64,000 bases of DNA from Paratractidigestivibacter faecalis (GTDB lineage: Bacteria; Actinomycetota; Coriobacteriia; Coriobacteriales; Atopobiaceae), in NCBI RefSeq assembly GCF_003416765.1, contig NZ_QSNG01000001.1, forward strand, positions 832,742-896,741. Direction: 5' to 3'. Numbering within the stretch: the first letter of the stretch is position 1; every line of letters begins with the position of its first letter. A model generated the notes under the pieces. It worked only from the letters and a program-made list of their open reading frames with translations. It did no database searches and had not been told where the DNA came from. Below are positions 1-64,000 of this stretch, piece after piece. The translations under genes and the position numbers were made by a program.

Positions 1-1550
1 TCGCGGACGTCCACGACCTTGTTGGCAACGGCGCGGACGAGGTGCTCGTCGTGAGAGATGAGCACTATGGTGCCCGGAAACTCCACGAGGGCGCGCTCGA
101 GGACGTCGACGGAGTCGATGTCAAGGTGGTTGGTGGGCTCGTCCAAGAGCAGCAGCGGGTTGGGAGAGACGAGCATCTTGGCCAGGGCCAGGCGGGCCCT
201 CTCGCCGCCGGAGAGCACGCCCACGCGCTTGTCCACGTCGTCGCCGTGGAAGAGGAAGGCGCCCAGCAGGCGACGCTCCTCGGAGGTGGTCCAGGTGGGG
301 GCGGCGGCGTCCATCTCCTGCATCACGGTGTTGGCCTCGTTGAGCTGCTCGAGCTGGTGCTGGGCGTAGTAGGCCTGGGTGACGTTCTGGCCGAGGCTGA
401 CCGTGCCCGCATCCGGCGCAAGGCGGCCGTTCACAATCTTCATGAGCGTGGACTTGCCGGCGCCGTTTGGGCCGACGAGGGCAACGTGGTCACCGCGGTA
501 AAGCGTGACGTCGACGTCGGAGTAGACGTGGTTCTCGCCAAATGACTTGGAGATGCCCTTGAGGCTGATGACCATGTCACCCGTGCGCGGCGGCTCGGGG
601 AAGCGGAAATGGGCGCGCTTGGAGCCCTCGGGCAACATGACGAGCTCGCTCTTGATCTGCTCGATCTTCTTCATGCGCTCCTGGGCCTGGGCGGCCTTGG
701 TAGGCTTGTAGCGGAACTTGTCGACAAACACCTGCATGTGGGCGATCTCTCGCTCCTGGGCGGCGCGCTTGGCGCGCATCTGCTCAAGGTTGTCCTCGCG
801 CTGCTTGAGGTAGGAGCTGTAGTTGCCCGTGTAGGTGGTGATGCGGCGGTTCTCCACGGCGGCCACGTGGCTCACGCAGGCGTCCATGAAGGCGCGGTCG
901 TGGCTGACAAGGAGCACCGCCCCGTCGTAGCTGGAGAGGAAGGACTCGAGCCACTTGACGCTCTCGAGGTCCAGGTGGTTGGTGGGCTCGTCGAGCATCA
1001 GAAGGTCGGGGTGGCGCAGGAGCAGCTTGGAGAGGGAGATGCGCATCTGCCAGCCGCCGGAGAAGTCCTCCGCAGGCTTGTCGAAGTCCTCGACGGGAAA
1101 GCCCAGGCCAGAGAGGATCTGGCGCGCGCGGCTCTCAAGCTCGTAGCCGCCCAGCCGCTCGAAGCGGTCCTGGGCGTGGCCGTACTGCTCCAGAAGGCGG
1201 TCGAGCTCGGGGCCGGGCTCGGTGACGGAGATCTTCTCCTCTAGCTCAGAGACAAGGCGCTCGTAGCGCTTGACCTCCTGGGCGCTGTCGACGACCTCGG
1301 CAAGGGCGGTCTTCTTGCCCGCGAGCTTTGTCTCCTGCTCCAGGTAGCCGACGGTGGTCTCCTTGGCAAAGGTGACGGAACCCTCGTCGGCGGGCTCGAG
1401 GCCCATGAAGATCTTGAGGAAGGTGGTCTTGCCGGAGCCGTTAGGGCCGACAAGAGCCCAGCGCTCGCCAGCGTTGAGCTGCAGCGTTGCCTGGGAGTAG
1501 AGGGTGCGTCCGCCAAAGGACTTTGAGACCTTGTCTGCGAGTGCGATCAA
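1..1550 (-). CDS. ABC-F family ATPase, translation-associated (partial, C-terminus off window)
   Basis: This is a duplicated-ATPase ABC protein without membrane segments. Reading the minus strand from a TTG at 1550 (AAGG about 9 nt upstream) gives 516 codons before the window edge. The first domain has Walker [10 protein letters not shown] at about residues 33-41, the signature FSGGW and [13 protein letters not shown] charged linker follows, rich in Arg, Gln and Glu ([14 protein letters not shown]). The second domain has [35 protein letters not shown] and the switch His in LISHDEH. These are hallmarks of ABC-F proteins, which bind the ribosomal E site and ease stalling or give antibiotic protection. 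The subtype (EttA, Uup or resistance type) cannot be decided here. Only the C-terminal tail is missing. It is divergent from the neighbouring acyltransferase gene. Confidence 0.93.
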
Positions 1551-1589
1551 TGCGGTAATCCTTGTGCTCGAGAGTTCCAAACGGTCATA

Positions 1590-1595
1590 AGTATA
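1590..1595 (-). promoter_or_regulatory. Possible -10 box of the ABC-F gene
   Basis: TATACT on the minus strand lies about 40 bases upstream of the TTG start. No good -35 box is visible 16-18 nt further up. The 1551-1754 gap also holds a short imperfect palindrome (1592-1600 with 1615-1623); nothing else is recognised. Confidence 0.35.
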
Positions 1596-1754
1596 TGCGC
1601 CCGGAAGGCCTCCTTCGCATATGCCTACGGAAAGACCAAGGGCGAGCGCATTGCCTCGCTTTGCCGCGCACTCAGGCAGTCGACTTGGGATAGTCTGAAA
1701 TGCGTTTGAGAATTCCGCCGGGCTCACTCTCCCGGCAGCAAAGGCAGGTTCCAT

Positions 1755-3740
1755 ATGACAGAGACACCCATCCAAGACGTCTCCCAGAAGTCCCCGGCGG
1801 CAAGGTCCCCGCGCTCCCACTACGTGGGCGCGCTCGACGGCCTGCGCGTCCTGGCGATTCTTGCGGTCCTGGTCTACCACGCAAACCCGAGCTGGCTTCC
1901 TGGCGGCTACTTTGGCGTGACGGTCTTCTTCGTGCTCACCGGCTACCTCACCACGCTCTCCATAGAGCGCGAGATCGGTCGCGCGGGACGCCTCGACTAC
2001 CCTCGCTTTGTCCTGAAGCGCGTGACGAGGCTTTTGCCCTCCATGCTTGCCGTCGTGGGCGTGACCACGATGCTGTGCGTGTTCCTGGCTCCCAACCTGC
2101 TTCCCAAGGTGAAGTCCGACGCCGTCCCCGCGCTCCTCTTTGTGGAGAACGTCTTCTACATAGTGAGGAACGTCTCCTACTTTGCCAACGCGGGACTCCC
2201 CTCTCCCCTCACCCACTTCTGGTACCTCGGCGTCGTCATACAGTTCTATGTAATCTGGCCGCTCGTCCTGCTGGGGATGCGCAAGGTCGTGAGGTCCCGC
2301 CGCATGGCGTGCTCGGCCATGGGCATACTTGCCATTGCCTCTGCGGTCCTCATGGCCGTTCTCTACGACCCCACCGGAGACACCGCCCGCATCTACTACG
2401 GACCTGACACGCGCGCGGCCGAGCTTCTGCTGGGTGCGCTTGCGGCCCTGTGGACCGGTGGGCACGGGCTCAACCTGCGGGTGCTTCCCGCGGTGGGGCC
2501 GCGCCTCAAGGATGCGCCCGCCTGGACCTGCGACGCGGTGGCGCTTGCCTGCCTGGCGGGCCTTGGCGTCATGTGCTTCTTGCTCAACGGGTACTCGGAG
2601 TTTGCGTACCGCGGCGGCATGCTTCTGGCCGCGGTCCTCACGGCCGTCCTGGTCTCTTGCCTCTGCAGGCCGCAGAGCGCCCTGGCCCACGTGCTGGGGG
2701 CGCGGCCCGTGGCCGAGGCCGGCAAGCGCGCGTTTTCCGTCTACCTCTGGCACTACCCCCTGCTGGTGGTCCTCAACCCGGCGACGAGAACCACCGAGCT
2801 TCCCGTCTGGGGGTGGGCGCTTGAGTTCCTTCTCATCTTTGCCTGCGCCGAGGCCTCCTACCAGCTCTTCGAGAAGGGCCGGGGTCCTCGGGATCTCGCC
2901 GGGCGCCCCATGCCCCTGGGCCTTGCCGTGCCGCAGGTGGCGTTTGGTGCCCTGGGCGTCCTCTGCGCCCTTGTGCTTCTCTTTGTGCCCATCCCCGCAG
3001 AGCAGACGGGCGTCCCCACCGAGATGCAGCAGATGAGCGCCGAGGAGCAGCAGTACCTGGCCGAGCAGCAAGCCGCAGCCGAGGCCGCCCAGTCTGGTGA
3101 GGGCGCAAACGCTGCCTCCGAGAGCGGCAACGACGCCCAGACGGCCAAGCCCCAGCAGGACAACACCACCTTTGACGTGAGCGGGACCTACTTTGCGGGC
3201 ACCGCCTTTGCGGCCGCAATCGACCAGATAAACGCCACCAGCTTCACCGTCGACTCCAGCACGGGCGCCACCAACGCGAGCGTCATCCTCATCGGCGACT
3301 CCGTTCCAGCGGGAGCGATCACGCAGTTCTACAAGTACTTCCCCAACGGCTACATCGACGCGCAGGTGGGCCGCCAGCTCTATGCGGGCGTGGACGTCTA
3401 CCGCCAGTGCCAGGCCAACGGTCACGATGGCGACGTGGTGGTCTGGGCCATCGGAGACAATGGCGTGGCCCGTGAGAGCCAGGTCAAGGAGCTCATCGAT
3501 GCGGTGGATCCATCCAAGCACGTCTACCTCTGCACCGTCCGCGTGCCGCTGGCCCTGCAGGACATGAACAACCAGCTCTTCAAGGACGTTGCCGCCCAGT
3601 ACGACAACGTTGACGTCATCGACTGGTACGCACAGAGCGCCGGCCACGACGAGTACTTCTGGAGCGACGGCACCCACCTCAGGCCGGAGGGTGCCGAGGC
3701 CTACGTCCTCATGCTCAGAAAGGCAATTACGGGACGGTAG
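1755..3740 (+). CDS. Bifunctional membrane acyltransferase with C-terminal SGNH domain (OatA-like)
   Basis: This 661-aa protein has an acyltransferase-3 domain with about ten or eleven membrane segments. The start of the domain reads [20 protein letters not shown], with the catalytic His in VYHA, followed by FFVLTGYL. A linker rich in Glu, Gln and Ala (about residues 415-475) leads to an exported SGNH esterase/transferase domain. That domain has VILIGDS with the nucleophile near residue 515 and DGTHLRPEG with the Asp/His pair near residue 637. In known OatA proteins the membrane half moves acetyl groups outward and the SGNH half places them on MurNAc, giving lysozyme resistance. Teichoic or other glycan targets are possible. 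ATG at 1755 is preceded by AAGGCAGG. It is monocistronic. Confidence 0.88.
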
Positions 3741-3768
3741 GCGCTCTTGGCAAAATCTGATTTGACAC

Positions 3769-3797
3769 TTGCGCACCGCAAATTGCCTTGCTATAGT
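3769..3797 (+). promoter_or_regulatory. Promoter of tRNA-Ala(GGC) copy 1
   Basis: TTGCGC (3769-3774) and TATAGT (3792-3797) are 17 nt apart and end 19 bases before the tRNA. A perfect TTGACA lies at 3762-3767 but is 24 nt from the -10 box, too far to pair with it. Confidence 0.6.
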
Positions 3798-3816
3798 TCT
3801 TCTCGCACCAACGCAC

Positions 3817-3892
3817 GGGGAATTAGCTCAGTTGGGAGAGCGCGTGACTGGCAGTCACGAGGTCAGGGGTTCGAACCCCCTATTCTCCACCA
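3817..3892 (+). tRNA. tRNA-Ala(GGC), copy 1
   Basis: A 76-nt cloverleaf with encoded CCA. The acceptor stem contains the G3:U70 pair, the main alanine identity element. The D stem is GCUC/GAGC. The anticodon stem CGUGA/UCACG holds the loop CUGGCAG, so the anticodon is GGC, reading GCC and GCU. The T arm is standard. The same 76 bases occur on the minus strand at 5367-5442. A strong terminator follows at once. Confidence 0.97.
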
Positions 3893-3901
3893 TGTTTTGT
3901 C

Positions 3902-3936
3902 AGAGGCTCCGGATTCAATCCGGAGCCTCTTTTTTC
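3902..3936 (+). terminator. Rho-independent terminator of tRNA-Ala copy 1
   Basis: A perfect 12-bp stem (AGAGGCTCCGGA with its complement) around a 5-nt loop is followed by six or more T residues. Confidence 0.93.
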
Positions 3937-3951
3937 GCTTCGCATCCTCGT

Positions 3952-4019
3952 CGTTCCCTTCCTAAATCGACATTTATACTTATCTGAAGGGCATCATTTG
4001 TCGATTTAGGAAGGGAACG
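3952..4019. repeat. Perfect 21-bp inverted repeat at the end of the kinase cassette
   Basis: Arms 3952-3972 and 3999-4019 are exact reverse complements, separated by 26 AT-rich bases. The second arm contains the stop codon (4006-4008) and last codons of the minus-strand kinase gene. Neither side carries a T-run, so this is not a textbook terminator. It lies between two convergent units, tRNA-Ala and the kinase operon. It may be an mRNA 3' stabiliser, a rho-dependent end or a recombination scar. Confidence 0.85.
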
Positions 4020-4530
4020 GACTAGAGCCCCTCAGATAGCGGTCAAGCTGGCGTTGATTGCGAATCACAACCACCTTTTCGGGAAACTGACTCTGCGTAC
4101 GTCGATAGAGGCCCCGCCTTTGCCTTGTGCGGCCATCCCACAAAATCCAGCGAATGAACTCCCAGTCGATCTTCTCGTCGCAGCCCTCGGTCATGTCGGG
4201 ACGGTTGGTTCCCTTGTTGATGCGGTAGCGTCTGAGGCACCGAGAAAGACAGTCCAGCCTCCCAAAGAGCAGCTGGACGATGACGTCGGCCTCCTCGCAC
4301 CTACGCTCGTAACTCAGGGCCTTGTAGTTGCCGTCAATCACCCAACCATCGGGATGCTCGTTGAGAAAGGTCTGGACGATGCGCTGCTGCCCCGCCTTGG
4401 CCCGAATCTTCCATCCCGGCAGAAACTGAACGGCGTCCAGGTGAAGGGCGGGAAGCTGATAGCGGTCTTGGAGTTTGCGGCAGATGGTAGATTTGCCGGA
4501 ACCGCTGTAGCCAATGACCATGATCTTTAT
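4006..4530 (-). CDS. P-loop nucleotide kinase-like protein (FlaR / topology-modulation family)
   Basis: A small kinase-like protein with Walker A GYSGSGKST at the N-terminus, a LHLDAVQFLPGW segment, DGWVIDGNY and a RCLRRYRINKGTNRPDM lid region with many Arg residues. This pattern matches adenylate-kinase-like proteins often named DNA topology modulation protein FlaR; the true substrate is unknown. The first in-frame ATG is at 4521, but its AGGAG lies 14 nt away. Family members usually start MKIMVIGYSG, which would place the start at an in-frame ATA codon at 4530, only 5 nt after the AGGAG. That start is preferred here but is not certain. It is the second gene of a two-kinase operon and is lower in GC than its surroundings. 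The C-terminal codons run into the inverted repeat. Confidence 0.75.
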   Translation of the reverse strand: MKIMVIGYSGSGKSTICRKLQDRYQLPALHLDAVQFLPGWKIRAKAGQQRIVQTFLNEHPDGWVIDGNYKALSYERRCEEADVIVQLLFGRLDCLSRCLRRYRINKGTNRPDMTEGCDEKIDWEFIRWILWDGRTRQRRGLYRRTQSQFPEKVVVIRNQRQLDRYLRGSSPFPS

Positions 4531-4555
4531 AAGCGCTCCTGCCCGTTTTCAAGTA

Positions 4556-5152
4556 TTAGCAATTGCTGGCTATGCAGTCGTCCACCCACTGCTTGACCCT
4601 CAGCGCGACTTCCTGCTTAGACATGTTGTCGACAAACAGGTAGTCAACGTTGTCCATCTTTGAGAACCATGCCCTCTTTAGCGGCATCAGGTGCTTCAAA
4701 TTGTATTCGAAGGAGTTCCTAGCTCTGGTTGAATCACCCTGTTTGCGCTGTCTGAGCGTGGCGCCTGATGCATCCAAGAACAGGATTCGCGCAGGCATGC
4801 ACTTCCTGATGCTTGTGAGCTCATCTTTTAGCGCCTTCTCAATATCCCAGTCCTTACCGATGGCCTTGGGATAGTTAATGGTGTGGAATTCGATCTCTTC
4901 CGCCCCAAAATCCATTACGGTGCAGGGACAATCCTTGACTCGCCCGTATCGTCTGACCTCGTTGTCTAGCCATAGCCTCTGAATCTCAAGGTAGTCTTCG
5001 TACTTGTTCTTATCGAGCTTTCGGTCTCTGATAGCCTGGACGACTTCCGAGTTCTCCTCATAGCTTACGTTCACATAAGAAGCGTTCTCGCACAGGTAGT
5101 TCAGGGCCGTCGTCTTGCCCACAGCCATGCATCCCTGTAGCGACAGCACCAT
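4556..5152 (-). CDS. P-loop kinase-like ATPase of unknown substrate
   Basis: A 198-aa protein with a P-loop GCMAVGKTT at residues 7-15, a central DFGAEEIEFHTINYPK motif and a lid-like segment SGATLRQRKQGDSTRARNSF. It resembles the thymidylate/deoxynucleoside-kinase fold, but no family name can be given with confidence. The ATG at 5152 has AAAGGG upstream. The gene ends 25-34 nt before the FlaR-like kinase, so the two are probably co-transcribed, perhaps by read-through from the tRNA genes, since no clear own promoter is seen. Base composition is visibly less GC-rich than flanking genes, which suggests acquisition by transfer. Zeta-toxin-like or antibiotic/nucleoside phosphorylation roles cannot be excluded. 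Confidence 0.65.
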   Translation of the reverse strand: MVLSLQGCMAVGKTTALNYLCENASYVNVSYEENSEVVQAIRDRKLDKNKYEDYLEIQRLWLDNEVRRYGRVKDCPCTVMDFGAEEIEFHTINYPKAIGKDWDIEKALKDELTSIRKCMPARILFLDASGATLRQRKQGDSTRARNSFEYNLKHLMPLKRAWFSKMDNVDYLFVDNMSKQEVALRVKQWVDDCIASNC

Positions 5153-5199
5153 GCGAGGCCCTTTCTGATTGGCAAAATCCTCAATGCAGAGAAACGACG

Positions 5200-5231
5200 A
5201 ACCCGACTCGCCTAGCTTGGAGAGTCGGGTT
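5200..5231 (-). terminator. Hairpin after the CAU tRNA
   Basis: A 10-bp perfect stem (AACCCGACTC with its complement) closes a 12-nt loop just downstream of the minus-strand CAU tRNA. The following sequence is only weakly T-rich (CGTCGTTTC), so read-through into the kinase genes is possible. Confidence 0.55.
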
Positions 5232-5246
5232 CGGATGCGGGTAATA

Positions 5247-5322
5247 TGGTGGGCCCAGCAGGATTCGAACCTGCAACCCAGGGATTATGAGTCCCCTGCG
5301 CTAACCGTTGCGCCATGAGCCC
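5247..5322 (-). tRNA. tRNA with CAU anticodon (elongator Met or lysidine-modified Ile2)
   Basis: A 76-nt cloverleaf with encoded CCA. The acceptor stem GGGCUCA pairs with UGGGCCC through wobble pairs at 5:68. The anticodon stem GGGGA/UCCCU holds CUCAUAA, giving anticodon CAU. It is not initiator-like: the stem lacks three G:C pairs next to the loop, and position 1:72 is paired. C4:G69 and the short D loop recall tRNA-Ile2, but the sequence alone does not settle Ile versus Met. Confidence 0.9.
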
Positions 5323-5327
5323 GTATG

Positions 5328-5358
5328 AAAAAGGCGACGACCAGAAGCCGCCGCCTTT
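5328..5358 (-). terminator. Terminator of the tRNA-Val/tRNA-Ala copy 2 unit
   Basis: A 10-bp stem (AAAGGCGGCG with CGUCGCCUUU, one G:U pair) ends in a T-run on the minus strand, between tRNA-Ala and the CAU tRNA. Confidence 0.75.
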
Positions 5359-5366
5359 AGTTTACA

Positions 5367-5442
5367 TGGTGGAGAATAGGGGGTTCGAACCCCTGACCTC
5401 GTGACTGCCAGTCACGCGCTCTCCCAACTGAGCTAATTCCCC
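5367..5442 (-). tRNA. tRNA-Ala(GGC), copy 2
   Basis: Identical over all 76 bases to the plus-strand copy at 3817-3892, including CCA; about three more bases match on the 3' side. Anticodon GGC and G3:U70 are present. It lies 4 bases downstream of tRNA-Val, so the two are probably one transcript. Confidence 0.97.
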
Positions 5443-5446
5443 AAAA

Positions 5447-5521
5447 TGGTGGGCGATGCTGGATTCGAACCAGCGACCCCTTCCGTGTGAAGGAAGTGCT
5501 CTACCCCTGAGCCAATCGCCC
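5447..5521 (-). tRNA. tRNA-Val(CAC)
   Basis: A 75-nt cloverleaf with encoded CCA. The acceptor stem is GGGCGAU/AUCGCCC. The anticodon stem CUUCC/GGAAG with loop UUCACAC gives CAC, reading GUG. It is first in the minus-strand tRNA unit. Confidence 0.96.
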
Positions 5522-5533
5522 GCGCAAGAAAGA

Positions 5534-5539
5534 ACTATA
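5534..5539 (-). promoter_or_regulatory. -10 box of the tRNA-Val unit
   Basis: TATAGT on the minus strand lies 12 bases before the tRNA-Val 5' end, the same hexamer as in the tRNA-Ala copy 1 promoter. The -35 match is poor. Confidence 0.45.
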
Positions 5540-5607
5540 CACAAAGCCCGACAGGAATGGAAGCACCAATTTTTGAAAAATGGGGATTCACACCCTGACC
5601 TGCGCTT

Positions 5608-5991
5608 CTATGCCGACTTGATGGCCTTGGCGGCCTTGGCGGCCACGATGGCAAGGACCATGCTGCAGACGGTGCAGACGACGGAGGTGACGACGGTCAG
5701 GGGATCCTCTGCCTTGTGGCTCAGGAGACAGTAGCCAAGGACGACGGCGCAGAAAAGGGGCGACCAGCTGGCCTGCTTGGCAAACTCGGGGATGTTAGAC
5801 GGGACGTTAGCTGCACGGGCGCCGTTGAAGCCGTACCCAACAACCTCCAGGGACATCGCAAGGAACAGGCACTTGAAGGCGAGCTCGTAGGAAGTGGTGG
5901 CAAAGACGTAGACGCTGATGGCCAGGCCGACGATGCCGATGACCAAGCAGGCGAGGCTCACCATCTTGACGCTCTTGGACTCGGGTGACAT
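5608..5991 (-). CDS. Small four-segment membrane protein, function unknown
   Basis: 127 aa, starting at the ATG at 5991 with GAAAGAAGG upstream; a longer frame up to 6075 has no ribosome site. Four hydrophobic stretches are seen at about residues 10-31, 36-56, 78-95 and 101-121, with a short loop of ANVPSNIPEFAKQASW between the pairs. The tail ends in AAKAAKAIKSA. No known family is recognised. It stands alone between the tRNA island and the aminotransferase gene. Confidence 0.7.
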   Translation of the reverse strand: MSPESKSVKMVSLACLVIGIVGLAISVYVFATTSYELAFKCLFLAMSLEVVGYGFNGARAANVPSNIPEFAKQASWSPLFCAVVLGYCLLSHKAEDPLTVVTSVVCTVCSMVLAIVAAKAAKAIKSA

Positions 5992-6051
5992 GGAACCTTC
6001 TTTCCGGGCGTGGCGCCCTTCTAAGAATCTGATGACGGGGCAGAGTTTAGA

Positions 6052-6083
6052 CCCAACCGGTGGCAAATCTGCCATCGGTTGGG
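6052..6083 (-). terminator. Hairpin after the aminotransferase gene
   Basis: CCCAACCG and CGGTTGGG flank an inner stem TGGCA/TGCCA with a GATT loop, forming a long hairpin with one mismatch. No strong T-run follows, so it may be a weak terminator of the oxidase-aminotransferase operon or part of the leader of the small membrane protein. Confidence 0.45.
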
Positions 6084-6117
6084 ATGCGGAAGCGTGACTG
6101 AACGGCTACCCCCTCCC

Positions 6118-7254
6118 CTATAGCCGGGCGAGAAAAGCCTCGATGCGGTCGAGGCCAAGCTTAAGATCGGCGTCGCTCACGCAGTAGGACAGCCTCATGA
6201 AGCCCTCGGCTCCAAAGCAGGTGCCAGGCACGCACGCGACGCCCGCCTCCCGTATGAGGCGCTCGCAGAGCTCCTCGGAGCCCACCCCAAGGCTGCGCAC
6301 GTCCGGAAAGGCGTAGAAGGCGCCCGCAGGCCTCTGGACCGGCAGCCCCATCTGCTCCAGGCGAGCGACCACGTAGTCGCGCCTGCGGCGATAGGTCTGA
6401 CGCATGGGCTCAACGTCGCAGCCAAGCGCCACGACGGCCGCCTCCTGCAGAAACGACGGCACGCTAGACACCAGGTACTGGTGCATCTTCTGGATCTGCG
6501 ACTTGAGCGCGGGCGCCGCCGCAAGCCAGCCGAGCCTCCAGCCCGTCATGGCCCACGGCTTGGAGAACGAGTCCACCACGACGGTCTGGTCCCTCAGCTC
6601 CGGGTGACGCGAGGCAAACCGCTCGTAGCCCTCCTCGTAGCAGAGGCGGTTGTAGACGTCGTCGCAAACCACCGCGAGACCGCGCTCGGCCGCCACGCCA
6701 GCCACCGCGTCCAGGGACTCCGAGTCAAGGACACAGCCGGTGGGGTTGTTGGGGCTCGTGATGACGATGGCGCGGGTCCTGAGTCCCACCACGCCTCGCA
6801 GGTCCCTCTCGCGAATCTGAAAGCCGGAGCGGGAGGTGTCCAGGGTCGCCACGCGCCCGTGAGCGGCACGGACGATGGTCTCATAGAGACCGAAGGCAGG
6901 CGTGGGCACCACAACCTCGTCACCGAGATCTAGGATGGCCATGAGCGTGGCGGAAAGCGCCTCCGTAGCGCCGCAGGTCACTACGAGCTCGTCGGGTACG
7001 TAGCCAAGCCCCTGACGCCCCATGTAGGCCGAGAGAGCCTCCAAAAGCTCGGGCCGCCCGTTGTTGGGCGGGTAGTGCGTCTGCCCCTTTGCCAGCGAGC
7101 GCGCGACCGCCTCGCACACTGGGGCCGGCGTCGGGAACTCGGGCTCCCCCAGGGTGAGCCTCACGCAGCCATCGACCTCGGCTGCCAGCGCGTTAAAACG
7201 CCTGATGCCCGAGGTGGCGAGAAGCGCGAGGTCGCTGTTGGTGCTTGTCTCCAC
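6118..7254 (-). CDS. PLP-dependent class I/II aminotransferase
   Basis: 378 aa. The GTG start at 7254 follows GGGGAGAG, 11 nt after the oxidase stop; an upstream extension to 7425 overlaps that gene and is rejected. It moves an amino group between an amino acid and a 2-oxo acid using pyridoxal phosphate. Visible motifs are LGEPEFPTP near the N-terminus, YPPNNGRPELLEALSAY, SPNNPTG, DDVYNRL, the Schiff-base lysine in SFSKPWAMTGWRLGW and the C-terminal Arg in GFMRLSYC. It resembles aspartate/aromatic/alanine aminotransferases of fold type I; the substrate cannot be fixed. Its position behind a 2-hydroxy-acid oxidising enzyme suggests the two convert hydroxy acid to oxo acid to amino acid. Confidence 0.9.
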   Translation of the reverse strand: METSTNSDLALLATSGIRRFNALAAEVDGCVRLTLGEPEFPTPAPVCEAVARSLAKGQTHYPPNNGRPELLEALSAYMGRQGLGYVPDELVVTCGATEALSATLMAILDLGDEVVVPTPAFGLYETIVRAAHGRVATLDTSRSGFQIRERDLRGVVGLRTRAIVITSPNNPTGCVLDSESLDAVAGVAAERGLAVVCDDVYNRLCYEEGYERFASRHPELRDQTVVVDSFSKPWAMTGWRLGWLAAAPALKSQIQKMHQYLVSSVPSFLQEAAVVALGCDVEPMRQTYRRRRDYVVARLEQMGLPVQRPAGAFYAFPDVRSLGVGSEELCERLIREAGVACVPGTCFGAEGFMRLSYCVSDADLKLGLDRIEAFLARL

Positions 7255-7265
7255 GCGTCTCTCCC

Positions 7266-8291
7266 CTACCGGTACAGCATGTCGGGGCGGATGTCGGCCA
7301 CCGTTGCGGCACCGCACATCTCCATGGCGTCGGAGAGCTCGCCGGCAAGCTGACGCAGGTAGTCGCGGGCGCCCTGCTCGCCTCCGCCGAAGATTGCCAC
7401 GACGAAGGGGCGGCACACGAGGCAACCATTGGCACCCAGCGCAAGCGCGCGGAAGACGTCGAGGCCGCTCCTGATGCCTCCGTCAACAAGGACCTCGGCG
7501 TCATTGCCCACCGCATCGGCGATGGCAGGAAGGACCGTGGCTGTGGCCGGCACGCCATCCAGGACGCGGCCTCCGTGGTTGGATACCACGATGGCGTCGA
7601 CGCCGGCGCGAAGCGCGCGCTCGGCCGAGCCGGGGGTCATGACGCCCTTGAGGACGAAGGGCGTGCCCGCGTCGTGGCAGACGGCGCAGATCTCGGCCAG
7701 CTGACCCTCGTCCTTGGCACCCGCGGGCGGCTGCTGGCCGCGCAGGAAGGGCAGGCCGGCGGCGTCGATGTCCATCGCCACGGCGGCGGGACGCGCGGCC
7801 AGGGCCTCTCCGAGCTTGTGCTCGAGCGTGACGGGGTCCCAGGGCTTGACCGTGGGGATGCCCTGCCCGCCGAGCTGGCCGATGAGGGCGGTCGCGCGCG
7901 TCATTATCTCCCCGTTGAGGCCGTCACCGGTGAGGGCGAGCGTGCCCTCGGCCGCCGCGGCGCGCAGGGCGCACTCGTTGTAGGTCACGGTGTCGTACTT
8001 CTGGCCGTAGTGGCGCTGGACGTCTCCCACGGGCCCGATCATGACCGGCAGGGAGAGGTCCTGGCCAAGCAGCGTCGTTGAGGTGGACGCCTCAAAGGTC
8101 GCATGCACGCAGTCCATGTTTACGAGGACCTGCTGCCAGGCCTCGTGGTTCCTGATGGCAACGGTGCCCGTGCCCTTGGCGCCGGGCCCAGGGATGGTGC
8201 CCTTGCAGCCCCGGCCGTCACAGGTGGGGCAGGCACGGCAAAAGGGGCCGATGTTTCCGCGGGCAGCCGCGGCAAGCTCCTGATAGTCCAT
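7266..8291 (-). CDS. FMN-dependent alpha-hydroxy-acid oxidising enzyme with cysteine-rich N-terminus
   Basis: 341 aa from the ATG at 8291 (AAGGG upstream). This TIM-barrel flavoprotein family oxidises L-2-hydroxy acids such as lactate to 2-oxo acids. The catalytic histidine lies in VSNHGGRVLDG and the FMN phosphate site in VLVDGGIRSGLDVFRALALGA. PVMIGPVGD and VMDID-like strands are also present. The N-terminus carries C18, C21, C24 and C29 (CRACPTCDGRGC), suited to bind a metal or Fe-S cluster; classical LldD and glycolate oxidase lack this. Anaerobes may use such enzymes as dehydrogenases with another acceptor. It forms an operon with the aminotransferase. Confidence 0.85.
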   Translation of the reverse strand: MDYQELAAAARGNIGPFCRACPTCDGRGCKGTIPGPGAKGTGTVAIRNHEAWQQVLVNMDCVHATFEASTSTTLLGQDLSLPVMIGPVGDVQRHYGQKYDTVTYNECALRAAAAEGTLALTGDGLNGEIMTRATALIGQLGGQGIPTVKPWDPVTLEHKLGEALAARPAAVAMDIDAAGLPFLRGQQPPAGAKDEGQLAEICAVCHDAGTPFVLKGVMTPGSAERALRAGVDAIVVSNHGGRVLDGVPATATVLPAIADAVGNDAEVLVDGGIRSGLDVFRALALGANGCLVCRPFVVAIFGGGEQGARDYLRQLAGELSDAMEMCGAATVADIRPDMLYR

Positions 8292-8309
8292 GGCGAATCC
8301 CTTCAAGAG

Positions 8310-8338
8310 GGCCCCGGGCCCATGACGGGCCCGGGGCC
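8310..8338 (-). terminator. Very strong GC hairpin between proS and the oxidase gene
   Basis: GGCCCCGGGCCC and its exact complement GGGCCCGGGGCC form a 12-bp stem with a 5-nt loop. There is no T-run. It sits directly before the Shine-Dalgarno site of the oxidase, so it could end proS transcripts or hinder translation. Confidence 0.5.
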
Positions 8339-8398
8339 GATGACCTATGGCAGTCCCACTCTCCGAGTTGACAAAGGGGCCGACTCCCTTGTCAGCTT

Positions 8399-10111
8399 TT
8401 ACGCGCGCTCGGGAACGATGCGCTCGGAGAGCCAGGAGACGAGTTCGTCCATGGGGACGTCAAACCGCTCGCCGGTGGCGCGGCACTTGACCTCGGCCTT
8501 GCCCTCCTTGACGCCGCGCTTGCCCAGGATGACCTGCCAGGGCAGGCCGATGAGGTCCGCGTCGGCGAACTTGACGCCCGGGCGCTCGGAGCGGTCGTCC
8601 AGGAGCACCTCGAGGTCGGCAGCGGAGAGCTCGTCGGTCACGCGCTGGGCCTCGGGCCACACGAGGTCGTCGCCCACGTTGAGCGGCACGACCTCGACCT
8701 CGTAGGGGGCGACGCAAACGGGCCAGCAAATGCCGTTCTCGTCGTTGTGCTGCTCCACGATGGCGGACACCATGCGAGAGACGCCGATGCCGTAGCAGCC
8801 CATGAGGAAGGGCTTCTCAACTCCGTCCTCGTCCATGAAGGTGGCGCCCATGGACTCGGAATACTTGGTGCCGAGCTGGAAGACCTGGGAGACCTCGATG
8901 CCACGGGCGTAGTGCATGGGCTTGCCGCACTTGGGGCAGAGGTCGCCCTCCTTGGCGGAGACCACGTCGACCCACTCAGGGATGGTGAAGTCGCGGCCCA
9001 TCTGGGCGTGGCGGTAGTGGTAGTTGGCCAGGTTGGCGCCAACGAGCCACCACTTAGAGTCGCGCAGGGCCTCGTCGGCGCAGACGCGGATGCCCTCCGG
9101 CAGGCCCACGGGCCCGATAAAGCCCTTGACCAGGCCGGCCTCGCGGAGCTCCTCGTCGGTCATCAAGTGGTACTCGCCGAAGGCGTTCTCGGCCTTGCAG
9201 TCGTTCATCTCGTGGTCGCCGGGAACAAAGACGACGGTCGGACGGCCCTCGCCGTCGACGAGCGCCAGCGCCTTGCGCGTGGCGGACTCCTCCACGCCGA
9301 GAAGCGCGGAGAGGTCGGCGATGGTGCCCGCGTTGGGCGTGTGGACGCGCTCGAGCTCGCCGGCCTCGCCCTCGGCGACGGCGATCTTGGCTGTGGCGGC
9401 CTCGGTGTCGGCAGCAAAGCCGCAGTCGCACCAAACAAGCTCGGCCTCGCCTGCGTCGGCCAGGGCCATGAACTCGACGGAGGTGTCTCCGCCGATCTGG
9501 CCGGAGTCGGCAACGACGGGCAGGGCCTTCACGCCGCAGCGCTCTGCGATGCGGGCGTAGGCGGCCTTCTCGTCGTCATAGCACTCCTGCAGGGACTCCT
9601 GCGTGGCGGAGAAGGAATAGGCGTCCTTCATGATGAACTCGCGACCGCGCATGAGACCGAAGCGGGGGCGCCTCTCGTCGCGGAACTTGTCCTGGATCTG
9701 GTAGAGCGTGACGGGCAGCTGCTTGTAGCTGCGCAGCTCGTCGCGGACGAGGTCGGTGAAGGTCTCCTCGTGGGTGGGGCCCAGGACGAAGTCGCGCTCG
9801 TGGCGGTCCTTCAGGCGCATGAGCTCGGGGCCGTAAGCGCCCAGGCGGTGCGACTGCTCCCAGAGCTCGGCCGGGGTGACGATGGGGACCATCATCTCCT
9901 GCGCGCCGATGCCCTCCATCTCGTCCCTGATGACGTCCTCCACCTTGGAGATGACGCGCCAGGCGAGCGGAAGGTAGCTGTAGAGGCCGGCGGCGGTCTT
10001 GCGGATCATGCCGGCGCGAAGCAGCAGCTTGTGGCTGACGAGCTCGGCCTCGGCCGGGTCCTCCTTGAGCGTGGGGGCGTAGAGCCTCGACATCTTCTGG
10101 TAGCGCTTCAT
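8399..10111 (-). CDS. proS: Prolyl-tRNA synthetase (bacterial type with editing insert)
   Basis: 570 aa class II synthetase charging tRNA-Pro in the cytoplasm. Motif 2 region FRDERRPRFGLMRGREFIMKDAYSF and motif 3 GCYGIGVSRMVSAI are clear, and the C-terminal anticodon-binding domain follows. Between motifs 2 and 3 (about residues 225-385) lies the YbaK-like editing insert that removes Ala-tRNA-Pro, including the DHEMNDCKAENAFG and GPVGLP segments. A CPKCGKPMHYARGIEVSQVFQLG metal-binding pair precedes motif 3. ATG at 10111 has AAAGG upstream. It is the last gene of the pyrH-frr-uppS-cdsA-dxr-rseP-ispG-proS run. Confidence 0.97.
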   Translation of the reverse strand: MKRYQKMSRLYAPTLKEDPAEAELVSHKLLLRAGMIRKTAAGLYSYLPLAWRVISKVEDVIRDEMEGIGAQEMMVPIVTPAELWEQSHRLGAYGPELMRLKDRHERDFVLGPTHEETFTDLVRDELRSYKQLPVTLYQIQDKFRDERRPRFGLMRGREFIMKDAYSFSATQESLQECYDDEKAAYARIAERCGVKALPVVADSGQIGGDTSVEFMALADAGEAELVWCDCGFAADTEAATAKIAVAEGEAGELERVHTPNAGTIADLSALLGVEESATRKALALVDGEGRPTVVFVPGDHEMNDCKAENAFGEYHLMTDEELREAGLVKGFIGPVGLPEGIRVCADEALRDSKWWLVGANLANYHYRHAQMGRDFTIPEWVDVVSAKEGDLCPKCGKPMHYARGIEVSQVFQLGTKYSESMGATFMDEDGVEKPFLMGCYGIGVSRMVSAIVEQHNDENGICWPVCVAPYEVEVVPLNVGDDLVWPEAQRVTDELSAADLEVLLDDRSERPGVKFADADLIGLPWQVILGKRGVKEGKAEVKCRATGERFDVPMDELVSWLSERIVPERA

Positions 10112-10180
10112 GTGAATGCCTTTCGGGTTGGGAACGCCCGCCGTCTGGCGACAGGCGGATTTGATTCTACGCCATGAGGG

Positions 10181-11269
10181 CTACGAGAACCGCGCTCGTA
10201 TCTCATCGAAGAGCTCGTCGACCATGCGGTCCTCGGGCACCTTGCGGATGGGCTCTCCCTTGGCAAAGAGCATGGCCTGGCCACGACCGCTCGCCATGCC
10301 GATGTCGGCGTCGCGGGCCTCGCCGGGTCCGTTGACGGCGCAGCCCATGACGGCGACGGAGATGGGGGCGCGAACCCCCTGCAGGCGTCGCGCGACCTCC
10401 TCGGCGATGGGGATCATGTCTACCTGGCAGCGTCCGCAGGTGGGGCAGCTCACGAGCTCGGGCGTGAGCCTGCGCATGCCGAGGGCGGAGAGAAGGCCCC
10501 AGGCCACCTTGGCCTCCTCGACGGGGTCTGCCGTGAGCGAGAGCCGCATGGTGTCACCGATGCCCTGCTCGAGCAGGATGCCCACGCCGCAGGCGTTCTT
10601 GACCGTGCCCTGACGGAGCGTGCCCGCCTCGGTCACGCCGACGTGGAGGGGGACCTCGGGGAGCTCGCGCGAGAGGGCCCGATAGGTGGCAAGCGTGGTG
10701 GGAACGTCGTGGGCCTTGGCCGAGAGCACAATGTCCTCGAAGCCGCGGTCGCGGAAGTGGGCGACGAAGGACGACGCCGAGGCCACGAGCTTCTGGGGAA
10801 GCGTGAGGTCCTGGCGCTCAGCGAACTGCGCGTCGAGCGAACCCGCGTTGACGCCGATGCGGATGGGAATGCCCGCCTCGCCCGCGGCGTCGATGCAGGC
10901 GTCCACGCGGTCCCAGTCGCCAATGTTCCCGGGGTTGATGCGCATCCCCGCCGCGCCGCGACGGGCCGCCTCGACGGCGAGGCGATGGTCAAAGTGGATG
11001 TCGGCCACCACGGGGAGCGGCGAGGAGGCGCAGACCTCCTGGAAGCCATCAAGGGCGGTGGCGGTGGGGATCGCCACGCGGACGATCTCGCACCCGGCGT
11101 CGGCGAGGCGTCCTATCTGCTCGAGCGTCGAGGCGGGGTCGTCCGTCTTCGTCGTGCACATGGACTGCACGGAGACGGGAGCACCGCCACCAACCTGGAC
11201 CGAACCCACGCGGACCGGTCGGGTGAGGTTGCGGGGGACCGCCGCCTGGGCATCAGAAGACTCGAACAT
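10181..11269 (-). CDS. ispG: 4-hydroxy-3-methylbut-2-enyl diphosphate synthase (flavodoxin/ferredoxin)
   Basis: 362 aa. IspG reduces MEcPP to HMBPP in the penultimate step of the MEP isoprenoid pathway using a [4Fe-4S] cluster. The N-terminal TIM barrel begins VRVGSVQVGGGAPVSVQSM; cluster cysteines lie in LVSCPTCGRCQVD and a later Cys in VMGCAVNGPGEA. Length is typical of the bacterial short form. ATG at 11269 follows GAGGTG. It sits 16 nt after rseP and 69 nt before proS. Together with dxr upstream it shows that the lipid carrier made by UppS comes from the MEP route. Confidence 0.97.
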   Translation of the reverse strand: MFESSDAQAAVPRNLTRPVRVGSVQVGGGAPVSVQSMCTTKTDDPASTLEQIGRLADAGCEIVRVAIPTATALDGFQEVCASSPLPVVADIHFDHRLAVEAARRGAAGMRINPGNIGDWDRVDACIDAAGEAGIPIRIGVNAGSLDAQFAERQDLTLPQKLVASASSFVAHFRDRGFEDIVLSAKAHDVPTTLATYRALSRELPEVPLHVGVTEAGTLRQGTVKNACGVGILLEQGIGDTMRLSLTADPVEEAKVAWGLLSALGMRRLTPELVSCPTCGRCQVDMIPIAEEVARRLQGVRAPISVAVMGCAVNGPGEARDADIGMASGRGQAMLFAKGEPIRKVPEDRMVDELFDEIRARFS

Positions 11270-11285
11270 GGTTGCACCTCGCCAA

Positions 11286-12665
11286 TCAGAGCAGCCTCAG
11301 GATGTCGTTCCTGAGGACGAATACGAAGACAAAGAGGAAGAACGCAAGCCCCACGTAGCTGATGGCGTTCTGCACCCTGAGCGAGAGCTCGCGACGCAGC
11401 GCGAGCTGGATGAGCTCGACCAGGATCTTCCCGCCGTCAAGGGGAGGGATGGGAAGAAGGTTCATGAAGCCGAGCGACATGGATATCGCTGCGGCGATGT
11501 TGAGGAAGTCCCACACCCCGGAGCTCGCGGCCTCGGACGCCATGGCGGCGATGCCGACGACGGAGCTCGACTGGTCGAGGACCTCCATGGTGTGCTGCGG
11601 CATTATGAGCCTGGCCGCAAAGGACGCCACCTGCCCCGCGTAGCCCACCGCCGCGGCAGAGGCCTCGGCAAACGTAGGGTGATACGTCGCCACGGTGGCG
11701 TGAACACCAATCGCGTCGGTCTGCTGGCCTTCGGGAAGGTCGACCTGCAGGGGGACGTCGCGCCCGTCACGCTCGACGGTCATCGTGAAGTCCGACCCTT
11801 CGGCAAGACGCGCTCGGAGCTGCGTCACAACGTCTGCCCATGTGGGGGTCTGCTCCTCCCCCACACAGACCACGCGGTCTCCGGCCTTGATGCCGGCAGA
11901 CTCGGCGATGGAACCCTCCTCTACGGCGCCAAGCACGGGCGAGGGGTCGATGGCGCTCACACCCCGGACCATGAGGACGCCAACCACCAGGAAGAAGGCC
12001 AGAAGCACGTTGACCGCGGGGCCCGCCACGAGCATGGCCACACGCTTGAGGAAGCCGCAGCCCAGGTAGGTGTGCGAGCGCTCGCGCGCAAGAAGGTCCT
12101 CTGCGGAGAGCCCGAGGTCGCAGGGCTCGCCGGCAGCCGTGGAGCCGGCGAGCGAGAAGTCGTGACCGCGATCGTACTCGGTGAGGCCGCGGCCGTCCCT
12201 GGCCAGGGTCTCGAAGGCGGCGGGCCAGGTCTTCTGGCTGGGGATCTCGCCGAGCTCGGCGTCGTAGTAGGCACGGATGGAGCCCCAGTCGGCGAGCGTG
12301 GCCATGAGGCCGTAGACGCGCTCCTCATCGCAGCCGAGCTCTGCGGCCACGTCGGCGACGGTGACGCGGCCCTCGCGCATGACGGCCGCAAGACAGGGCG
12401 CCAGCAGCTCGTCAGTCACCGGCTCCATGCCGCTGATGCGGTTGTAGCCGCCCAGGAGCAGCGGCGTCACGCCAATCTCGGTGCCGACCTTCTTGCTCTT
12501 GAAGGAGAGCCTCGCACGGCACGGGAGGCCCAGGAAGAACTCCGTCACGCGGACGCCAAAGACGCGCGCCGCAAGGTAGTGGCCTCCCTCGTGCACGAAG
12601 ACCAGGACCGAGAGGAGCAGGACTCCCCAGAAGACGGCCGAGAGAAAGCCCCAGACGGCCTGCAT
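11286..12665 (-). CDS. rseP: Site-2 membrane metalloprotease with PDZ domain and winged-helix-like insert
   Basis: 459 aa. Intramembrane zinc protease: HEGGH at residues 25-29 in the first membrane segment, VAGPAVNV near 213-220 in the second, one PDZ domain (about 243-310) and NLLPIPPLDGG (402-412) in the third, then a last membrane segment. Such enzymes cut anti-sigma factors and signal-peptide remnants. The segment between LGGYNRISGM and the second membrane helix is about 120 residues instead of roughly 30. Part of it (about 84-135, VTVADVAAELGCDEERVYGLMATL) reads like a winged helix. The ATG at 12665 shares one base with the dxr TGA; an upstream extension inside dxr is rejected. Confidence 0.92.
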   Translation of the reverse strand: MQAVWGFLSAVFWGVLLLSVLVFVHEGGHYLAARVFGVRVTEFFLGLPCRARLSFKSKKVGTEIGVTPLLLGGYNRISGMEPVTDELLAPCLAAVMREGRVTVADVAAELGCDEERVYGLMATLADWGSIRAYYDAELGEIPSQKTWPAAFETLARDGRGLTEYDRGHDFSLAGSTAAGEPCDLGLSAEDLLARERSHTYLGCGFLKRVAMLVAGPAVNVLLAFFLVVGVLMVRGVSAIDPSPVLGAVEEGSIAESAGIKAGDRVVCVGEEQTPTWADVVTQLRARLAEGSDFTMTVERDGRDVPLQVDLPEGQQTDAIGVHATVATYHPTFAEASAAAVGYAGQVASFAARLIMPQHTMEVLDQSSSVVGIAAMASEAASSGVWDFLNIAAAISMSLGFMNLLPIPPLDGGKILVELIQLALRRELSLRVQNAISYVGLAFFLFVFVFVLRNDILRLL

Positions 12666-13861
12666 CAAAGGGCCACCCCCAGCTGGGCGCGGGCCATCTC
12701 CCTGGCGCGCCGGTCCACCTCGAGGAGCTGCTCCACGCTCTGGACCTCCTCGTTGTCCCAGGCGTCCATGACGGCCCCCACGGACCGCTCGATGTCGAGA
12801 AACCCGCAGAGACCGCGGCGAAAGGCCTCGTTGGCGACCTCGTTTGCGGCGTTCATGGCGCACGGGAGCGTGCCGTGCTCGCGGCCCGCCCGCTTGGCCA
12901 GCGCAAGGCACCCAAAGGTCCTCTCGTCAGCCTCGTCGAAGGTGAAGTCGGGCTCGCCGCACCAGTCGACGCGACGGACGCTAGCCTCCCAGCGCTCGGG
13001 ATAGCTCAGCGCGTACTGGATGGGCGCACGCATGTCGGAGCCGCCGAGTTGCGCCTTAACGACGCCGTCCACGAACTCCACCATGGAGTGGATCTTGCTC
13101 TGGCGGTGGACCAGGACGCGGATGTCATCGATGGGCACCTGGAAGAGATGGTGGGCCTCGATGACCTCAAGGCCCTTGTTCATGAGCGTTGCGGAGTCGA
13201 TGGTGATCTTGGACCCCATGTGCCACGTGGGGTGCGCGAGGGCGCGCGCGGGCGTGACCTCGGCAAGCTCTTCGCGAGAAAGGCCGAAGAAGGGCCCGCC
13301 GGAGCAGGTGAGCCACAGGCGGCTCACGTCCTCGCTCCTCTCCCCCACCAGGCACTGGAAGATGGCACTGTGCTCGGAGTCGACGGGCAGCAGCTGGCCG
13401 GGGCTTGCCAGGGGGATGAGAAGGTCGCCGCCGCAGACGACGGACTCCTTGTTGGCGTAGGCAAGGGACTTGCCGGCCTTGAGGGCGGCGTAGCCCGCGT
13501 GGATGCCCACGAAGCCGACCAGGGCGTTCACCACCACGTCGACGTCGGGAAGCTCCGCGAGCTCGGTCACGGCCTCCTCGCCGAGGCCTACCTCGCAGGT
13601 GGGCGGAAGCTCGCTCATGACGGGGTCCGTGGCGCGCGACGCGTCAGCAAGGGCCACGTGGCGGGCGCCGAACTCGCGAGCCGCCTTGACCAGCGCCGCG
13701 GTGGAGACGTTGGCAGAGAGCGCCACCACGCGCACGCGGTCTGCGTGCCTGCGGCAGACGTCGAGCGTCTGGGAGCCTATGGAACCCGTGCAACCAAGAA
13801 CGGCCACCCTGACAACGTGTGGCCGTTCGGTGCGCGGTGCCGTGTCTTCGAAGATCGTCAA
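12665..13861 (-). CDS. dxr: 1-deoxy-D-xylulose 5-phosphate reductoisomerase
   Basis: 398 aa. Converts DXP to MEP with NADPH, the committed step of the MEP pathway. The N-terminal nucleotide-binding motif is VLGCTGSIGSQTLDV; YANKESVVCGG, PVDSEHSAIFQCL and LTCSGGPF are active-site blocks, with WHMGSKITIDSATLMNKGLE following. The start is TTG at 13861 with GGAGG 6 nt upstream, overlapping the cdsA stop (TTGA). The stop overlaps the rseP start by one base. Gene order uppS-cdsA-dxr-rseP is the usual bacterial one. Confidence 0.97.
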   Translation of the reverse strand: MTIFEDTAPRTERPHVVRVAVLGCTGSIGSQTLDVCRRHADRVRVVALSANVSTAALVKAAREFGARHVALADASRATDPVMSELPPTCEVGLGEEAVTELAELPDVDVVVNALVGFVGIHAGYAALKAGKSLAYANKESVVCGGDLLIPLASPGQLLPVDSEHSAIFQCLVGERSEDVSRLWLTCSGGPFFGLSREELAEVTPARALAHPTWHMGSKITIDSATLMNKGLEVIEAHHLFQVPIDDIRVLVHRQSKIHSMVEFVDGVVKAQLGGSDMRAPIQYALSYPERWEASVRRVDWCGEPDFTFDEADERTFGCLALAKRAGREHGTLPCAMNAANEVANEAFRRGLCGFLDIERSVGAVMDAWDNEEVQSVEQLLEVDRRAREMARAQLGVAL

Positions 13862-14811
13862 AGGATTCCTCCAACGAGAAGCAGGAAATAGGCTGCCATG
13901 CAGCCAAAGAGCAGGGAGTCGGACCTGTCGAGAAGGCCTCCGTGGCCCGGCATCAGGTTGCCGGAGTCCTTGACGCCCACGCCCCTCTTGATGCGGGACT
14001 CAAAGAGGTCGCCCATGACTCCCGCCGTGCCAACCACAAGGCCCGTGAGAACGCAGGGCACGGGGGTCAGGCCCTCGACGCCCAGGGCGCCCATGGCCAG
14101 CCAGACCACGACGGAGGCCACCAGCCCACCGTAGAAGCCTTCCCAGCTCTTGTGGGGAGAGATGCGCGGGGCGAGCTTGTGCGCGCCTATCTTGGACCCC
14201 ACAAAGTAGGCCAGCGCATCGTTTGCCCAGATGGAGAGCATGACGCCCAGGGTGAACGCAGCCCCCGTCACGCCCGGGTCAAACTTGCGGATGAGGACGA
14301 TGGCGGAGAAGGCCAGGGAGGTGTAGAGCGGGCCGAAAGCCGTGACGGCGACGTCGGCGATGTTGGCCCGAGGCGTGAACACGTACCAGCAGGCGCAGGT
14401 GATGAGCAGCAGGAACGTCACGATGACCAGAGCGGCCTGGCCCTTGGCGTAGGCGGCCAGCGGATAGAGCAGCGCCGCCGCAAGTCCGATGGACTCGTTG
14501 GGCATGCGCCCGCCCATGCGGCAGATGCGGAAGAACTCGGAGCAGCAGAGCCACGCCATGCCGGCAACCAGAAGCGTCGTGGTGATGGGCCCAATGAAGA
14601 GGCACATGAGGGTCACGAGGGCGTAGATGGCGCCCGACGTGGTCCGCGTGAGGACCTTCTCGGTGACGCCGCGGGCCTTCTGGCCGGTAAGGTCACCGGA
14701 GGCGCGTCGGTCCTCCTTGGAGGCGCGCCTGCTCTCGAGCTTGTCTATCTGGCGATCAATGCCAATGCTGCGCGGCTCTTGCCTCTCGTCGCGCTCCTCG
14801 GGCTTGCTCAC
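13858..14811 (-). CDS. cdsA: Phosphatidate cytidylyltransferase
   Basis: 317 aa integral membrane enzyme making CDP-diacylglycerol from phosphatidate and CTP, the precursor of all phospholipids. About the first 50 residues are charged and cytoplasmic (EERDERQEPRSIG, LESRRASKEDRR), followed by roughly eight membrane segments. The family signature is the C-terminal S-x8-RxxKRGVGVKDSGNLMPGHGGLLDRSDSLL block, preceded by FVGSKIGAHKLAPRISPHKSWEG. GTG start at 14811 overlaps the uppS stop by 4 nt; the stop overlaps the dxr start. Confidence 0.95.
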   Translation of the reverse strand: MSKPEERDERQEPRSIGIDRQIDKLESRRASKEDRRASGDLTGQKARGVTEKVLTRTTSGAIYALVTLMCLFIGPITTTLLVAGMAWLCCSEFFRICRMGGRMPNESIGLAAALLYPLAAYAKGQAALVIVTFLLLITCACWYVFTPRANIADVAVTAFGPLYTSLAFSAIVLIRKFDPGVTGAAFTLGVMLSIWANDALAYFVGSKIGAHKLAPRISPHKSWEGFYGGLVASVVVWLAMGALGVEGLTPVPCVLTGLVVGTAGVMGDLFESRIKRGVGVKDSGNLMPGHGGLLDRSDSLLFGCMAAYFLLLVGGIL

Positions 14812-15593
14812 GAGTTGACGACACCCCCGAAGCGACGCTTGCGCCCCTGGAAGGACTTGATGGCTCGTAGGAACTCCCAGCGAGAGAAGTCAGGCCAGAG
14901 GGTGGGCGTCACGTAGAACTCTGTGTAGGCGAGCTGCCACAGGAGGTAGTTGGAGAGACGCAGCTCACCGGAGGTCCTGATGAGGAGGTCCGGGTCGGGC
15001 AGGCCGGTGGTGTAGAGCTCGGAGGCAAGGGCGTTCTCGTCGATGGCGGAGGCGTCAAGCTCGCCGTCCTGGACCCTCTGGGCAAGGACCCGTGCGGCAC
15101 GGGCGAGCTCGGCGCGAGAGCCGTAGTTGACCGCGAGGGCAAAGGTCATGCCCGTGTTTGCGACGGTCTCGTCAAGGCCCTGCTGGAAGACCTTGCGGGT
15201 CTCCTCGGGAAGGGCCTCGAGGTCTCCAAAGAAGCGCAGGCGCACGTTCTCCTGGTGGAAGAGGGGCAGCTCGTGCAGGAGCGTGGTGGCAAAGAGGTGC
15301 ATGAGCATGTTGACCTCCTCCTGCGGGCGCTTCCAGTTCTCGGTGGAGAAGGCGTAGACGGACAGCACGTCAAGACCAAGGCGGACGCTGGTGGTCACGG
15401 CCTCGCGCAGCGAGTCGACACCGGCGACGTGCCCGCGGGAGCGGTCGAGGCCACGGGCCTGCGCCCAGCGGCCGTTTCCGTCCATGATGATGGAGACATG
15501 GCCCGGGATGCGGGCCATGTCGATGTCTGCAAGACTGACGTCCTCGGGTGCCTGGGAGAAGTACTCCGCAAGCTTAGTCTCGTCGTAGCGCAC
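14808..15593 (-). CDS. uppS: Isoprenyl (undecaprenyl) diphosphate synthase
   Basis: 261 aa cis-prenyltransferase that condenses isopentenyl diphosphates onto farnesyl diphosphate to build the lipid carrier for peptidoglycan and other wall polymers. Signature blocks are HVSIIMDGNGRWAQARGL with the catalytic Asp, GHVAGVDSLREAV, YAFSTENWKRP, FALNYGSRAEL-like AVNYGSRAELARA, and the C-terminal DLLIRTSGELRLSNYLLWQLAYTEFY. The GTG start at 15593 directly follows the frr stop. The CDS overlaps cdsA by 4 nt, so translation is probably coupled. Confidence 0.97.
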   Translation of the reverse strand: MRYDETKLAEYFSQAPEDVSLADIDMARIPGHVSIIMDGNGRWAQARGLDRSRGHVAGVDSLREAVTTSVRLGLDVLSVYAFSTENWKRPQEEVNMLMHLFATTLLHELPLFHQENVRLRFFGDLEALPEETRKVFQQGLDETVANTGMTFALAVNYGSRAELARAARVLAQRVQDGELDASAIDENALASELYTTGLPDPDLLIRTSGELRLSNYLLWQLAYTEFYVTPTLWPDFSRWEFLRAIKSFQGRKRRFGGVVNS

Positions 15594-16139
15594 CTAGATC
15601 TCCATGATCTCTGCGGTCTTGGTCTTCAGAAGGTCCTCGATCTGGGCGATGTAGCCATCGGTCAGCTTCTGGACGGCCTTCTTCTCGCGGGTCTGGGCGT
15701 CCTCGGGAAGCTCCTCGTCGCGCTCGATCTTGCCGTTGGCGTCACGACGGACGTTGCGGACGGCAACGCGGGCGTCCTCGGCAAGCTTGCTGCACTCCTT
15801 GGCCAGCTCGCGGCGACGCTCCTCGGTGGGGCGCGGGAAGGGCAGGCGGATGCTCACGCCGTCGTTGGACGGAGTGATGCCGAGGTCAGAGGCCTCGATG
15901 GCCTTCTCGATGGCCTTGAGGGCGGTCTTGTCCCAGGGCTCGACCACGAGCATGGAGGCCTCGGGGACCTTCACGCCGGCAAGCTGCGTGATCGGGGTGG
16001 GCTGACCGTAGTAGTCAACCTTGATGGGGTCGAGGATGTGCGGGTTGGCGCGGCCGGAGCGGACGCGGGCGAAGTTGGCCTTCAGGGCCTCGATGCACTT
16101 GTCCATGTGGGACTTGGCAAAGTCAGTGTGCTGGCTCAT
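15594..16139 (-). CDS. frr: Ribosome recycling factor
   Basis: 181 aa, normal length. RRF with EF-G splits post-termination ribosomes. The three-helix domain contains RVRSGRANPHILD, the hinge, VDYYGQPTPITQLAGVKVPEA and IRLPFPRPTEERRRELAK, with the acidic KIERDEELPED near the end. ATG at 16139 starts 2 nt after the pyrH stop, the common pyrH-frr pair. Confidence 0.98.
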   Translation of the reverse strand: MSQHTDFAKSHMDKCIEALKANFARVRSGRANPHILDPIKVDYYGQPTPITQLAGVKVPEASMLVVEPWDKTALKAIEKAIEASDLGITPSNDGVSIRLPFPRPTEERRRELAKECSKLAEDARVAVRNVRRDANGKIERDEELPEDAQTREKKAVQKLTDGYIAQIEDLLKTKTAEIMEI

Positions 16140-16141
16140 GT

Positions 16142-16867
16142 CTAGTTCTCCTCCTCGAAGACGGTCGTTCCGACGTTCTGGCCACCGACAGCGCGCTCGA
16201 AGCAGCCAGGCTCGTTGATGTCGAAGACCATGATGGGCATCTTGTTGTCACGGCAGAGGGCCGTGGCGGTGGCGTCCATGACCTTGAGGTCACGGTTGAG
16301 CACGTCGCTGTACGTGATGGTGTCGAACTTCTTGGCGTCCGGGTTCTTGCGCGGGTCGGAGTCGTAGACGCCGTCCACGTTGGTGGCCTTCATCAGAATC
16401 TCGGCGTTGATCTCGCACGCGCGAAGGGCGGCGCCGGTGTCGGTGGTGAAGTAGGGGTTGCCGGTGCCGGCAGCAAAGATGGTGATGCGGCCCTTCTCGA
16501 GGTGCCTGATGGCGCGACGGCGGATGTAGGGCTCGGCGATCTGGCGCATCTCGATGGCGCTCATGACGCGGCAGTCCATGCCGGCCTTCTCGAAGGTGTC
16601 CTGCAGGGCGAGGGCGTTGATGACGGTGGCGAGCATGCCCATGTTGTCTCCCTGGGCGCGGTCCATGCCGTTAGCCGCACCCTGGACGCCACGGTAGATG
16701 TTGCCGCCACCGACCACGACCGCGACCTCGACGCCGGCCTCGTAGACCGGGCGAATCTCCTCGGCAAGCCTCAGAGGGACGGCAGGATCTATGCCAAAGG
16801 ACTGGGAGCCCATGAGGGCCTCTCCGGAGAGCTTGAGCAACACGCGCTTGTACTTGAAGTCAGACAA
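16142..16867 (-). CDS. pyrH: Uridylate kinase
   Basis: 241 aa from TTG at 16867, chosen because GGAGG lies 5 nt before it and the protein then begins [17 protein letters not shown] as in the family; an upstream frame to 17095 crosses the terminator. PyrH phosphorylates UMP to UDP as a hexamer of the amino-acid-kinase fold and is usually inhibited by UTP. Visible blocks are [30 protein letters not shown], and [20 protein letters not shown]. It follows the tsf terminator and starts a new transcript with frr. Confidence 0.96.
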
Positions 16868-16922
16868 GCCAACCTCCACTCGCTCGAAAACTGCAACAGT
16901 TGGATGCGTTTGCATCCCTTGG

Positions 16923-16928
16923 ATTCTA
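16923..16928 (-). promoter_or_regulatory. Likely -10 box of the pyrH operon
   Basis: TGCTAGAAT (extended -10 form) lies about 55 bases upstream of the pyrH start and downstream of the tsf terminator. The -35 region (CGGTCA with a 16-nt spacer) is weak. Confidence 0.45.
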
Positions 16929-16983
16929 GCAGACGCGATGCCCGTGACCGCCCCCACACGGCAGGCGGTCAGCATCCACATAG

Positions 16984-17015
16984 AAAAGGAGCCGGCGACA
17001 AGTGCCGCCGGCTCC
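16984..17015 (-). terminator. Terminator of rpsB-tsf
   Basis: A perfect 10-bp stem (GGAGCCGGCG and complement), 8-nt loop and TTTT tail on the minus strand, between tsf and pyrH. Confidence 0.92.
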
Positions 17016-17039
17016 GAAGGTACCCGTTGGGGTGAGGGA

Positions 17040-17915
17040 CTAGGCCTCCTCGCCGAAGCGATAGAGGACGAAGGTCTTGACCTTGATGTCATCACCGAGG
17101 GACTTGGAGACCTTCTTGGCGAGGCCGTCGATGGTGACGGAGGAGTCCTTGACGAACTCCTGCTCGCAAAGGACGAACTCCTTGAAGTACTTCTCGAGGC
17201 GACCCTGAGCCATGCGCTCCTGGATGGCCTCGGGCTTGCCGGACTCGGCGGCCTGAGCCTTGTAGATGCTCATCTCGTGCTCGACGGTGGCGGCGGGCAC
17301 GTCCTCGCGGGTGGTGGCGACGGGAGCCGTGGCAGCGATGTGCATGGCGACGTCGTGGGCGAAGGTCTTGAACTCGTCGGTGGCGCCGGTCTCGGGCTTG
17401 GAGAACTCGCAGACGACGATGTCGGCGAGCTTGCCGCCGAGGTGGATGTAGCCGGTCATGGCACCGTTCTCGACGGCGACGCGCTGGAAGCGCAGGACCT
17501 TCATGTTCTCGCCGATGACGTGGATCATCTCGGTGAGGGCGGAGTCGACGGTCTCGCCGTTCATCGGGCAGGCCTTGAGGGCCTCGACGTCGGCGGGGTT
17601 CTGCTCGGCGACGACCTTGGCAAGGTCAGCGGCAAAGCCGGTGAACTTGGGGTTGGTGCCGACGAAGTCGGTCTCGCAGGAGAGCTCCAGGATGGCGCCG
17701 GTCTTGCCGTCCTCGGAGACGTAGGTGGCGATGGTGCCCTCGTTGGTGTCGCGGCCGGCGCGCTTGACGGCCTTGGCGATGCCCATGGTGCGCAGGACGT
17801 CGACGGCCTTCTCGATGTCGCCGTCAGCCTCGACGAGGGCCTTCTTGCACTCCATCATCGGGGAGTCGGTCATCTCGCGAAGCTGCTTGACGAGGGCGGC
17901 GGTAATCTGAGCCAT
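17040..17915 (-). CDS. tsf: Elongation factor Ts
   Basis: 291 aa nucleotide exchange factor for EF-Tu. The N-terminal UBA-like domain ([36 protein letters not shown]) and the TDFV motif in [15 protein letters not shown] are the diagnostic parts, followed by the two core subdomains with HIAATAP. ATG at 17915 follows GAGGAGTGCAAA. It is co-transcribed with rpsB and ends at a strong terminator. Confidence 0.98.
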
Positions 17916-17965
17916 TTTGCACTCCTCTATCTAGAACGTGGTTATACGGACAGCTCTTTTGGGAG

Positions 17966-18709
17966 CTACTCGGCAGCGGGAGCCTCGGCGGCAGGGGCGG
18001 CCATCTCCTCAGCGGAGATCTGCTCCTTGCCGGTGCCGGCCAGGACGGCGTCGGCGGCAAGCTCGCACATGAGGGAGACGGAACGGATGGCGTCGTCGTT
18101 GGCGGGGATGCCGTACTCGACCACGTCGGGGTCGGAGTTGGTGTCCAGGAGGGAGACGACGGGGATGTGCAGGCGGTTGGCCTCGCGGATGCCGATCTCC
18201 TCGCGCTTGGAGTCAACCACGAAGATGGCCTGCGGCAGGGAGGTCATGTCGCGGACGCCGCCGAGGTTGGTCTGGAGCTTGGTGAGCTCCTTGCCCAGCA
18301 CGGCCTGCTCCTTCTTGGGCAGGGTGGCCATGCGGCCGTCCTCGACCATGGCCTCGAGCTCCTCCATGCGGTTGATGCGGGAGCGCATGGTCACGAAGTT
18401 GGTCAGCATGCCGCCGAGCCAACGCTGGTTGATGTAGGGCATGCCGCAGCGCTGGGCCTGGGTGGCGACGGGCTCCTGGGCCTGCTTCTTGGTGCCGACG
18501 AAGAGGATCTTGCCGCCCTTGGCAGCGGTCTCCTTCAGGAAGGTGTAGGCCTTGTCGGCGCCGAGCATGGTCTGCTTGAGGTCGAGGATGTAGATGCCGT
18601 TGCGCTCACCGAAGATGTAGGACTTCATCTTGGGGTTCCAGCGGCGGGTCTGGTGGCCATAGTGGCAGCCAGCGTCAAGCAGGGTCTGGATGGTAATCTT
18701 AGCAGCCAT
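17966..18709 (-). CDS. rpsB: 30S ribosomal protein S2
   Basis: 247 aa. Starts MAAKITIQTLLDAGCHYGHQ at 18709, with AGGAGG and a 6-nt spacer; the longer frame to 18745 has no ribosome site. Family blocks seen are HYGHQTRRWNPKM, YIFGERNGIYIIDL-like, FVGTKKQAQEPV, YINQRWLGGMLTNF and the C-terminal PVVSLLDTNSDPD. The tail is an Ala/Glu-rich extension (EEMAAPAAEAPAAE), common in actinobacterial S2. First gene of rpsB-tsf with its own promoter. Confidence 0.98.
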   Translation of the reverse strand: MAAKITIQTLLDAGCHYGHQTRRWNPKMKSYIFGERNGIYILDLKQTMLGADKAYTFLKETAAKGGKILFVGTKKQAQEPVATQAQRCGMPYINQRWLGGMLTNFVTMRSRINRMEELEAMVEDGRMATLPKKEQAVLGKELTKLQTNLGGVRDMTSLPQAIFVVDSKREEIGIREANRLHIPVVSLLDTNSDPDVVEYGIPANDDAIRSVSLMCELAADAVLAGTGKEQISAEEMAAPAAEAPAAE

Positions 18710-18868
18710 GGTAAACCTCCTGGTTTGTCCTCCGCGCGATGTCATCCCCGGAGCGCCACCCCGGACCTGGCTTAAGTCCTGGGCACCACGGCGAACGGGT
18801 CGTCACGCGTGTGTGATGTGATGCCGCGCTGGTACGCGGCACGCCATGCGTGCGCACAGCAATCAGAG
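18710..18868 (-). promoter_or_regulatory. Long 5' leader of rpsB
   Basis: About 150 bases separate the promoter from rpsB. The leader can form a hairpin GCCGCG-TACCAG-CGCGGC near 18820-18842 and a GC-rich fold near 18745-18765. S2 autoregulation through an rpsB leader is known in other bacteria; here it is only inferred. Confidence 0.35.
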
Positions 18869-18898
18869 ATTATAGCAACAAGCAAATTGGGCTGTCGA
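18869..18898 (-). promoter_or_regulatory. Promoter of rpsB-tsf
   Basis: TCGACA (18893-18898) and a perfect TATAAT (18869-18874) with an 18-nt spacer on the minus strand, a strong vegetative-type promoter. Confidence 0.75.
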
Positions 18899-18912
18899 GG
18901 GGTCTTTTGTGG

Positions 18913-19839
18913 TCATTTGGCGTTGCCGGAGCGCGGGTGGGCAAGGCGCGCCGCGTCCTTCAGGCCCTCCACGGAAAGGTGCGTGTAGATCTGCGTCGTT
19001 GAGAGGCTCTCGTGACCCAGAAGCTCCTGCACGCTCCTGAGATCGGCCCCACCGCCCAGAAGCTCGGTGGCAAAGGTGTGCCTCATCGCGTGGGGCGTGA
19101 GGGCCGGGTCGAGCCCGGCGGCCGCCACGTGCGCCTCGAAGGCGTCCCTCAGCGCGGCCGCGCTCATCCGCCGGCCGCGGGAAGACAGGAAGAGCGCGTC
19201 CTTCTCGCCGCCGGGACGCAGCAGGCGGGGGCGCGACGCCTCGAGGTACTCCCCCACCGCCTGGGCGGCGGAGTGGTAGAGGGGGACGACGCGCTCCTTG
19301 GAGCCCTTGCCAAAGAGCCTCACCTGCCCCTGCGCCAGGTCGACGTCGCGGACGTCAAGGGCGGAGGCCTCGGAGATTCGGGCGCCCGTGGCGTAGAGGA
19401 GCTCGAGGAGCGCCCGGTCGCGCACGCCCTTGGAGGTCCCGTCGCAGGAGTCTATGAGGCGGGCCGCGTCGGCGTCCGACATGGTCCTCGGCAGGCGCGA
19501 GGAGAGCTTTCTTCCCGGTATTGCCCCCACGCCGGAGCCCACGGCCACCCCCTCGCGCGAAAGCCAGAGGAGAAGCCCTCGGGTGCAGGACAGGCGGCGG
19601 TTGACCGTCCTCTCGGAGTAGCCCGCCCGCACGAGGTCTCCCAGGTAGGACCTCAGCCGTGCGTGGTCGAGGTCGGAGACGCAGAAGCCGTGCCCGTGAA
19701 GCCAGCGGCAGAGACAGCGGATGTCCTCGAAGTAGGCCCTCAGCGTGTTCTCCGAGAGCGTGCCCGAGCGCGTCAGATGGACGAGGTAGCTGGACGCCTC
19801 CGGGGCAAGCCCCGCCTCTTGACGGCCAACCTCCCTCAC
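18913..19839 (-). CDS. xerC: Tyrosine recombinase XerC/XerD-type
   Basis: 308 aa. Site-specific recombinase that resolves chromosome dimers at dif. The N-terminal SAM-like domain (LSENTLRAYFEDIRCLCRWL) precedes the catalytic domain. The active-site set is complete: R154 (TGARISEA), K178 (GKGSKER), H250 and R253 (HAMRHTFAT), H276 (LLGHESL) and nucleophile Y285 (TTQIYTHL). The GTG start at 19839 overlaps the trmFO stop by 4 nt. The trmFO-xerC pairing is widespread, which argues for a housekeeping Xer protein rather than a mobile-element integrase. Whether it is XerC or the only Xer protein cannot be told here. Confidence 0.9.
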   Translation of the reverse strand: MREVGRQEAGLAPEASSYLVHLTRSGTLSENTLRAYFEDIRCLCRWLHGHGFCVSDLDHARLRSYLGDLVRAGYSERTVNRRLSCTRGLLLWLSREGVAVGSGVGAIPGRKLSSRLPRTMSDADAARLIDSCDGTSKGVRDRALLELLYATGARISEASALDVRDVDLAQGQVRLFGKGSKERVVPLYHSAAQAVGEYLEASRPRLLRPGGEKDALFLSSRGRRMSAAALRDAFEAHVAAAGLDPALTPHAMRHTFATELLGGGADLRSVQELLGHESLSTTQIYTHLSVEGLKDAARLAHPRSGNAK

Positions 19840-21161
19840 AGCGAGAAGAGCTCCGGCCGCGTGGCGAGGTAGGCGTCCAGGTCCGTGGCCGCGCGGGCCG
19901 CCAGGGCCTCTCGCTTCTGGGTCTTGGAGACCCTCCCGGCAAGCTCGATGGGGGGCACGATGCCGTAGTTGACGTGCATGGGCTGGTAGTCCTTGGTGGC
20001 CGGGTCCGTGGCGTAGGCAACCAGGGAGCCCAGCGCGCCCGTTGCGGGAAGGGCCACGTGGTCCACGCCGACGAGGTCCGCGTAGGTGTTGAGCGCGGCC
20101 AGAAGCCCGGAGGCGATGGCCTCCACGTAGCCCTCGGTGCCCGTGATCTGGCCGGCGAGGCGGGCGCGCGTCCCCGGGATGCCGAAGGTGGCGTCAAGCG
20201 CGTGGGGCGCGTCCACGAAGGAGTTGCGGTGCATGACGCCGTAGCGGAGGAACTCCGCCTTCCCAAGGCCCGGAATCAGCCGGAAGACGCGGCGCTGCTC
20301 CGGCCAGGTGAGGTTTGTCTGGAAGCCGACGAGGTTGTAGGCGGTGTGTGCGGCGTTCTCGGCCCTGAGCTGGACGGCGGCCCAGGGGCGCCTGCCGGTC
20401 CTGGGGTCGGTGAGGCCCACGGGCTTCAGCGCGCCGAAGCAGAGGGACTTGTATCCCGTGCGGGCGACCTCCTCCACGGGCTGGCAGGCGCAGAAGAGGT
20501 CGGACTGCTCGAACTCGCGGGCGATGACGCGCTCGGCGGAGAGAAGCGCCTCAAGGAAGGCGTCGTACTCTTCCTTATTCATGGGGCAGTTGAGGTAGTC
20601 TCCAGACCCGGTCTCCTCGTAGCGGGACTGTTCGAAGATCACCTCGCGGTCGAGCGAGTCCGCGTCGACGATGGGTGCGGCGGCGTCAAAGAACGACATG
20701 GAGTCCGTTCCCACGGCCGCGGAGACCGCCTGGAAGAGCGCGTCGGAGCAGAGGGGGCCGGCCGCGATGACGCAGGGTCCCTCGGGAATCTGCCGCACCT
20801 CCTCGCGGACCACCTCGATGAACGGCTCGCCCTCCACGAGGCGGGTCACCTCGGCAGAGAACTCATCGCGGTTGACGGCAAGCGCCCCTCCGGCGGGCAC
20901 GCTCGTCTGCCGGGCAACGTCCAGGAGCACGCACCCCATCTTGGAGAGCTCGGTCTTGAGGAGGCCGGCGGCCGTCTCCGGCTTGGTGGACTTCAGCGAG
21001 TTGGAGCACACGAGCTCGGCAAAGCGGTCGGTGTGGTGGGCGGGCGAGGCCGAGGCCGGCCTCTGCTCGAAGAGCCGGACGCGCACGCCCCTCCTCGCAA
21101 GCTGAAGGGCGCACTCGGAGCCTGCGAGGCCCGCCCCGACGACCGTAACGAGCCCCTCCAT
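19836..21161 (-). CDS. trmFO: Folate-dependent tRNA (uracil-5-)-methyltransferase TrmFO
   Basis: 441 aa from ATG at 21161 (GGAGGAGC upstream); the frame upstream to 21359 lies inside dprA and is rejected. TrmFO uses methylene-tetrahydrofolate and FADH2 to make m5U54 in tRNA T loops. The FAD Rossmann motif VVGAGLAGSECA is at the N-terminus, followed by FAELVCSNSLKST, with the conserved Cys, and C-terminal GQITGTEGYVEAIASGLLA and HVNYGIVPPI. It belongs to the comM-dprA-trmFO-xerC operon. Confidence 0.96.
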   Translation of the reverse strand: MEGLVTVVGAGLAGSECALQLARRGVRVRLFEQRPASASPAHHTDRFAELVCSNSLKSTKPETAAGLLKTELSKMGCVLLDVARQTSVPAGGALAVNRDEFSAEVTRLVEGEPFIEVVREEVRQIPEGPCVIAAGPLCSDALFQAVSAAVGTDSMSFFDAAAPIVDADSLDREVIFEQSRYEETGSGDYLNCPMNKEEYDAFLEALLSAERVIAREFEQSDLFCACQPVEEVARTGYKSLCFGALKPVGLTDPRTGRRPWAAVQLRAENAAHTAYNLVGFQTNLTWPEQRRVFRLIPGLGKAEFLRYGVMHRNSFVDAPHALDATFGIPGTRARLAGQITGTEGYVEAIASGLLAALNTYADLVGVDHVALPATGALGSLVAYATDPATKDYQPMHVNYGIVPPIELAGRVSKTQKREALAARAATDLDAYLATRPELFSL

Positions 21162-21199
21162 GCGGCTCCTCCTTCCCCCGCCCGCGCGGGATAGACAGC

Positions 21200-22093
21200 T
21201 CAACCATTTTGCCCCAAGAGGTACTCCTTGGTCGGCGAGTATCGGCCGTCGGGCAAACGCTCCACAAGACCTCGCGCCTCGTGGTCCGTCAGGGTCCTCA
21301 GGAGGGTGAGGACGTCCTCGTTGAGGCGCGCCGCGAGCTCGTCGGGCCGAGAGGGGCATGCGACGAGGGCCGAGAGCACGGGGCCGGCGGCGGGCCTCTC
21401 CCCCTGAGAGCAGAACCGCGCGACGCCAAAGTCCATCGAGATCGCAAGCTCCAGCGACGCCTCATCCGGAATGATTCGCGCGCCCTCGGCGGCCAGCCGG
21501 TTTGTTCCCGAGGAGTTTGGCGAGAAGATCGAGCCCGGGATTGCGTAGAGCGTTCGCCCAAGCTCGAGCGCCGCGTCGGCCGTCGACATGGTGCCCGACA
21601 CCTGACCGGCCTCGGTGATGACGAGGACCTTGCAGAGCGCGGCCACGACCGCGTTCCTGCGCGGGAAGGCGTACCTGCGCGGCGTCTGGCCCCAGCGCTC
21701 GAGCGAGACCACGGCGCCAGAGTCCACCGCCGCCTGGAAGACCGGCGTGGAAGACGCCGGATAGGGGACGTCGGCGCCCGTGCCCGCCACGACGATGGTC
21801 CTGCCGCCTGCGGCGGCGGCCGCCATTCCCGCGGCGTAGTCGCAGCCCATGGCCCCTCCCGAGACCACGGTGACCCCGCACTCGGCCGCCACCCTGCCGG
21901 CGAGCTCGGCCACGGCTATCCCGTAGGGCGTCGCCCGCCTGGCGCCGATGACTGCAAGGCAGGGGCCGGACAGCACCTCCCTGTCTCCGATGCCCCGCAG
22001 GACCTCCGGAGGGTTCTGGAGCTCGACGAGGCTCTGGGGATACCCCTCCCCTCCCAGTTCGAGCTCCCATCTGGGACCATTCAATCGAACCAT
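21200..22093 (-). CDS. dprA: DNA-processing protein DprA
   Basis: 297 aa from ATG at 22093, four bases after the comM stop. DprA binds incoming single-stranded DNA during transformation and loads RecA. The Rossmann-like core shows LAVIGARRATPYG, VVSGGAMGCDYAAG, VVAGTGADVPYPA, ERWGQTPRRYAFPRRNAVVAAL and VITEAGQVSGTMSTADAALELGR. A C-terminal winged-helix part ends DGRYSPTKEYLLGQNG. Its neighbours comM and yraN strengthen a link with DNA uptake, though no comEA/comEC gene lies in this window. Confidence 0.95.
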   Translation of the reverse strand: MVRLNGPRWELELGGEGYPQSLVELQNPPEVLRGIGDREVLSGPCLAVIGARRATPYGIAVAELAGRVAAECGVTVVSGGAMGCDYAAGMAAAAAGGRTIVVAGTGADVPYPASSTPVFQAAVDSGAVVSLERWGQTPRRYAFPRRNAVVAALCKVLVITEAGQVSGTMSTADAALELGRTLYAIPGSIFSPNSSGTNRLAAEGARIIPDEASLELAISMDFGVARFCSQGERPAAGPVLSALVACPSRPDELAARLNEDVLTLLRTLTDHEARGLVERLPDGRYSPTKEYLLGQNG

Positions 22094-22097
22094 GCCC

Positions 22098-23615
22098 TCA
22101 CCCCATGTTCCTCGACCTGAACCCGAGGGCCTCCACCAGGTCCCCGGTGACCACCTCGTCATGCCCCTCGACGTCTGCGACCGTCCTGGCAACCCGCGCA
22201 ACGCGCGCGATGGCCCTTCCTCCCAGGCAGAGCCGCCGCGCGTACGTCTCGAAGGTCTCGAGGGCCTTTGGCCCCATGTGCGCCGAAGCCACGGGGTCCC
22301 TGAGGTCGCGCTCGTCCAGGCGCGCCCGCCTCCAGTCCGCCCGCTCGCGCGCCTCCGTCACCATCAGGGCCATCTCAGCCGTGCCAAGGCCAACGCGGCC
22401 CTTTATGACCTTGTCGCTCGAGGGCCTGGCCACGTCGCAGACGACATCGATGCGGTCCATGAGGGGGCCGCCGATCTTGGCCTGATACGACTGGACGCGA
22501 GAGGGGGCGCAGGTGCATTGGTAGCCGGGATCGCCCAGGTGCCCGCAGGGACAGGGGTTTGCCGCCGCCACGAGCTGGAAGTCGCAGGGGAAGGTGTAGA
22601 CGCCGTCGACGCGGACGATCCTCACCTCGCGGTCCTCCATGGGCTGTCTCAGGGACTGCAGCACGTTGTTGGCAAACTCGGGGAGCTCGTCCAGGAAGAG
22701 CACGCCCTTGTCCGCAAGGGAAATCTCGCCGGGAAGCACTGGACGGCCACCCCCGACGAGGCCACCAGCGGAGATGGAGTGGTGGGGAGCCCTGAAGGGC
22801 CTCACTCCCCGGGCTATGGCCTCGATGGGCTGTCCGGCCACGGAGTGGACGAGAAGCGCCTCGGCCCGCTCCTCCTCGGTAAGGGGCGGCAGGATTCCCG
22901 GCATCCTGCGGGCAAGCATGGTCTTGCCGGCCCCGGGAGGGCCGACCATGAGCATGCCATGACGCCCAGAGGCGGCTATGACCATGGCCCGCTTGGCCAT
23001 CTCCTGGTCCACGACGTCGGCAAAGTCGAGGTCGGTCGAAGGCGTCGAGGCCAGGGGGCTCTGGCCAAACGTCCCCCGCGCGGCAAGCCCCAGGCCATCC
23101 AGGCCCTCCCTCAGCTGCGATAGGTTGGAGATGAGCCTCACCCTCTCCGCAGAGGGGCCGATGAGCTCGGTCTGGTCGGAGAGGACGGCCAGCCCGCAGA
23201 GCTTCTCGGCAAGCAGGACGTAGGCCGCCTCTCCCCTGCCAGGGCAGACCCGGCCGTCAAGCGCCAGCTCGCCAAAGAACAGCGCCTCGTCGGCAACCCT
23301 GGGGTTCACCTGCCGCGTGGCGATGAGGATTCCCACGGCTATGGGCAGGTCAAACGCCGTACCGCTCTTCCGGACGTCTCCCGGGGCAAGGTTGACCGTC
23401 ACCTTGAGCCTGGGCATCTCGAAGCCCGCCGAGCTGATTGCGCAGCGCACTCGGGAGCGTGCCTCGAGTATGGAGGGGTCCCTGGTGCCGATGACGTCGA
23501 TGCCGGGAATGCCGCCGGAAAGGCTCACCTCGACGGTGATGGGAAGGGCCTCCACGCCCCGGAGCGTGGCTGACATGACGCAGACGCTGACGTCCGCGGA
23601 ATCGACGCCGGCCAT
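22098..23615 (-). CDS. comM: ComM/YifB family AAA+ helicase (Mg-chelatase-like)
   Basis: 505 aa from ATG at 23615, which follows the yraN stop by one base; the longer frame is not used. ComM is a hexameric AAA+ helicase that promotes branch migration of integrating DNA during natural transformation. The N-terminal LonC-like domain (VEVSLSGGIPGIDVIG, VNLAPGDVRKSGTAFDLPIA) precedes Walker A GPPGAGKTMLARRMPGILPP, Walker B VLFLDELPEF and LRQPMEDREVRIVR. A Cys cluster CPCGHLGDPGYQCTC is typical of the family. Coupled to yraN and dprA. Confidence 0.95.
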   Translation of the reverse strand: MAGVDSADVSVCVMSATLRGVEALPITVEVSLSGGIPGIDVIGTRDPSILEARSRVRCAISSAGFEMPRLKVTVNLAPGDVRKSGTAFDLPIAVGILIATRQVNPRVADEALFFGELALDGRVCPGRGEAAYVLLAEKLCGLAVLSDQTELIGPSAERVRLISNLSQLREGLDGLGLAARGTFGQSPLASTPSTDLDFADVVDQEMAKRAMVIAASGRHGMLMVGPPGAGKTMLARRMPGILPPLTEEERAEALLVHSVAGQPIEAIARGVRPFRAPHHSISAGGLVGGGRPVLPGEISLADKGVLFLDELPEFANNVLQSLRQPMEDREVRIVRVDGVYTFPCDFQLVAAANPCPCGHLGDPGYQCTCAPSRVQSYQAKIGGPLMDRIDVVCDVARPSSDKVIKGRVGLGTAEMALMVTEARERADWRRARLDERDLRDPVASAHMGPKALETFETYARRLCLGGRAIARVARVARTVADVEGHDEVVTGDLVEALGFRSRNMG

Positions 23616-23616
23616 C

Positions 23617-24210
23617 TCACTCGTCCCAGACGAAGGCGCCGACGAGGTGGCGGATCCTGCTTCCGCCGCCAACGACGAGGTTGATCGCTATCACGTCAAA
23701 GCGGATGTGCCTCACCTCGGAGTGAAATGCCATGTACAGAAGGGCAAGGGCGCGGTAGCCCTCCTGCTTTCGATGGTCTACGGCAAGCTCCGGAATCTCG
23801 TCCCTGCCGCCTGTGGGACGGCGCCTGGTCTTCACCTCGACGAGGACGACCTCGTCCCCGTCGAGTGCCACGATGTCCGCCTCTCGCCCTCCGCAGCGCC
23901 AGTTGGTGTCCAGTATCTCGAAGTCGTTGGACAGCAGAAACGCGGCTGCCATGACCTCGCCCTCGCGGCCCACCTCCTTGGTCGTCATGTCGGCAAGCGG
24001 GCGCCGCACGCGGACGCGCTCCGGATAGAGCCGCGCGAGCTCTTCCAGCTGCGCCTGCGTGAGGCCCAGCTCCCCCTCGTCCTCGCAGTCATCCTCGCAG
24101 GCCGCATCCTCGTCGCGCGCATGCGCCGCCTCGGTCGGGGCCCATTCCTGGTCGAGAAACGAATCCTCGTCCTCGACCGCCTCGTACGTCAGCTCGTCCA
24201 ATTCCGCCAT
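23617..24210 (-). CDS. yraN: UPF0102/YraN nuclease-fold protein with acidic N-terminal extension
   Basis: 197 aa. The C-terminal about 120 residues match YraN proteins (restriction-endonuclease-like fold): GREGEVMAAAFLLSNDFEILDTNWRCGGREADIVALDGDEVVLVEVKTRR, containing the E...D...ExK catalytic pattern. The first roughly 75 residues are a very acidic stretch (DEDAACEDDCEDEGE) not found in short relatives. ATG at 24210 has GGAGACAG upstream. The family is often beside rnhB and comM/dprA; a role in handling transforming or damaged DNA is suggested but unproven. Confidence 0.85.
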   Translation of the reverse strand: MAELDELTYEAVEDEDSFLDQEWAPTEAAHARDEDAACEDDCEDEGELGLTQAQLEELARLYPERVRVRRPLADMTTKEVGREGEVMAAAFLLSNDFEILDTNWRCGGREADIVALDGDEVVLVEVKTRRRPTGGRDEIPELAVDHRKQEGYRALALLYMAFHSEVRHIRFDVIAINLVVGGGSRIRHLVGAFVWDE

Positions 24211-24312
24211 CGCTGTCTCCTTCCTCCGCCAACGGGAGGACGAGGATGGCAGACAGCACTTGCGGCTAGCTTTCCGGTCGCGTACCGCTGGCTTTCCGCA
24301 CGCTTGCGGCTC

Positions 24313-24358
24313 AAAAATGGCCCGACGAAGTCGCAGCTAGGCGCATCCGTCGGGCCAT
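24313..24358 (-). terminator. Terminator of rplS-rnhB
   Basis: An 11-bp perfect stem (ATGGCCCGACG and complement) with a 20-nt loop and a TTTTT tail on the minus strand, between rnhB and yraN. The gap to yraN (24211-24312) presumably holds the promoter of the yraN operon, but no clear boxes were found. Confidence 0.88.
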
Positions 24359-24386
24359 GAGTCCAGGTATCGTCGAAAACGGGCGC

Positions 24387-25169
24387 TCAGAAGAGCGGCG
24401 GAGTCTCCAGAAAGTTGCCACAGAAGGAGATGCGATGAATGGGCGAGAGGCCCTTCTCCTTGATTGCGGCAATGTGCTCGGCGGAGGCGTAGCCCTTGCA
24501 CTGGGCAAGGTGGTAGCCGGGGTACTCCTCGTCGTAGGCCACCATCATGGAGTCCCTCGTGACCTTTGCCACAATGGAGGCAGCCGCAATGCAGGCAATG
24601 CGGGCATCGCCCTTCACCAGGGTCTTCTCCTTGGGATGCACGTGCATGGGATTTCCGTCGATGAGCACGCAGTCGGGGTCCACCCCGGTGTCCTCGATCG
24701 CGCCCGCCATGGCCATCCTGAGGGCCTGCGCCATTCCGACGGCATCGATGGAGGCGGGCTCGACGTGGCAGATGCCGATGGCGAGGGCCACGTCGGCGAT
24801 CTGTGCCGCAAGGGCCTCCCTGCGCTCGGGCGTGAGCTGCTTGGAGTCGTTGAGGCCGAGGATCTCTGGGTCGTCGGGAAGCGCCACGGCACCCACCGTG
24901 AGCGGCCCCGCAATGGAGCCGCGGCCCACCTCGTCCACGCCGACGACGATGCCCTCGCCACCCATCTCGCGCATGAGCGAGTACATGCCGTGGACGCGGT
25001 CGCGCTCAGCGGCCGCCCTCTCGATGCGCTTGCGCGCGGCGGCTATTGCATGCTGGACCTGCTTTCTGGGGTCCTCGGCGTACCTCTCCATGAGGACGAG
25101 CGCCTCGTCCTCGGGGGCGTCCGAAAGCGCCGCGGCGATTTCCCTCGCGCTCGTAGGCCTGGTTGCCAT
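24387..25169 (-). CDS. rnhB: Ribonuclease HII
   Basis: 260 aa from ATG at 25169 (GGAGG with a 6-nt spacer); an in-frame TTG 12 bases upstream overlaps the ribosome site. RNase HII cuts RNA in RNA-DNA hybrids and single ribonucleotides in DNA. The catalytic start VVGVDEVGRGSIAGPLTVGAVAL, the later LNDSKQLTPERRE and IDGNPMH, and Asp in AYDEEYPGY are clear. About 60 extra N-terminal residues (ARKRIERAAAERDRVHGM) precede the domain, as in many Gram-positive RnhB proteins. It follows rplS. Confidence 0.95.
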   Translation of the reverse strand: MATRPTSAREIAAALSDAPEDEALVLMERYAEDPRKQVQHAIAAARKRIERAAAERDRVHGMYSLMREMGGEGIVVGVDEVGRGSIAGPLTVGAVALPDDPEILGLNDSKQLTPERREALAAQIADVALAIGICHVEPASIDAVGMAQALRMAMAGAIEDTGVDPDCVLIDGNPMHVHPKEKTLVKGDARIACIAAASIVAKVTRDSMMVAYDEEYPGYHLAQCKGYASAEHIAAIKEKGLSPIHRISFCGNFLETPPLF

Positions 25170-25228
25170 TTCTTCCTCCAAAGAAAAAGCCGCCCCGAAG
25201 GGCGGCTCTTGCCAAACCGTGTGCTCGC

Positions 25229-25570
25229 TTAGCGCTTCTCGCGGATGCGGGCGGCCTTGCCGACGCGCTCGCGAATGTAGTAGAGCTTAGCGCGGTGCAC
25301 GTCACCGTGACGGATGACCTCGAGCTTGGCGATCTTCGGGCTGTGAAGCGGGAAGGTGCGCTCGACGCCGACGCCGAAGCTGATCTTGCGGACGGTGAAG
25401 GTCTCGCGGGCGCCAGCGCCGCTCATGCGGATGACGTCGCCCTGGAAGACCTGCTCACGCGTGCGGTCACCCTCGGTAATGCGGTAGTGAACCTTGACGT
25501 TGTCGCCAACCTTGACCGCGGGGATGTCCTCGCGAATCTGCTGACGCTCGATGGCGCGAATGTAGTCCAT
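25229..25570 (-). CDS. rplS: 50S ribosomal protein L19
   Basis: 113 aa beginning [15 protein letters not shown] at 25570, with GGAAAGAG just upstream; an ATG at 25582 would add four residues. Family blocks [46 protein letters not shown] and the end [17 protein letters not shown] are complete. L19 sits at the 30S-50S interface. In many bacteria rplS follows trmD, but here trmD is 10 kb away and rplS has its own promoter. Confidence 0.96.
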
Positions 25571-25638
25571 GCTCTTTCCCATCTCTAGAGGTGCCGACGC
25601 CCAATGCGAACGGCACATAGGTTTACACACAAGGAGGT

Positions 25639-25667
25639 AGTATACGTGAACTCGCGCCGCGGTACAA
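25639..25667 (-). promoter_or_regulatory. Promoter of rplS
   Basis: TTGTAC (25662-25667) and TATACT (25639-25644) with an ideal 17-nt spacer on the minus strand, about 70 bases before the L19 start. Confidence 0.85.
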
Positions 25668-25679
25668 GAAGAACACAAC

Positions 25680-26651
25680 TCACAGGCAGAACCCCAGGAC
25701 GACGCCAGAGGCGCTGCTCGCAAGACCCACCGATGAGGGAAAGCCCGTGGCGGTGACCTGGAAGAAGCTCCCGGAGTCCCCGCGCCCCATGAAGACGTAG
25801 GGATAGGGCGTCCGGTACCACCAGGGCCACGCCTGCCCACGGTACGTGAGGGCAAGCGTGGCGGAGAGGCCGGTCGAGCCCGTGACGCCACGTGAGGCAA
25901 AGTAGGCGTACTGGCTGCCCTCGGCGTCGACGAGGGCGTCGTAGGAGGACATCGTGGGGCCATACTCGTCCGCAAACCAGGTGACGGGCCCGCAGGCCTC
26001 TACCGCCGAGAAGCACCAAAGCTCGTCGGTGGTAACGGTCACCGCGGCGGCGTCCTCGGTCACGCCTACGTTGTTGGTGGCCTTGCCGACGGCAACCAGC
26101 CTCGAGGAGAGCTCCGCGGGAAGCAGGGTCTTGCCCTCGGAGGCCGCCCAAGACCTGAGGGCACTCTTCTCCCAGCCGCCCTCCGTGGAGTCCGTGGCGC
26201 ACATGGGCTGGTCGGCCACAACGGAGAGCATGTAGGTGAGTCCAGCCGGGGTGCCGTCCGCCCTGACGTCATGCCTCACGCCGACGAGCTGCGCATGGGC
26301 AAGCGTGCCGTCCGAGAGGGGGACCTCGATGTCTGCCGAGACCGGAACGCCGTCTTGGTCAACAAGGCCGTACTCGCGGGCGATGGCCAGGCCCGACGCG
26401 TCATCCGGCGCGGCCGAGACCAGGGCGGAGACCTGCGAGAGCTCCTCCCAGGAGTAGTCGCCTGCGGCCTTGACCTCAAGCGCGGGAGAGGCGGGGGTGA
26501 CCGGCTCCTGCGAGCTGGAGACAGAGCCGGGAAGGCTCACCACGCCCGAGGCAACGAGCACCGCGCAGACCGCCGCTGCAAAGAAGACGATGGCCAAGAC
26601 CAGCCCAAGGGTGCCCGCGCCCTTCTGCCCGCGCCTGCCGTGTGCTGCCAT
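25680..26651 (-). CDS. Membrane-anchored exported protein with DUF6273-like domain
   Basis: 323 aa from ATG at 26651 (GGAGGAGG upstream). A short basic N-terminus (HGRRGQKG) and one membrane segment (about residues 13-36) anchor a long extracellular part. The segment [25 protein letters not shown], then [19 protein letters not shown], resembles DUF6273 modules found in exported proteins of gut Gram-positive bacteria, where a W-x-S-x-LR-x-W pattern recurs. Tyr and Trp are abundant near the end ([13 protein letters not shown]). Function unknown; a surface or carbohydrate-facing role is only a guess. It lies between dgt and rplS, without clear functional linkage. Confidence 0.7.
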
Positions 26652-26715
26652 GAGGCCTCCTCCGCAAGAGTTCAATTAGAAGAGCGTACCAGAGGAGCGG
26701 CTGGCAAAGGACGCC

Positions 26716-27762
26716 TCAGGAGACGCTCCACACGCGCGGCACGAAGAGCTCCTCGTAGGTCTTGATGGCGTAGCGGTCCGTCATTCCGGAGACGAAGTCT
26801 GCCACCTGGACCTCCGGGGCGTCGGCGTCATGGAGCCGATACTCCCCGGGGACCTCGTCAAGGTGGGCGCAGAAGTGCGAGAAGAGCTCCTCGAGGAGCC
26901 GGCTGGCCTTGGGCTCCTCCCACTTTGCCTCGCCCTTCGAGTAGATGTTCGCAAAGAGGAAGGACCTGAGGGCCATCATGGAGCGCCACACCTCCGGGGT
27001 CATGCCCACCTCGCTCGTGGCCTCCGTACGCTCGACCACGTCCCTGACCATGCGCTCGATGCGCTCCGAGGAGGAGTGGCCAAGGACCTCGCAGGCATCG
27101 GTGGGGAGGTCCTCCTCGCAAAGGAGCCCGGCGCGCTTGGCGTCGTCGATGTCATGTGCCACGTAGGCCACGCGGTCCGCCAGGCCGACGACGCGCCCCT
27201 CCGCCGTCATGGCGCGAAGGCCTCCCGAGTGGCAGCGGATGCCGTCGACCACCTCCCGGGTGAGGTTGAGGCCGCGGCCCTCGCGCTCAAGAAGCTCCAC
27301 GATGCGGGCGCCCTGCTCGTTGTGGGCAAAGAGGCGTCGAGAGACTCCCTCCTCCGGGTCGATCCCCCGCCAGCGGGCAAGGCAGCGCGAGAGGGCCCGC
27401 TCCCCCTCGTGGCCAAAGGGCGTGTGGCCGAGGTCGTGCCCCAGGGCAATGGCCTCCGTCAGGTCCTCGTTGAGCCCGAGCGGCCTCGCGATGGATCGAG
27501 CCACCTGGGCCACCTCGAGGGTGTGGATGAGCCGCGTGCGGTAGTGGTCCCCCTCGGGGGCCAGAAACACCTGCGTCTTGTGGGCAAGCCGGCGGAAGCT
27601 CTTGCTGTGGAGAATGCGGTCCCGGTCGCACTGGAAGCAGGTGCGCAAGGGGTCCGGCTCCTCGGGGGCGGTCCTTCCCGGGGACTCCACGGACAGGCGC
27701 CCGAGCGGGCCGAGAAGGACGCGCTCCCTCTCCTCGAGGTCAACCCTGCTGACGAGTGCCAT
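26716..27762 (-). CDS. dgt: dGTP triphosphohydrolase-like HD-domain protein
   Basis: 348 aa from ATG at 27762 (GGAGGCACG upstream). This HD hydrolase removes triphosphate from dNTPs and so limits dNTP pools. The pattern FRRLAHKTQVF, GDHYRTRLIHTLEVAQVARSIAR, ALGHDLGHTPFGHEGE, HNEQGARIVE and VGLADRVAYVAHDIDDA contains all metal ligands (H...HD...D). It is the shorter type-2 family form. It is 60 nt downstream of ppdK behind a G:U-containing hairpin. In related bacteria it often precedes dnaG-rpoD; that is not seen here. Confidence 0.93.
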   Translation of the reverse strand: MALVSRVDLEERERVLLGPLGRLSVESPGRTAPEEPDPLRTCFQCDRDRILHSKSFRRLAHKTQVFLAPEGDHYRTRLIHTLEVAQVARSIARPLGLNEDLTEAIALGHDLGHTPFGHEGERALSRCLARWRGIDPEEGVSRRLFAHNEQGARIVELLEREGRGLNLTREVVDGIRCHSGGLRAMTAEGRVVGLADRVAYVAHDIDDAKRAGLLCEEDLPTDACEVLGHSSSERIERMVRDVVERTEATSEVGMTPEVWRSMMALRSFLFANIYSKGEAKWEEPKASRLLEELFSHFCAHLDEVPGEYRLHDADAPEVQVADFVSGMTDRYAIKTYEELFVPRVWSVS

Positions 27763-27783
27763 CGTGCCTCCAAATAGCAGGAC

Positions 27784-27811
27784 GGGGCAGAGTGCCTTGG
27801 CACCCCGCCCC
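27784..27811 (-). terminator. Hairpin after ppdK
   Basis: A 13-bp stem (GGGGCGGGGUGCC with GGCACUCUGCCCC, two G:U pairs) and a 2-nt loop on the minus strand, without a T-run. It may lower read-through from ppdK into dgt. Confidence 0.4.
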
Positions 27812-27840
27812 ATCGTGTCTAGAGCATGCAGTCCTTAGGG

Positions 27841-30606
27841 CTAGGCGAGCTTCTGGGCCCCGCCGTTGGACTTGATCTTGGCCTGGGCGGCCGCAAGGCG
27901 GGCGATGGGCACGCGGTACGGCGAGCAGGACACGTAGTCGAGGCCGAGGTCATAGTACATCTGGATGGAGTCAGGGTCTCCGCCCGTCTCGCCGCAGACG
28001 CCGCAGACGATCTTCTCGTTGGCCTGGTGGCCACCCTCGACGCCGAGCTTGACGAGATTGGCGATGCCGGGGTCGAGCGTCTCGAACGGGTTGGCCTTGA
28101 GGATCTTCTTGTTGAGGTACAGCGGGATGAAGGCGCTCTCGACGTCGTCGCGGGAGTAGCCAAAGCCCATCTGAGTGAGGTCGTTGGTGCCGAAGGAGAA
28201 GAAGTCGGCGTACTTGCCAATCTCGTCGGCGGTAACGGCGGCGCGCGGAATCTCGATCATGCAGCCCACGGGGATGTGGAGCTCGACGCCGGTCTGCTCG
28301 GAGACTCCGGCGATGACGCCCTCGATCTGCTCGCGGACAACCTTGAGCTCCTCGACGGTGCCGATGAGCGGGACCATGATCTCGGGCCTGGGGTCAAAGC
28401 CACGCTTCTTGAGGTGCGCGGTAGCGGACGCGATGGCGCGAACCTGCATCTCGGTGAGCTCGGGGTAGACAATGCCCAGGCGGCAGCCGCGCAGGCCGAG
28501 CATGGGGTTGGCCTCCTGGAAGGAGTCCAGTCGGGCGAGAAGGTCACGACGGGCCTTGAGCTGGATGTCGCTCTCGCCACGGTCCTCGGCGTGGGCAAGC
28601 TCGACGGCGTAGTCGCGCGGGTTGTCCAGGAACTCGTGCAGGGGCGGGTCGAGCAGGCGAACGATGACGGTCTTGCCGTCCATGGCCTTGAACATGCCGA
28701 GGAAGTCGTCGGTCTGAACCTTCAGCAGCTGGCCGAGAGCCTGCTGCTTGGCGCCGGTGCGGTCGGCCAGGATGAAGGACTGGATGATCTCCTTGCGGTC
28801 GCCCAGGAACATGTGCTCGGTGCGGTCGAGGCCGATGCCCTCGGCGCCGAAGTCGCGGGACAGCTGGGCGTCCTCGGGGTTGTCGGCGTTGGCGCGGACG
28901 CCGAAGATGCGGCCGCGGGAGGCGTCGCGACGAATCTCGTCGGCCCACTCGAGGATGGTCTCGAGGTCGCCGGTTAGCTCGGGGCGCACCAGGGGCACGG
29001 CGCCCAGGATGACGTCGCCGGTGGTGCCGTTGATGGAGATGATGTCGCCCTCGTGGAGCACGACGTCGGTGCCGGAGACGGTGACCTCCTTGGCCTTGGC
29101 GTCGATCTTCAGGGCCTCGGCGCCGCAGACGCAGGGGGCACCCATGCCACGGGCGATGACGGCGGCGTGGCTGGTCTTGCCACCGTGGCTGGTCAGGATG
29201 CCCTCGGCGGCGACCATGCCCTTGAGGTCGTCAGGCGTGGTCTCCCAGCGGACGAGGATGCAGGGCTGGTCCTTGTTGGCGCAGTGGACGGCCTCCTCGG
29301 CGGAGAAGACGACCTTGCCCACGGCGGCACCCGGGGAGGCGTTCATGCCCTTGGTAAGGACCTTGAAGTCGGCCTTGGGGTCGAACTGCGGGTGCAGGAG
29401 CTGGTCGAGCTGGTCGGGGGCCACGCGCATGACGGCCTCCTCGCGGGAGATGGCGCCCTCGGCCTCGAACTGCATGGCGATGGCGAGTGCGGCCATGGCG
29501 GTGCGCTTGCCCACGCGGGTCTGGAGCATCCAGAGCTTGCCCTGCTCGATGGTGAACTCGATGTCCATCATGTCGTGGTAGTGCTCCTCGAGCTTGACGA
29601 AGATCTCGTCGAGCTGCTTTCCGGCCTCCTCGAGGCCCGGGACCGTCTTGAGGTCGGCGATGGGCTCGGTGTTGCGAATGCCGGCCACAACGTCCTCGCC
29701 CTGGGCGTTGACCAGGAAGTCACCGTAGAACTCCTTGGTGCCGTCGGCGGGGTTGCGGGTGAAGGCGACGCCGGTCGCGGAGGTCTCGCCCTTGTTGCCA
29801 AAGACCATGACCTGGACGTTGACGGCGGTGCCGAGGTCGTCGGAGATCTTGTTCTGCTTGCGGTAGATGATGGCGCGCTCGTTCATCCAGCTGCCGAAGA
29901 CGGCCTCGATGGCAAGGCGCAGCTGCAGCTTGGGGTCCTGCGGGAAGGCGGCGCAGCCATCGACCGTGACCTCGGGGTGGGCCTGGGAGTCGACGTTGAC
30001 GGCGAAGATCTGCTTGAAGGTCTGGGTGAGGTCCTTAAGGTCCTCGGCGGTGAGCTCGGTGTCGAGCTTGACGCCCTTCTCGGCCTTCTTCTCGTTGATG
30101 GCGTCCTCGAAGAGGTCACCTTCGACGCCCATGACGACGTTGGAGAACATCTGGACGAAGCGGCGGTAGGAGTCCCAGGCAAAGCGATCGTTGCCGGTCT
30201 GCTCGATGAGGCCGTTGACGGAGACGTCGTTGAGGCCGAGGTTGAGGACGGTGTCCATCATGCCGGGCATGGAGAACGGGGCGCCGGAGCGGACGGAGAC
30301 CAGCAGCGGGTCCTTGGGATCGCCGAGCTTCTTGCCCATGCGCTCCTCAAGGTTCTCGCGAGCGGCGTCGATCTCGTCCAGGACGCCGTCAGCCCAGGTG
30401 TTGCCGGCGTTTGCGTAGGCAACGCAGGTCTGGCAGGTGATAGAGAATCCCGGAGGAACGGGAAGGCCGATCTTGGCCATCTCGGCAAGGTTGGCGCCCT
30501 TGCCGCCGACGATCCACTTTGCCTGGTCGACGGTCTCGCCGGCAGGCTCGGTGGCGTTGACGCCGTCAATGCCGGCGCCAAAGCGGTACACGTGCTTTTC
30601 AGCCAT
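27841..30606 (-). CDS. ppdK: Pyruvate phosphate dikinase
   Basis: 921 aa from ATG at 30606 (AGGGGAC upstream). PpdK interconverts pyruvate, ATP and phosphate with PEP, AMP and diphosphate, serving glycolysis or gluconeogenesis in anaerobes. The N-terminal ATP-grasp domain begins VYRFGAGIDG...LGGKGANLAEM-like WIVGGKGANLAEMAKIGLPVPPGF. The swivelling domain carries the phospho-histidine in TSHGGKTSHAAVIARGMG with the preceding Thr that PDRP modifies. The C-terminal PEP-binding barrel has GCRLGIVYPELTEMQ, FFSFGTNDLTQMGFGYSRDD and CGVCGETGGDP. A truncated regulator gene lies directly upstream, separated by a strong terminator. Confidence 0.97.
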   Translation of the reverse strand: MAEKHVYRFGAGIDGVNATEPAGETVDQAKWIVGGKGANLAEMAKIGLPVPPGFSITCQTCVAYANAGNTWADGVLDEIDAARENLEERMGKKLGDPKDPLLVSVRSGAPFSMPGMMDTVLNLGLNDVSVNGLIEQTGNDRFAWDSYRRFVQMFSNVVMGVEGDLFEDAINEKKAEKGVKLDTELTAEDLKDLTQTFKQIFAVNVDSQAHPEVTVDGCAAFPQDPKLQLRLAIEAVFGSWMNERAIIYRKQNKISDDLGTAVNVQVMVFGNKGETSATGVAFTRNPADGTKEFYGDFLVNAQGEDVVAGIRNTEPIADLKTVPGLEEAGKQLDEIFVKLEEHYHDMMDIEFTIEQGKLWMLQTRVGKRTAMAALAIAMQFEAEGAISREEAVMRVAPDQLDQLLHPQFDPKADFKVLTKGMNASPGAAVGKVVFSAEEAVHCANKDQPCILVRWETTPDDLKGMVAAEGILTSHGGKTSHAAVIARGMGAPCVCGAEALKIDAKAKEVTVSGTDVVLHEGDIISINGTTGDVILGAVPLVRPELTGDLETILEWADEIRRDASRGRIFGVRANADNPEDAQLSRDFGAEGIGLDRTEHMFLGDRKEIIQSFILADRTGAKQQALGQLLKVQTDDFLGMFKAMDGKTVIVRLLDPPLHEFLDNPRDYAVELAHAEDRGESDIQLKARRDLLARLDSFQEANPMLGLRGCRLGIVYPELTEMQVRAIASATAHLKKRGFDPRPEIMVPLIGTVEELKVVREQIEGVIAGVSEQTGVELHIPVGCMIEIPRAAVTADEIGKYADFFSFGTNDLTQMGFGYSRDDVESAFIPLYLNKKILKANPFETLDPGIANLVKLGVEGGHQANEKIVCGVCGETGGDPDSIQMYYDLGLDYVSCSPYRVPIARLAAAQAKIKSNGGAQKLA

Positions 30607-30778
30607 TTTGTCCCCTAAGCTACTTTGAAACCCGACACGCGCTTTGCGTGCACTCACAACACGGAGCCGAAGGGGCCTGTCCCCTTGCGGCACTCAGTCA
30701 TGGTAGCAACGAGAATTCAAATGAGCCCCAGCTATCGGCCGTATGGCACGTGTCAGTAGGTGAACGGGGGCAGACGAG

Positions 30779-30812
30779 AAAAAATCCGGCCCCCGCGGTT
30801 GCGGGGGCCGGA
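30779..30812 (-). terminator. Strong terminator between the PPDK-regulator-like gene and ppdK
   Basis: A perfect 12-bp stem (TCCGGCCCCCGC and complement), a 4-nt loop and six T residues followed by CTC on the minus strand. ppdK must therefore have its own promoter in 30607-30778; none is convincing by eye. Confidence 0.95.
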
Positions 30813-30842
30813 CAGGTAGTAACATGAAACCGATTTGGCCGA

Positions 30843-31244
30843 TTACTTGGCCTCGGCGTCCGGGTTGAAGGTGGCGCCGATCGCGTGGCTGGGCTCCTCG
30901 CCGGTGAGCGTGGAGAGGATGGTCACGGCAGGCCCCAGAAGGTCGATGGAGGGAATGCCGCGTCCGTCAAGCTCGCGCCTGATCTCTCGCCTCAGAATGC
31001 CGTTGGCAAACGTGTGGAACACGGCCGTGGGCCTGGACTCGTCGTAGTTCTCGTCAAAGAAGGCGCGGACCTCGTCCACGGACTTGACGTTGGGCACTCG
31101 GACGATCTCCACCGAGCCGTCGCCGAACTGCGCGGCTGCGGCCATGACGACGGCGTTTGCCGTCTCGCCGCGAGAGTCTGACAGGACGTAGATGAGCGGG
31201 ATGATCCCACCGAAGATGTCATCATCCAAGTCAAGCTTAGCCAT
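30843..31244 (-). CDS. Half-length relative of the PPDK/PEP-synthase regulatory protein (N-domain only)
   Basis: 133 aa from ATG at 31244 (GGGGGAACG upstream). It matches only the N-terminal half of the DUF299 regulators, which are usually about 270 aa: IYVLSDSRGETANAVVMAAAAQF is their opening block, followed by IVRVPNVKSVDEV, RPTAVFHTFAN and IDLLGPAVTILSTLTGEEP. The gene stops just before the region where the family has its P-loop (GVSRTSKTP-like), so the kinase and phosphorylase activity on PpdK should be absent. The missing half is not found in any frame of the 235 bases before ppdK. It could be a decay remnant, a regulator that only binds PpdK, or half of a split protein. Confidence 0.8.
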   Translation of the reverse strand: MAKLDLDDDIFGGIIPLIYVLSDSRGETANAVVMAAAAQFGDGSVEIVRVPNVKSVDEVRAFFDENYDESRPTAVFHTFANGILRREIRRELDGRGIPSIDLLGPAVTILSTLTGEEPSHAIGATFNPDAEAK

Positions 31245-31267
31245 GGCGTTCCCCCTGTTTGATCGAT

Positions 31268-31299
31268 GCTGGAGGCCTCGGGACCCCGTGGCCTCCAGC
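31268..31299 (-). terminator. Hairpin between glyS and the PPDK-regulator-like gene
   Basis: GCTGGAGGCC and its exact complement form a 10-bp stem with a 12-nt loop on the minus strand. No T-run follows. It could be a weak terminator of glyQS or a leader structure. Confidence 0.45.
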
Positions 31300-31317
31300 T
31301 AACCTTAGCGCACGAAC

Positions 31318-33414
31318 CTACTTCTTGCGAGAGAGAGCCCCGATGTTCGCAACGTCAGCAAAGACGGATGCGAAGCGGTTGAGAAGCCGCAGGCGGTTCT
31401 CCCTTACCCTAGTGTCCTCGTCCATGACAAGGACGTCCTCGAAGAATCGGTCGATGGGCTCCCTCAGCTCCGCGAGTGCGCTGCAGGCGCCCGCAAAGTC
31501 GGAGGCCTCCACACAAGCCACAACCTTCTGCTCGCCCTGCTCGCAGGCAGAGAGCAGCGCGCGCTCAGACTCGCCGAGAAGAGCCGCGTCCACCTCGCAG
31601 CCCAGGGAGGCGTCGGCGAGGTTGTGGGCGCGGGCGTAGGCCGTGGCAAGATCGTCGAAGAGCTCGGGCTGCTCGGAGCGGGCGGCGTCCAGGGCCTCGG
31701 CGCGGGCCAGGAACTCGGCGGGGTCGATGACGCCCACGGAGGAGACGGCCTCGATGGCGTCGGGAGCCACGCCCTCCTCCTTGGCGATGGCGGCAAGGCG
31801 GCCGAGGAAGAACTTCTCGACGTCGGCCTGTACGGCGGCGGCGTCAAACTCCAGCCCCTGCTCGGCGTAGGAGGAGAGGGCCAGGGCGATGAGGTCCTTC
31901 AGGTGGACCGAGGGCATGGCGCGCAGCATGGCGATGATGCCGATGGCTGCGCGGCGGACGGCGTAGGGGTCGGAGCTGCCGGTGGGCGGCTCGTCGATGG
32001 CAAAGATGCCGCAGGCGGTGTCGAGCTTGTCGGCGATGGCGACGCACTTGCCGCAGGTGCCGCTGGGCAGCTCGTCGCCGGCAAAGCGCGGGCGGTAGTG
32101 CTCGCGGATGGCGGCGCACACGTCGTCGGGCTCGCCGGCGGCCTCGGCGTAGTAGCCGCCCATGACGCCCTGCTGGCTCGTGAACTCGACGACGGCCTGC
32201 GAGACGAGGTCGGCTTTGGCGAGGTGGGCGGCGCGGACGGCGTTGGAGACGCCCTGCTCGTCCTCGCCGGCAGCCTGGGCCACGGCCTTGGCCAGGCGCT
32301 CCATGCGGCCCACCTTCTGGAGCGTGGTGCCGAGCTTCTCCTGGAAGGTGACGATGCCCAGACGCTGGACGAACTCCTCCATCGGGCGCTTGAGGTCCTC
32401 CTCGAAGAAGAACTTGGCGTCGTCAAGGCGCGGGCGCACGACGCGCTCGTTGCCGGAGACCACCGTGGCGGAGACCTTGGGGTCGGCGTTGGAGACGATG
32501 ACGAACTCGCGGGTCAGCTTGCCATAGGCGTCAAAGATCGGGAAGTAGCGCTGGTTAGAGAGCATGGACTCGCAGATGATCTCCTGCGGGACCTTGAGGA
32601 ACTCCTCGTCGAAGGTGCCGACGAGCACCGTCGGCCACTCGCAGAGGTTGACGACCTCGTCGAAGGTGCGCTTGGGGGTGTCCACGCGGCAGCCGGGGCG
32701 GGCGGCCTCGACGTCGGCGATCCCCTTGCGGATGACCTCCTCGCGGCGCTCGGCTGAGAGCACGCAGGCGGCCTCGAGGACGGACTCGTAGGAGGCGGGG
32801 TCGGCGACGACGTGCTCGCCGGGGCCAAGCACGCGGTGGCCGCGGGTGACGTTGCCGCTCGTGACGTCGGCGTAGGTCACCGGCACGACCTCGGAGCCCA
32901 GGAGCGCGCAAATCCAGCGGATGGGGCGCACGAAGGTCTCGTGCTCGGAGCCCCAGCGCTGGGAGCGGTAGTTGGGCCACTCGATGTCGGCGATGACGTC
33001 ATGGGAGAGCTCGGAGAGGATGGGCATGGCGGGCTTGGATGGCACGCTCTTCTGCGCGAAGACGTAGTCGTTGCCGTCCTCGGCGGTGCGGACCTTGAGC
33101 TCGGAGGCCTCGATGCCGCACTTGCGGGCGAAGCCGGCGGCTGCCTTGGTGGGGTTTCCGTCGGCGTCGAAGGCGATCTGGGCCTTGGGGCCGCGCATGA
33201 CCTCGTCGATGGCCTCGGTGGCGACGGCCACGTCGGAGACGATGGCGGCCAGGCGCCTCGGTGAGGAGACCACGCGCACGCTGCCGTGGGAGAGCCCCGC
33301 GGCGTCGAGCCTCTTCTGGACCAGCTTGGGCAGCTGCTTTGCGGCGTTCATGAGCGGCGCGGAAGGCATCTCCTCGCAGCCGATCTCGAGCAGGAAGTCA
33401 AGGGTGTCCGCCAT
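31318..33414 (-). CDS. glyS: Glycyl-tRNA synthetase beta subunit
   Basis: 698 aa. The beta subunit of the alpha2-beta2 enzyme binds tRNA-Gly. The start LDFLLEIGCEEMPSAPL is the family opening; further blocks are LPKLVQKRLDAAGL, RRLAAIVSDVA, MRGPKAQIAFD, PTVLVGTFDEEFLKVPQEII, DAKFFFEEDLKRPMEE and an HD-like region ADKLDTACGIFAI. A C-terminal anticodon-binding-like helical domain follows. ATG at 33414 directly abuts the glyQ stop, so the subunits are translationally coupled. Confidence 0.97.
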   Translation of the reverse strand: MADTLDFLLEIGCEEMPSAPLMNAAKQLPKLVQKRLDAAGLSHGSVRVVSSPRRLAAIVSDVAVATEAIDEVMRGPKAQIAFDADGNPTKAAAGFARKCGIEASELKVRTAEDGNDYVFAQKSVPSKPAMPILSELSHDVIADIEWPNYRSQRWGSEHETFVRPIRWICALLGSEVVPVTYADVTSGNVTRGHRVLGPGEHVVADPASYESVLEAACVLSAERREEVIRKGIADVEAARPGCRVDTPKRTFDEVVNLCEWPTVLVGTFDEEFLKVPQEIICESMLSNQRYFPIFDAYGKLTREFVIVSNADPKVSATVVSGNERVVRPRLDDAKFFFEEDLKRPMEEFVQRLGIVTFQEKLGTTLQKVGRMERLAKAVAQAAGEDEQGVSNAVRAAHLAKADLVSQAVVEFTSQQGVMGGYYAEAAGEPDDVCAAIREHYRPRFAGDELPSGTCGKCVAIADKLDTACGIFAIDEPPTGSSDPYAVRRAAIGIIAMLRAMPSVHLKDLIALALSSYAEQGLEFDAAAVQADVEKFFLGRLAAIAKEEGVAPDAIEAVSSVGVIDPAEFLARAEALDAARSEQPELFDDLATAYARAHNLADASLGCEVDAALLGESERALLSACEQGEQKVVACVEASDFAGACSALAELREPIDRFFEDVLVMDEDTRVRENRLRLLNRFASVFADVANIGALSRKK

Positions 33415-34326
33415 CTAGGCCACCTCCCCCTTCTTGGTAGAGTCATCCGACTTGCCGGCCACCTCGGCGAGATAGCACTCGCAGCAGGCCTTGGCCACGC
33501 TACGGACGCGCAGGATGTAGTTGGCGCGCTCGGTGGCCGAGATGGCGCCGCGGGCGTCGAGGATGTTGAAGGCGTGGCTGCACTTCATGACGCAGTCATA
33601 GGCAGGCAGCGGAAGCTTGCGCTCCAGGCAGGAGTGGCACTCGCGCTCGTAGTCGTCGAACTTCTGGCGCATCATCTCGACGTTGGCGACCTCGAAGTTG
33701 TAGGCGGAGAACTCCACCTCGTTCTCGTGGAAGACGTCGCCGTAGGTCATGGGCGTACCGTCGGGCAGGTAGGACCAGATCAGGTCGTAGACGGAGTCGA
33801 CGCCCTGCGCGTACATGGCGATGCGCTCGAGGCCGTAGGTGATCTCGACCGGGACCGGGTCAACCTCGATGCCGCCGACCTGCTGGAAGTAGGTGTACTG
33901 GGTGACCTCCATGCCGTCCATCCAGACCTCCCAGCCAAGGCCCCAGGCGCCCAGCGTCGGGCTCTCCCAGTCGTCCTCGACGAAGCGGACGTCGTGCTCG
34001 GCGGGGTCCAGGCCGATGGCCTCGAGGGAGCCGAGGTAGAGGTCCTGGGAGTCCGTCGGGCAGGGCTTCAAGATGACCTGGAACTGGTAGTAGTGCTGCA
34101 TGCGGTTGGGGTTCTCGCCGTAGCGGCCGTCGGCGGGGCGGCGGCAGGGCTGCGGGTAGCAGGTGCGCCAGGCCGCGGGGCCGAGGCTCCTCAGGGTGGT
34201 GGCGGTGTGGAAGGTGCCGGCACCGACCTCGGAGTCATACGGCTGCATGACGGTGCAGCCCTTGTCGGCCCAGTAGTGCTCCAGGGCCAAGATCATGTCC
34301 TGGAAGGTAAGCGCGTTTTCGTTCAT
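33415..34326 (-). CDS. glyQ: Glycyl-tRNA synthetase alpha subunit
   Basis: 303 aa catalytic subunit of the tetrameric class II synthetase. [45 protein letters not shown] is the unmistakable opening; [26 protein letters not shown] (motif 2) and [24 protein letters not shown] follow. ATG at 34326 has AGAAGGG upstream. Possession of glyQS rather than the single-chain eukaryote-like GlyRS is a useful taxonomic clue, since many actinobacteria use the latter. Confidence 0.98.
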
Positions 34327-34370
34327 GGCAGCCCTTCTCTTGCGATGCTGTTGCGGCCGGGGCCGTGGGG

Positions 34371-34922
34371 TCAGAGCGTCCCCACGTCCTGGAGCGGCCA
34401 GTAGATGAACAATGCCCTCGATGTTACCGCTTTGACGCTCACGGGACCGAAGTAGCGGGAGTCTGCGGAATTGGTGCGGTTGTCGCCCATGACGAAGACG
34501 CAGCCGGCCGGAACCACGTACGGGTACTGGATGCCCGCAGATCCCTCCATGTCCGAGAGCGAGTATGTGGGCTTGCCCTCGGTGTAGGCGGCCTCCTCGG
34601 CGACGCCGTCCACGTAGAGGACGCCGTCGCGAAGGTCAACCTGCTGGCCCTCGGTGGCGACGACGCGCTTGATGAGCGTGGTCGCGGGGTCTCGGGGACT
34701 GTCGAAGGTCACGACGTCCCCCTGCCTGGGGGGCTCGAACCTAAGGCTGATCTTCTCGCCGACGAGAAGGTCGCCGATCTGGATGGTGTCGAGCATGGAT
34801 CCGGAGGGGACCTGGTAGACGCCCACCACGAAGGTCCTCAGCAGGACGGCGATGACCACGGCCAGGGCGACCGTGCCCAGAAGGCTCAGGATGGAGGACC
34901 CGCCACGCTCCCTAGAGGACAT
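34371..34922 (-). CDS. lepB: Signal peptidase I
   Basis: 183 aa. Removes signal peptides from exported proteins on the outer membrane face. One N-terminal membrane segment (about residues 11-32) is followed by box B with nucleophile Ser42 ([11 protein letters not shown]) and box D with the general base Lys85 ([10 protein letters not shown]). C-terminal [18 protein letters not shown] is box E. Length is typical of Gram-positive forms. The CDS overlaps the end of trmD by 11 nt and closes the rpsP-khpA-rimM-trmD-lepB operon. Confidence 0.96.
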
Positions 34923-35655
34923 GGTCCCCCTCCCCCTCCATGACCACCCGCGCGAGCGCGAGCTCGTCGGGCGTGAGGTCGGCCCCCTCGATGAGGTCCG
35001 GCCTCCAGCGGGCGGTGCGCTCTACGGCGCTCCTGCGGCGCCAGGCGTCCACCTTGGCGTGGTCCCCGCCCAGAAGAACCTCGGGGACGTCCATGCCGCG
35101 GTAGCTGGCCGGGCGCGTGTACTGCGCGTACTCGAGCAGGCCGTCGGAGAACGACTCGTCCTTGGCGCTCATGGCATCTCCGAGCGCGCCCGGCAGCAGG
35201 CGGACCACAGAGTCGATGACCACCATGGCCGCGAGCTCCCCTCCGGTGAGCACGTAGTCTCCCAGCGAGAAGACGTCGTCGGCGAGCTCGTAGGCGCGCT
35301 CGTCCATGCCCTCGTAGCGCCCACAGACCAGAAGCACGCGCTCCTCGTGCGAGAGCGCCTCGGCGCAGGACTGGTCGTAGCGCCTCCCGCATGGCGAGAA
35401 GAACACGACGTGCGGGCGCGACCCCTCGGCGGAGAGGGCCTCGACGGCCTCGAAGATGGGGGCGGGCTTCATGAGCATGCCCTGGCCGCCGCCGAAGGGT
35501 GCGTCGTCGACCGTGCGGTGGCGGTCATGGGTCCAGTCGCGCAGGTCGTGCGCGGCAAAGTCGAGGATGCCAGCCCTCTGGGCGCGGCCCATGATGGAGG
35601 CATCCAGGTAGGGAGCAAAGACCTCCGGAAACACGGAGAGCGTCTCGAACCTCAC
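34912..35655 (-). CDS. trmD: tRNA (guanine-N1-)-methyltransferase
   Basis: 247 aa. Methylates G37 in tRNAs reading CNN codons, preventing +1 frameshifts. The SPOUT knot appears as LLVCGRYEGMDERAYEL, SLGDYVLTGGELAAMVVIDSVVRLLPG and the N-terminal FETLSVFPEVFAPYLDASIMGRA; PFGGGQGMLMKPAPIFEAVEA is also conserved. The GTG start at 35655 overlaps the rimM stop by 4 nt. Confidence 0.97.
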   Translation of the reverse strand: MRFETLSVFPEVFAPYLDASIMGRAQRAGILDFAAHDLRDWTHDRHRTVDDAPFGGGQGMLMKPAPIFEAVEALSAEGSRPHVVFFSPCGRRYDQSCAEALSHEERVLLVCGRYEGMDERAYELADDVFSLGDYVLTGGELAAMVVIDSVVRLLPGALGDAMSAKDESFSDGLLEYAQYTRPASYRGMDVPEVLLGGDHAKVDAWRRRSAVERTARWRPDLIEGADLTPDELALARVVMEGEGDHVL

Positions 35656-36179
35656 CTGTCGGCACCTCCCTGGTAGAATCCCGCCGCGTTGACCGGGATG
35701 GCCCCCTTCTCGGGGACCTCCCCCACCACCTGGTCGATGACGGGAAGCAGGAGCTCCCCCTCGCCCGCGACGTCGATGACCCAGACGTCGTTGGCGGGGC
35801 CGACCATGACCTCGGCGATGGTGCCGGAAAGGCCAAGGCCCTCGTCTGAGACCTGGCGCCCGACGAGAAGCTCGACGTTTCTGAGCTCGAAGTCGTCGGG
35901 CAGGTCCTCCCGGCTGGCAAGGACGTAGCGGCCCACGAGCCCCTGCGCCCCGTCGATGGTGGTGACGTCGGCAAACGAGACGAGCTGTCCCGCTCGGCCG
36001 TCGTCGGTGGCCTCCTCGACCGTGTGCCAGCGGCTCCCCTTGAGCTGGGGAGGCACGACGGCCACCTTGAGGCCCTCACGCATAAGCGAGGGAAGGCCGT
36101 GAACGGGAACCGTCACGACCTCCCCTCTTCTCCCGTGGGTCTTCTCCACACGGGCTATGACTCTATAGCGCTCTCGCAC
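35652..36179 (-). CDS. rimM: 16S rRNA processing protein RimM
   Basis: 175 aa. Assists 30S head assembly by binding S19. The N-terminal beta-barrel opens YRVIARVEKTHGRRGEVVTVPV and the C-terminal PRC-barrel part contains LVGRQVSDEGLGLSGTIAEVMVGPANDVWVID and LLPVIDQVVGEVP. GTG at 36179, 6 nt after khpA. The place between rpsP/khpA and trmD is the standard one. Confidence 0.93.
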   Translation of the reverse strand: MRERYRVIARVEKTHGRRGEVVTVPVHGLPSLMREGLKVAVVPPQLKGSRWHTVEEATDDGRAGQLVSFADVTTIDGAQGLVGRYVLASREDLPDDFELRNVELLVGRQVSDEGLGLSGTIAEVMVGPANDVWVIDVAGEGELLLPVIDQVVGEVPEKGAIPVNAAGFYQGGADR

Positions 36180-36185
36180 CGTGGC

Positions 36186-36479
36186 CTAGCCTACGACCTC
36201 GACCTCGACGGCAGTGCCTACGCGCTGCCCAAGGGCGCGCGCGAGGGTCCTGATCGCCTTGATCGTGCGGCCCTTGCGGCCGATGACCCTGCCTGCGTCC
36301 TCCTCGGAGCACGTGACCTCGATGAGCGAGCCGCTCTCGCCATCGGTCACGTCAAGGGAGACGGCTGACTCGTCGTCGACAAGACCGCAGACGATGTACT
36401 CCACAAGGTCTGCGACCTTGTCGGAGGGCATCTCCTCGGCCTCGGCGCCCTCGAGCTCGCTGCTACCCGTGGTCTCCAT
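36186..36479 (-). CDS. khpA: KH-domain RNA-binding protein KhpA
   Basis: 97 aa from ATG at 36479; a GTG at 36491 is also possible, and ribosome sites are weak because the gene starts right after rpsP. The KH fold is seen in VADLVEYIVCGLVDDESAVSLDV and the GxxG loop in VIGRKGRTIKAIRTLARAL. KhpA, with KhpB, binds RNA and influences cell elongation and division in Gram-positive bacteria. Roughly 20 residues of acidic N-terminal extension (SSELEGAEAEEM) precede the domain. Confidence 0.88.
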   Translation of the reverse strand: METTGSSELEGAEAEEMPSDKVADLVEYIVCGLVDDESAVSLDVTDGESGSLIEVTCSEEDAGRVIGRKGRTIKAIRTLARALGQRVGTAVEVEVVG

Positions 36480-36495
36480 CTGATCGACCACGCAG

Positions 36496-36846
36496 CTACT
36501 CGGCGTCGGCAGCCTCAGCGGCGGCCTCGGCGGCAGCCTCGGCGGCAGCGGCAGCCTTGGCGGCAGCCTTCTTGGACATCTTGGCCTTCTTCTCGGTGAT
36601 GACCTCGCCGGAGCGGGCGACATCAATCAGGTGAGAGACGGCGTTGGTGGGCTGGGCACCCTTGGAAATCCACTCGTCAACCTTCTCGAGGTTGATGTCG
36701 ATGACCTTCGGGTTGGTCAGCGGGTTGTAGCGGCCGACCTCCTCGATGTAACGGCCGTCACGCGGCATACGGCCGTCGGCGACGACGACGCGGTAGTACG
36801 GACGCTTCTTGGCACCGTGACGGGCCAGGCGGATCTTGACTGCCAA
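36496..36846 (-). CDS. rpsP: 30S ribosomal protein S16
   Basis: 116 aa from TTG at 36846, chosen because GGAGGAG lies 6 nt upstream and the protein then starts [23 protein letters not shown] as in all S16. The core ends near residue 80. The rest is an Ala/Lys/Glu tail ([21 protein letters not shown]), probably a helix, seen in several actinobacterial S16 proteins. First gene of its operon, with a recognisable promoter. Confidence 0.96.
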
Positions 36847-36919
36847 AGTAACTCCTCCAGACATGCGGCACACGTGGTTGTTAGGAAGGCTGTGCCGCTA
36901 AGCCACAAAACAGTTACCT

Positions 36920-36947
36920 ATCATACGACTCTTCAATATGGCCGCAA
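36920..36947 (-). promoter_or_regulatory. Promoter of the rpsP operon
   Basis: TTGCGG (36942-36947) and TATGAT (36920-36925) with a 16-nt spacer on the minus strand, about 70 bases before the S16 start. The rest of the 36847-37088 gap should hold the divergent promoter of the response regulator (TACGAT near 37026); its -35 is unclear. Confidence 0.65.
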
Positions 36948-37088
36948 GGTGCAGTTTTTGTGAACGGACGTGGTACGCAATGTGACGGGCAGGACGGCCT
37001 TCAGGCCGCTTTAAGTGCCGCGTCCTACGATACCTGAAAGCCCTTAAACCAAGAGCGCCCCAAGGGGGCCGGCAGAGGAGGTCCGAGC

Positions 37089-37766
37089 ATGAACGTGCTT
37101 GTCGTTGAGGACGAGAGGAACCTAGCGGACGCCATCGTGCAGATCCTCGAGGACGGGTCGTACAACGCAGAGGCCGTCTACGACGGCCGCGCAGGCCTCG
37201 CCGGGGCGACAAGCGGCCTTTACGACGCCGTCGTCCTGGACGTCATGCTGCCCGGCATGAGCGGCACGGAGATCGTCCACGAGATGCGCAGGCAACAGGT
37301 CTCGACACCGGTCCTCATGCTTACGGCAAAGGCCTCCCTTGCCGACAAGGTGGAGGGGCTGGACGCCGGCGCGGACGACTACATGACCAAGCCCTTCGAG
37401 GCCGAGGAGCTTCTGGCCCGCCTGCGGGCGCTCACGCGGCGCCGCGGCGACGTGCTGCTTGACGAGGTGAGCTTTGCCGACGTGAGTCTGGACCTCTCGA
37501 CCCACGACCTCTCCTGCGGCGAGCGCAAGGTGCACCTCTCGGGCAAGGAGTTCGAGGTCATGAGCATCCTGATGAGCTCGTCCGCGCGTGTGGTCTCCAA
37601 GCAGGACCTGCTCACGCGCGTCTGGGGCGCAGACGCCGAGGCCTCGGAGAACTCCGTGGAGGCCTACGTCTCGTTCCTGCGCAAGAAGCTCCACCACGTG
37701 GGCTCCAAGGTGCAGATAACCACGCTGCGCATGCTCGGCTACCGCCTTGAGGTCTTTGGGGACTAG
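37089..37766 (+). CDS. OmpR/PhoB-family response regulator
   Basis: 225 aa. The receiver domain has the acidic pair E7/D8, phospho-acceptor D51 (VVLDVMLPGMSG), T79 in MLTAK and K101 in YMTKPF. The C-terminal winged-helix DNA-binding domain ends SVEAYVSFLRKKLHHVGSKVQITTLRMLGYRLE. ATG at 37089 follows GAGGAGG. It is co-transcribed with the histidine kinase downstream (36-nt gap), forming one two-component system. The stimulus is unknown. Confidence 0.95.
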   Translation: MNVLVVEDERNLADAIVQILEDGSYNAEAVYDGRAGLAGATSGLYDAVVLDVMLPGMSGTEIVHEMRRQQVSTPVLMLTAKASLADKVEGLDAGADDYMTKPFEAEELLARLRALTRRRGDVLLDEVSFADVSLDLSTHDLSCGERKVHLSGKEFEVMSILMSSSARVVSKQDLLTRVWGADAEASENSVEAYVSFLRKKLHHVGSKVQITTLRMLGYRLEVFGD

Positions 37767-37802
37767 ACTGGGGCGACGTCGCCTAGACCCTGGGAGAAGG
37801 CC

Positions 37803-39023
37803 ATGCTCAAGAGGCTCCGCCGCAAGTTCTGTGCCATAACGCTGCTGCTCGTGGGGCTCGTCCTGGTGGCGGCCCTCGGCTCGACCTTTGCCTCGGCCGT
37901 GAACACCCAAGGCGAGATCACACGCTCCATGCTGGAGAAGAGCCTGGAGCAGGGCTACGCGCAGCCCCCGACCCTTGGCGAAGGCGAGAACGCGGACCGC
38001 GCCTTCGTGGTGACGCTGGACGTGAGCGACGCCGGCGTGGTCCTCAGCAGGTCGGGCGCGGCCATCGAGGTCTCGAGCGACCAGATGGCCGGCGTCATTG
38101 CAAAGGCGATCCAGAGCCCCTCCGACTCCGGCCACAGCGAGAAGCTCCACGTGGCGTGGATGAAGCGCCAGACCGTCTCCGGATTCACGCTCGCGCTCTG
38201 CGACACCACGTCGCGCGACGGCGCCATAGCGCGGCAGCTCGGCATGGACGTGGCGATCTTCGTCGGCGCCATGGCGGCCCTGGCCGTGGTCGTCCGCATC
38301 CTCTCCAAGTGGGCGCTCTCCCCCGTCGAGCGTGCCTGGGACCAGCAGCGGCGCTTCATCTCCGACGCGAGCCACGAGCTCAAGACGCCGCTCGCGGTCA
38401 TCTGCGCGAACTCGCAGATCCTTCAGCGGGACGCCTCCATTCCCGAGGGCAGCCGCAGGTGGGTGGAAAGCACGGCCGAAGAGGCCGACCACATGAAGGG
38501 ACTGGTGGAGGACCTTCTCACCCTGGCGCGCGCCGACGAGGCAGCCGCGGGAACCACGGAGGACGCCCTGCGCCACGACGAGGTCGACCTCTCGTCGCTC
38601 GTGGACGAGGCGGCCCTGGAGTTTGACGCCGTGGCCTTCGAGCGGGGCTGCTCGATAGACTCGGAAGTGGCTGAGGGCATCGTCGTCAGGGGGGACGCGG
38701 ACCAGCTCGGCCGCGTCGTCCGGACCCTTCTGGACAACGCCACCAAGTACGCGGAGCGCAACAGCCTGGTACACGTCCGCCTGACGCAGGCGGGCAGCCA
38801 CGCCCAGCTCACGGTGGCAAACAGGGGGCCACTGATTGAGCCGGAAGACCTGGAGCACCTCTTTGACCGCTTCTACCGCACCGACAAGGCGAGGAGCCGC
38901 CAGGAGACGGGCGGCTACGGCCTGGGCCTTGCCATCGCAAAGAGCACGGTCGAGGCCCATGGCGGAAAGATCTGGGCGACGAGCGACGCCGCCGAGGGGA
39001 CGTGCTTTCACGTCACGCTGTAG
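37803..39023 (+). CDS. Sensor histidine kinase
   Basis: 406 aa partner of the preceding regulator. Two membrane segments (about residues 11-33 and 149-167) enclose an extracellular sensor of about 115 residues without recognised domain. The H box SDASHELKTPLAVI places the phospho-His at 191. The N box LDNATKYAER, D/F region LFDRFYRTDKARSRQ and G box GGYGLGLAIAKSTVEAHGG complete the catalytic domain. ATG at 37803 has GGGAGAAGG upstream. The gene ends 20 bases before dinB. Confidence 0.94.
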   Translation: MLKRLRRKFCAITLLLVGLVLVAALGSTFASAVNTQGEITRSMLEKSLEQGYAQPPTLGEGENADRAFVVTLDVSDAGVVLSRSGAAIEVSSDQMAGVIAKAIQSPSDSGHSEKLHVAWMKRQTVSGFTLALCDTTSRDGAIARQLGMDVAIFVGAMAALAVVVRILSKWALSPVERAWDQQRRFISDASHELKTPLAVICANSQILQRDASIPEGSRRWVESTAEEADHMKGLVEDLLTLARADEAAAGTTEDALRHDEVDLSSLVDEAALEFDAVAFERGCSIDSEVAEGIVVRGDADQLGRVVRTLLDNATKYAERNSLVHVRLTQAGSHAQLTVANRGPLIEPEDLEHLFDRFYRTDKARSRQETGGYGLGLAIAKSTVEAHGGKIWATSDAAEGTCFHVTL

Positions 39024-39036
39024 AGGGCCCTATAAT
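39008..39036 (+). promoter_or_regulatory. Promoter giving a leaderless dinB transcript
   Basis: A perfect TATAAT (39031-39036) with TTCACG (39008-39013) 17 nt upstream. The dinB ATG at 39044 lies 8 bases after the -10 box, where transcription should start. No Shine-Dalgarno sequence precedes this ATG. Confidence 0.65.
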
Positions 39037-39043
39037 CTCCCCC

Positions 39044-40330
39044 ATGGAGAAGAGAGCTGACACAGCGAGGTCCGCATCTGACGCCTTTGCCTGGGAGGGC
39101 AAGGCGATAGGCCTGCTTGACCTTGATGCCTTCTTTGCGTCGGTGGAGCAGCTCGACCACCCCGAGTGGCGTGGCAAGCCCGTCATCGTGGGCGGTTCCG
39201 CAGACCGCCGCGGGGTGGTCTCCACCGCCTCCTACGAGGCCCGGAGATACGGTGTCCACTCCGCGATGCCCTCCTGGCAGGCCGAGAGGCTCTGCCCGCA
39301 GGCCATCTGGACGCAGGGCCGCCACGACCGCTACCGCGAGATGAGCGCCCAGGTCATGGCCATCCTCTACGACGAGACTCCCTTGGTCGAGCAGGTCTCC
39401 ATCGACGAGGCGTTCTTTGACGTGACGCCCGGACGCTATTCTCGCGAGAGCCCCGTCGACATTTGCCGCAGGGTCCAGGCACGCGTGGGCGAGCTCGGCG
39501 TCACCTGCTCCATAGGCCTGGGAGTCAACAAGACGGTGGCGAAGATCGCCTCCGAGCGCGAGAAGCCGCGCGGCCTCACCGTGGTGTTTCCCGGGACGCA
39601 GGCGGCCTTCCTGGCCCCGTTGCCGGTGAGCGTGATGAGCGGCATCGGCCAGGCGACGGAGCGACGCCTGCAAGAGATGGGCGTGCGCACCCTGGGAGAG
39701 CTTGCCCGCACCGACCCGGATCGCCTCTCCCGCGTCTTTGGCGTCGTGGGACCGAGGATGGCGCTGAGAGCCGCGGGGTTGGAGAACAGCGTGGTCGCGG
39801 ACGCCGCCACGCCAGAGGACGCCAAGTCCGTCTCCAACGAGCGGACCTTCAGCGAGGACCTGACGAGGCGCGAGGACGCCCTCGCGGCCATCATGCACGT
39901 CGCCGCCATCACCGGGCGCCGCCTGAGGAGGAAGGGCCTCAAGGGGACGACGGTCACCCTGCGCGTCAAGTACGACGCCTCCCACGCGAGGACGGCGCAG
40001 AGGGGCCTTGCGCGCCCAACCGACGACGAGCTCGAGTTTGGCCCGGTTGCCCAGGAGCTCCTCGACGAGGTGTGGACCGAGGGAATGCCCCTGCGGCTGG
40101 TGGGCGTCGGCCTCACGGGTTTTGGCGAGAAGACCGTAAGGCCCCAGCAGCTTGGCCTCTTTGACGAGAAGGCGCCGGGCGGCCACGAAATGCGCGACCG
40201 CTCGGCGCTCTCAAGGGTTACGGACTCGCTGCGAGACCGCTTTGGAGACGAGGCCCTGGCCTATGGACGAGACCTCAGGCTGCGGGACCGTGTGAGCGAC
40301 ACCGCCCCAATGCACAAGGACGAGGCCTAG
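39044..40330 (+). CDS. dinB: DNA polymerase IV (Y-family translesion polymerase)
   Basis: 428 aa. Error-prone polymerase that bypasses damaged bases. Catalytic acids: D26 in LLDLDAFFASVEQ and D121/E122 in VSIDEAFFDVT. The steric pocket region YEARRYGVHSAMP, thumb helix-hairpin-helix VSVMSGIGQATERRLQEMGVRTLGELA, and little-finger domain VSNERTFSEDLTRREDALA follow. A likely clamp-binding stretch QQLGLFDEKA lies near the C-terminus. The chosen ATG at 39044 is preceded by an exact -10 box and lacks a ribosome site, suggesting leaderless translation. No LexA-type operator was recognised. Confidence 0.94.
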   Translation: MEKRADTARSASDAFAWEGKAIGLLDLDAFFASVEQLDHPEWRGKPVIVGGSADRRGVVSTASYEARRYGVHSAMPSWQAERLCPQAIWTQGRHDRYREMSAQVMAILYDETPLVEQVSIDEAFFDVTPGRYSRESPVDICRRVQARVGELGVTCSIGLGVNKTVAKIASEREKPRGLTVVFPGTQAAFLAPLPVSVMSGIGQATERRLQEMGVRTLGELARTDPDRLSRVFGVVGPRMALRAAGLENSVVADAATPEDAKSVSNERTFSEDLTRREDALAAIMHVAAITGRRLRRKGLKGTTVTLRVKYDASHARTAQRGLARPTDDELEFGPVAQELLDEVWTEGMPLRLVGVGLTGFGEKTVRPQQLGLFDEKAPGGHEMRDRSALSRVTDSLRDRFGDEALAYGRDLRLRDRVSDTAPMHKDEA

Positions 40331-40351
40331 GGCAAGGGGCGAGTTGCCATC

Positions 40352-40789
40352 CTACTCCTCGGCCTGCGCGTCTGCCGCATCGTCCTCGTCGGAGGAGTCG
40401 GCAGCGGCGGCGAAGGCTCCCGGAGCCATGGCGCCCTCGAGGTCGAGCTCCACGCGGGGAGCGTCTCCCCACAGGCGCTCGAGGCGGTAGAAGTCGCGCA
40501 TCTCGGGGGTGAACACGTGGATCACGACGCAGCCGTAGTCCACGAGCACCCATCGCAGGCCCTCGCGTCCCTCGGTGGAGATGGGCTGCAGCTCGCAGTT
40601 CTTGCTCACCTTGGCGCGGACCTCGTCGACGATGGCGTCCACCTGACGGTTGTTCCCGCCGGTGCAGATGAGGAAGTAGTCGCAGACGTCCGTCTTGCCG
40701 GAGAGGTCGATGAGGACGATGTCCTCGGCCTTCTTGGAGTCGGCCGCGGCGGCGGCCACCTGGGCTATCTGCAGTGAGGTTGCGGTCAT
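40352..40789 (-). CDS. rsfS: Ribosomal silencing factor RsfS
   Basis: 145 aa. RsfS binds L14 on the 50S subunit and blocks subunit joining when nutrients are scarce. The core reads DIVLIDLSGKTDVCDYFLICTGGNNRQVDAIVDEV, then GREGLRWVLVDYGCVVIHVFTPEMRDFYRLERLWGDA. The last about 30 residues are an acidic, Ala-rich tail (SSDEDDAADAQAEE) beyond the usual end. ATG at 40789 follows AAGGAG. It is the last gene of the obg-proB-proA-nadD-yqeK-rsfS cluster and converges on dinB. Confidence 0.95.
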   Translation of the reverse strand: MTATSLQIAQVAAAAADSKKAEDIVLIDLSGKTDVCDYFLICTGGNNRQVDAIVDEVRAKVSKNCELQPISTEGREGLRWVLVDYGCVVIHVFTPEMRDFYRLERLWGDAPRVELDLEGAMAPGAFAAAADSSDEDDAADAQAEE

Positions 40790-40809
40790 GTGCTTCTCCT
40801 TCTTGGGGT

Positions 40810-41481
40810 CTAGGCGCTCTTGGCGGGGCCGCGCGAGGCGTTGCGCCTGGCGGCGGCGAGCGAGTTGTACGTGTCGATGGTACCAGGATAGAGGTAGCGC
40901 CCGCCCTCGAGGACGTAGGTGATGCCGCCCACGAAGGACGTCCAGAAGACCTCCTCGAGAGGGGCCTTGCCAACGAGTTCGCGCACCGTCTGGATGCCGG
41001 GGGTGGCCGGCCTCAGCGGCTCGATGCCGTCAGCCACGAAGAGGGCCTGGTCGAGCGGGCTCATGGCTGCCGCCGCCGTGGTGTGCACCTCGACGGCCCG
41101 CCACACCTCGCGGGGAAGCTCCGGAAAGACGTCCGGAAGCTCGCGCGCGGCGACGACGCCATGGAGCAGGGGCTCGACGAGCTCCAGGTCAACGCCCATG
41201 TCAATGCCAAGGCCCCGGGCGCGGGAGACGAGCTCTCCTGCCGGGACGACCTTGTCCCAGTCATGCAGGAGGCCTGCCGCACGCGCGCAGAAGGGGTCGA
41301 CGCCATAGGTGAGGGCGAGCCCCTCGCAGCAGTCGGCGACAGAGAGCGAGTGCGCGAGGCGCTTTGGCTTTGGCGCGAGCTGGACCCTCACCGCGGACTC
41401 GATGCGGGCGAGAAGGTCCTGCTGCTCGGGCGCGTAGGCCACCACCCGCGCGGTCTTCTCGCCATTCGTTCGGTCGCTCAC
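40810..41481 (-). CDS. yqeK: YqeK-type HD-domain hydrolase
   Basis: 223 aa. YqeK proteins are symmetrical Ap4A hydrolases of the HD fold. Metal ligands are seen in RLAHSLSVADC, LLHDWDKVVP, LLHGVVAAREL, VEVHTTAAAAMSPLDQALFVADGIEP. The C-terminal TIDTYNSLAAARRNAS recalls the NTxxYL end of family members. The GTG start at 41481 overlaps the nadD stop by 4 nt; the nadD-yqeK-rsfS order is widely conserved. Confidence 0.88.
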   Translation of the reverse strand: MSDRTNGEKTARVVAYAPEQQDLLARIESAVRVQLAPKPKRLAHSLSVADCCEGLALTYGVDPFCARAAGLLHDWDKVVPAGELVSRARGLGIDMGVDLELVEPLLHGVVAARELPDVFPELPREVWRAVEVHTTAAAAMSPLDQALFVADGIEPLRPATPGIQTVRELVGKAPLEEVFWTSFVGGITYVLEGGRYLYPGTIDTYNSLAAARRNASRGPAKSA

Positions 41482-42176
41482 GCGACCACCTCCTCGGTCT
41501 GGCCGTAACGGCTCGACTTGGCGCCGTAGAGGGCATGCTTGTGCAGGTAGCCGGTCACGGAGTCGGGCGTGAGGTACCTGAGGCTCTGGCCGGCGCCCAC
41601 GCGCTCCCTCAGGTAGCTCGACGAGATGGCAAGCGCGGGAACCGAGAGGTACGTGACGTCGAAGGCAAGGCCGGAGGCCGAGATGGCGTCCCAGGCGCGG
41701 TCAAGTTCGTAGCCGGGGCGGGTGGCTGCCACGAGGTGGGCCAGCCGCGCGATGTCCTCGGCGTCCCTCCAGGCGACGATCTCGGTGATGGCGTCTGCGC
41801 CCGTGATGAAGTAGAACTCGACGTTTTCGGGATAGAGCTCCCGAAGCTGGCGGAGAGTGTCGGCCGTGTAGGTCACGCCCTCGCGGTCCACCTCGAAGCG
41901 CGAGGCCAGGAAGTGTGGGTTGTCGGAGGTGGCCAGAAGGGTCATGGCATAGCGGTCCTCGCCGGAGGTCACCTTCTTGTCGAGCTTGAAGGCGGGCCTG
42001 CCTGCGGGCATGAAGACCACGACGTCAAGGCTGAGGTCATCGAAGGCCTGCTCGGCGGCGACGAGGTGGCCGTAGTGGATGGGGTCGAAGGTGCCGCCCA
42101 TGATGCCGAGCCGGTAGGTGCGGGAGGGGTCTGCGCCCAGCGGCGGCAGGTCGGTGAGGTCAATGCCAGAGCACAT
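41478..42176 (-). CDS. nadD: Nicotinate-nucleotide adenylyltransferase
   Basis: 232 aa. Joins nicotinate mononucleotide and ATP to form deamido-NAD. The nucleotidyltransferase motif GIMGGTFDPIHYGHLVAAEQA is at residues about 24-44, and ISSSYLRERVGAGQSLRYLTPDSVTGYLHKHALY near the C-terminus matches the ISST/SxxR motif. About 20 extra residues precede the core. ATG at 42176 lies just after the proA stop. Confidence 0.95.
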   Translation of the reverse strand: MCSGIDLTDLPPLGADPSRTYRLGIMGGTFDPIHYGHLVAAEQAFDDLSLDVVVFMPAGRPAFKLDKKVTSGEDRYAMTLLATSDNPHFLASRFEVDREGVTYTADTLRQLRELYPENVEFYFITGADAITEIVAWRDAEDIARLAHLVAATRPGYELDRAWDAISASGLAFDVTYLSVPALAISSSYLRERVGAGQSLRYLTPDSVTGYLHKHALYGAKSSRYGQTEEVVA

Positions 42177-42178
42177 GC

Positions 42179-43438
42179 CTACCTCACCTGGCCAGAGCCG
42201 CGCACCAGGTACTTGGTGGTAGTGAGGGCCTCCGCGCCCATGGGGCCGCGGGCGTGCAGCTTCTGGGTTGAGATGCCGATCTCTCCGCCCAGGCCAAAGA
42301 CCCCGCCGTCGGTGAAGCGCGTGGAGGCGTTGACGTAGACCGCGGCGGCGTCAACCCGGGCGAGAAACGCCTGGGAGGCGGCGTAGCTCTCGGTCACGAT
42401 GGCCTCGGAGTGGCCCATGCCGTAACGGTTGACGTGGGCGATGGCCTCCTCGACGTCCTCCACGCAGCAGACGCTCATCTTGAGGTCGAGGTACTCGCGA
42501 CCCCAGTCGTCCACGGTGGCGGCGGACATGGGTACGCCGGACGCGGCCGCGATGGCGCAGGCCAGCTCGTCTCCGACGAGCTCGACGCCCAGGCGGGAGA
42601 GCTCCCGCAGCACCGGGGGCAGGACGTCCTCAGCCGCGCAGGCATCCACCAAAAGGGACTCGGCCGAGTTGCAGGTCCCGGGGCGGGAGGTCTTGGCGTT
42701 GGCCACTATGGCCACGGCCTTCTTGACATCGGCGTCCCTGTGCAGGTAGACATGGCAGTTGCCGGTGCCCGTCTCGATGGTAGGGACCTTGGCGTTCTGG
42801 ACGCAGCTGCGAATGAGGCCGGCGCCGCCACGCGGGATGAGGACGTCGATGAGGCCTGTTGCACCCAGTAGCTCCGCCGTCTGGGAGTGGGTCTTGTCGT
42901 CGCTCACGTACTGGACGGCGTCGGCGGGAAGCCCCGCCCTGGCAACGGCGGCGCGGCAGAGCTCGGCGATGGCCTCGCACGAGGCGGCCGCGGCGGAGCC
43001 TCCCTTGAGGACGCAGGCGTTGCCCGAGCGCAGGCAGAGGGCGAGCGCGTCGGCCGTGACGTTGGGGCGGGCCTCGAAGATGACGGCCACCGTGCCGAGC
43101 GGCACCGCGACCTTCTCGACGGAGAGGCCGTTCTTGAGGACGTGCCCGGAGAGGACGCGGCCGAGCGGGTCGGACTGGCCGGCGACCTCGTCCATGGCGT
43201 CGGCGATGGCTGCGATGCGCTCGGGGGTGAGGGCCAGGCGGTCCTGGAGGGGGAGGCTCATGCCGTCCCTGCGGGCACGCTCGAGGTCTTGCCCATTGGC
43301 GGCCACGATTTTGCCTTCGCCGTCACGCAGCGCCTGGGCGCAGAGCCTGATGGCCTCCGAGCGCGTCTCGGAGCCGGCCGCGGCAACCACCGGCGCCGCC
43401 TCGTGCGCGAGCCTCGCTTTGCTCAGTGCCTCCCCCAT
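42179..43438 (-). CDS. proA: Glutamate-5-semialdehyde dehydrogenase (gamma-glutamyl phosphate reductase)
   Basis: 419 aa. Second step of proline synthesis, reducing glutamyl-5-phosphate with NADPH. Aldehyde-dehydrogenase fold blocks: PLGTVAVIFEARPNVTADALALCLRSGNACVLKGG, PRGGAGLIRSCV, ETGTGNCHVYLH, the catalytic Cys in KTSRPGTCNSAESLLVD, and DGGVFGLGGEIGISTQKLHARGPMG. ATG at 43438. Follows proB by 18 nt. Confidence 0.97.
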   Translation of the reverse strand: MGEALSKARLAHEAAPVVAAAGSETRSEAIRLCAQALRDGEGKIVAANGQDLERARRDGMSLPLQDRLALTPERIAAIADAMDEVAGQSDPLGRVLSGHVLKNGLSVEKVAVPLGTVAVIFEARPNVTADALALCLRSGNACVLKGGSAAAASCEAIAELCRAAVARAGLPADAVQYVSDDKTHSQTAELLGATGLIDVLIPRGGAGLIRSCVQNAKVPTIETGTGNCHVYLHRDADVKKAVAIVANAKTSRPGTCNSAESLLVDACAAEDVLPPVLRELSRLGVELVGDELACAIAAASGVPMSAATVDDWGREYLDLKMSVCCVEDVEEAIAHVNRYGMGHSEAIVTESYAASQAFLARVDAAAVYVNASTRFTDGGVFGLGGEIGISTQKLHARGPMGAEALTTTKYLVRGSGQVR

Positions 43439-43456
43439 GTGGGTCTCTCCCCTCTT

Positions 43457-44572
43457 CTACAGGACGAGAAGCTCGTCCCTGTGCACGGCGGGCACGGCCG
43501 CGGCCTCGCCCAGGAAGCGCGCGATGACCTCGAGCTTGAGCCCGCGGACGCGGAGCATGTCATCAGAGGAGTATCCCACGACGCCACGGCCGATGAGCTC
43601 CCCTGCGGGATTGGTAACGTTCACGACCTCTCCGGCCTCGAAGGTGCCCTCAACGCGAGAGACGCCGACGGGAAGGATGGAGGCGCCATGTCCCAGGACC
43701 GCGGCTGCCGCGCCCTCGTCGAGCTCGATGGTGCCGTGGACGACCTCCGCAAGGCCGATCCAAAGCTTGCGGCCGGCCTCGGGCGTGGCGTCCGCCGGCG
43801 GCCGGAAGCGCGTGCCGACCGACTTGCCCTCAGCGACGTCCAAAAGGACGCGCGGCCGCCTGCCCTCGCAGATGACCGTGGGGGTGCCGGCCGCCATCAT
43901 GCCGCGGGCGGCCCGCACCTTGGAGGACATGCCGCCCGTGCCGAAGGACGAGGAGGAGTCCCCGGCCACCGAGGAGATGGAGCGGTCCACCTGCGTGACC
44001 TCGGGGATGAGCGTTGCCGTGGGGTCGACGGACGGGTTGGCGGTGTAGAGGCCGTCAACGTCGGAGAGGATGATGTAGAGGTCCGCCCCCACCAGCGCAG
44101 AGACGATGGCTCCCAGCATGTCGTTGTCGCCGAAGGTGAACTCGGCCACCGAGACCGTGTCGTTCTCGTTGACGACGGGCACGGCACCGAGCTCCAGAAG
44201 GCGCGTCAGGGTGTTGCGCGCGTTGAGGTACGCATCGCGGTCCACGACGTCGCGACGGGTGAGAAGGACCTGCCCGCAAAGGACGCCGCGCTCCCTGAGC
44301 ACCTCGGCGTAGGCCTCCGTGAGGGCCGTCTGGCCAACGGAGGCGCAGGCCTGAAGCGTCGCCATGTCAGAGGGCCTGGACGAGAGGCCCAGCGCGTCTC
44401 GGCCGGCAGCGGCAGCGCCCGAGGAGACGACTACGACCTGGTTGCCGGCCGCGCGAAGGGCGACGACCTGGTCGCACAGGGACCGGATGAAGACTCGGTC
44501 GAGGGAGCCCGCCTCGTCGACGAGGGTCGAGGAGCCGACCTTGAAGACGATGAGCCTGCCTGCGGCGGCCAT
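43457..44572 (-). CDS. proB: Glutamate 5-kinase with PUA domain
   Basis: 371 aa. First step of proline synthesis, usually inhibited by proline. The amino-acid-kinase domain opens GRLIVFKVGSSTLVDEAG, with VVVSSGAAAAGRDALGL, VPVVNENDTVSVAEFTFGDNDMLGAIVSALVGADLYIILSDVDGLYTANP and GTGGMSSKVRAARGMMAAGTPTVICEGR. A C-terminal PUA domain (GHGASILPVGVSRVEGTFEAGEVVNV) is present, as in E. coli ProB. ATG at 44572, adjacent to obg. Confidence 0.97.
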   Translation of the reverse strand: MAAAGRLIVFKVGSSTLVDEAGSLDRVFIRSLCDQVVALRAAGNQVVVVSSGAAAAGRDALGLSSRPSDMATLQACASVGQTALTEAYAEVLRERGVLCGQVLLTRRDVVDRDAYLNARNTLTRLLELGAVPVVNENDTVSVAEFTFGDNDMLGAIVSALVGADLYIILSDVDGLYTANPSVDPTATLIPEVTQVDRSISSVAGDSSSSFGTGGMSSKVRAARGMMAAGTPTVICEGRRPRVLLDVAEGKSVGTRFRPPADATPEAGRKLWIGLAEVVHGTIELDEGAAAAVLGHGASILPVGVSRVEGTFEAGEVVNVTNPAGELIGRGVVGYSSDDMLRVRGLKLEVIARFLGEAAAVPAVHRDELLVL

Positions 44573-44574
44573 GC

Positions 44575-46077
<1,503 letters not shown>

Positions 46078-46093
46078 CTATGAAGCTTGGCAA

Positions 46094-46342
46094 CTAGGCC
46101 TCGCGAACGTGCACCAGGTGCTTCTGGCCCTTGGTGAACTCGACGGTGCCGGCCTTGAGGGCGAACAGGGTGTCGTCCTTGCCGATACCAACGTTCTCAC
46201 CCGGGTGGATGTGGGTGCCGCGCTGACGGACGAGAATCTCGCCGGCCTTCACGGCCTGGCCGCCATAGCGCTTGGTGCCGAGACGCTGAGCGTGGGAGTC
46301 GCGGCCGTTACGAGAGGAGCCGAGACCTTTCTTGTGAGCCAT
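46094..46342 (-). CDS. rpmA: 50S ribosomal protein L27
   Basis: 82 aa, complete: [53 protein letters not shown]. The N-terminus reaches the peptidyl-transferase centre. There is no N-terminal cleavable extension like that of Firmicutes L27, so no Prp protease is required. Follows rplU by 34 nt. Confidence 0.98.
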
Positions 46343-46376
46343 TGTGGGACCTGCCTTCTTCTACTCTGAAGTGAAA

Positions 46377-46682
46377 CTACGGGAGCTCAACGATCTGGAT
46401 CTTCGTCAGGTTCTGACGGTGACCGTTGGCGCGGTGATAGCGCTTGCGCTTCTTGAACTTGAAGACGAGGACCTTCTCGCCCTTGAACTGCTCGACGACC
46501 TCGGCAGTGACCTTCTTGTCCTGCAGGGAGGCAGCGTCAACGATGGTCTGCTTGCCGTCGTTCAGGAGAAGGACGGGGAGCTCGACCTTGTCGCCAGGCT
46601 GCGCGTCGAGCTTCTCGACGTCGAGGACGTCGCCCTTGGCAACCTTATACTGCTTGCCACCAGTTGCGATGATTGCGTACAT
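46377..46682 (-). CDS. rplU: 50S ribosomal protein L21
   Basis: 101 aa: MYAIIATGGKQYKVAKGDVLDVEKL opening and FKFKKRKRYHRANGHRQNLTKIQI end match L21. ATG at 46682 with GAAGGG upstream. Usual rplU-rpmA-obg order. Confidence 0.98.
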   Translation of the reverse strand: MYAIIATGGKQYKVAKGDVLDVEKLDAQPGDKVELPVLLLNDGKQTIVDAASLQDKKVTAEVVEQFKGEKVLVFKFKKRKRYHRANGHRQNLTKIQIVELP

Positions 46683-46724
46683 GTGTGAAACCCTTCATTG
46701 CTGGCGTGAGTGCAACAGTTCCTA

Positions 46725-46753
46725 ATAATACAGATGGAGCCTAGACGCGTCAA
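46725..46753 (-). promoter_or_regulatory. Promoter of rplU-rpmA
   Basis: TTGACG (46748-46753) and TATTAT (46725-46730) with a 17-nt spacer on the minus strand, about 40 bases before L21. Confidence 0.88.
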
Positions 46754-46761
46754 CGAACTTT

Positions 46762-46819
46762 CACCCTGACCTGCGGATTCCGTAAGGGAAACTGAACAGG
46801 CACCACCGTCAGGGTGCGC
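46762..46819 (-). repeat. Inverted repeat between the DUF2344 gene and the rplU promoter
   Basis: Arms CACCCTGAC (from about 46763) and GTCAGGGTG (to about 46818) can pair over 9 bp across a 36-nt loop. There is no T-run. It may be the 3' end structure of the preceding operon. Confidence 0.4.
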
Positions 46820-46871
46820 GTCACAACAACCTTGTAAAGAATAGAGGTGTTGGCGGCGGGTGCCAAATGGC

Positions 46872-47606
46872 CTAAAGCGGTTTCACAAGACAACCACTTT
46901 CATCCTCGTGCCACTGACCGCACCTGCGGACGCGCACCGAGTCGCACGTGCCTTCCCCCAGGCGGGCAAGCGCCGCCTCGACGAGCACGAGCGGCCGGAG
47001 CGCGCCGGCATTTGAGGAGCGCGTGTCCAGCGCAAGGGCAATGAATCCGTCGGCATCGCTGGCGGAGAAGCCCACGAGGGCCTGCGAGAGGTCGATGTGC
47101 TTCTCCTTCTCTCCGCGCAGGTAGGTGAGGTCCCCCTCCTGGCGCAGCCCCTCGATGGCCGAGGAGAGCTCGGCCGCGCCCACAGGGGCGCCGAGCACCT
47201 CCACCTCCCAGGCGGCTCGCGTGAGCCAGGCCTCGAGGGCCCCCTGGGGCTCGTCGACGTAGGCGGCGGCAACGGGGGCGAGGGCCGGGGGCGTGGCCAC
47301 GGCGAGCATGGCCAGGGCCTCGGCCGCGTCGATGCGCTCGGTGAGCTTAACGTCAAAGTACTCGCAGCAGGACGAGGCTCCGACGGGCAGGGCCTGCGAG
47401 AACTGGATGCGCATGCGGCGAGCGAACCCGTTTCCGATGGAGAAGGGCAGGCGGGCCCTCCTCACACAGCGGTCGATGGTGCCGATGACCTCGAGGTGGC
47501 CCAGGAACGCGAGTCTCTCGTCCTTGCCGTACCGGAAGCGCAGGCGAGGGAGCTCGCGCTTGGTGAGCACGCGGTCCGTCTGGGCAATCTGGCAGTCTTG
47601 GCTCAT
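46872..47606 (-). CDS. TIGR03936/DUF2344 radical-SAM-associated protein
   Basis: 244 aa from ATG at 47606, overlapping the radical-SAM stop (ATGA). DUF2344 proteins regularly sit next to, or are fused with, TIGR03960 radical-SAM proteins; their function is unknown, with a tRNA or ribosomal modification often suspected because rplU-rpmA and RNase G lie nearby. Here LRFRYGKDERLAFLGHLEVIGTIDRCVRRARLPF and NGFARRMRIQFSQALPVGASS are the family opening. It ends about 120 bases before the rplU promoter. Confidence 0.88.
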   Translation of the reverse strand: MSQDCQIAQTDRVLTKRELPRLRFRYGKDERLAFLGHLEVIGTIDRCVRRARLPFSIGNGFARRMRIQFSQALPVGASSCCEYFDVKLTERIDAAEALAMLAVATPPALAPVAAAYVDEPQGALEAWLTRAAWEVEVLGAPVGAAELSSAIEGLRQEGDLTYLRGEKEKHIDLSQALVGFSASDADGFIALALDTRSSNAGALRPLVLVEAALARLGEGTCDSVRVRRCGQWHEDESGCLVKPL

Positions 47607-49480
47607 GCGCGCGCCTCCTGGATGACGTTGGCCACGCCGAGCGTGGGGCAGACGCCGCAGCCCACGCAGGACGTACGGGTGCAGTCGGGCGTGGTCACGC
47701 CCAGGGCGGCGCGGCGCCACTCCCTCTGGAGGAAGCCCTTGGAGACGCCCGGCGAGGTGTGGTCCCAAGGAAGGCGCGCGTCGAGCGGGAAGGACTCGCA
47801 GGCGACGTCGGCGAGGTCAAGGCCGCAGTCGGCGGCGGCCTGCTCCCAGAGCGAGAAGTCGAACTCGCTCGTCCAGGCGTCGAAGCGGCAGCCGAGCTCC
47901 CAGGCGCGGCGCACGAGGGCGAAGCCCTCCCGGCCCATCTTGGAGACGGCGCCCTCGACGAGTGAGGAGCGGGAGTCGTGGTAGGAGACCCTGATGGCGC
48001 GGTCGTGACAGGAATGGAGCAGGAGCTGCTGGCGGCGCCTCACCTCCTCGGGGTCGAGCTGCCCGGCCCACTGGAAGGCGGTGTAGCTCTTGGGGACGAA
48101 GACCGCCACCGAGATGGAGACCGAGACGCCGCTCTTGCGGCCGCGGCCCACGACCTCCCGGCCGATCTCGAGCACGTGCTCGGCGGCCTCGGCGATGGCC
48201 ACGATGTCCTCGTCGGTCTCGGTGGGCAGGCCCATCATGAAGTAGAGCTTGCAGCGGCGCCAGCCGAGCTCGAAGGCGTTTCTCGCCGCGGTCTCCAGGT
48301 TCTCCTCGGTGACGTTCTTGTTGATGACGTCGCGCAGGCGCTGGGTGCCGGCCTCGGGGGCGAAGGTGAGGCCGCCTCGCTTGCCTCCCGCGACGGCCGT
48401 GGCCATCTCGATGCCAAAGGAGTCCAGGCGCTGCGAGGGGATGGAGACGCGGATGCCCTGCTCGCCGAGGCTGTCGTTAAGCCGGTTGAGCATGTGGGCG
48501 CACTGCGAGTGGTCCGTGGTGGAAAGGGACGTGAGCGAGACCTCGTTGTGACCGCTCTCGGCAAGGCCGGCGACGGTGGCGGAGACGATCTGGTCCTCCG
48601 GGCGCTCGCGCACCGGGCGGTAGGTCATGCCGGCCTGGCAGAAGCGGCAGCCACGGGCGCAGCCGCGCAGGACCTCGATGGCAAGGCGGTCCTGAACGAT
48701 GTCCATGTAGGGCACGATCTTCTGCGCGACGGGCGGGGTGGCAGAAAGGTCGGGGATGCATGCCTTGGTGACCACAGCCGGAGCGCTCGTCCCCTCTCGC
48801 GGAACGGCGCGGCCCCAGCGCGTGGAGCCCTCGTCGTGGACCACCTCGTAGAGGGAGGGCACGTAGACGCCAGGGATGCGCGAGAGGCGCAGGAGGAGCT
48901 CGGCGCGGGAGAGGCCCCGCTCGCGGGAGTCTCGGATGCTCTTGCAGACGTCGACGATGAGCTGCTCGCCGTCGCCCAGAAGGACGGCGTCGAGGGCGGG
49001 CGCGAGGGGCTCGCAGTTCCAGGCCGAGGGGCCGCCGGCAAGGACGATGGCGTCGTCCTTGTCGCGCTCTGAGGCGTCGAGGGCAATGCCGGCCAGGTCA
49101 AGGGCCTCGAGGATGTTGGTCCAGATGAGCTCGTGGGCAAGGGTGAAGCCGATGGCGTCAAAGGAGGCGAGGGGCGCGGCGCCCTCGAGGGAGAGCATGG
49201 TCACGCCGCGCTGCCTCATGAGGGCGCTCATGTCCTTCCAGGGTAGGTAGGCGCGCTCGCAGCTCATGCCATTCTGCGCGTTGATGGCGTTGTAGAGGAT
49301 GGCGAGGCCCATGTTGGGCTGCCCGACCTCGTAGGCGTCCGCGTAGACCATGCAGAGGTGGAAGGGACCGTCCTGCTCCTCGCAGGCGCCCCACTCGTGG
49401 TCAAGGTAGCGGGAGGGGTGCTCCACGTGCGGCAGAAGCGGCTCCAGGAGCCGGAAGAGGTTCTCTCTGGGCTGTCTCAC
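47603..49480 (-). CDS. TIGR03960 family B12-binding-domain radical SAM protein
   Basis: 625 aa. A cobalamin-binding-like N-terminal domain leads to the radical-SAM core with cluster motif RGCARGCRFCQAGMTYRPVRERP (CxxxCxxC), then KRGGLTFAPEAGTQRLRDVINKNV and CKLYFMMGLPTETDED. A C-terminal Cys-rich stretch (DCTRTSCVGCGVCPTLG) could bind a second Fe-S cluster. SAM-dependent radical chemistry is expected, but the substrate is not known. The GTG start at 49480 overlaps the DUF697-like gene stop by 4 nt. Confidence 0.9.
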   Translation of the reverse strand: MRQPRENLFRLLEPLLPHVEHPSRYLDHEWGACEEQDGPFHLCMVYADAYEVGQPNMGLAILYNAINAQNGMSCERAYLPWKDMSALMRQRGVTMLSLEGAAPLASFDAIGFTLAHELIWTNILEALDLAGIALDASERDKDDAIVLAGGPSAWNCEPLAPALDAVLLGDGEQLIVDVCKSIRDSRERGLSRAELLLRLSRIPGVYVPSLYEVVHDEGSTRWGRAVPREGTSAPAVVTKACIPDLSATPPVAQKIVPYMDIVQDRLAIEVLRGCARGCRFCQAGMTYRPVRERPEDQIVSATVAGLAESGHNEVSLTSLSTTDHSQCAHMLNRLNDSLGEQGIRVSIPSQRLDSFGIEMATAVAGGKRGGLTFAPEAGTQRLRDVINKNVTEENLETAARNAFELGWRRCKLYFMMGLPTETDEDIVAIAEAAEHVLEIGREVVGRGRKSGVSVSISVAVFVPKSYTAFQWAGQLDPEEVRRRQQLLLHSCHDRAIRVSYHDSRSSLVEGAVSKMGREGFALVRRAWELGCRFDAWTSEFDFSLWEQAAADCGLDLADVACESFPLDARLPWDHTSPGVSKGFLQREWRRAALGVTTPDCTRTSCVGCGVCPTLGVANVIQEARA

Positions 49481-50469
49481 GGGCGGGCCTTTCCGTCAGG
49501 GTCTATCTCCAGGTACTCGATGGGCTCGTCTCTGGACGGCCCAGCCGCGGCGGGAAGCGGCCCCGCCGCGGCTGGCGAGAAGGGCACGGCGGGGGCCGGG
49601 CGGCCCTGCCCGAGGGCGTCCGCCGGCGACCAGCCCTCGAGGCTGGCCCTCACGCCGCGCGCCGTGGCCATGGTGCCGCCGAAGGCGATACCCGCCTTGA
49701 GCAGGTTGCCTATGCCGGGAAGAAGCCCTGCCACGGAGCGGGCGCAGGAGCGGTAGGCCACGCCGGCGCCCACCACGCCCACAAGCTCAGCCGCGCGGCG
49801 CGGAGAGAGGGGCGCACCGTAGCAGCTCGACATCTGCACGGTAAGCTTGGCCTGGTTGGTGGTCATGAGCGGGAAGTCCGAGCCAGGGACGAGGGACACC
49901 GCTCCAAGGGCGGCGTTCTCCAGGGCGCAGCGGAGCGCGAGGGCGTCAACCACCTGCTGGCGGCAGAACGGGAAGGCCGCCGCAAGCGCCACGTCCTTCT
50001 CCCCCACCGCGCGCACGAGCCACGAGGCGAACTTCTGCGGAAGCGCCGTCGCGTCAGAGGCGGCCACGACGCCGACAAGGCCCTCGGCCTGGGCGTCGAG
50101 GCCGAGATCGGGAGCGTCGAGCGCTGAGGGCACGACAAGGCAGGCGGGCACGGCGAGCCCCGCCATGTGGCGGACGGCCTCGGCGCAGTCGGCCGCCGAG
50201 GCGCCGGGGATGACGACGGCGGCATCGGGCGCCTTGTCAATCGCATCAAGCCGCACGCCAAGGGGCCAGACGTCCACGGCAGCCGTGGGGGTCTTGGGCA
50301 CGAGGGCGTCCCGGACAGCAAGGGCTAGATAACGCGGGGCATCGAGGTCCACGAGCACGTAGATCCTCACCGACTCGTCGGCGTCTGCCCTGGAGTCCCT
50401 TCCCTGGGAGAGCACCTCGAGCAGGTTGCCGAGGCCGAGCGTGGAGTGGCGATTCTTCTTTGATGCCAT
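49477..50469 (-). CDS. DUF697-like membrane-associated protein
   Basis: 330 aa from ATG at 50469 (GGGGGCAG upstream). The N-terminal half (VLVDLDAPRYLALAVRDAL, DAAVVIPGASAADCAEAVR, GLAVPACLVVP) looks like a degenerate GTPase-like alpha/beta domain with no P-loop. The C-terminal half NQAKLTVQMSSCYGAPLSPRRAAELVGVVGAGVAYRSCARSVAGLLPGIGNLLKAGIAFGGTMATARG fits the DUF697 (YcjF-like) pattern. The end is a Pro/Ala-rich tail. It sits between rodA and the radical-SAM gene and overlaps the latter. Function unknown. Confidence 0.7.
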   Translation of the reverse strand: MASKKNRHSTLGLGNLLEVLSQGRDSRADADESVRIYVLVDLDAPRYLALAVRDALVPKTPTAAVDVWPLGVRLDAIDKAPDAAVVIPGASAADCAEAVRHMAGLAVPACLVVPSALDAPDLGLDAQAEGLVGVVAASDATALPQKFASWLVRAVGEKDVALAAAFPFCRQQVVDALALRCALENAALGAVSLVPGSDFPLMTTNQAKLTVQMSSCYGAPLSPRRAAELVGVVGAGVAYRSCARSVAGLLPGIGNLLKAGIAFGGTMATARGVRASLEGWSPADALGQGRPAPAVPFSPAAAGPLPAAAGPSRDEPIEYLEIDPDGKARP

Positions 50470-50480
50470 AAGCTGCCCCC

Positions 50481-51704
50481 TTAGGCGGCCTTCTGGCGGT
50501 GACGCCAGACGGACTGGACGATGCCCACGCAGATGAGCTGCGTGAGCATGGACGAGGAGCCGAAGCTGATGAACGGCAGCGGGATGCCGGTGATGGGCAT
50601 GATGCCGATGCACATGCCCACGTTCTCCAGGACCTGGAAGGTCCAGAGCGCGGCGCACCCCACCAGGACGAGCTTGCCAAAGGGCGCGTCAATGCGCATG
50701 GCAAGCAGAATGGTGGCAAAGATCATCCAGGCAAAGAGGCCCAGGAGCACGACGCAGCCCACGAAACCGAACTGCTCCGCGTACAGGGCAAAGACGAAGT
50801 CCGTGTGAGCCTCGGGGAGAAACCCGTTGCCCGCCTGTGTGGCGTTGCCCAGGCCCTTGCCGAAGAAACCTCCCGAGCCGATGGCGATCTTGGCTTGCTG
50901 GAGGTTGTAGCCGTCGCCCGAGGGGTCGATGGAGGGGTCGGCAAAGACGAGCAGGCGCTTGAGCTGGTAGTCCTTGAGCACGTGGGGAAGTCCGTCGGTC
51001 ATCGAGGTGATGACGACGAGGGCGCTCACACCCACGATGAGCGCGATGGTGGCCAGGACCCAGTTCCTGGGGGCGCCGCTGCAGATGATGATGGTGGCGC
51101 CCAGGAAGAGCACCACGAGGCCGCTTCCCAGGTCGGTGATGACGATGAGCGCCAGGGGCACGAGCAGCGTCCCGCATAGGCGGCAGTAGTCCGAGAAGCG
51201 CTCGATCTTTCCGTTGTACTGCGCAGACGCGGAGGCCATGAGGAAGATGGCGGCCACCTTGCCGAGCTCAACCGGCTGGAACCGCACCGGCACGAGGGGC
51301 AGCCTGACCCAGCCGGTCATGCCGTGCGAGGAGACGCCGAGGCCAGGGATCTTGGGCATGACCATGAGGAAGCACGTGAGCACGAACAGAACCGTGGTCA
51401 TGCCTGCGAGGTTGCGGTAGTCGTAGCGCCAGACGAGCATGGCCACCACGAGTCCCAGCGCGACGCCCACCAGGTGGCGGGGGAAGTTCGCGTCGGCGAT
51501 GGTGAGGGAGGCCGTCCAGATGGTTATGGTGCCGGCAAGCACGAGGAGAAGCGAGGGGATGAGCTGCGAGAGGAAGAGGCCATCCAGGGGGCCGGCCTTC
51601 TTCGAGACCTTGGCGTGGGAGCCGGAGGCCCGACCCATCATCCTGTCACCCAGGGAGGAGAGCACTCCCCTGCCCGTGCCAGGACCGGTCATATCGTTTG
51701 ACAT
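50481..51704 (-). CDS. rodA: SEDS peptidoglycan polymerase RodA
   Basis: 407 aa from ATG at 51704 (AGGAGGGGAG upstream). Multi-spanning glycosyltransferase that polymerises lipid II during cell elongation with its PBP2 partner. Ten membrane segments; the catalytic-loop region IPGLGVSSHGMTGWVRLPLVPVRFQPVELGKV and the Asp in VITDLGSGLVVLFLGA are typical, as are IGSGGFFGKGLGNATQAGNGFLPEAHTDFVFALYAEQFGFVG and GIPLPFISFGSSSMLTQL. Its first 40 residues are a basic cytoplasmic tail. It follows mrdA, its expected partner. Confidence 0.95.
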   Translation of the reverse strand: MSNDMTGPGTGRGVLSSLGDRMMGRASGSHAKVSKKAGPLDGLFLSQLIPSLLLVLAGTITIWTASLTIADANFPRHLVGVALGLVVAMLVWRYDYRNLAGMTTVLFVLTCFLMVMPKIPGLGVSSHGMTGWVRLPLVPVRFQPVELGKVAAIFLMASASAQYNGKIERFSDYCRLCGTLLVPLALIVITDLGSGLVVLFLGATIIICSGAPRNWVLATIALIVGVSALVVITSMTDGLPHVLKDYQLKRLLVFADPSIDPSGDGYNLQQAKIAIGSGGFFGKGLGNATQAGNGFLPEAHTDFVFALYAEQFGFVGCVVLLGLFAWMIFATILLAMRIDAPFGKLVLVGCAALWTFQVLENVGMCIGIMPITGIPLPFISFGSSSMLTQLICVGIVQSVWRHRQKAA

Positions 51705-51718
51705 GCTCTTCTCCCCTC

Positions 51719-53752
51719 CTATCCGTCTGCCACGGTCGACTCGACCATGTAGTCGTCGGGCTGCCCGTAGATGGCGCCAAAGACGTCCCTGACGACGTAC
51801 ATTGCCGAGGTCGCGCCCGAGAGCACCTCGTCCATGTTGGCACCGATGACGTACTTGGGGTCGTCGGCGGGTGCGTAGGCAATGAACCAGCCCATGGGGT
51901 TTTCGGTGTTCCTCTGGGCCGTGCCCGTCTTGCCGCAGACCTTGACGTCGAGGTTGGTCCAGTGGCGGGCCTGGACGGCGTCCTCCTCGTAGATGACGCC
52001 GCTCATGCCACGCTTGACCACGTCGTAGTAGGAGTCGGAGAACTCCACGGTGGAGTCGGCCTTGGGCTTGTACTGGATGACGGAGCCGTCGCCGGTGCGC
52101 GCCTTCACGCTCTTCATGACGTGGGGGCGCCAGACGGTGCCGCGGTTGGCTATGGCGCAGTAGGCGTCGACCATCTGCATGAGGGTGACCAGCAGGTCTC
52201 CCTGACCGATGCAGATGTTGCAGTTGTCGCCGCCCTGCCAGCTGCGCTGCTCGTCGGGCACGTTTGACCAGTAGTTCCACTTCCACTCGGCGGTGGGAAC
52301 GCGGCCCTCCGCCTCTCCGGCAAGGTCGATGCCCGTGGCCGATCCCAGGCCGAAGTTCCTGAAGTTGGCCTGGATGCCCTCGTCGACGCTGGAATACCAG
52401 TAGCCCTTGCCGATCTCGTAGTAGACGACGTCGCAGGAGTAGGTGAGGCCGCTCGCAATGTCAACGGCGCCGTGGCCGCTCTTCCACCAGCAGTTCATGC
52501 CGACGTTGCTGGACTGGTCGCCGTTCCAGTTCCACCAGCCGGTACAGTACCAGGTAGAGCCAAGGTCGATGATGCCGTCCTTGAGGGCACCCAGGGTGAC
52601 CAGGGGCTTGATGGTGGAGCCGGAGGGGAACTGGCCCGCGATGACGCGGTTGAGCAGCGGATAGTTGGCGTCCTCGGAAGAAAGCGTGTCCCAGTCAGCG
52701 GTGGCGATGCCGCCCACGAACATGTTGGGAGAGTACGTTGGGTACGAGGCCATGGCGATGACCTCGCCGTTGGTGCAGTCGACGGCCACCACCGAGCCGC
52801 TGCTGGCGGGGTAGCCCTTGTCGCGCATCTGCATGATGACCTTCTCGAGGGATTCCTCGGCGGCTTTCTGGACGTTGAGGTCAAGGGTGAGGCAGACGTC
52901 GCTTCCGCTCTGGGGGGCGATGCTCGTGGACTCCTCAAGCACGGTGCCCGAGGAGTCCACGTAGACCGTGGTCTCTCCGCGGACGCCCTGAAGGACGCTC
53001 TCGTAGCGGCTCTCCACGCCCGTCTGGCCGACGACGTCGCCGGAGCGGTAGGTGACGCCGCTTGACGACTCCTGGCTGGCCTTGAGCTGGTCGGAGGTGA
53101 GCGTGCCGGTGTAGCCCACCACGTGCGCGGCAAGCGTGCCGTAGGGGTAGGAGCGCTGCGTGCGCTGCTGGACGCTCACGCCCGGGAAGAGCGCGGGGTG
53201 CTCTCCGATGAAGGCCACCACGCGGCGCGAGACGTCAACGCAGACGGTACGGGAAGACTGCGCGCCCTCGGACGAGTCCTGGATCTTGCGGCGGACGGCC
53301 TGGCAGGGCATGCCAAGCAGGCTTGCCAGCAGCTGCATCTCGACCTCGTCATCGAGGACGGAGGACTCGGCCACCACGGTGAGGCTCGGGCGGTTGCCGA
53401 CGATCTCCTCTCCGTTGCGGTCCAGGATGCGGCCACGGGGCGCGGAGGTGTAAACGGTGCGGGTCCGGTTTGACTCCGCCTGCTGGGCGTACTCGTCAGA
53501 CGAGACGAGCTGCATGGACCACAGCCTGCCCAGCAGCACGGTGAAGACGCCGCCGACGGCCACGGCAAGGCCGACGAGCCTGGACGAGAAGGTCTTCTCG
53601 GCAGACTCGTCCGAGCCGCCGGCCGCGCGCGGCGCGGATCCGCCGATGTCGAACTTGAACGTTCCCTCGGAGCGCCCGTAGACGAGGAAAACCACGACGA
53701 GCGCCACCGCGAGGACGGCGCACGCCGCTATGACGAGAAGCGAGAAGTCCAT
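51719..53752 (-). CDS. mrdA: Penicillin-binding protein 2 (class B transpeptidase)
   Basis: 677 aa from ATG at 53752 (GGGAGGCGGG upstream). Cross-links peptidoglycan in elongation, paired with RodA. Two membrane segments near residues 5-25 and 58-76; the dimerisation domain has APRGRILDRNGEEIVGNRPS. The transpeptidase has Ser379 and Lys382 (SGSTIKPLV), SCD at 439-441 (SxN variant) and K608TGT. The exported part has 11 cysteines (150, 171, 287, 326, 403, 421, 440, 511, 514, 532, 606), unusually many for a PBP. Confidence 0.94.
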   Translation of the reverse strand: MDFSLLVIAACAVLAVALVVVFLVYGRSEGTFKFDIGGSAPRAAGGSDESAEKTFSSRLVGLAVAVGGVFTVLLGRLWSMQLVSSDEYAQQAESNRTRTVYTSAPRGRILDRNGEEIVGNRPSLTVVAESSVLDDEVEMQLLASLLGMPCQAVRRKIQDSSEGAQSSRTVCVDVSRRVVAFIGEHPALFPGVSVQQRTQRSYPYGTLAAHVVGYTGTLTSDQLKASQESSSGVTYRSGDVVGQTGVESRYESVLQGVRGETTVYVDSSGTVLEESTSIAPQSGSDVCLTLDLNVQKAAEESLEKVIMQMRDKGYPASSGSVVAVDCTNGEVIAMASYPTYSPNMFVGGIATADWDTLSSEDANYPLLNRVIAGQFPSGSTIKPLVTLGALKDGIIDLGSTWYCTGWWNWNGDQSSNVGMNCWWKSGHGAVDIASGLTYSCDVVYYEIGKGYWYSSVDEGIQANFRNFGLGSATGIDLAGEAEGRVPTAEWKWNYWSNVPDEQRSWQGGDNCNICIGQGDLLVTLMQMVDAYCAIANRGTVWRPHVMKSVKARTGDGSVIQYKPKADSTVEFSDSYYDVVKRGMSGVIYEEDAVQARHWTNLDVKVCGKTGTAQRNTENPMGWFIAYAPADDPKYVIGANMDEVLSGATSAMYVVRDVFGAIYGQPDDYMVESTVADG

Positions 53753-53762
53753 GCCCGCCTCC

Positions 53763-54299
53763 CTAGAGTCCCCTCTTGAAGTGGCCGCCGCCGAGGCTGG
53801 GGCCACTCGTCCTGATGCGGGACTCGAAGTAGGCGAAGGGCAGGAAGCAGACGAGGGACAGCAGCGCACCGGGAAGGGCGCGCAGAAAGACGGCGTCAAC
53901 GAAGCCGCCGCCCTGCCCCGCGAGCATGAGGCCGAGGCCGTAGCCGAGGTTGACCGCGAGGTCGGCCGCGACGAAGAGCAAGATGCCGGAGGCAAACTCG
54001 CCCGACAGGCGGTTTCTGCCCTCGCCGCCAAGCGCGAAGCCGCAGACGCTCAGCAGGAGCGCCATGAGGCCAATGGGTCCCGTGGTGGAGAGGTCGTAGA
54101 AGAGCCCCGCGAAGAAGCCACAGACGACGGCGCGGCCGCCACCCGAGGTGAGGGCGACCGTGGCGGCAAAGACCAGCGCAAGGTTGGCGCGGCCGTTGCC
54201 AAGGCCGACGTTGGGGGCGATGGCAAGCTGCAGCACCGCGCAGATGATGGCCGTGAGGGCGATGCCACGGGCCTCCCTGTTCTTGTCCGAGATCTGCAT
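53763..54299 (-). CDS. mreD: Rod-shape determining protein MreD
   Basis: 178 aa with about five membrane segments. MreD is a small inner-membrane member of the elongasome. Weakly conserved; identification rests on size, hydrophobicity (VGLGNGRANLALVFAATVAL, FFAGLFYDLSTTGPIGLMALLLSV) and position between mreC and mrdA. ATG at 54299 with GGGAGGGAC upstream. Confidence 0.88.
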   Translation of the reverse strand: MQISDKNREARGIALTAIICAVLQLAIAPNVGLGNGRANLALVFAATVALTSGGGRAVVCGFFAGLFYDLSTTGPIGLMALLLSVCGFALGGEGRNRLSGEFASGILLFVAADLAVNLGYGLGLMLAGQGGGFVDAVFLRALPGALLSLVCFLPFAYFESRIRTSGPSLGGGHFKRGL

Positions 54300-54308
54300 C
54301 GTCCCTCC

Positions 54309-55313
54309 CTAGCCGTTGGAGTTGGTGGAGCCGTCAGAGGAGCCAGAGGCGTCGCCGGCAGCCGAGCCGTCGCCCGCGGCGGCGTCAGTCGAGGCGGGCG
54401 AGCCGCCCTCCTGCGCGTCTGCCTCGGAGATGTCCTGGGCGGTCGCCTGCTGCTCCTGGGTGAGCGAGGTGATCACCAGGACCTCCTCGAAGCTCTCCGT
54501 GTGAGCAAACGGCTCGACGACGACGTCGAGGTAGAGGGAGCCCGGGTTGTTCTGGACGCTCGTCACCTTGCCGATGGGCAGCCCCTTGGGAAAGACGCCG
54601 CCGAGGCCGCTCGTGACGACGACGTCGCCGACGTTGACGGTCTGGCTCGATCGGATGAGCGTGAGGGAGACCTGCCCAGAGGCCGAGCCCACGACCATGC
54701 CCTGGGCCCTGTTGGACTGCACCATCGCGGAGATGCTGGACGACTCGTCGGTGAGCAGACGCACCGTGGAGGACGTGGCGCCGCACTCCACGATCTGCCC
54801 GATGACGCCGTTGGAGGCGGAGACGGGCATTCCGACGGAGAGCCCGTCGGCCGCGCCCTTGTCGATGGTCACCGTGGATGACCAGGAGTCCGCGGAGCCG
54901 GAGATGATGCGGGCGGCGGTGGACTGCAGGTTGTACGTGTCCTTGATGTCAAGGAGCTGCTGCAGCCTGGTGGCCGTCTGCTCGGACTCCTCGAGCTCGG
55001 CGTTTCTGGCCTGGAGGCGCTCGTTCTCGGCCTTGAGGTCAGAGAGCGTCGCCTGGTCTGCCGTAAGGTTGGCGAAGATGTTGCCCAGGCCCTGGAAGGG
55101 GGCCGAGACGGTGGCGCCGAGATAGCGCACGGGCGTGGTCACCGTCATGAAGGCTCCACGGACCGCCTCGAGGGGGCCGCCCTGGCCCATGCGGCTGCTG
55201 ACCGTGATGAGCACCAGCGAGACGACGACGCAGGCAGCGAGCTGCCTCGCGCCGCCGCCATTGGAGTTGTTTCCCAGGGACGGACCGCGCTGGCCCGGAG
55301 CGGAGAGGGCCAC
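54309..55313 (-). CDS. mreC: Rod-shape determining protein MreC
   Basis: 334 aa, GTG start at 55313. One N-terminal membrane segment (LAACVVVSLVLITVS), a coiled coil (LKAENERLQARNAELEESEQTATRLQQLL) and the two beta-barrel domains with VTIDKGAADGLSVGMPVSASNGVIGQIV, VVTSGLGGVFPKGLPIGKV. MreC bridges MreB and PBP2 on the outside. The C-terminus is a low-complexity Ser/Gly/Ala tail of about 50 residues, absent from short relatives. Confidence 0.94.
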   Translation of the reverse strand: MALSAPGQRGPSLGNNSNGGGARQLAACVVVSLVLITVSSRMGQGGPLEAVRGAFMTVTTPVRYLGATVSAPFQGLGNIFANLTADQATLSDLKAENERLQARNAELEESEQTATRLQQLLDIKDTYNLQSTAARIISGSADSWSSTVTIDKGAADGLSVGMPVSASNGVIGQIVECGATSSTVRLLTDESSSISAMVQSNRAQGMVVGSASGQVSLTLIRSSQTVNVGDVVVTSGLGGVFPKGLPIGKVTSVQNNPGSLYLDVVVEPFAHTESFEEVLVITSLTQEQQATAQDISEADAQEGGSPASTDAAAGDGSAAGDASGSSDGSTNSNG

Positions 55314-55315
55314 GC

Positions 55316-56359
55316 CTACTGGCCCGTGCTCTGGACGAAGCCGCCAGAAAGCGCGTTGGCCTCGAGCACCTTGGCGCAGCCGTTGACGACGTTCTCGAGC
55401 GCCGTGGGGCTGACGTTGACCGGCACGCCGGTCTCCTCGCGCAGGCGCTGGTCAAGGCCGCGAAGAAGGCCACCACCGCCCGTCAGCAGGATGCCGTAGT
55501 ACATGAGGTCGGAGGCCAGGTCGGGCGGGGTGACGTCCAGGGCGTCCTTGACGGCCTTGGTCACCTCGTCGAGCGGACGGTCGAGGGCGCGCCTGATCTC
55601 CTCACTCTCGATGCGGACGGTCTTGGGCAGTCCGCTCATCACGTCGCGGCCGTTGACCTCGACGTCGAGCTCCTCGGCAAGGGGTGCGGCAGAGCCGACC
55701 TTGATCTTGATGTCCTCGGCAGTCCTCTCGCCAATGGAGAGGTTGTAGACGTCGCGGACGTGCGTGAGGATAGTCTGGTCAAACTCGTCGCCAGCCGTGC
55801 GGATGGACTGTGAGACGACGATGCCGCCCATGGAGATGACGGCGACCTCGGTGGTGCCGCCGCCGATGTCGACGACCATGGAGCCGGTCGGGTCCTCGAT
55901 GGGCAGGTCGGCGCCGATGGCGGCCGCCATGGGCTCCTCGATGAGGTAGGCCTGGCGGGCGCCGGCCTGGATGGTGGCCTCGAAGACGGCGCGCTTCTCG
56001 ACGGAGGTGACGCCGGAGGGCACGCACACGACGACGCGGGGGCGCGGGCTCCACGGGTAGTGGCGCTCGCGGGCCTTCTCGATGAAGTAGCGGAGCATGA
56101 CCTCGGTGACGTCGAAGTCGGCGATGACGCCGTCCTTGAGCGGGCGTTCGGCGATGATCGAGCCCGGCGTGCGGCCGATCATACGCTTGGCGTCGGCTCC
56201 GACGGCCAGGACGCGGCTCTCGCTCTTGTCGATGGCGACGACGGAGGGCTCGTTGATGACGATGCCCTGGCCACGCACGGCGACGAGCGTGTTGGCGGTA
56301 CCGAGGTCAATTGCCAGGTCGCCGCCATATTCACCGAATAGCGAGTCGAAGAGAGACAT
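55316..56359 (-). CDS. mreB: Actin-like rod-shape protein MreB
   Basis: 347 aa from ATG at 56359; a TTG three codons upstream is also possible. Membrane-bound filaments direct lateral wall synthesis. Phosphate loops LAIDLGTANTLVAVRGQGIVINEPSVVAI and GSMVVDIGGGTTEVAVISMGGIV, the RPRVVVCVPSGVTSVEKRAVFEA block, and ILLTGGGGLLRGLDQRLREETGVPV are all clear. The C-terminal SGGFVQSTGQ is slightly long. First of mreB-mreC-mreD-mrdA-rodA, although the TPR gene 47 bases upstream may lie on the same transcript. Confidence 0.97.
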   Translation of the reverse strand: MSLFDSLFGEYGGDLAIDLGTANTLVAVRGQGIVINEPSVVAIDKSESRVLAVGADAKRMIGRTPGSIIAERPLKDGVIADFDVTEVMLRYFIEKARERHYPWSPRPRVVVCVPSGVTSVEKRAVFEATIQAGARQAYLIEEPMAAAIGADLPIEDPTGSMVVDIGGGTTEVAVISMGGIVVSQSIRTAGDEFDQTILTHVRDVYNLSIGERTAEDIKIKVGSAAPLAEELDVEVNGRDVMSGLPKTVRIESEEIRRALDRPLDEVTKAVKDALDVTPPDLASDLMYYGILLTGGGGLLRGLDQRLREETGVPVNVSPTALENVVNGCAKVLEANALSGGFVQSTGQ

Positions 56360-56405
56360 GTCTTCCAATCAAGTCAAGCCGTGGTTGACGGCAAGGTGCA
56401 TTTGG

Positions 56406-57704
56406 CTAGTTGCCCTGCCCGTCGGACTGGGACGAGAAGGACGTCTGGACGGAGCTGACCTTCCAGCTGATGCCGTCGCGGACAAGTTCGATGGTATAGG
56501 AGACCGTGCCGCCCTGGGAGAGGTCGGCCGTGGCGTAGACGGTGGAGGCACCCATGGACTGGTCGGAGCCGGAGATGGTGACCGAGGCGCCGCTAGGCAG
56601 GGAGTCGTCGATGGCCTGACGCTGGGAGTCGGACAGGGAGTTGGCAAGGTACGCGTCGATGCCTGTCTTGTCGGTCTTTGCCTTGAAGAGGGACTCGACG
56701 ACGGTCTGCTGGGTGGGCCAGCCGAAGCCGCGCCAGTACGCAAAGGCGCAGCCGCCAACGGCGATGAGCAGGATGACGAGGATGGTGATGAACACCTTGA
56801 GGCCGGTGTGGCGGTGCTTGCGCCTGACCTTGCGCTCCTTCATGTCCTGGGCGACGAGGTCCTCCTCGGAGACCGAGAAGAAGCCGGTGTCCTCGGCGGA
56901 GGGAATGAGCTCCCCGGAAGCGCCCGTGGGGTCGAGCGGGTCGTAGGCGCCGCCATAGCCGGCCGCCGCAAGGAGCGCGTCGGTCTCGGAGGGGCGATTG
57001 GACTGGACGTGGGCCACGGCCTTGCGCGCGGCGTCGTAGGAGGCCTGGGCCTCGGGCGTGAACGCAAAGGCTTCATCTGCGGCGGCGTGGTCGAAGGCGT
57101 CGACGGCCTCGTTCATGCGGTTTGCGGCGACGTAGGCAAGGCCCAGGTCGCAGTAGATCTGGCTCTGGCTCTGCAGCGGCGTGGTGAAGTCGAGCGCCGT
57201 TCGATAGGCCTCGACGGCGTCAACGGGACGGCCCAGCCTCATGAAGCAGCTGCCCAGCTTAGAGAGAGCACCCGCCGGAGAAGGGTTGGACTCGTCGATG
57301 GCGGCGTTGCGGTAGGCCATGCCCGCGTTGCGGACGTCGCCCAGGGACTCGTAGGCGCCGCCGAGGGCCATGTAGGCCTTGTAGGGCGAGGCATACGTGG
57401 CGTCCTGGACCGCGTTGGAGAGCGCGGTGGCGGCGTCCTGGGTGCGGCCGGCGGCGAGAAGCGCTCGGCCGAGGTTGCAGGAGAGCGCGCCACGCTTGCC
57501 ATAGGAGGCGTCTGCGAGGGCGCCCTGGTAGGCCGACGCGGCGGACTCGTACTGGCCGAGCTTCATGAACGCGTTGCCGAGAAGGTGGTCGACCTCGCCG
57601 CACGCCTCGCCGGGGGCCTTGGCCTCACCGAGCTTGGCGACGGCGCCGAGCCAGTCCCCACTCTGATACGCGAGCTTGCCGGATTCGTATGCCTGCTGGT
57701 TCAA
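56406..57704 (-). CDS. TPR protein with single membrane segment, unknown function
   Basis: 432 aa from TTG at 57704 (GGAGGCATC upstream). Residues 1-235 form about six tetratricopeptide repeats (YESGKLAYQSGDWLGAVAKL, LLGNAFMKLGQYESAASAY, LGRALLAAGRTQDAATAL, YMALGGAYESLGDVRNAGMAY, LGSCFMRLGRPVDAVEAY, DLGLAYVAANRMNEAVDAF). A disordered acidic stretch and basic KERKVRRKHRH precede one membrane segment (about 303-323). The exported C-terminal 100 residues look like a small alpha/beta domain (YLANSLSDSQRQAIDD, VSYTIELVRDGISWKVSSV). Position directly before mreB suggests a scaffold at the elongation machinery, which is inference. Confidence 0.8.
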   Translation of the reverse strand: MNQQAYESGKLAYQSGDWLGAVAKLGEAKAPGEACGEVDHLLGNAFMKLGQYESAASAYQGALADASYGKRGALSCNLGRALLAAGRTQDAATALSNAVQDATYASPYKAYMALGGAYESLGDVRNAGMAYRNAAIDESNPSPAGALSKLGSCFMRLGRPVDAVEAYRTALDFTTPLQSQSQIYCDLGLAYVAANRMNEAVDAFDHAAADEAFAFTPEAQASYDAARKAVAHVQSNRPSETDALLAAAGYGGAYDPLDPTGASGELIPSAEDTGFFSVSEEDLVAQDMKERKVRRKHRHTGLKVFITILVILLIAVGGCAFAYWRGFGWPTQQTVVESLFKAKTDKTGIDAYLANSLSDSQRQAIDDSLPSGASVTISGSDQSMGASTVYATADLSQGGTVSYTIELVRDGISWKVSSVQTSFSSQSDGQGN

Positions 57705-57731
57705 GATGCCTCCAATGTGCCGGCCCGGGCC

Positions 57732-58286
57732 CTAGGCCTGGGCGTGCTCGATCCTGATCGAGTTGATGACGTCGCCGGCGCGCAGCTGGGAGATGACGTC
57801 CATGCCCTCGACGGTCTGGCCAAAGACGGTGTAGCCGCTGTCGAGGCCGTGCTGCGGGCCAAGGCAGAAGTAGAACTGGGAGCCCGCGGAGTTGGGGTCG
57901 GCGGAGCGGGCCATGGCCAGCGCGCCGTCCTCGTGAGAATTGTTGGGGTTGCTGGAGAACTCCTCGTGGATGCGGTATCCGGGACCACCGGTGCCAGGAC
58001 GGCCGTCGGGGCCCATGCCGCCGCGGGCGACGTCCTCGGGGCTCATATCGCGCGTGTTGGGGCAGCCGCCCTGGATGACAAAGCCGGGGACGTAGCGGTG
58101 GAACTTGAGCCCGTCATAGAAGCCGGAGCCGGCGAGCTCGCAGAAGTTGGCGACGTGGATGGGGGCGCCCGCGCCGTCAAGGGTCACGCGCACGACGCCC
58201 TTGCTGGTGTCGAGGACGGCAACCTCGTCGCCGATGACCTGGTACTCGGGCGTGTAGAGGGGATCCTGGTAGAAGCCGAAGGCCAT
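57732..58286 (-). CDS. ppiB: Cyclophilin-type peptidyl-prolyl cis-trans isomerase
   Basis: 184 aa, cytoplasmic (no signal peptide). Speeds prolyl bond isomerisation in folding proteins. FHRYVPGFVIQGGCPN holds the active-site Arg and Phe; ALAMARSADPNSAGSQFYFCLGPQHGLDSGYTVFGQTVEGMDV is the second conserved block. An insert (VARGGMGPDGRPGTGGPGYRIHEEF) is common in bacterial forms. ATG at 58286 follows GAGGAG. Downstream is the TPR gene at 27 nt. Confidence 0.95.
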   Translation of the reverse strand: MAFGFYQDPLYTPEYQVIGDEVAVLDTSKGVVRVTLDGAGAPIHVANFCELAGSGFYDGLKFHRYVPGFVIQGGCPNTRDMSPEDVARGGMGPDGRPGTGGPGYRIHEEFSSNPNNSHEDGALAMARSADPNSAGSQFYFCLGPQHGLDSGYTVFGQTVEGMDVISQLRAGDVINSIRIEHAQA

Positions 58287-58398
58287 GGTTTGCTCCTCGC
58301 GTCTGTTGTGCGGGGCTCGACGCCCCTCGTCTAACCCCTACATACTACCAGCACCGGGCCGGTTTCACATAATCGGCGGAGTGGCCCGGGGGGCGGCC

Positions 58399-59385
58399 CT
58401 ACTGGGAGCGCTCGGGCTTCCAGGCCTCGTAGTTCTCGTCAAAGTGCGTCTTGTAGCTGCTCTGACCGCTCGAGTCCTGGTTGGCCTTGACCGGCGAGAA
58501 GATCTTGGCCTCGTCGGCGGCGGGGTCGTCGGAGGAGGCTGAGACGTCCCAGCCGGCGGTGAGGGCGTCCATGCGGTTGCGAAGCCAGTTTCCGAGCGTG
58601 GTGAGGTGGTCGAGGGCCTCGGTGTATGCGCCCGCGCCGGAGTCGATCTCGGAGATGTCGACGATGAGGTTGCTGACCTCGATGGAAAGCGCCTTGACGT
58701 CCGACTGGTCCTGCTCGCGCGTAGCCCTGTCAGCGCTTGCGGCGTCGGAGTCAAAGGTCCTCTCGGCGTCGTCCACGCGGCTGGCGAGCTCACCGAGCTT
58801 CTGGTAGGCGTCGCTGATGGACGAGAAGAGCGTGTCCTCGTCCACGGAGGCGCTCTTTCCGTCCTGGCCGGAAAGAGCGCTCATCTGGCCCGGGAAGCCA
58901 GCCATGGAGGTGTCTGCCGGGGTGGTTGCCTTGATGGAGAGGAAGTCAGCGTCCCAGGGGTGCGTGATGAGCAGGGCCGCGCCGCCAACGACGACGACGG
59001 CAAGCCCCGCCGCGAGCAGGAACGCCCGCATGCGAGGGAGCCGGTCATGGCGCGCGACGGGAGAGGTCGGGTCAGGGGTTGAGGGGGGAATGGCGCTCTC
59101 GATGCGAGCGACGCGCAGCTCGCCCGTGGAGGAGGCGTCAGACACGCCCTCGGAGATCTCGGGCAGCCTGATCTTGCGATAGGAGCGCGTGTGGGGACGC
59201 TCGGTGCCCATGGGAGAGCCGCATTTGGGGCAGCTCCGGGACCCCGGAGCGACCAGTGCGCCGCAGACGGGGCACCAGCTCTCCTTTGGGATGACGATCC
59301 TCTGCGTGAGCCCGAGCTGACCGTGGCAGTTTGGGCACTCGAGTGCGCCGTCAGGCACCGTTTGACCGCAGTTAGGGCAATTCAA
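58399..59385 (-). CDS. Double zinc-ribbon membrane protein of unknown function
   Basis: 328 aa from TTG at 59385 (GGAGG upstream). Two zinc ribbons lie at the cytoplasmic N-terminus: C3/C6/C17/C20 and C38/C41/C52/C55. A Ser/Pro-rich linker, a membrane segment (about residues 120-141) and an extracellular mostly helical part with a coiled-coil-like stretch (SISDAYQKLGELASRVDDAERTF, LSIEVSNLIVDISEIDS) follow. Similar layouts occur in uncharacterised Gram-positive proteins, but no function can be named. It heads the group with ppiB, the TPR gene and mreB. Confidence 0.75.
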   Translation of the reverse strand: MNCPNCGQTVPDGALECPNCHGQLGLTQRIVIPKESWCPVCGALVAPGSRSCPKCGSPMGTERPHTRSYRKIRLPEISEGVSDASSTGELRVARIESAIPPSTPDPTSPVARHDRLPRMRAFLLAAGLAVVVVGGAALLITHPWDADFLSIKATTPADTSMAGFPGQMSALSGQDGKSASVDEDTLFSSISDAYQKLGELASRVDDAERTFDSDAASADRATREQDQSDVKALSIEVSNLIVDISEIDSGAGAYTEALDHLTTLGNWLRNRMDALTAGWDVSASSDDPAADEAKIFSPVKANQDSSGQSSYKTHFDENYEAWKPERSQ

Positions 59386-59437
59386 GCTCTCGGCCTCCGT
59401 AGGCTCGACCGTGGATGTACGTGAGTCAATAAACCTA

Positions 59438-59470
59438 CCCCTGACAGGCGTCGGATAGGCACGTCAGGGG
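59438..59470 (-). terminator. Possible terminator after the P-type ATPase gene
   Basis: CCCCTGAC and its complement form an 8-bp stem with a 17-nt loop; TAGGTTTATT follows on the minus strand. This weak hairpin separates the ATPase gene from the zinc-ribbon gene. Confidence 0.5.
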
Positions 59471-59536
59471 CCAAGGACAGCGAACGACCACAAGGCCAGC
59501 CCCGCCCTTCAGCTCCGCCTTTGGGCTTTGGAGGCC

Positions 59537-61921
59537 CTACTTTCCGTCCTTGCCCTCGACGAAGCGGACGACGCGCGCAAAAAGGGCGCTCTGCTCGTAG
59601 TTGGCAAGGAAGCGCCTGCTCGTCCACTCAAAGAGCACGAGCGAGGCGGCCGCCAGGGTCAGCGTGAAGAGGCCGACGTCAAGCGGGAGTCGTACCACGC
59701 GGAAGAAGTCGCCGAAGACCGTGTACGAGAGCAGGACCAGGCCGCACATGGCGACGAGAAGCGCGCAGCGCATGGGCGTGAGCGGACGCGAGATGCGGTA
59801 GATGAGAGCCAGGCCGATGATGATGGTGATCATCATGCAGACCGTGGAGATCTCCGCGAAGGAGTGGTCCAGGATGCGCCCCAGGGCGAGCTCGACGAAG
59901 AGCGCGCACACGATGGCCAGCGACGCCGGCAGCGAGCGGGCCAGCACGTTTGCCAGGAAGTTGCCGCGGATGCGCTCGTGGTTGGGTTCGAGCGCCAGCA
60001 CGAAGGACGGGATGCCGATGACCGCCGTGGAGATGAGCGACATCTGGATGGGGATGAAGGGATAGGGCGGCATGAAGATGCAGATGAGCGCCAGGACCGC
60101 CGTGAAGACCGTCTTGACCAGGAAGAGCGACGCGGAGCGCTGCAGGTTGTTGATGGAGCGCCTGCCCTCGGCCACGACCTCCGGCATGTGCGAGAAGTCG
60201 TTGTCGGCCAGGACGATTTCGGAGACGTTCCTTGCGGCGGCCGAGCCAGAGGCCATGGAGACCGAGCAGTCGGCCTCGCGCAGGGCCAGGACGTCGTTCA
60301 CGCCGTCGCCCGTCATGGCGACGGTGCGGCCGCGGCGGTGGAGGGCCCGTACGAGGTCCCTCTTCTGCTGGGGCGTCACGCGGCCGAAGACGCGGTAGCG
60401 GTCGACGGCGTCCTCGATGGCGGCCTCGTCGGCCAACGTAGAAGCGTCGACGTAGGCACGGGCGCCGGGGACGCCCGCACGCTCGGCGATGGCCGAGACC
60501 GTGCGGGGGTCGTCGCCGGAGATGACGCGTAGCTCGACGCCCTGCTCGCGGAAGTACTCCATGGTGGCGGGCGCCGTCGGGCGGATCTGGTCGCGGATGC
60601 CGACGCAGCCCAGAAGCTCTGACTCGCCCTCGATGGCGCCCTCCCGCGAGAAGCCGGGGACGCGGCAGCAGACCATGACGCGCTCCATCTCGTCGAAGGT
60701 GCCGCAGGCATCGGCCATGGCCGGCCCCTCGGGACCGAGGACGAAGGCGGCGGCGCCGATGGCGTAGCACTCCCCCTCCGGCGTGACGCAGCCGGAGTAC
60801 TTCCGGGCCGAGCTGAAGGGGACCGCGCGCGCGTAGCGCTCCGGGGTCACGGTGCCTCTGGCCTCGGCGGCGCCGAGAAGGGCACGGGCGGTGTCGTTGG
60901 CGTCCTGGTCGTTGGCCCGGGCCACGCAGGCGAAGGCGCGCACGACCTCGTCCTCCCCGTGGCCGGCGGCGCAGGCCACGCCCGAGACCTCCATCTGGCC
61001 GGAGGTGATGGTGCCCGTCTTGTCGAGGCAGAGCGTGTCCACGCGGGCGAGGGTCTCGACGCAGTAGGGCTGCTGGACCAGTACCTGGCGGTGGGCAAGG
61101 CGCGTGGTAGCGATGGCGAGAACTGAGGAGGTGAGAAGCACCAGCCCCTGGGGGATCATTCCCAGGACGGCGGAGGTCGAGGTGAGGATGGCGGACTCGA
61201 TGGTGCCGCCGTCCATGAGCAGCGACCTCAGGAAGAGGCCGAGGCCCAGGGGCACCAGGATGATGGTGCCGAGCTTGATGATGGCGCGCAGCGTGTCGAG
61301 AATCTCTGACTTGACGGCCTTGACGTACTTGGCCTCGGCGTTGATCTTTGCCGCATAGCCCTCGCGCCCGACGCGGGTGACCCGCGCGACGAGGCTTCCC
61401 GTCTCGATGAAGCTGCCGCTCAAAAGCTCGTCGCCGATGCCCTTGGCGATGGGCACGGACTCGCCGGTGAGCAGGCTCTCGTCGACATAAACGCTGCCCT
61501 CGACAAGGGCGCAGTCGGCAGGCACCTGGTCTCCGTGGGCAAGGCGCATGAGGTCGTCCACCACCAGCTCGGAGGGTGCAAGCTCGCACTCGCCCGAGGC
61601 ACGCAGCACGCGGACGCGCTTCTGGGTCATGATGGACAGCTCGTCCACCATCTTCTTGGCGCGGACCTCCTGGAAGACGCCAATCACCAGGTTTGCTAGG
61701 ACGACGCAGAGGAAGAGCAGGTTGCGGTACTGCCCCGTGAGGAAGATAAGCACGGACATGGCGAGGTTCACGCCGTTGAAGAGGGTGAAGGCGTGCTCGG
61801 AGAGAATCTGCCCGACGCTCTTGGTCTTGACGTCCGTGTTGGCGTTGACGCGGCCGTCGGCCACGCGCTCGGCAACCTCCTCGTCGGTGAGCCCGCGCAG
61901 GGCGTCTTCCTTGCTCTCCAT
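59537..61921 (-). CDS. Cation-translocating P-type ATPase (P2-like, possibly CtpE type)
   Basis: 794 aa from ATG at 61921 (AGAGAGGAC upstream); the frame to 62122 runs through a tRNA and is rejected. The actuator domain has DESLLTGESVPI, phosphorylation Asp is in CLDKTGTITSG, and the hinge is MTGDGVNDVLALREADCSVSMASG. The fourth membrane segment carries IPQGLVLL, where Ca2+/Mg2+ pumps usually have PEGL. There is no N-terminal metal-binding domain. Overall layout resembles the CtpE group of Ca2+ transporters in actinobacteria, but the ion is not proven. About ten membrane segments. Stands alone. Confidence 0.88.
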   Translation of the reverse strand: MESKEDALRGLTDEEVAERVADGRVNANTDVKTKSVGQILSEHAFTLFNGVNLAMSVLIFLTGQYRNLLFLCVVLANLVIGVFQEVRAKKMVDELSIMTQKRVRVLRASGECELAPSELVVDDLMRLAHGDQVPADCALVEGSVYVDESLLTGESVPIAKGIGDELLSGSFIETGSLVARVTRVGREGYAAKINAEAKYVKAVKSEILDTLRAIIKLGTIILVPLGLGLFLRSLLMDGGTIESAILTSTSAVLGMIPQGLVLLTSSVLAIATTRLAHRQVLVQQPYCVETLARVDTLCLDKTGTITSGQMEVSGVACAAGHGEDEVVRAFACVARANDQDANDTARALLGAAEARGTVTPERYARAVPFSSARKYSGCVTPEGECYAIGAAAFVLGPEGPAMADACGTFDEMERVMVCCRVPGFSREGAIEGESELLGCVGIRDQIRPTAPATMEYFREQGVELRVISGDDPRTVSAIAERAGVPGARAYVDASTLADEAAIEDAVDRYRVFGRVTPQQKRDLVRALHRRGRTVAMTGDGVNDVLALREADCSVSMASGSAAARNVSEIVLADNDFSHMPEVVAEGRRSINNLQRSASLFLVKTVFTAVLALICIFMPPYPFIPIQMSLISTAVIGIPSFVLALEPNHERIRGNFLANVLARSLPASLAIVCALFVELALGRILDHSFAEISTVCMMITIIIGLALIYRISRPLTPMRCALLVAMCGLVLLSYTVFGDFFRVVRLPLDVGLFTLTLAAASLVLFEWTSRRFLANYEQSALFARVVRFVEGKDGK

Positions 61922-62053
61922 GTGGGTCCTCTCTCGCTCGTGGCATGCGAGACCCATTCTGCCCAAAGCGGGGCACCCCGGGTCGCCACGGGCCCAAGCC
62001 TTACGGAAACCGTAGGAACGGCCCCCGTGCCGCCACAACATCTGCAAATAAAC

Positions 62054-62084
62054 AAAAGGGACGCGCCGCCAGGCGGTGCGTCCC
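62054..62084 (-). terminator. Terminator of tRNA-Arg
   Basis: On the minus strand GGGACGCACCGCC and GGCGGCGCGTCCC pair as a stem with one mismatch around a short loop, followed by TTTTGTTT. Confidence 0.88.
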
Positions 62085-62094
62085 AAGACTGCGA

Positions 62095-62171
62095 TGGTGC
62101 GCCCAGGGGGATTCGAACCCACGACCTTCTGCTCCGGAGGCAGACGCTCTAATCCACTGAGCTATGGGCGC
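62095..62171 (-). tRNA. tRNA-Arg(CCG)
   Basis: A 77-nt cloverleaf with encoded CCA. The acceptor stem is GCGCCCA/UGGGCGC; anticodon stem UCUGC/GCAGA with loop CUCCGGA gives CCG, reading CGG. It stands alone between the P-type ATPase and aroF. The D loop has the A20 expected for arginine tRNAs. Confidence 0.96.
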
Positions 62172-62353
62172 ATGTGTTTAACTACTATACCCCAGATTGG
62201 CGAGAAATGCGCGGGCTTCTCGCCGTGCGGGCGTCATCCGGGGCAAGAGAGGTTATACAGGGATGTTTCCAGACGGCGGGACCGCAGTTTGTAGAAGTTG
62301 GCCTGTGATAACATCGCAAGGCTAATTCTTGACCATAGGAGCAGGAGGCTCAC
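62172..62353. other. Gap between tRNA-Arg and aroF
   Basis: Holds the divergent promoters. TATAGT (62184-62189, minus strand) is a good -10 for tRNA-Arg. For aroF only partial boxes are seen (TTGTAG near 62288, TAACAT near 62308, spacing too short). No gene or repeat is recognised. Confidence 0.5.
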
Positions 62354-63382
62354 GTGATAGCAATTGTCAAGGGCTCGGCCTCGGAGGAGCAGCTCGGGCA
62401 TTTCGTTCAGTGGATCGAGAACCGCGGGCTCAAGACCGACGTCTCGCGCGGTGAGGACGAGACCATCGTCGGCATCATCGGCGACACCACGCAGATCGAT
62501 CCGTTCCTCCTTGAGAGCATGGACATCATCGAGCGCGTCCAGCGCGTGACCGAGCCCTTCAAGAAGGCAAACCGCAAGTTCCACCCCGAGGACACCGTCA
62601 TCGACTGCGGCTACGGCGTCAAGGTGGGCGGCGGCAACTTCCAGGTCATGGCCGGCCCCTGCTCCGTCGAGGGCAGGAACCTCATCGAGATCGCCCGCGC
62701 GGTCAAGGCCGCCGGCGCCACCATCCTGCGCGGCGGCGCCTACAAGCCCCGCACCTCCCCCTACGCCTACCAGGGCATGGGCGAGAAGGGCCTCGACCTC
62801 CTGATGGAGGCCAGCGCCGAGCTCGAGATGCCCGTCGTAACCGAGATCATGGACCCGCGCGACGTCCAGACCTTCCTCGACCACGGCGTCCAGGTCATGC
62901 AGATCGGCGCGCGCAACGCCCAGAACTTCACCCTGCTCAAGGAGGTCGGAAAGACCCAGGTGCCGGTCCTTCTCAAGCGCGGCATGTCCGAGACCATCGA
63001 CGAGCTACTGATGGGCGCCGAGTACATCATGAGCGAGGGCAACCCCAACGTCATGCTCTGCGAGCGCGGCATCCGCACCTTCGAGACGCGCACCCGCAAC
63101 ACCTTTGACGTCAACGCCATCCCCGTCCTCCACCACCTGACGCACCTGCCGGTCATCGCCGACCCGAGCCACTCCACCGGCTACACCCGCTACGTGCGCC
63201 CCGCCGCCTACGCCGCCGTGGCCGCAGGCGCCGACGGCCTGGAGGTCGAGGTCCACGACAACCCGTCCCAGGCGTGGTCCGACGGCGCCCAGGCCCTCAC
63301 GCCCGAGCAGTTCGACGACGCCATGCGCCGCATCGCCCTCATCCGCGAGGCCGTCTGCGCAGACCTCCCAGAGGAGGAGTAG
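62354..63382 (+). CDS. aroF: 3-deoxy-7-phosphoheptulonate (DAHP) synthase, type I-beta with N-terminal regulatory-like domain
   Basis: 342 aa from GTG at 62354 (AGGAGG upstream). Joins PEP and erythrose 4-phosphate in the first shikimate-pathway step. The first about 70 residues (AIVKGSASEEQLGHFVQWIENRGL) form the ferredoxin-like domain that confers feedback control in type I-beta enzymes. The barrel has VMAGPCSVEGRNLIEIARAVKAAGATILRGGAYKPRTSPYAYQG, EIMDPRDVQ, QIGARNAQNF, VLLKRGMS, CERGIRTFE and IADPSHSTGY, carrying the metal and substrate residues. tyrA starts 3 bases after it, so the pair forms an aromatic amino-acid operon. Confidence 0.96.
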   Translation: MIAIVKGSASEEQLGHFVQWIENRGLKTDVSRGEDETIVGIIGDTTQIDPFLLESMDIIERVQRVTEPFKKANRKFHPEDTVIDCGYGVKVGGGNFQVMAGPCSVEGRNLIEIARAVKAAGATILRGGAYKPRTSPYAYQGMGEKGLDLLMEASAELEMPVVTEIMDPRDVQTFLDHGVQVMQIGARNAQNFTLLKEVGKTQVPVLLKRGMSETIDELLMGAEYIMSEGNPNVMLCERGIRTFETRTRNTFDVNAIPVLHHLTHLPVIADPSHSTGYTRYVRPAAYAAVAAGADGLEVEVHDNPSQAWSDGAQALTPEQFDDAMRRIALIREAVCADLPEEE

Positions 63383-63384
63383 CC

Positions 63385-64000
63385 GTGCCCGAGCAGAGCA
63401 GCACCACCTCCTTCGTGCCCGGCCGCTGCGGCGTCGTGGGCCTGGGCCTCATGGGAGGCTCCTTCGCCCGCGCCTTCCGCGCCGCCGGCCGCGAGGTCTT
63501 TGCCTGGAACCGCACCCGCAGCACGCTCGAGCTGGCCGAGATCGAGACCGTGACCGGCGAGCTCACCGACGACGTCATCGGGACCTGCGAGCTCATCGTC
63601 CTGGCGGGCTACCCGCAGTCCGCCATCGACTGGCTGCGCGAGAAGGCCGACCTCATCGCCGACGGGGCCATCGTCATAGACACGGTGGGCGTCAAGCGCG
63701 TCATCTGCGAGACCTGCGACAAGATCTCGGAGGGCCACGGCTGGACCTTCGTGGGATGTCACCCCATGGCGGGAACCCAGTACTCGGGCTTCGCGCACTC
63801 CCGCGCCACCATGTTCAAGGGCGCCCCCATGGTGGTCGTCCCTCCCAAAATGGGCGACCTCGAGCGCGCCGACCTTCTCGAGCGCCTGAAGGAGCTCCTG
63901 GCGCCCTGCCAGTTCGGCAGCTTCACGCTGGCCACCGCCGGCGTCCACGACCACGTCATCGCTTTCACGTCCCAGCTGGCCCACGTGGTCTCCAACGCCT
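63385..64000 (+). CDS. tyrA: Prephenate dehydrogenase (partial, C-terminus off window)
   Basis: 205 codons are visible, from GTG at 63385 (GAGGAG overlaps the end of aroF). TyrA makes 4-hydroxyphenylpyruvate for tyrosine. The NAD-binding motif GVVGLGLMGGSFARAF is at about residues 16-31, then LIVLAGYPQSAIDWL, IVIDTVGVKR and the family-typical VGCHPMAGTQYSGFAHSRATMFKGAPMVVVPP. The substrate-binding helical domain begins near VHDHVIAFTSQLAHVVSNA, where the window ends. It is coupled to aroF. Confidence 0.93.
   Translation, partial: MPEQSSTTSFVPGRCGVVGLGLMGGSFARAFRAAGREVFAWNRTRSTLELAEIETVTGELTDDVIGTCELIVLAGYPQSAIDWLREKADLIADGAIVIDTVGVKRVICETCDKISEGHGWTFVGCHPMAGTQYSGFAHSRATMFKGAPMVVVPPKMGDLERADLLERLKELLAPCQFGSFTLATAGVHDHVIAFTSQLAHVVSNA

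Follow-up and report, generated by a model that had tools for sequence, protein, structure and literature searches.

A free-standing N-terminal domain of the PPDK regulatory protein, conserved beside ppdK in Atopobiaceae, as a candidate non-catalytic regulator

In the window, meaning the whole stretch of 64,000 nucleotides that was analysed, glyQ, glyS, a short gene and ppdK follow one another in this order on the same strand. The features of this region, listed by position, are the following.

27841-30606, minus strand: ppdK, pyruvate phosphate dikinase, 921 aa, with an intact GGKTSHAA motif (target Thr and catalytic His), from the sequence
30813-30784, minus strand: intrinsic-terminator-like hairpin, 13 bp stem plus T-run, between the short gene and ppdK, from the sequence
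30843-31244, minus strand: stand-alone N-terminal domain of the DUF299/PPDK regulatory protein, 133 aa, from the ORF, its PF03618 match (1-109/256), its conserved orthologues and dN/dS
31158-31181, minus strand: P-loop-like turn SDSRGETA, aa 22-29, from a 48-row alignment of short forms
31245-31257, minus strand: ribosome binding site CAGGGGGAACGCC before the ATG, read directly in the sequence
31318-33414, minus strand: glyS, glycyl-tRNA synthetase beta chain, the upstream neighbour, 73 nt from the short gene, from the sequence
33415-34326, minus strand: glyQ, glycyl-tRNA synthetase alpha chain, from the sequence

The good ribosome site, intact frame and strong terminator that the first-pass annotation had ascribed to the short gene are all found, in the form of CAGGGGGAACGCC followed by an ATG start, an uninterrupted 133-aa ORF, and the hairpin with its T-run. 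Residues 18-128 of the product align with positions 1-109 of the 256 of PF03618 (E 1.8e-18, 67.6 bits, above the curated cut-off of 23.5 bits), which bears out the earlier statement that only the N-terminal half of DUF299 is matched, and NCBIfam PRK05339.1, matched over positions 8-115 of 270, reaches 62.5 bits where 225 would be needed, half of the protein being missing. The product thus terminates at the boundary between the N- and C-domains of DUF299, ahead of the catalytic half. The description of the protein as devoid of its P-loop half holds for the catalytic C-domain P-loop (GxSRTSKTP), the only P-loop that is absent, but not for the P-loop-like turn belonging to the N-domain itself, SDSRGETA, which is kept.

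The arrangement of the locus recurs in relatives. At 46 of the 48 positional short loci ppdK lies directly downstream, the gap between glyS and the short gene measures 40-90 nt in most relatives, and a terminator follows the short gene in several of them as in the window. Since this terminator divides it from ppdK and glyS is close upstream, the short gene is probably transcribed together with glyQS. The slot between glyS and ppdK is common to short and full-length forms: behind glyQ-glyS, 15 Atopobiaceae relatives carry a full-length regulator, and the full-length regulators outside the family mostly occupy the same slot where the neighbourhood was read. At two loci, L072 (genome G015) and L093 (G018), ppdK has been relocated elsewhere in the genome and the short gene is still found behind glyS.

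The first-pass annotation had proposed that the genome be searched for a full-length partner or for a partner supplying the C-terminal half. The genome of the window (2.11 Mb, 6 contigs, 99% complete) contains one single PF03618 match, and hence no full-length partner besides the short ORF. In the same line, a C-half profile built from nine full-length Atopobiaceae members gave no match at E<=1 in any of 26 short-form genomes (that of the window and 25 others, several of them single-contig), while it detected the C-half at once in both full-length control genomes. Within the reach of this profile search, the idea of a split gene, with a catalytic half encoded elsewhere and assembling with the short protein, is therefore scarcely credible. 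As no C-half is present in the genome, the short protein cannot, as the family is understood, carry out the known DUF299 reaction, and neither ADP-dependent kinase nor Pi-dependent pyrophosphorylase activity would be expected of a protein devoid of the C-domain.

The survey of the family Atopobiaceae covered 140 genomes from 35 genus groups, the named relatives including Olsenella and Thermophilibacter. PF03618 is present in 132 of these genomes; about 115 of the 132 hold an N-half-only match and 15 a full-length one (1-256), and nearly all the matches that are not full-length span only profile positions 1-106 to 1-119. In terms of size, the 48 positional short orthologues, window included, range from 123 to 138 aa, so that the conservation of the short form in related genomes, which had been put forward as a check, is borne out. 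Beyond Atopobiaceae, PF03618 is almost always full-length, as recorded in a sister family (119 genomes), in the class (149) and in the phylum (396), with a handful of exceptions that are contig-edge or frame-split. In one sister-family genome (G256:C68:6025-6812) the regulator lies in two overlapping same-strand frames matching profile positions 1-132 and 132-256, as a frameshift or a natural split.

Selection on the short gene was estimated from independent close pairs only, because values from distant species are unreliable (their apparent dS is saturated, with a median ratio of 0.43). In these pairs dN/dS runs from 0.018 to 0.115, for example 0.018 for L110/L112, 0.053 for L101/L127, 0.054 for L106/L107, 0.056 for L114/L116, 0.085 for L083/L099 and 0.115 for L094/L125. 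In identity with the 20-odd relatives nearest to it, the short protein (75-81%) is on a par with its neighbours, GlyS having 69-78% and PpdK mostly 75-76% (up to 91%). Judged by these comparisons, the short form is of long standing and subject to strong purifying selection rather than in decay, in agreement with the earlier claim that recent decay is not at play, since a single locus of constant length is found across Atopobiaceae with dN/dS of 0.02-0.12. The first-pass annotation had itself named two observations that would speak against it, full-length orthologues in close relatives together with random loss, or an absence of selection on the frame. Full-length orthologues do exist in some Atopobiaceae, but the pattern is one of clade-wise fixed loss instead of random loss, and the frame is strongly selected. 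That the gene would be a pseudogene, a truncated remnant on its way out, is consequently hardly conceivable: although half of the family profile is missing, the constant length across the family, the low dN/dS, and the intact ribosome site and terminator all argue against it, and conservation in more than 100 genomes refutes it.

Regarding the history of the short form, 46 of the 48 short forms fall into one group in the N-domain tree (87/76), and the remaining two, L094 and L125, stand among full-length forms. The PpdK tree places the main short-form genomes in one clade on a long stem (the starred clade; 100, 46 rows), with L064 as the single full-length exception, and L094/L125 inside the full-length clade (97). 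Most simply read, the C-domain was lost once at the root of a large clade and apparently again, independently, in one small genus; this second origin (L094/L125) is proposed because both the GlyQ/GlyS and the PpdK trees place it so, whereas in an AU test on the 108-column N-domain alone a common origin for every positional short form was not rejected (p 0.19). In the GlyQ/GlyS tree, full-length forms are more scattered within the short clade than in the PpdK tree, and many independent losses are not claimed since one such fork is weakly supported. As a side observation, L064 (G034) combines a full-length regulator bearing an unusual loop, GMHRTSKTP, with a PpdK of the short-form type, and may be a regain or a late survivor.

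The PpdK sequences keep a trace of the same history. When a segregating position is defined as one at which the residue differs between at least 80% of the short-form and at least 80% of the full-length genomes, 16 positions of PpdK segregate by regulator form compared to none in the GlyS and GlyQ of these genomes, so that PpdK and the regulator have a history in common from which GlyS and GlyQ stand apart. The 16 positions are scattered, none of them near the target threonine, and at these positions the PpdK of L094/L125 has mostly residues of the full-length type. Behind this shared history there could be either co-adaptation or a joint transfer of the linked pair. The target site GGKTSHAA was also considered as a discriminator of regulator form and was dropped, being identical wherever it is readable, with a short or a full-length regulator; as the target threonine is present in all these cases, the PpdK sequence is silent on whether phosphorylation continues.

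To what extent the short protein resembles the N-domain of known regulators was evaluated on an AlphaFold2 model based on 20 close relatives (pLDDT 81.6), which displays a strand-turn-helix element (E17-22, H28-38) around the SDSRGETA turn. Its top PDB match is the maize PDRP with AMP (5d0n), ranked 1 by Foldseek (E 6.7e-4) and superposed at a VIA Z of 11.7 over 117 residues (rmsd 4.0, 24% identity, chain 135-264, the N-domain region), while the next PDB entry has a VIA Z of 8.0. The short protein thus has the predicted fold of the maize PDRP N-domain. Within the turn, none of the 48 short forms departs from S22, D23, G26 and T28, and the consensus reads SD[SA]RG[EK]T. Arg25 is found in 43 of the 48, compared to none of the 15 full-length members in Atopobiaceae and none of 14 outside (this position being mostly Leu in these 29), and Lys27 (RGKT) in 13 of the 48, the window copy being RGET. 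Another arginine, Arg86, is present in 46 of the 48 short forms versus 4 of the 15 full-length Atopobiaceae members. In the maize PDRP structure, AMP is reportedly located at the N-domain loop. A putative phosphate-binding turn that is retained yet altered would fit a domain acting by binding. According to a review (PMC9138534), the N- and C-domains of PDRP have one common fold with phosphate-binding loops (P-loop), the single active site lies in the C-domain, and an allosteric role is proposed for the N-domain. That the two domains have a common fold rests here on this source, as a profile comparison between the short N-domain and the C-domain (A1 versus A2) gave no sequence match (E 0.38).

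Besides the positional copies, the loci that were read contain 15 further N-only DUF299 copies, which form one clade (100/99) and of which none lies beside ppdK. The N-only paralogues L075, L089, L091, L109, L111, L120, L122 and L124 are about 127-134 aa long. These eight belong to one branch, here the glycyl-radical branch, and each directly adjoins a PFL-like enzyme along with a glycyl-radical-enzyme activase; genome-wide the 16 close members of that branch all lie within about 2 kb of a glycyl-radical enzyme, an enzyme that also occurs without the N-only paralogue in about a dozen genomes. In a second group (L076, L079, L081, L082, L087), deoC is adjacent or within about 1 kb in five of five cases. 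A DUF218 protein and a GntR-like regulator are usually also present there, and two of the five have a transaldolase. Since its paralogues adjoin a glycyl-radical enzyme or deoC, the free N-domain is, as far as gene neighbourhoods tell, a recurring unit set beside central-carbon enzymes. One genome (G022) has both an N-only paralogue and a full-length regulator, and the genome of the window has the ppdK-side copy only. Two divergent N-only paralogues, L074 and L085, have other surroundings, in one case a LytTR-type response regulator and a tyrosine phosphatase close by, in the other an alpha/beta hydrolase. Finally, in two full-length regulators, L065 and L067 (G090, G017), the catalytic P-loop is altered to GLSGSAKTP in place of GVSRTSKTP, and the PpdK of these genomes is diverged (66% identity) and located elsewhere in the genome; this is possibly a second route to the loss of catalysis.

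Taken together, these data support the proposal of a functional stand-alone N-domain, given the lack of a partner half, the family-wide conservation and the purifying selection. The reading that we favour, in which we have about as much confidence as doubt, is that the gene encodes the N-domain of a PPDK regulator (DUF299) that has lost its catalytic C-half, works alone and controls PpdK by binding. The short protein is orthologous, by position and sequence, to the full-length regulators, the catalytic half having been lost; it would retain both the adenylate/phosphate site of the N-domain (the SDxxGxT turn, altered by Arg25) and the contact with PpdK, which would be controlled through reversible binding dependent on a nucleotide or on phosphate. 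It would neither phosphorylate nor dephosphorylate the target threonine of PpdK, and in short-form genomes covalent PPDK control would thus have given way to a binding-type control. While the short form itself is, as its sequence relatives indicate, a fixed and selected derivative of the PPDK regulator without its catalytic half, the binding partner and the ligand of the protein are what we infer. For binding to PpdK or to a nucleotide, which the first-pass annotation had suggested, the support is indirect and comes from the history that PpdK has in common with the short form and from the match to the N-domain region of maize PDRP in a structure with AMP.

Some features go against binding to PpdK, namely the terminator before ppdK, the nearness to glyS, the displacement of ppdK in G015 and G018, the scatter of the segregating PpdK positions away from the target threonine, and the possibility that the shared history reflects a linked block transferred together. 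The paralogues beside other enzymes further point to a domain that is not necessarily bound up with PpdK. It could instead be a general adenylate/phosphate sensor whose partner varies by copy, the ppdK-side copy having possibly switched partner and merely inherited its adjacency to ppdK. This is rather unlikely; in its favour are the 16 of 16 paralogues near a glycyl-radical enzyme and activase, the five of five near deoC, and the two genomes in which the short gene and ppdK are apart; nevertheless, 46 of the 48 positional short loci are still directly upstream of ppdK, and PpdK has the history of the short form in common. The proximity to glyS (73 nt in the window), the terminator that follows, and the fact that the short gene remains with glyS where ppdK moves could alternatively make it an accessory of the glycyl-tRNA synthetase GlyQS, probably co-transcribed with it. 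We consider this improbable, because full-length PPDK regulators occupy the same slot across the order, the adjacency to glyS being therefore older than the short form, and no GlyS or GlyQ columns segregate with the regulator form. More improbable still is that the N-domain would have acquired a catalysis of its own and (de)phosphorylate PpdK via its own P-loop. In its favour, the review gives the N-domain the fold of the catalytic C-domain (PMC9138534), Arg25 was gained, and Lys27 makes the turn more Walker-like in 13 of the 48 short forms; however, the GVSRTSKTP loop and HDDG motif of the C-domain are without counterpart in the short protein, the two domain profiles do not match, and the window copy, being RGET, has no lysine.

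Beyond binding to PpdK, a broader and more tentative proposal, which we hold to be possible though doubtful, is that Atopobiaceae made the N-domain into a free-standing, non-catalytic, multi-copy family of regulators, in which one copy would bind PpdK in replacement of covalent control and others would serve either the glycyl-radical enzyme with its activase or deoxyribose-phosphate aldolase, the adenylate/phosphate signal that they read being in every case the same. On the non-catalytic N-domain of PPDK regulators, the review (PMC9138534) says no more than that an allosteric role is proposed. Here, evolution appears to have removed the kinase half and kept the other half under selection in more than 100 genomes, which opens the function of the N-domain itself to assay in isolation from that half. 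If PpdK is regulated by binding, this would be a non-covalent mode of PPDK control, of which none is described in the part of the literature that is searchable, and the sister copies by the radical and aldolase enzymes would then be portable regulators of metabolism, forming a small family.

In comparison with known systems, no description of an N-domain-only DUF299 form was found in the searchable part of the literature mentioning DUF299. The short form resembles the PPDK/PEP-synthase regulatory protein (DUF299, PF03618, PRK05339; PSRP of E. coli, PDRP1 of maize) in N-domain sequence, predicted fold and SDxxGxT turn, and its full-length relatives in the same genomic slot adjoining ppdK. It differs from the full-length proteins by the absence of the catalytic C-domain (P-loop GxSRTSKTP and HDDG motif), by its 133 aa compared to about 280-300 aa, and by the Arg in its N-domain turn. 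The N-domain of maize PDRP (5d0n, a structure with AMP) is the best structural match of the predicted model, over 117 residues with N-domain numbering, but constitutes one half of a bifunctional enzyme, whereas the Atopobiaceae short form stands alone. Finally, by analogy only, the N-domain of HPr kinase/phosphorylase is presented, in the review (PMC9138534), as the poorly understood and possibly allosteric front half of a bifunctional kinase/phosphorylase.
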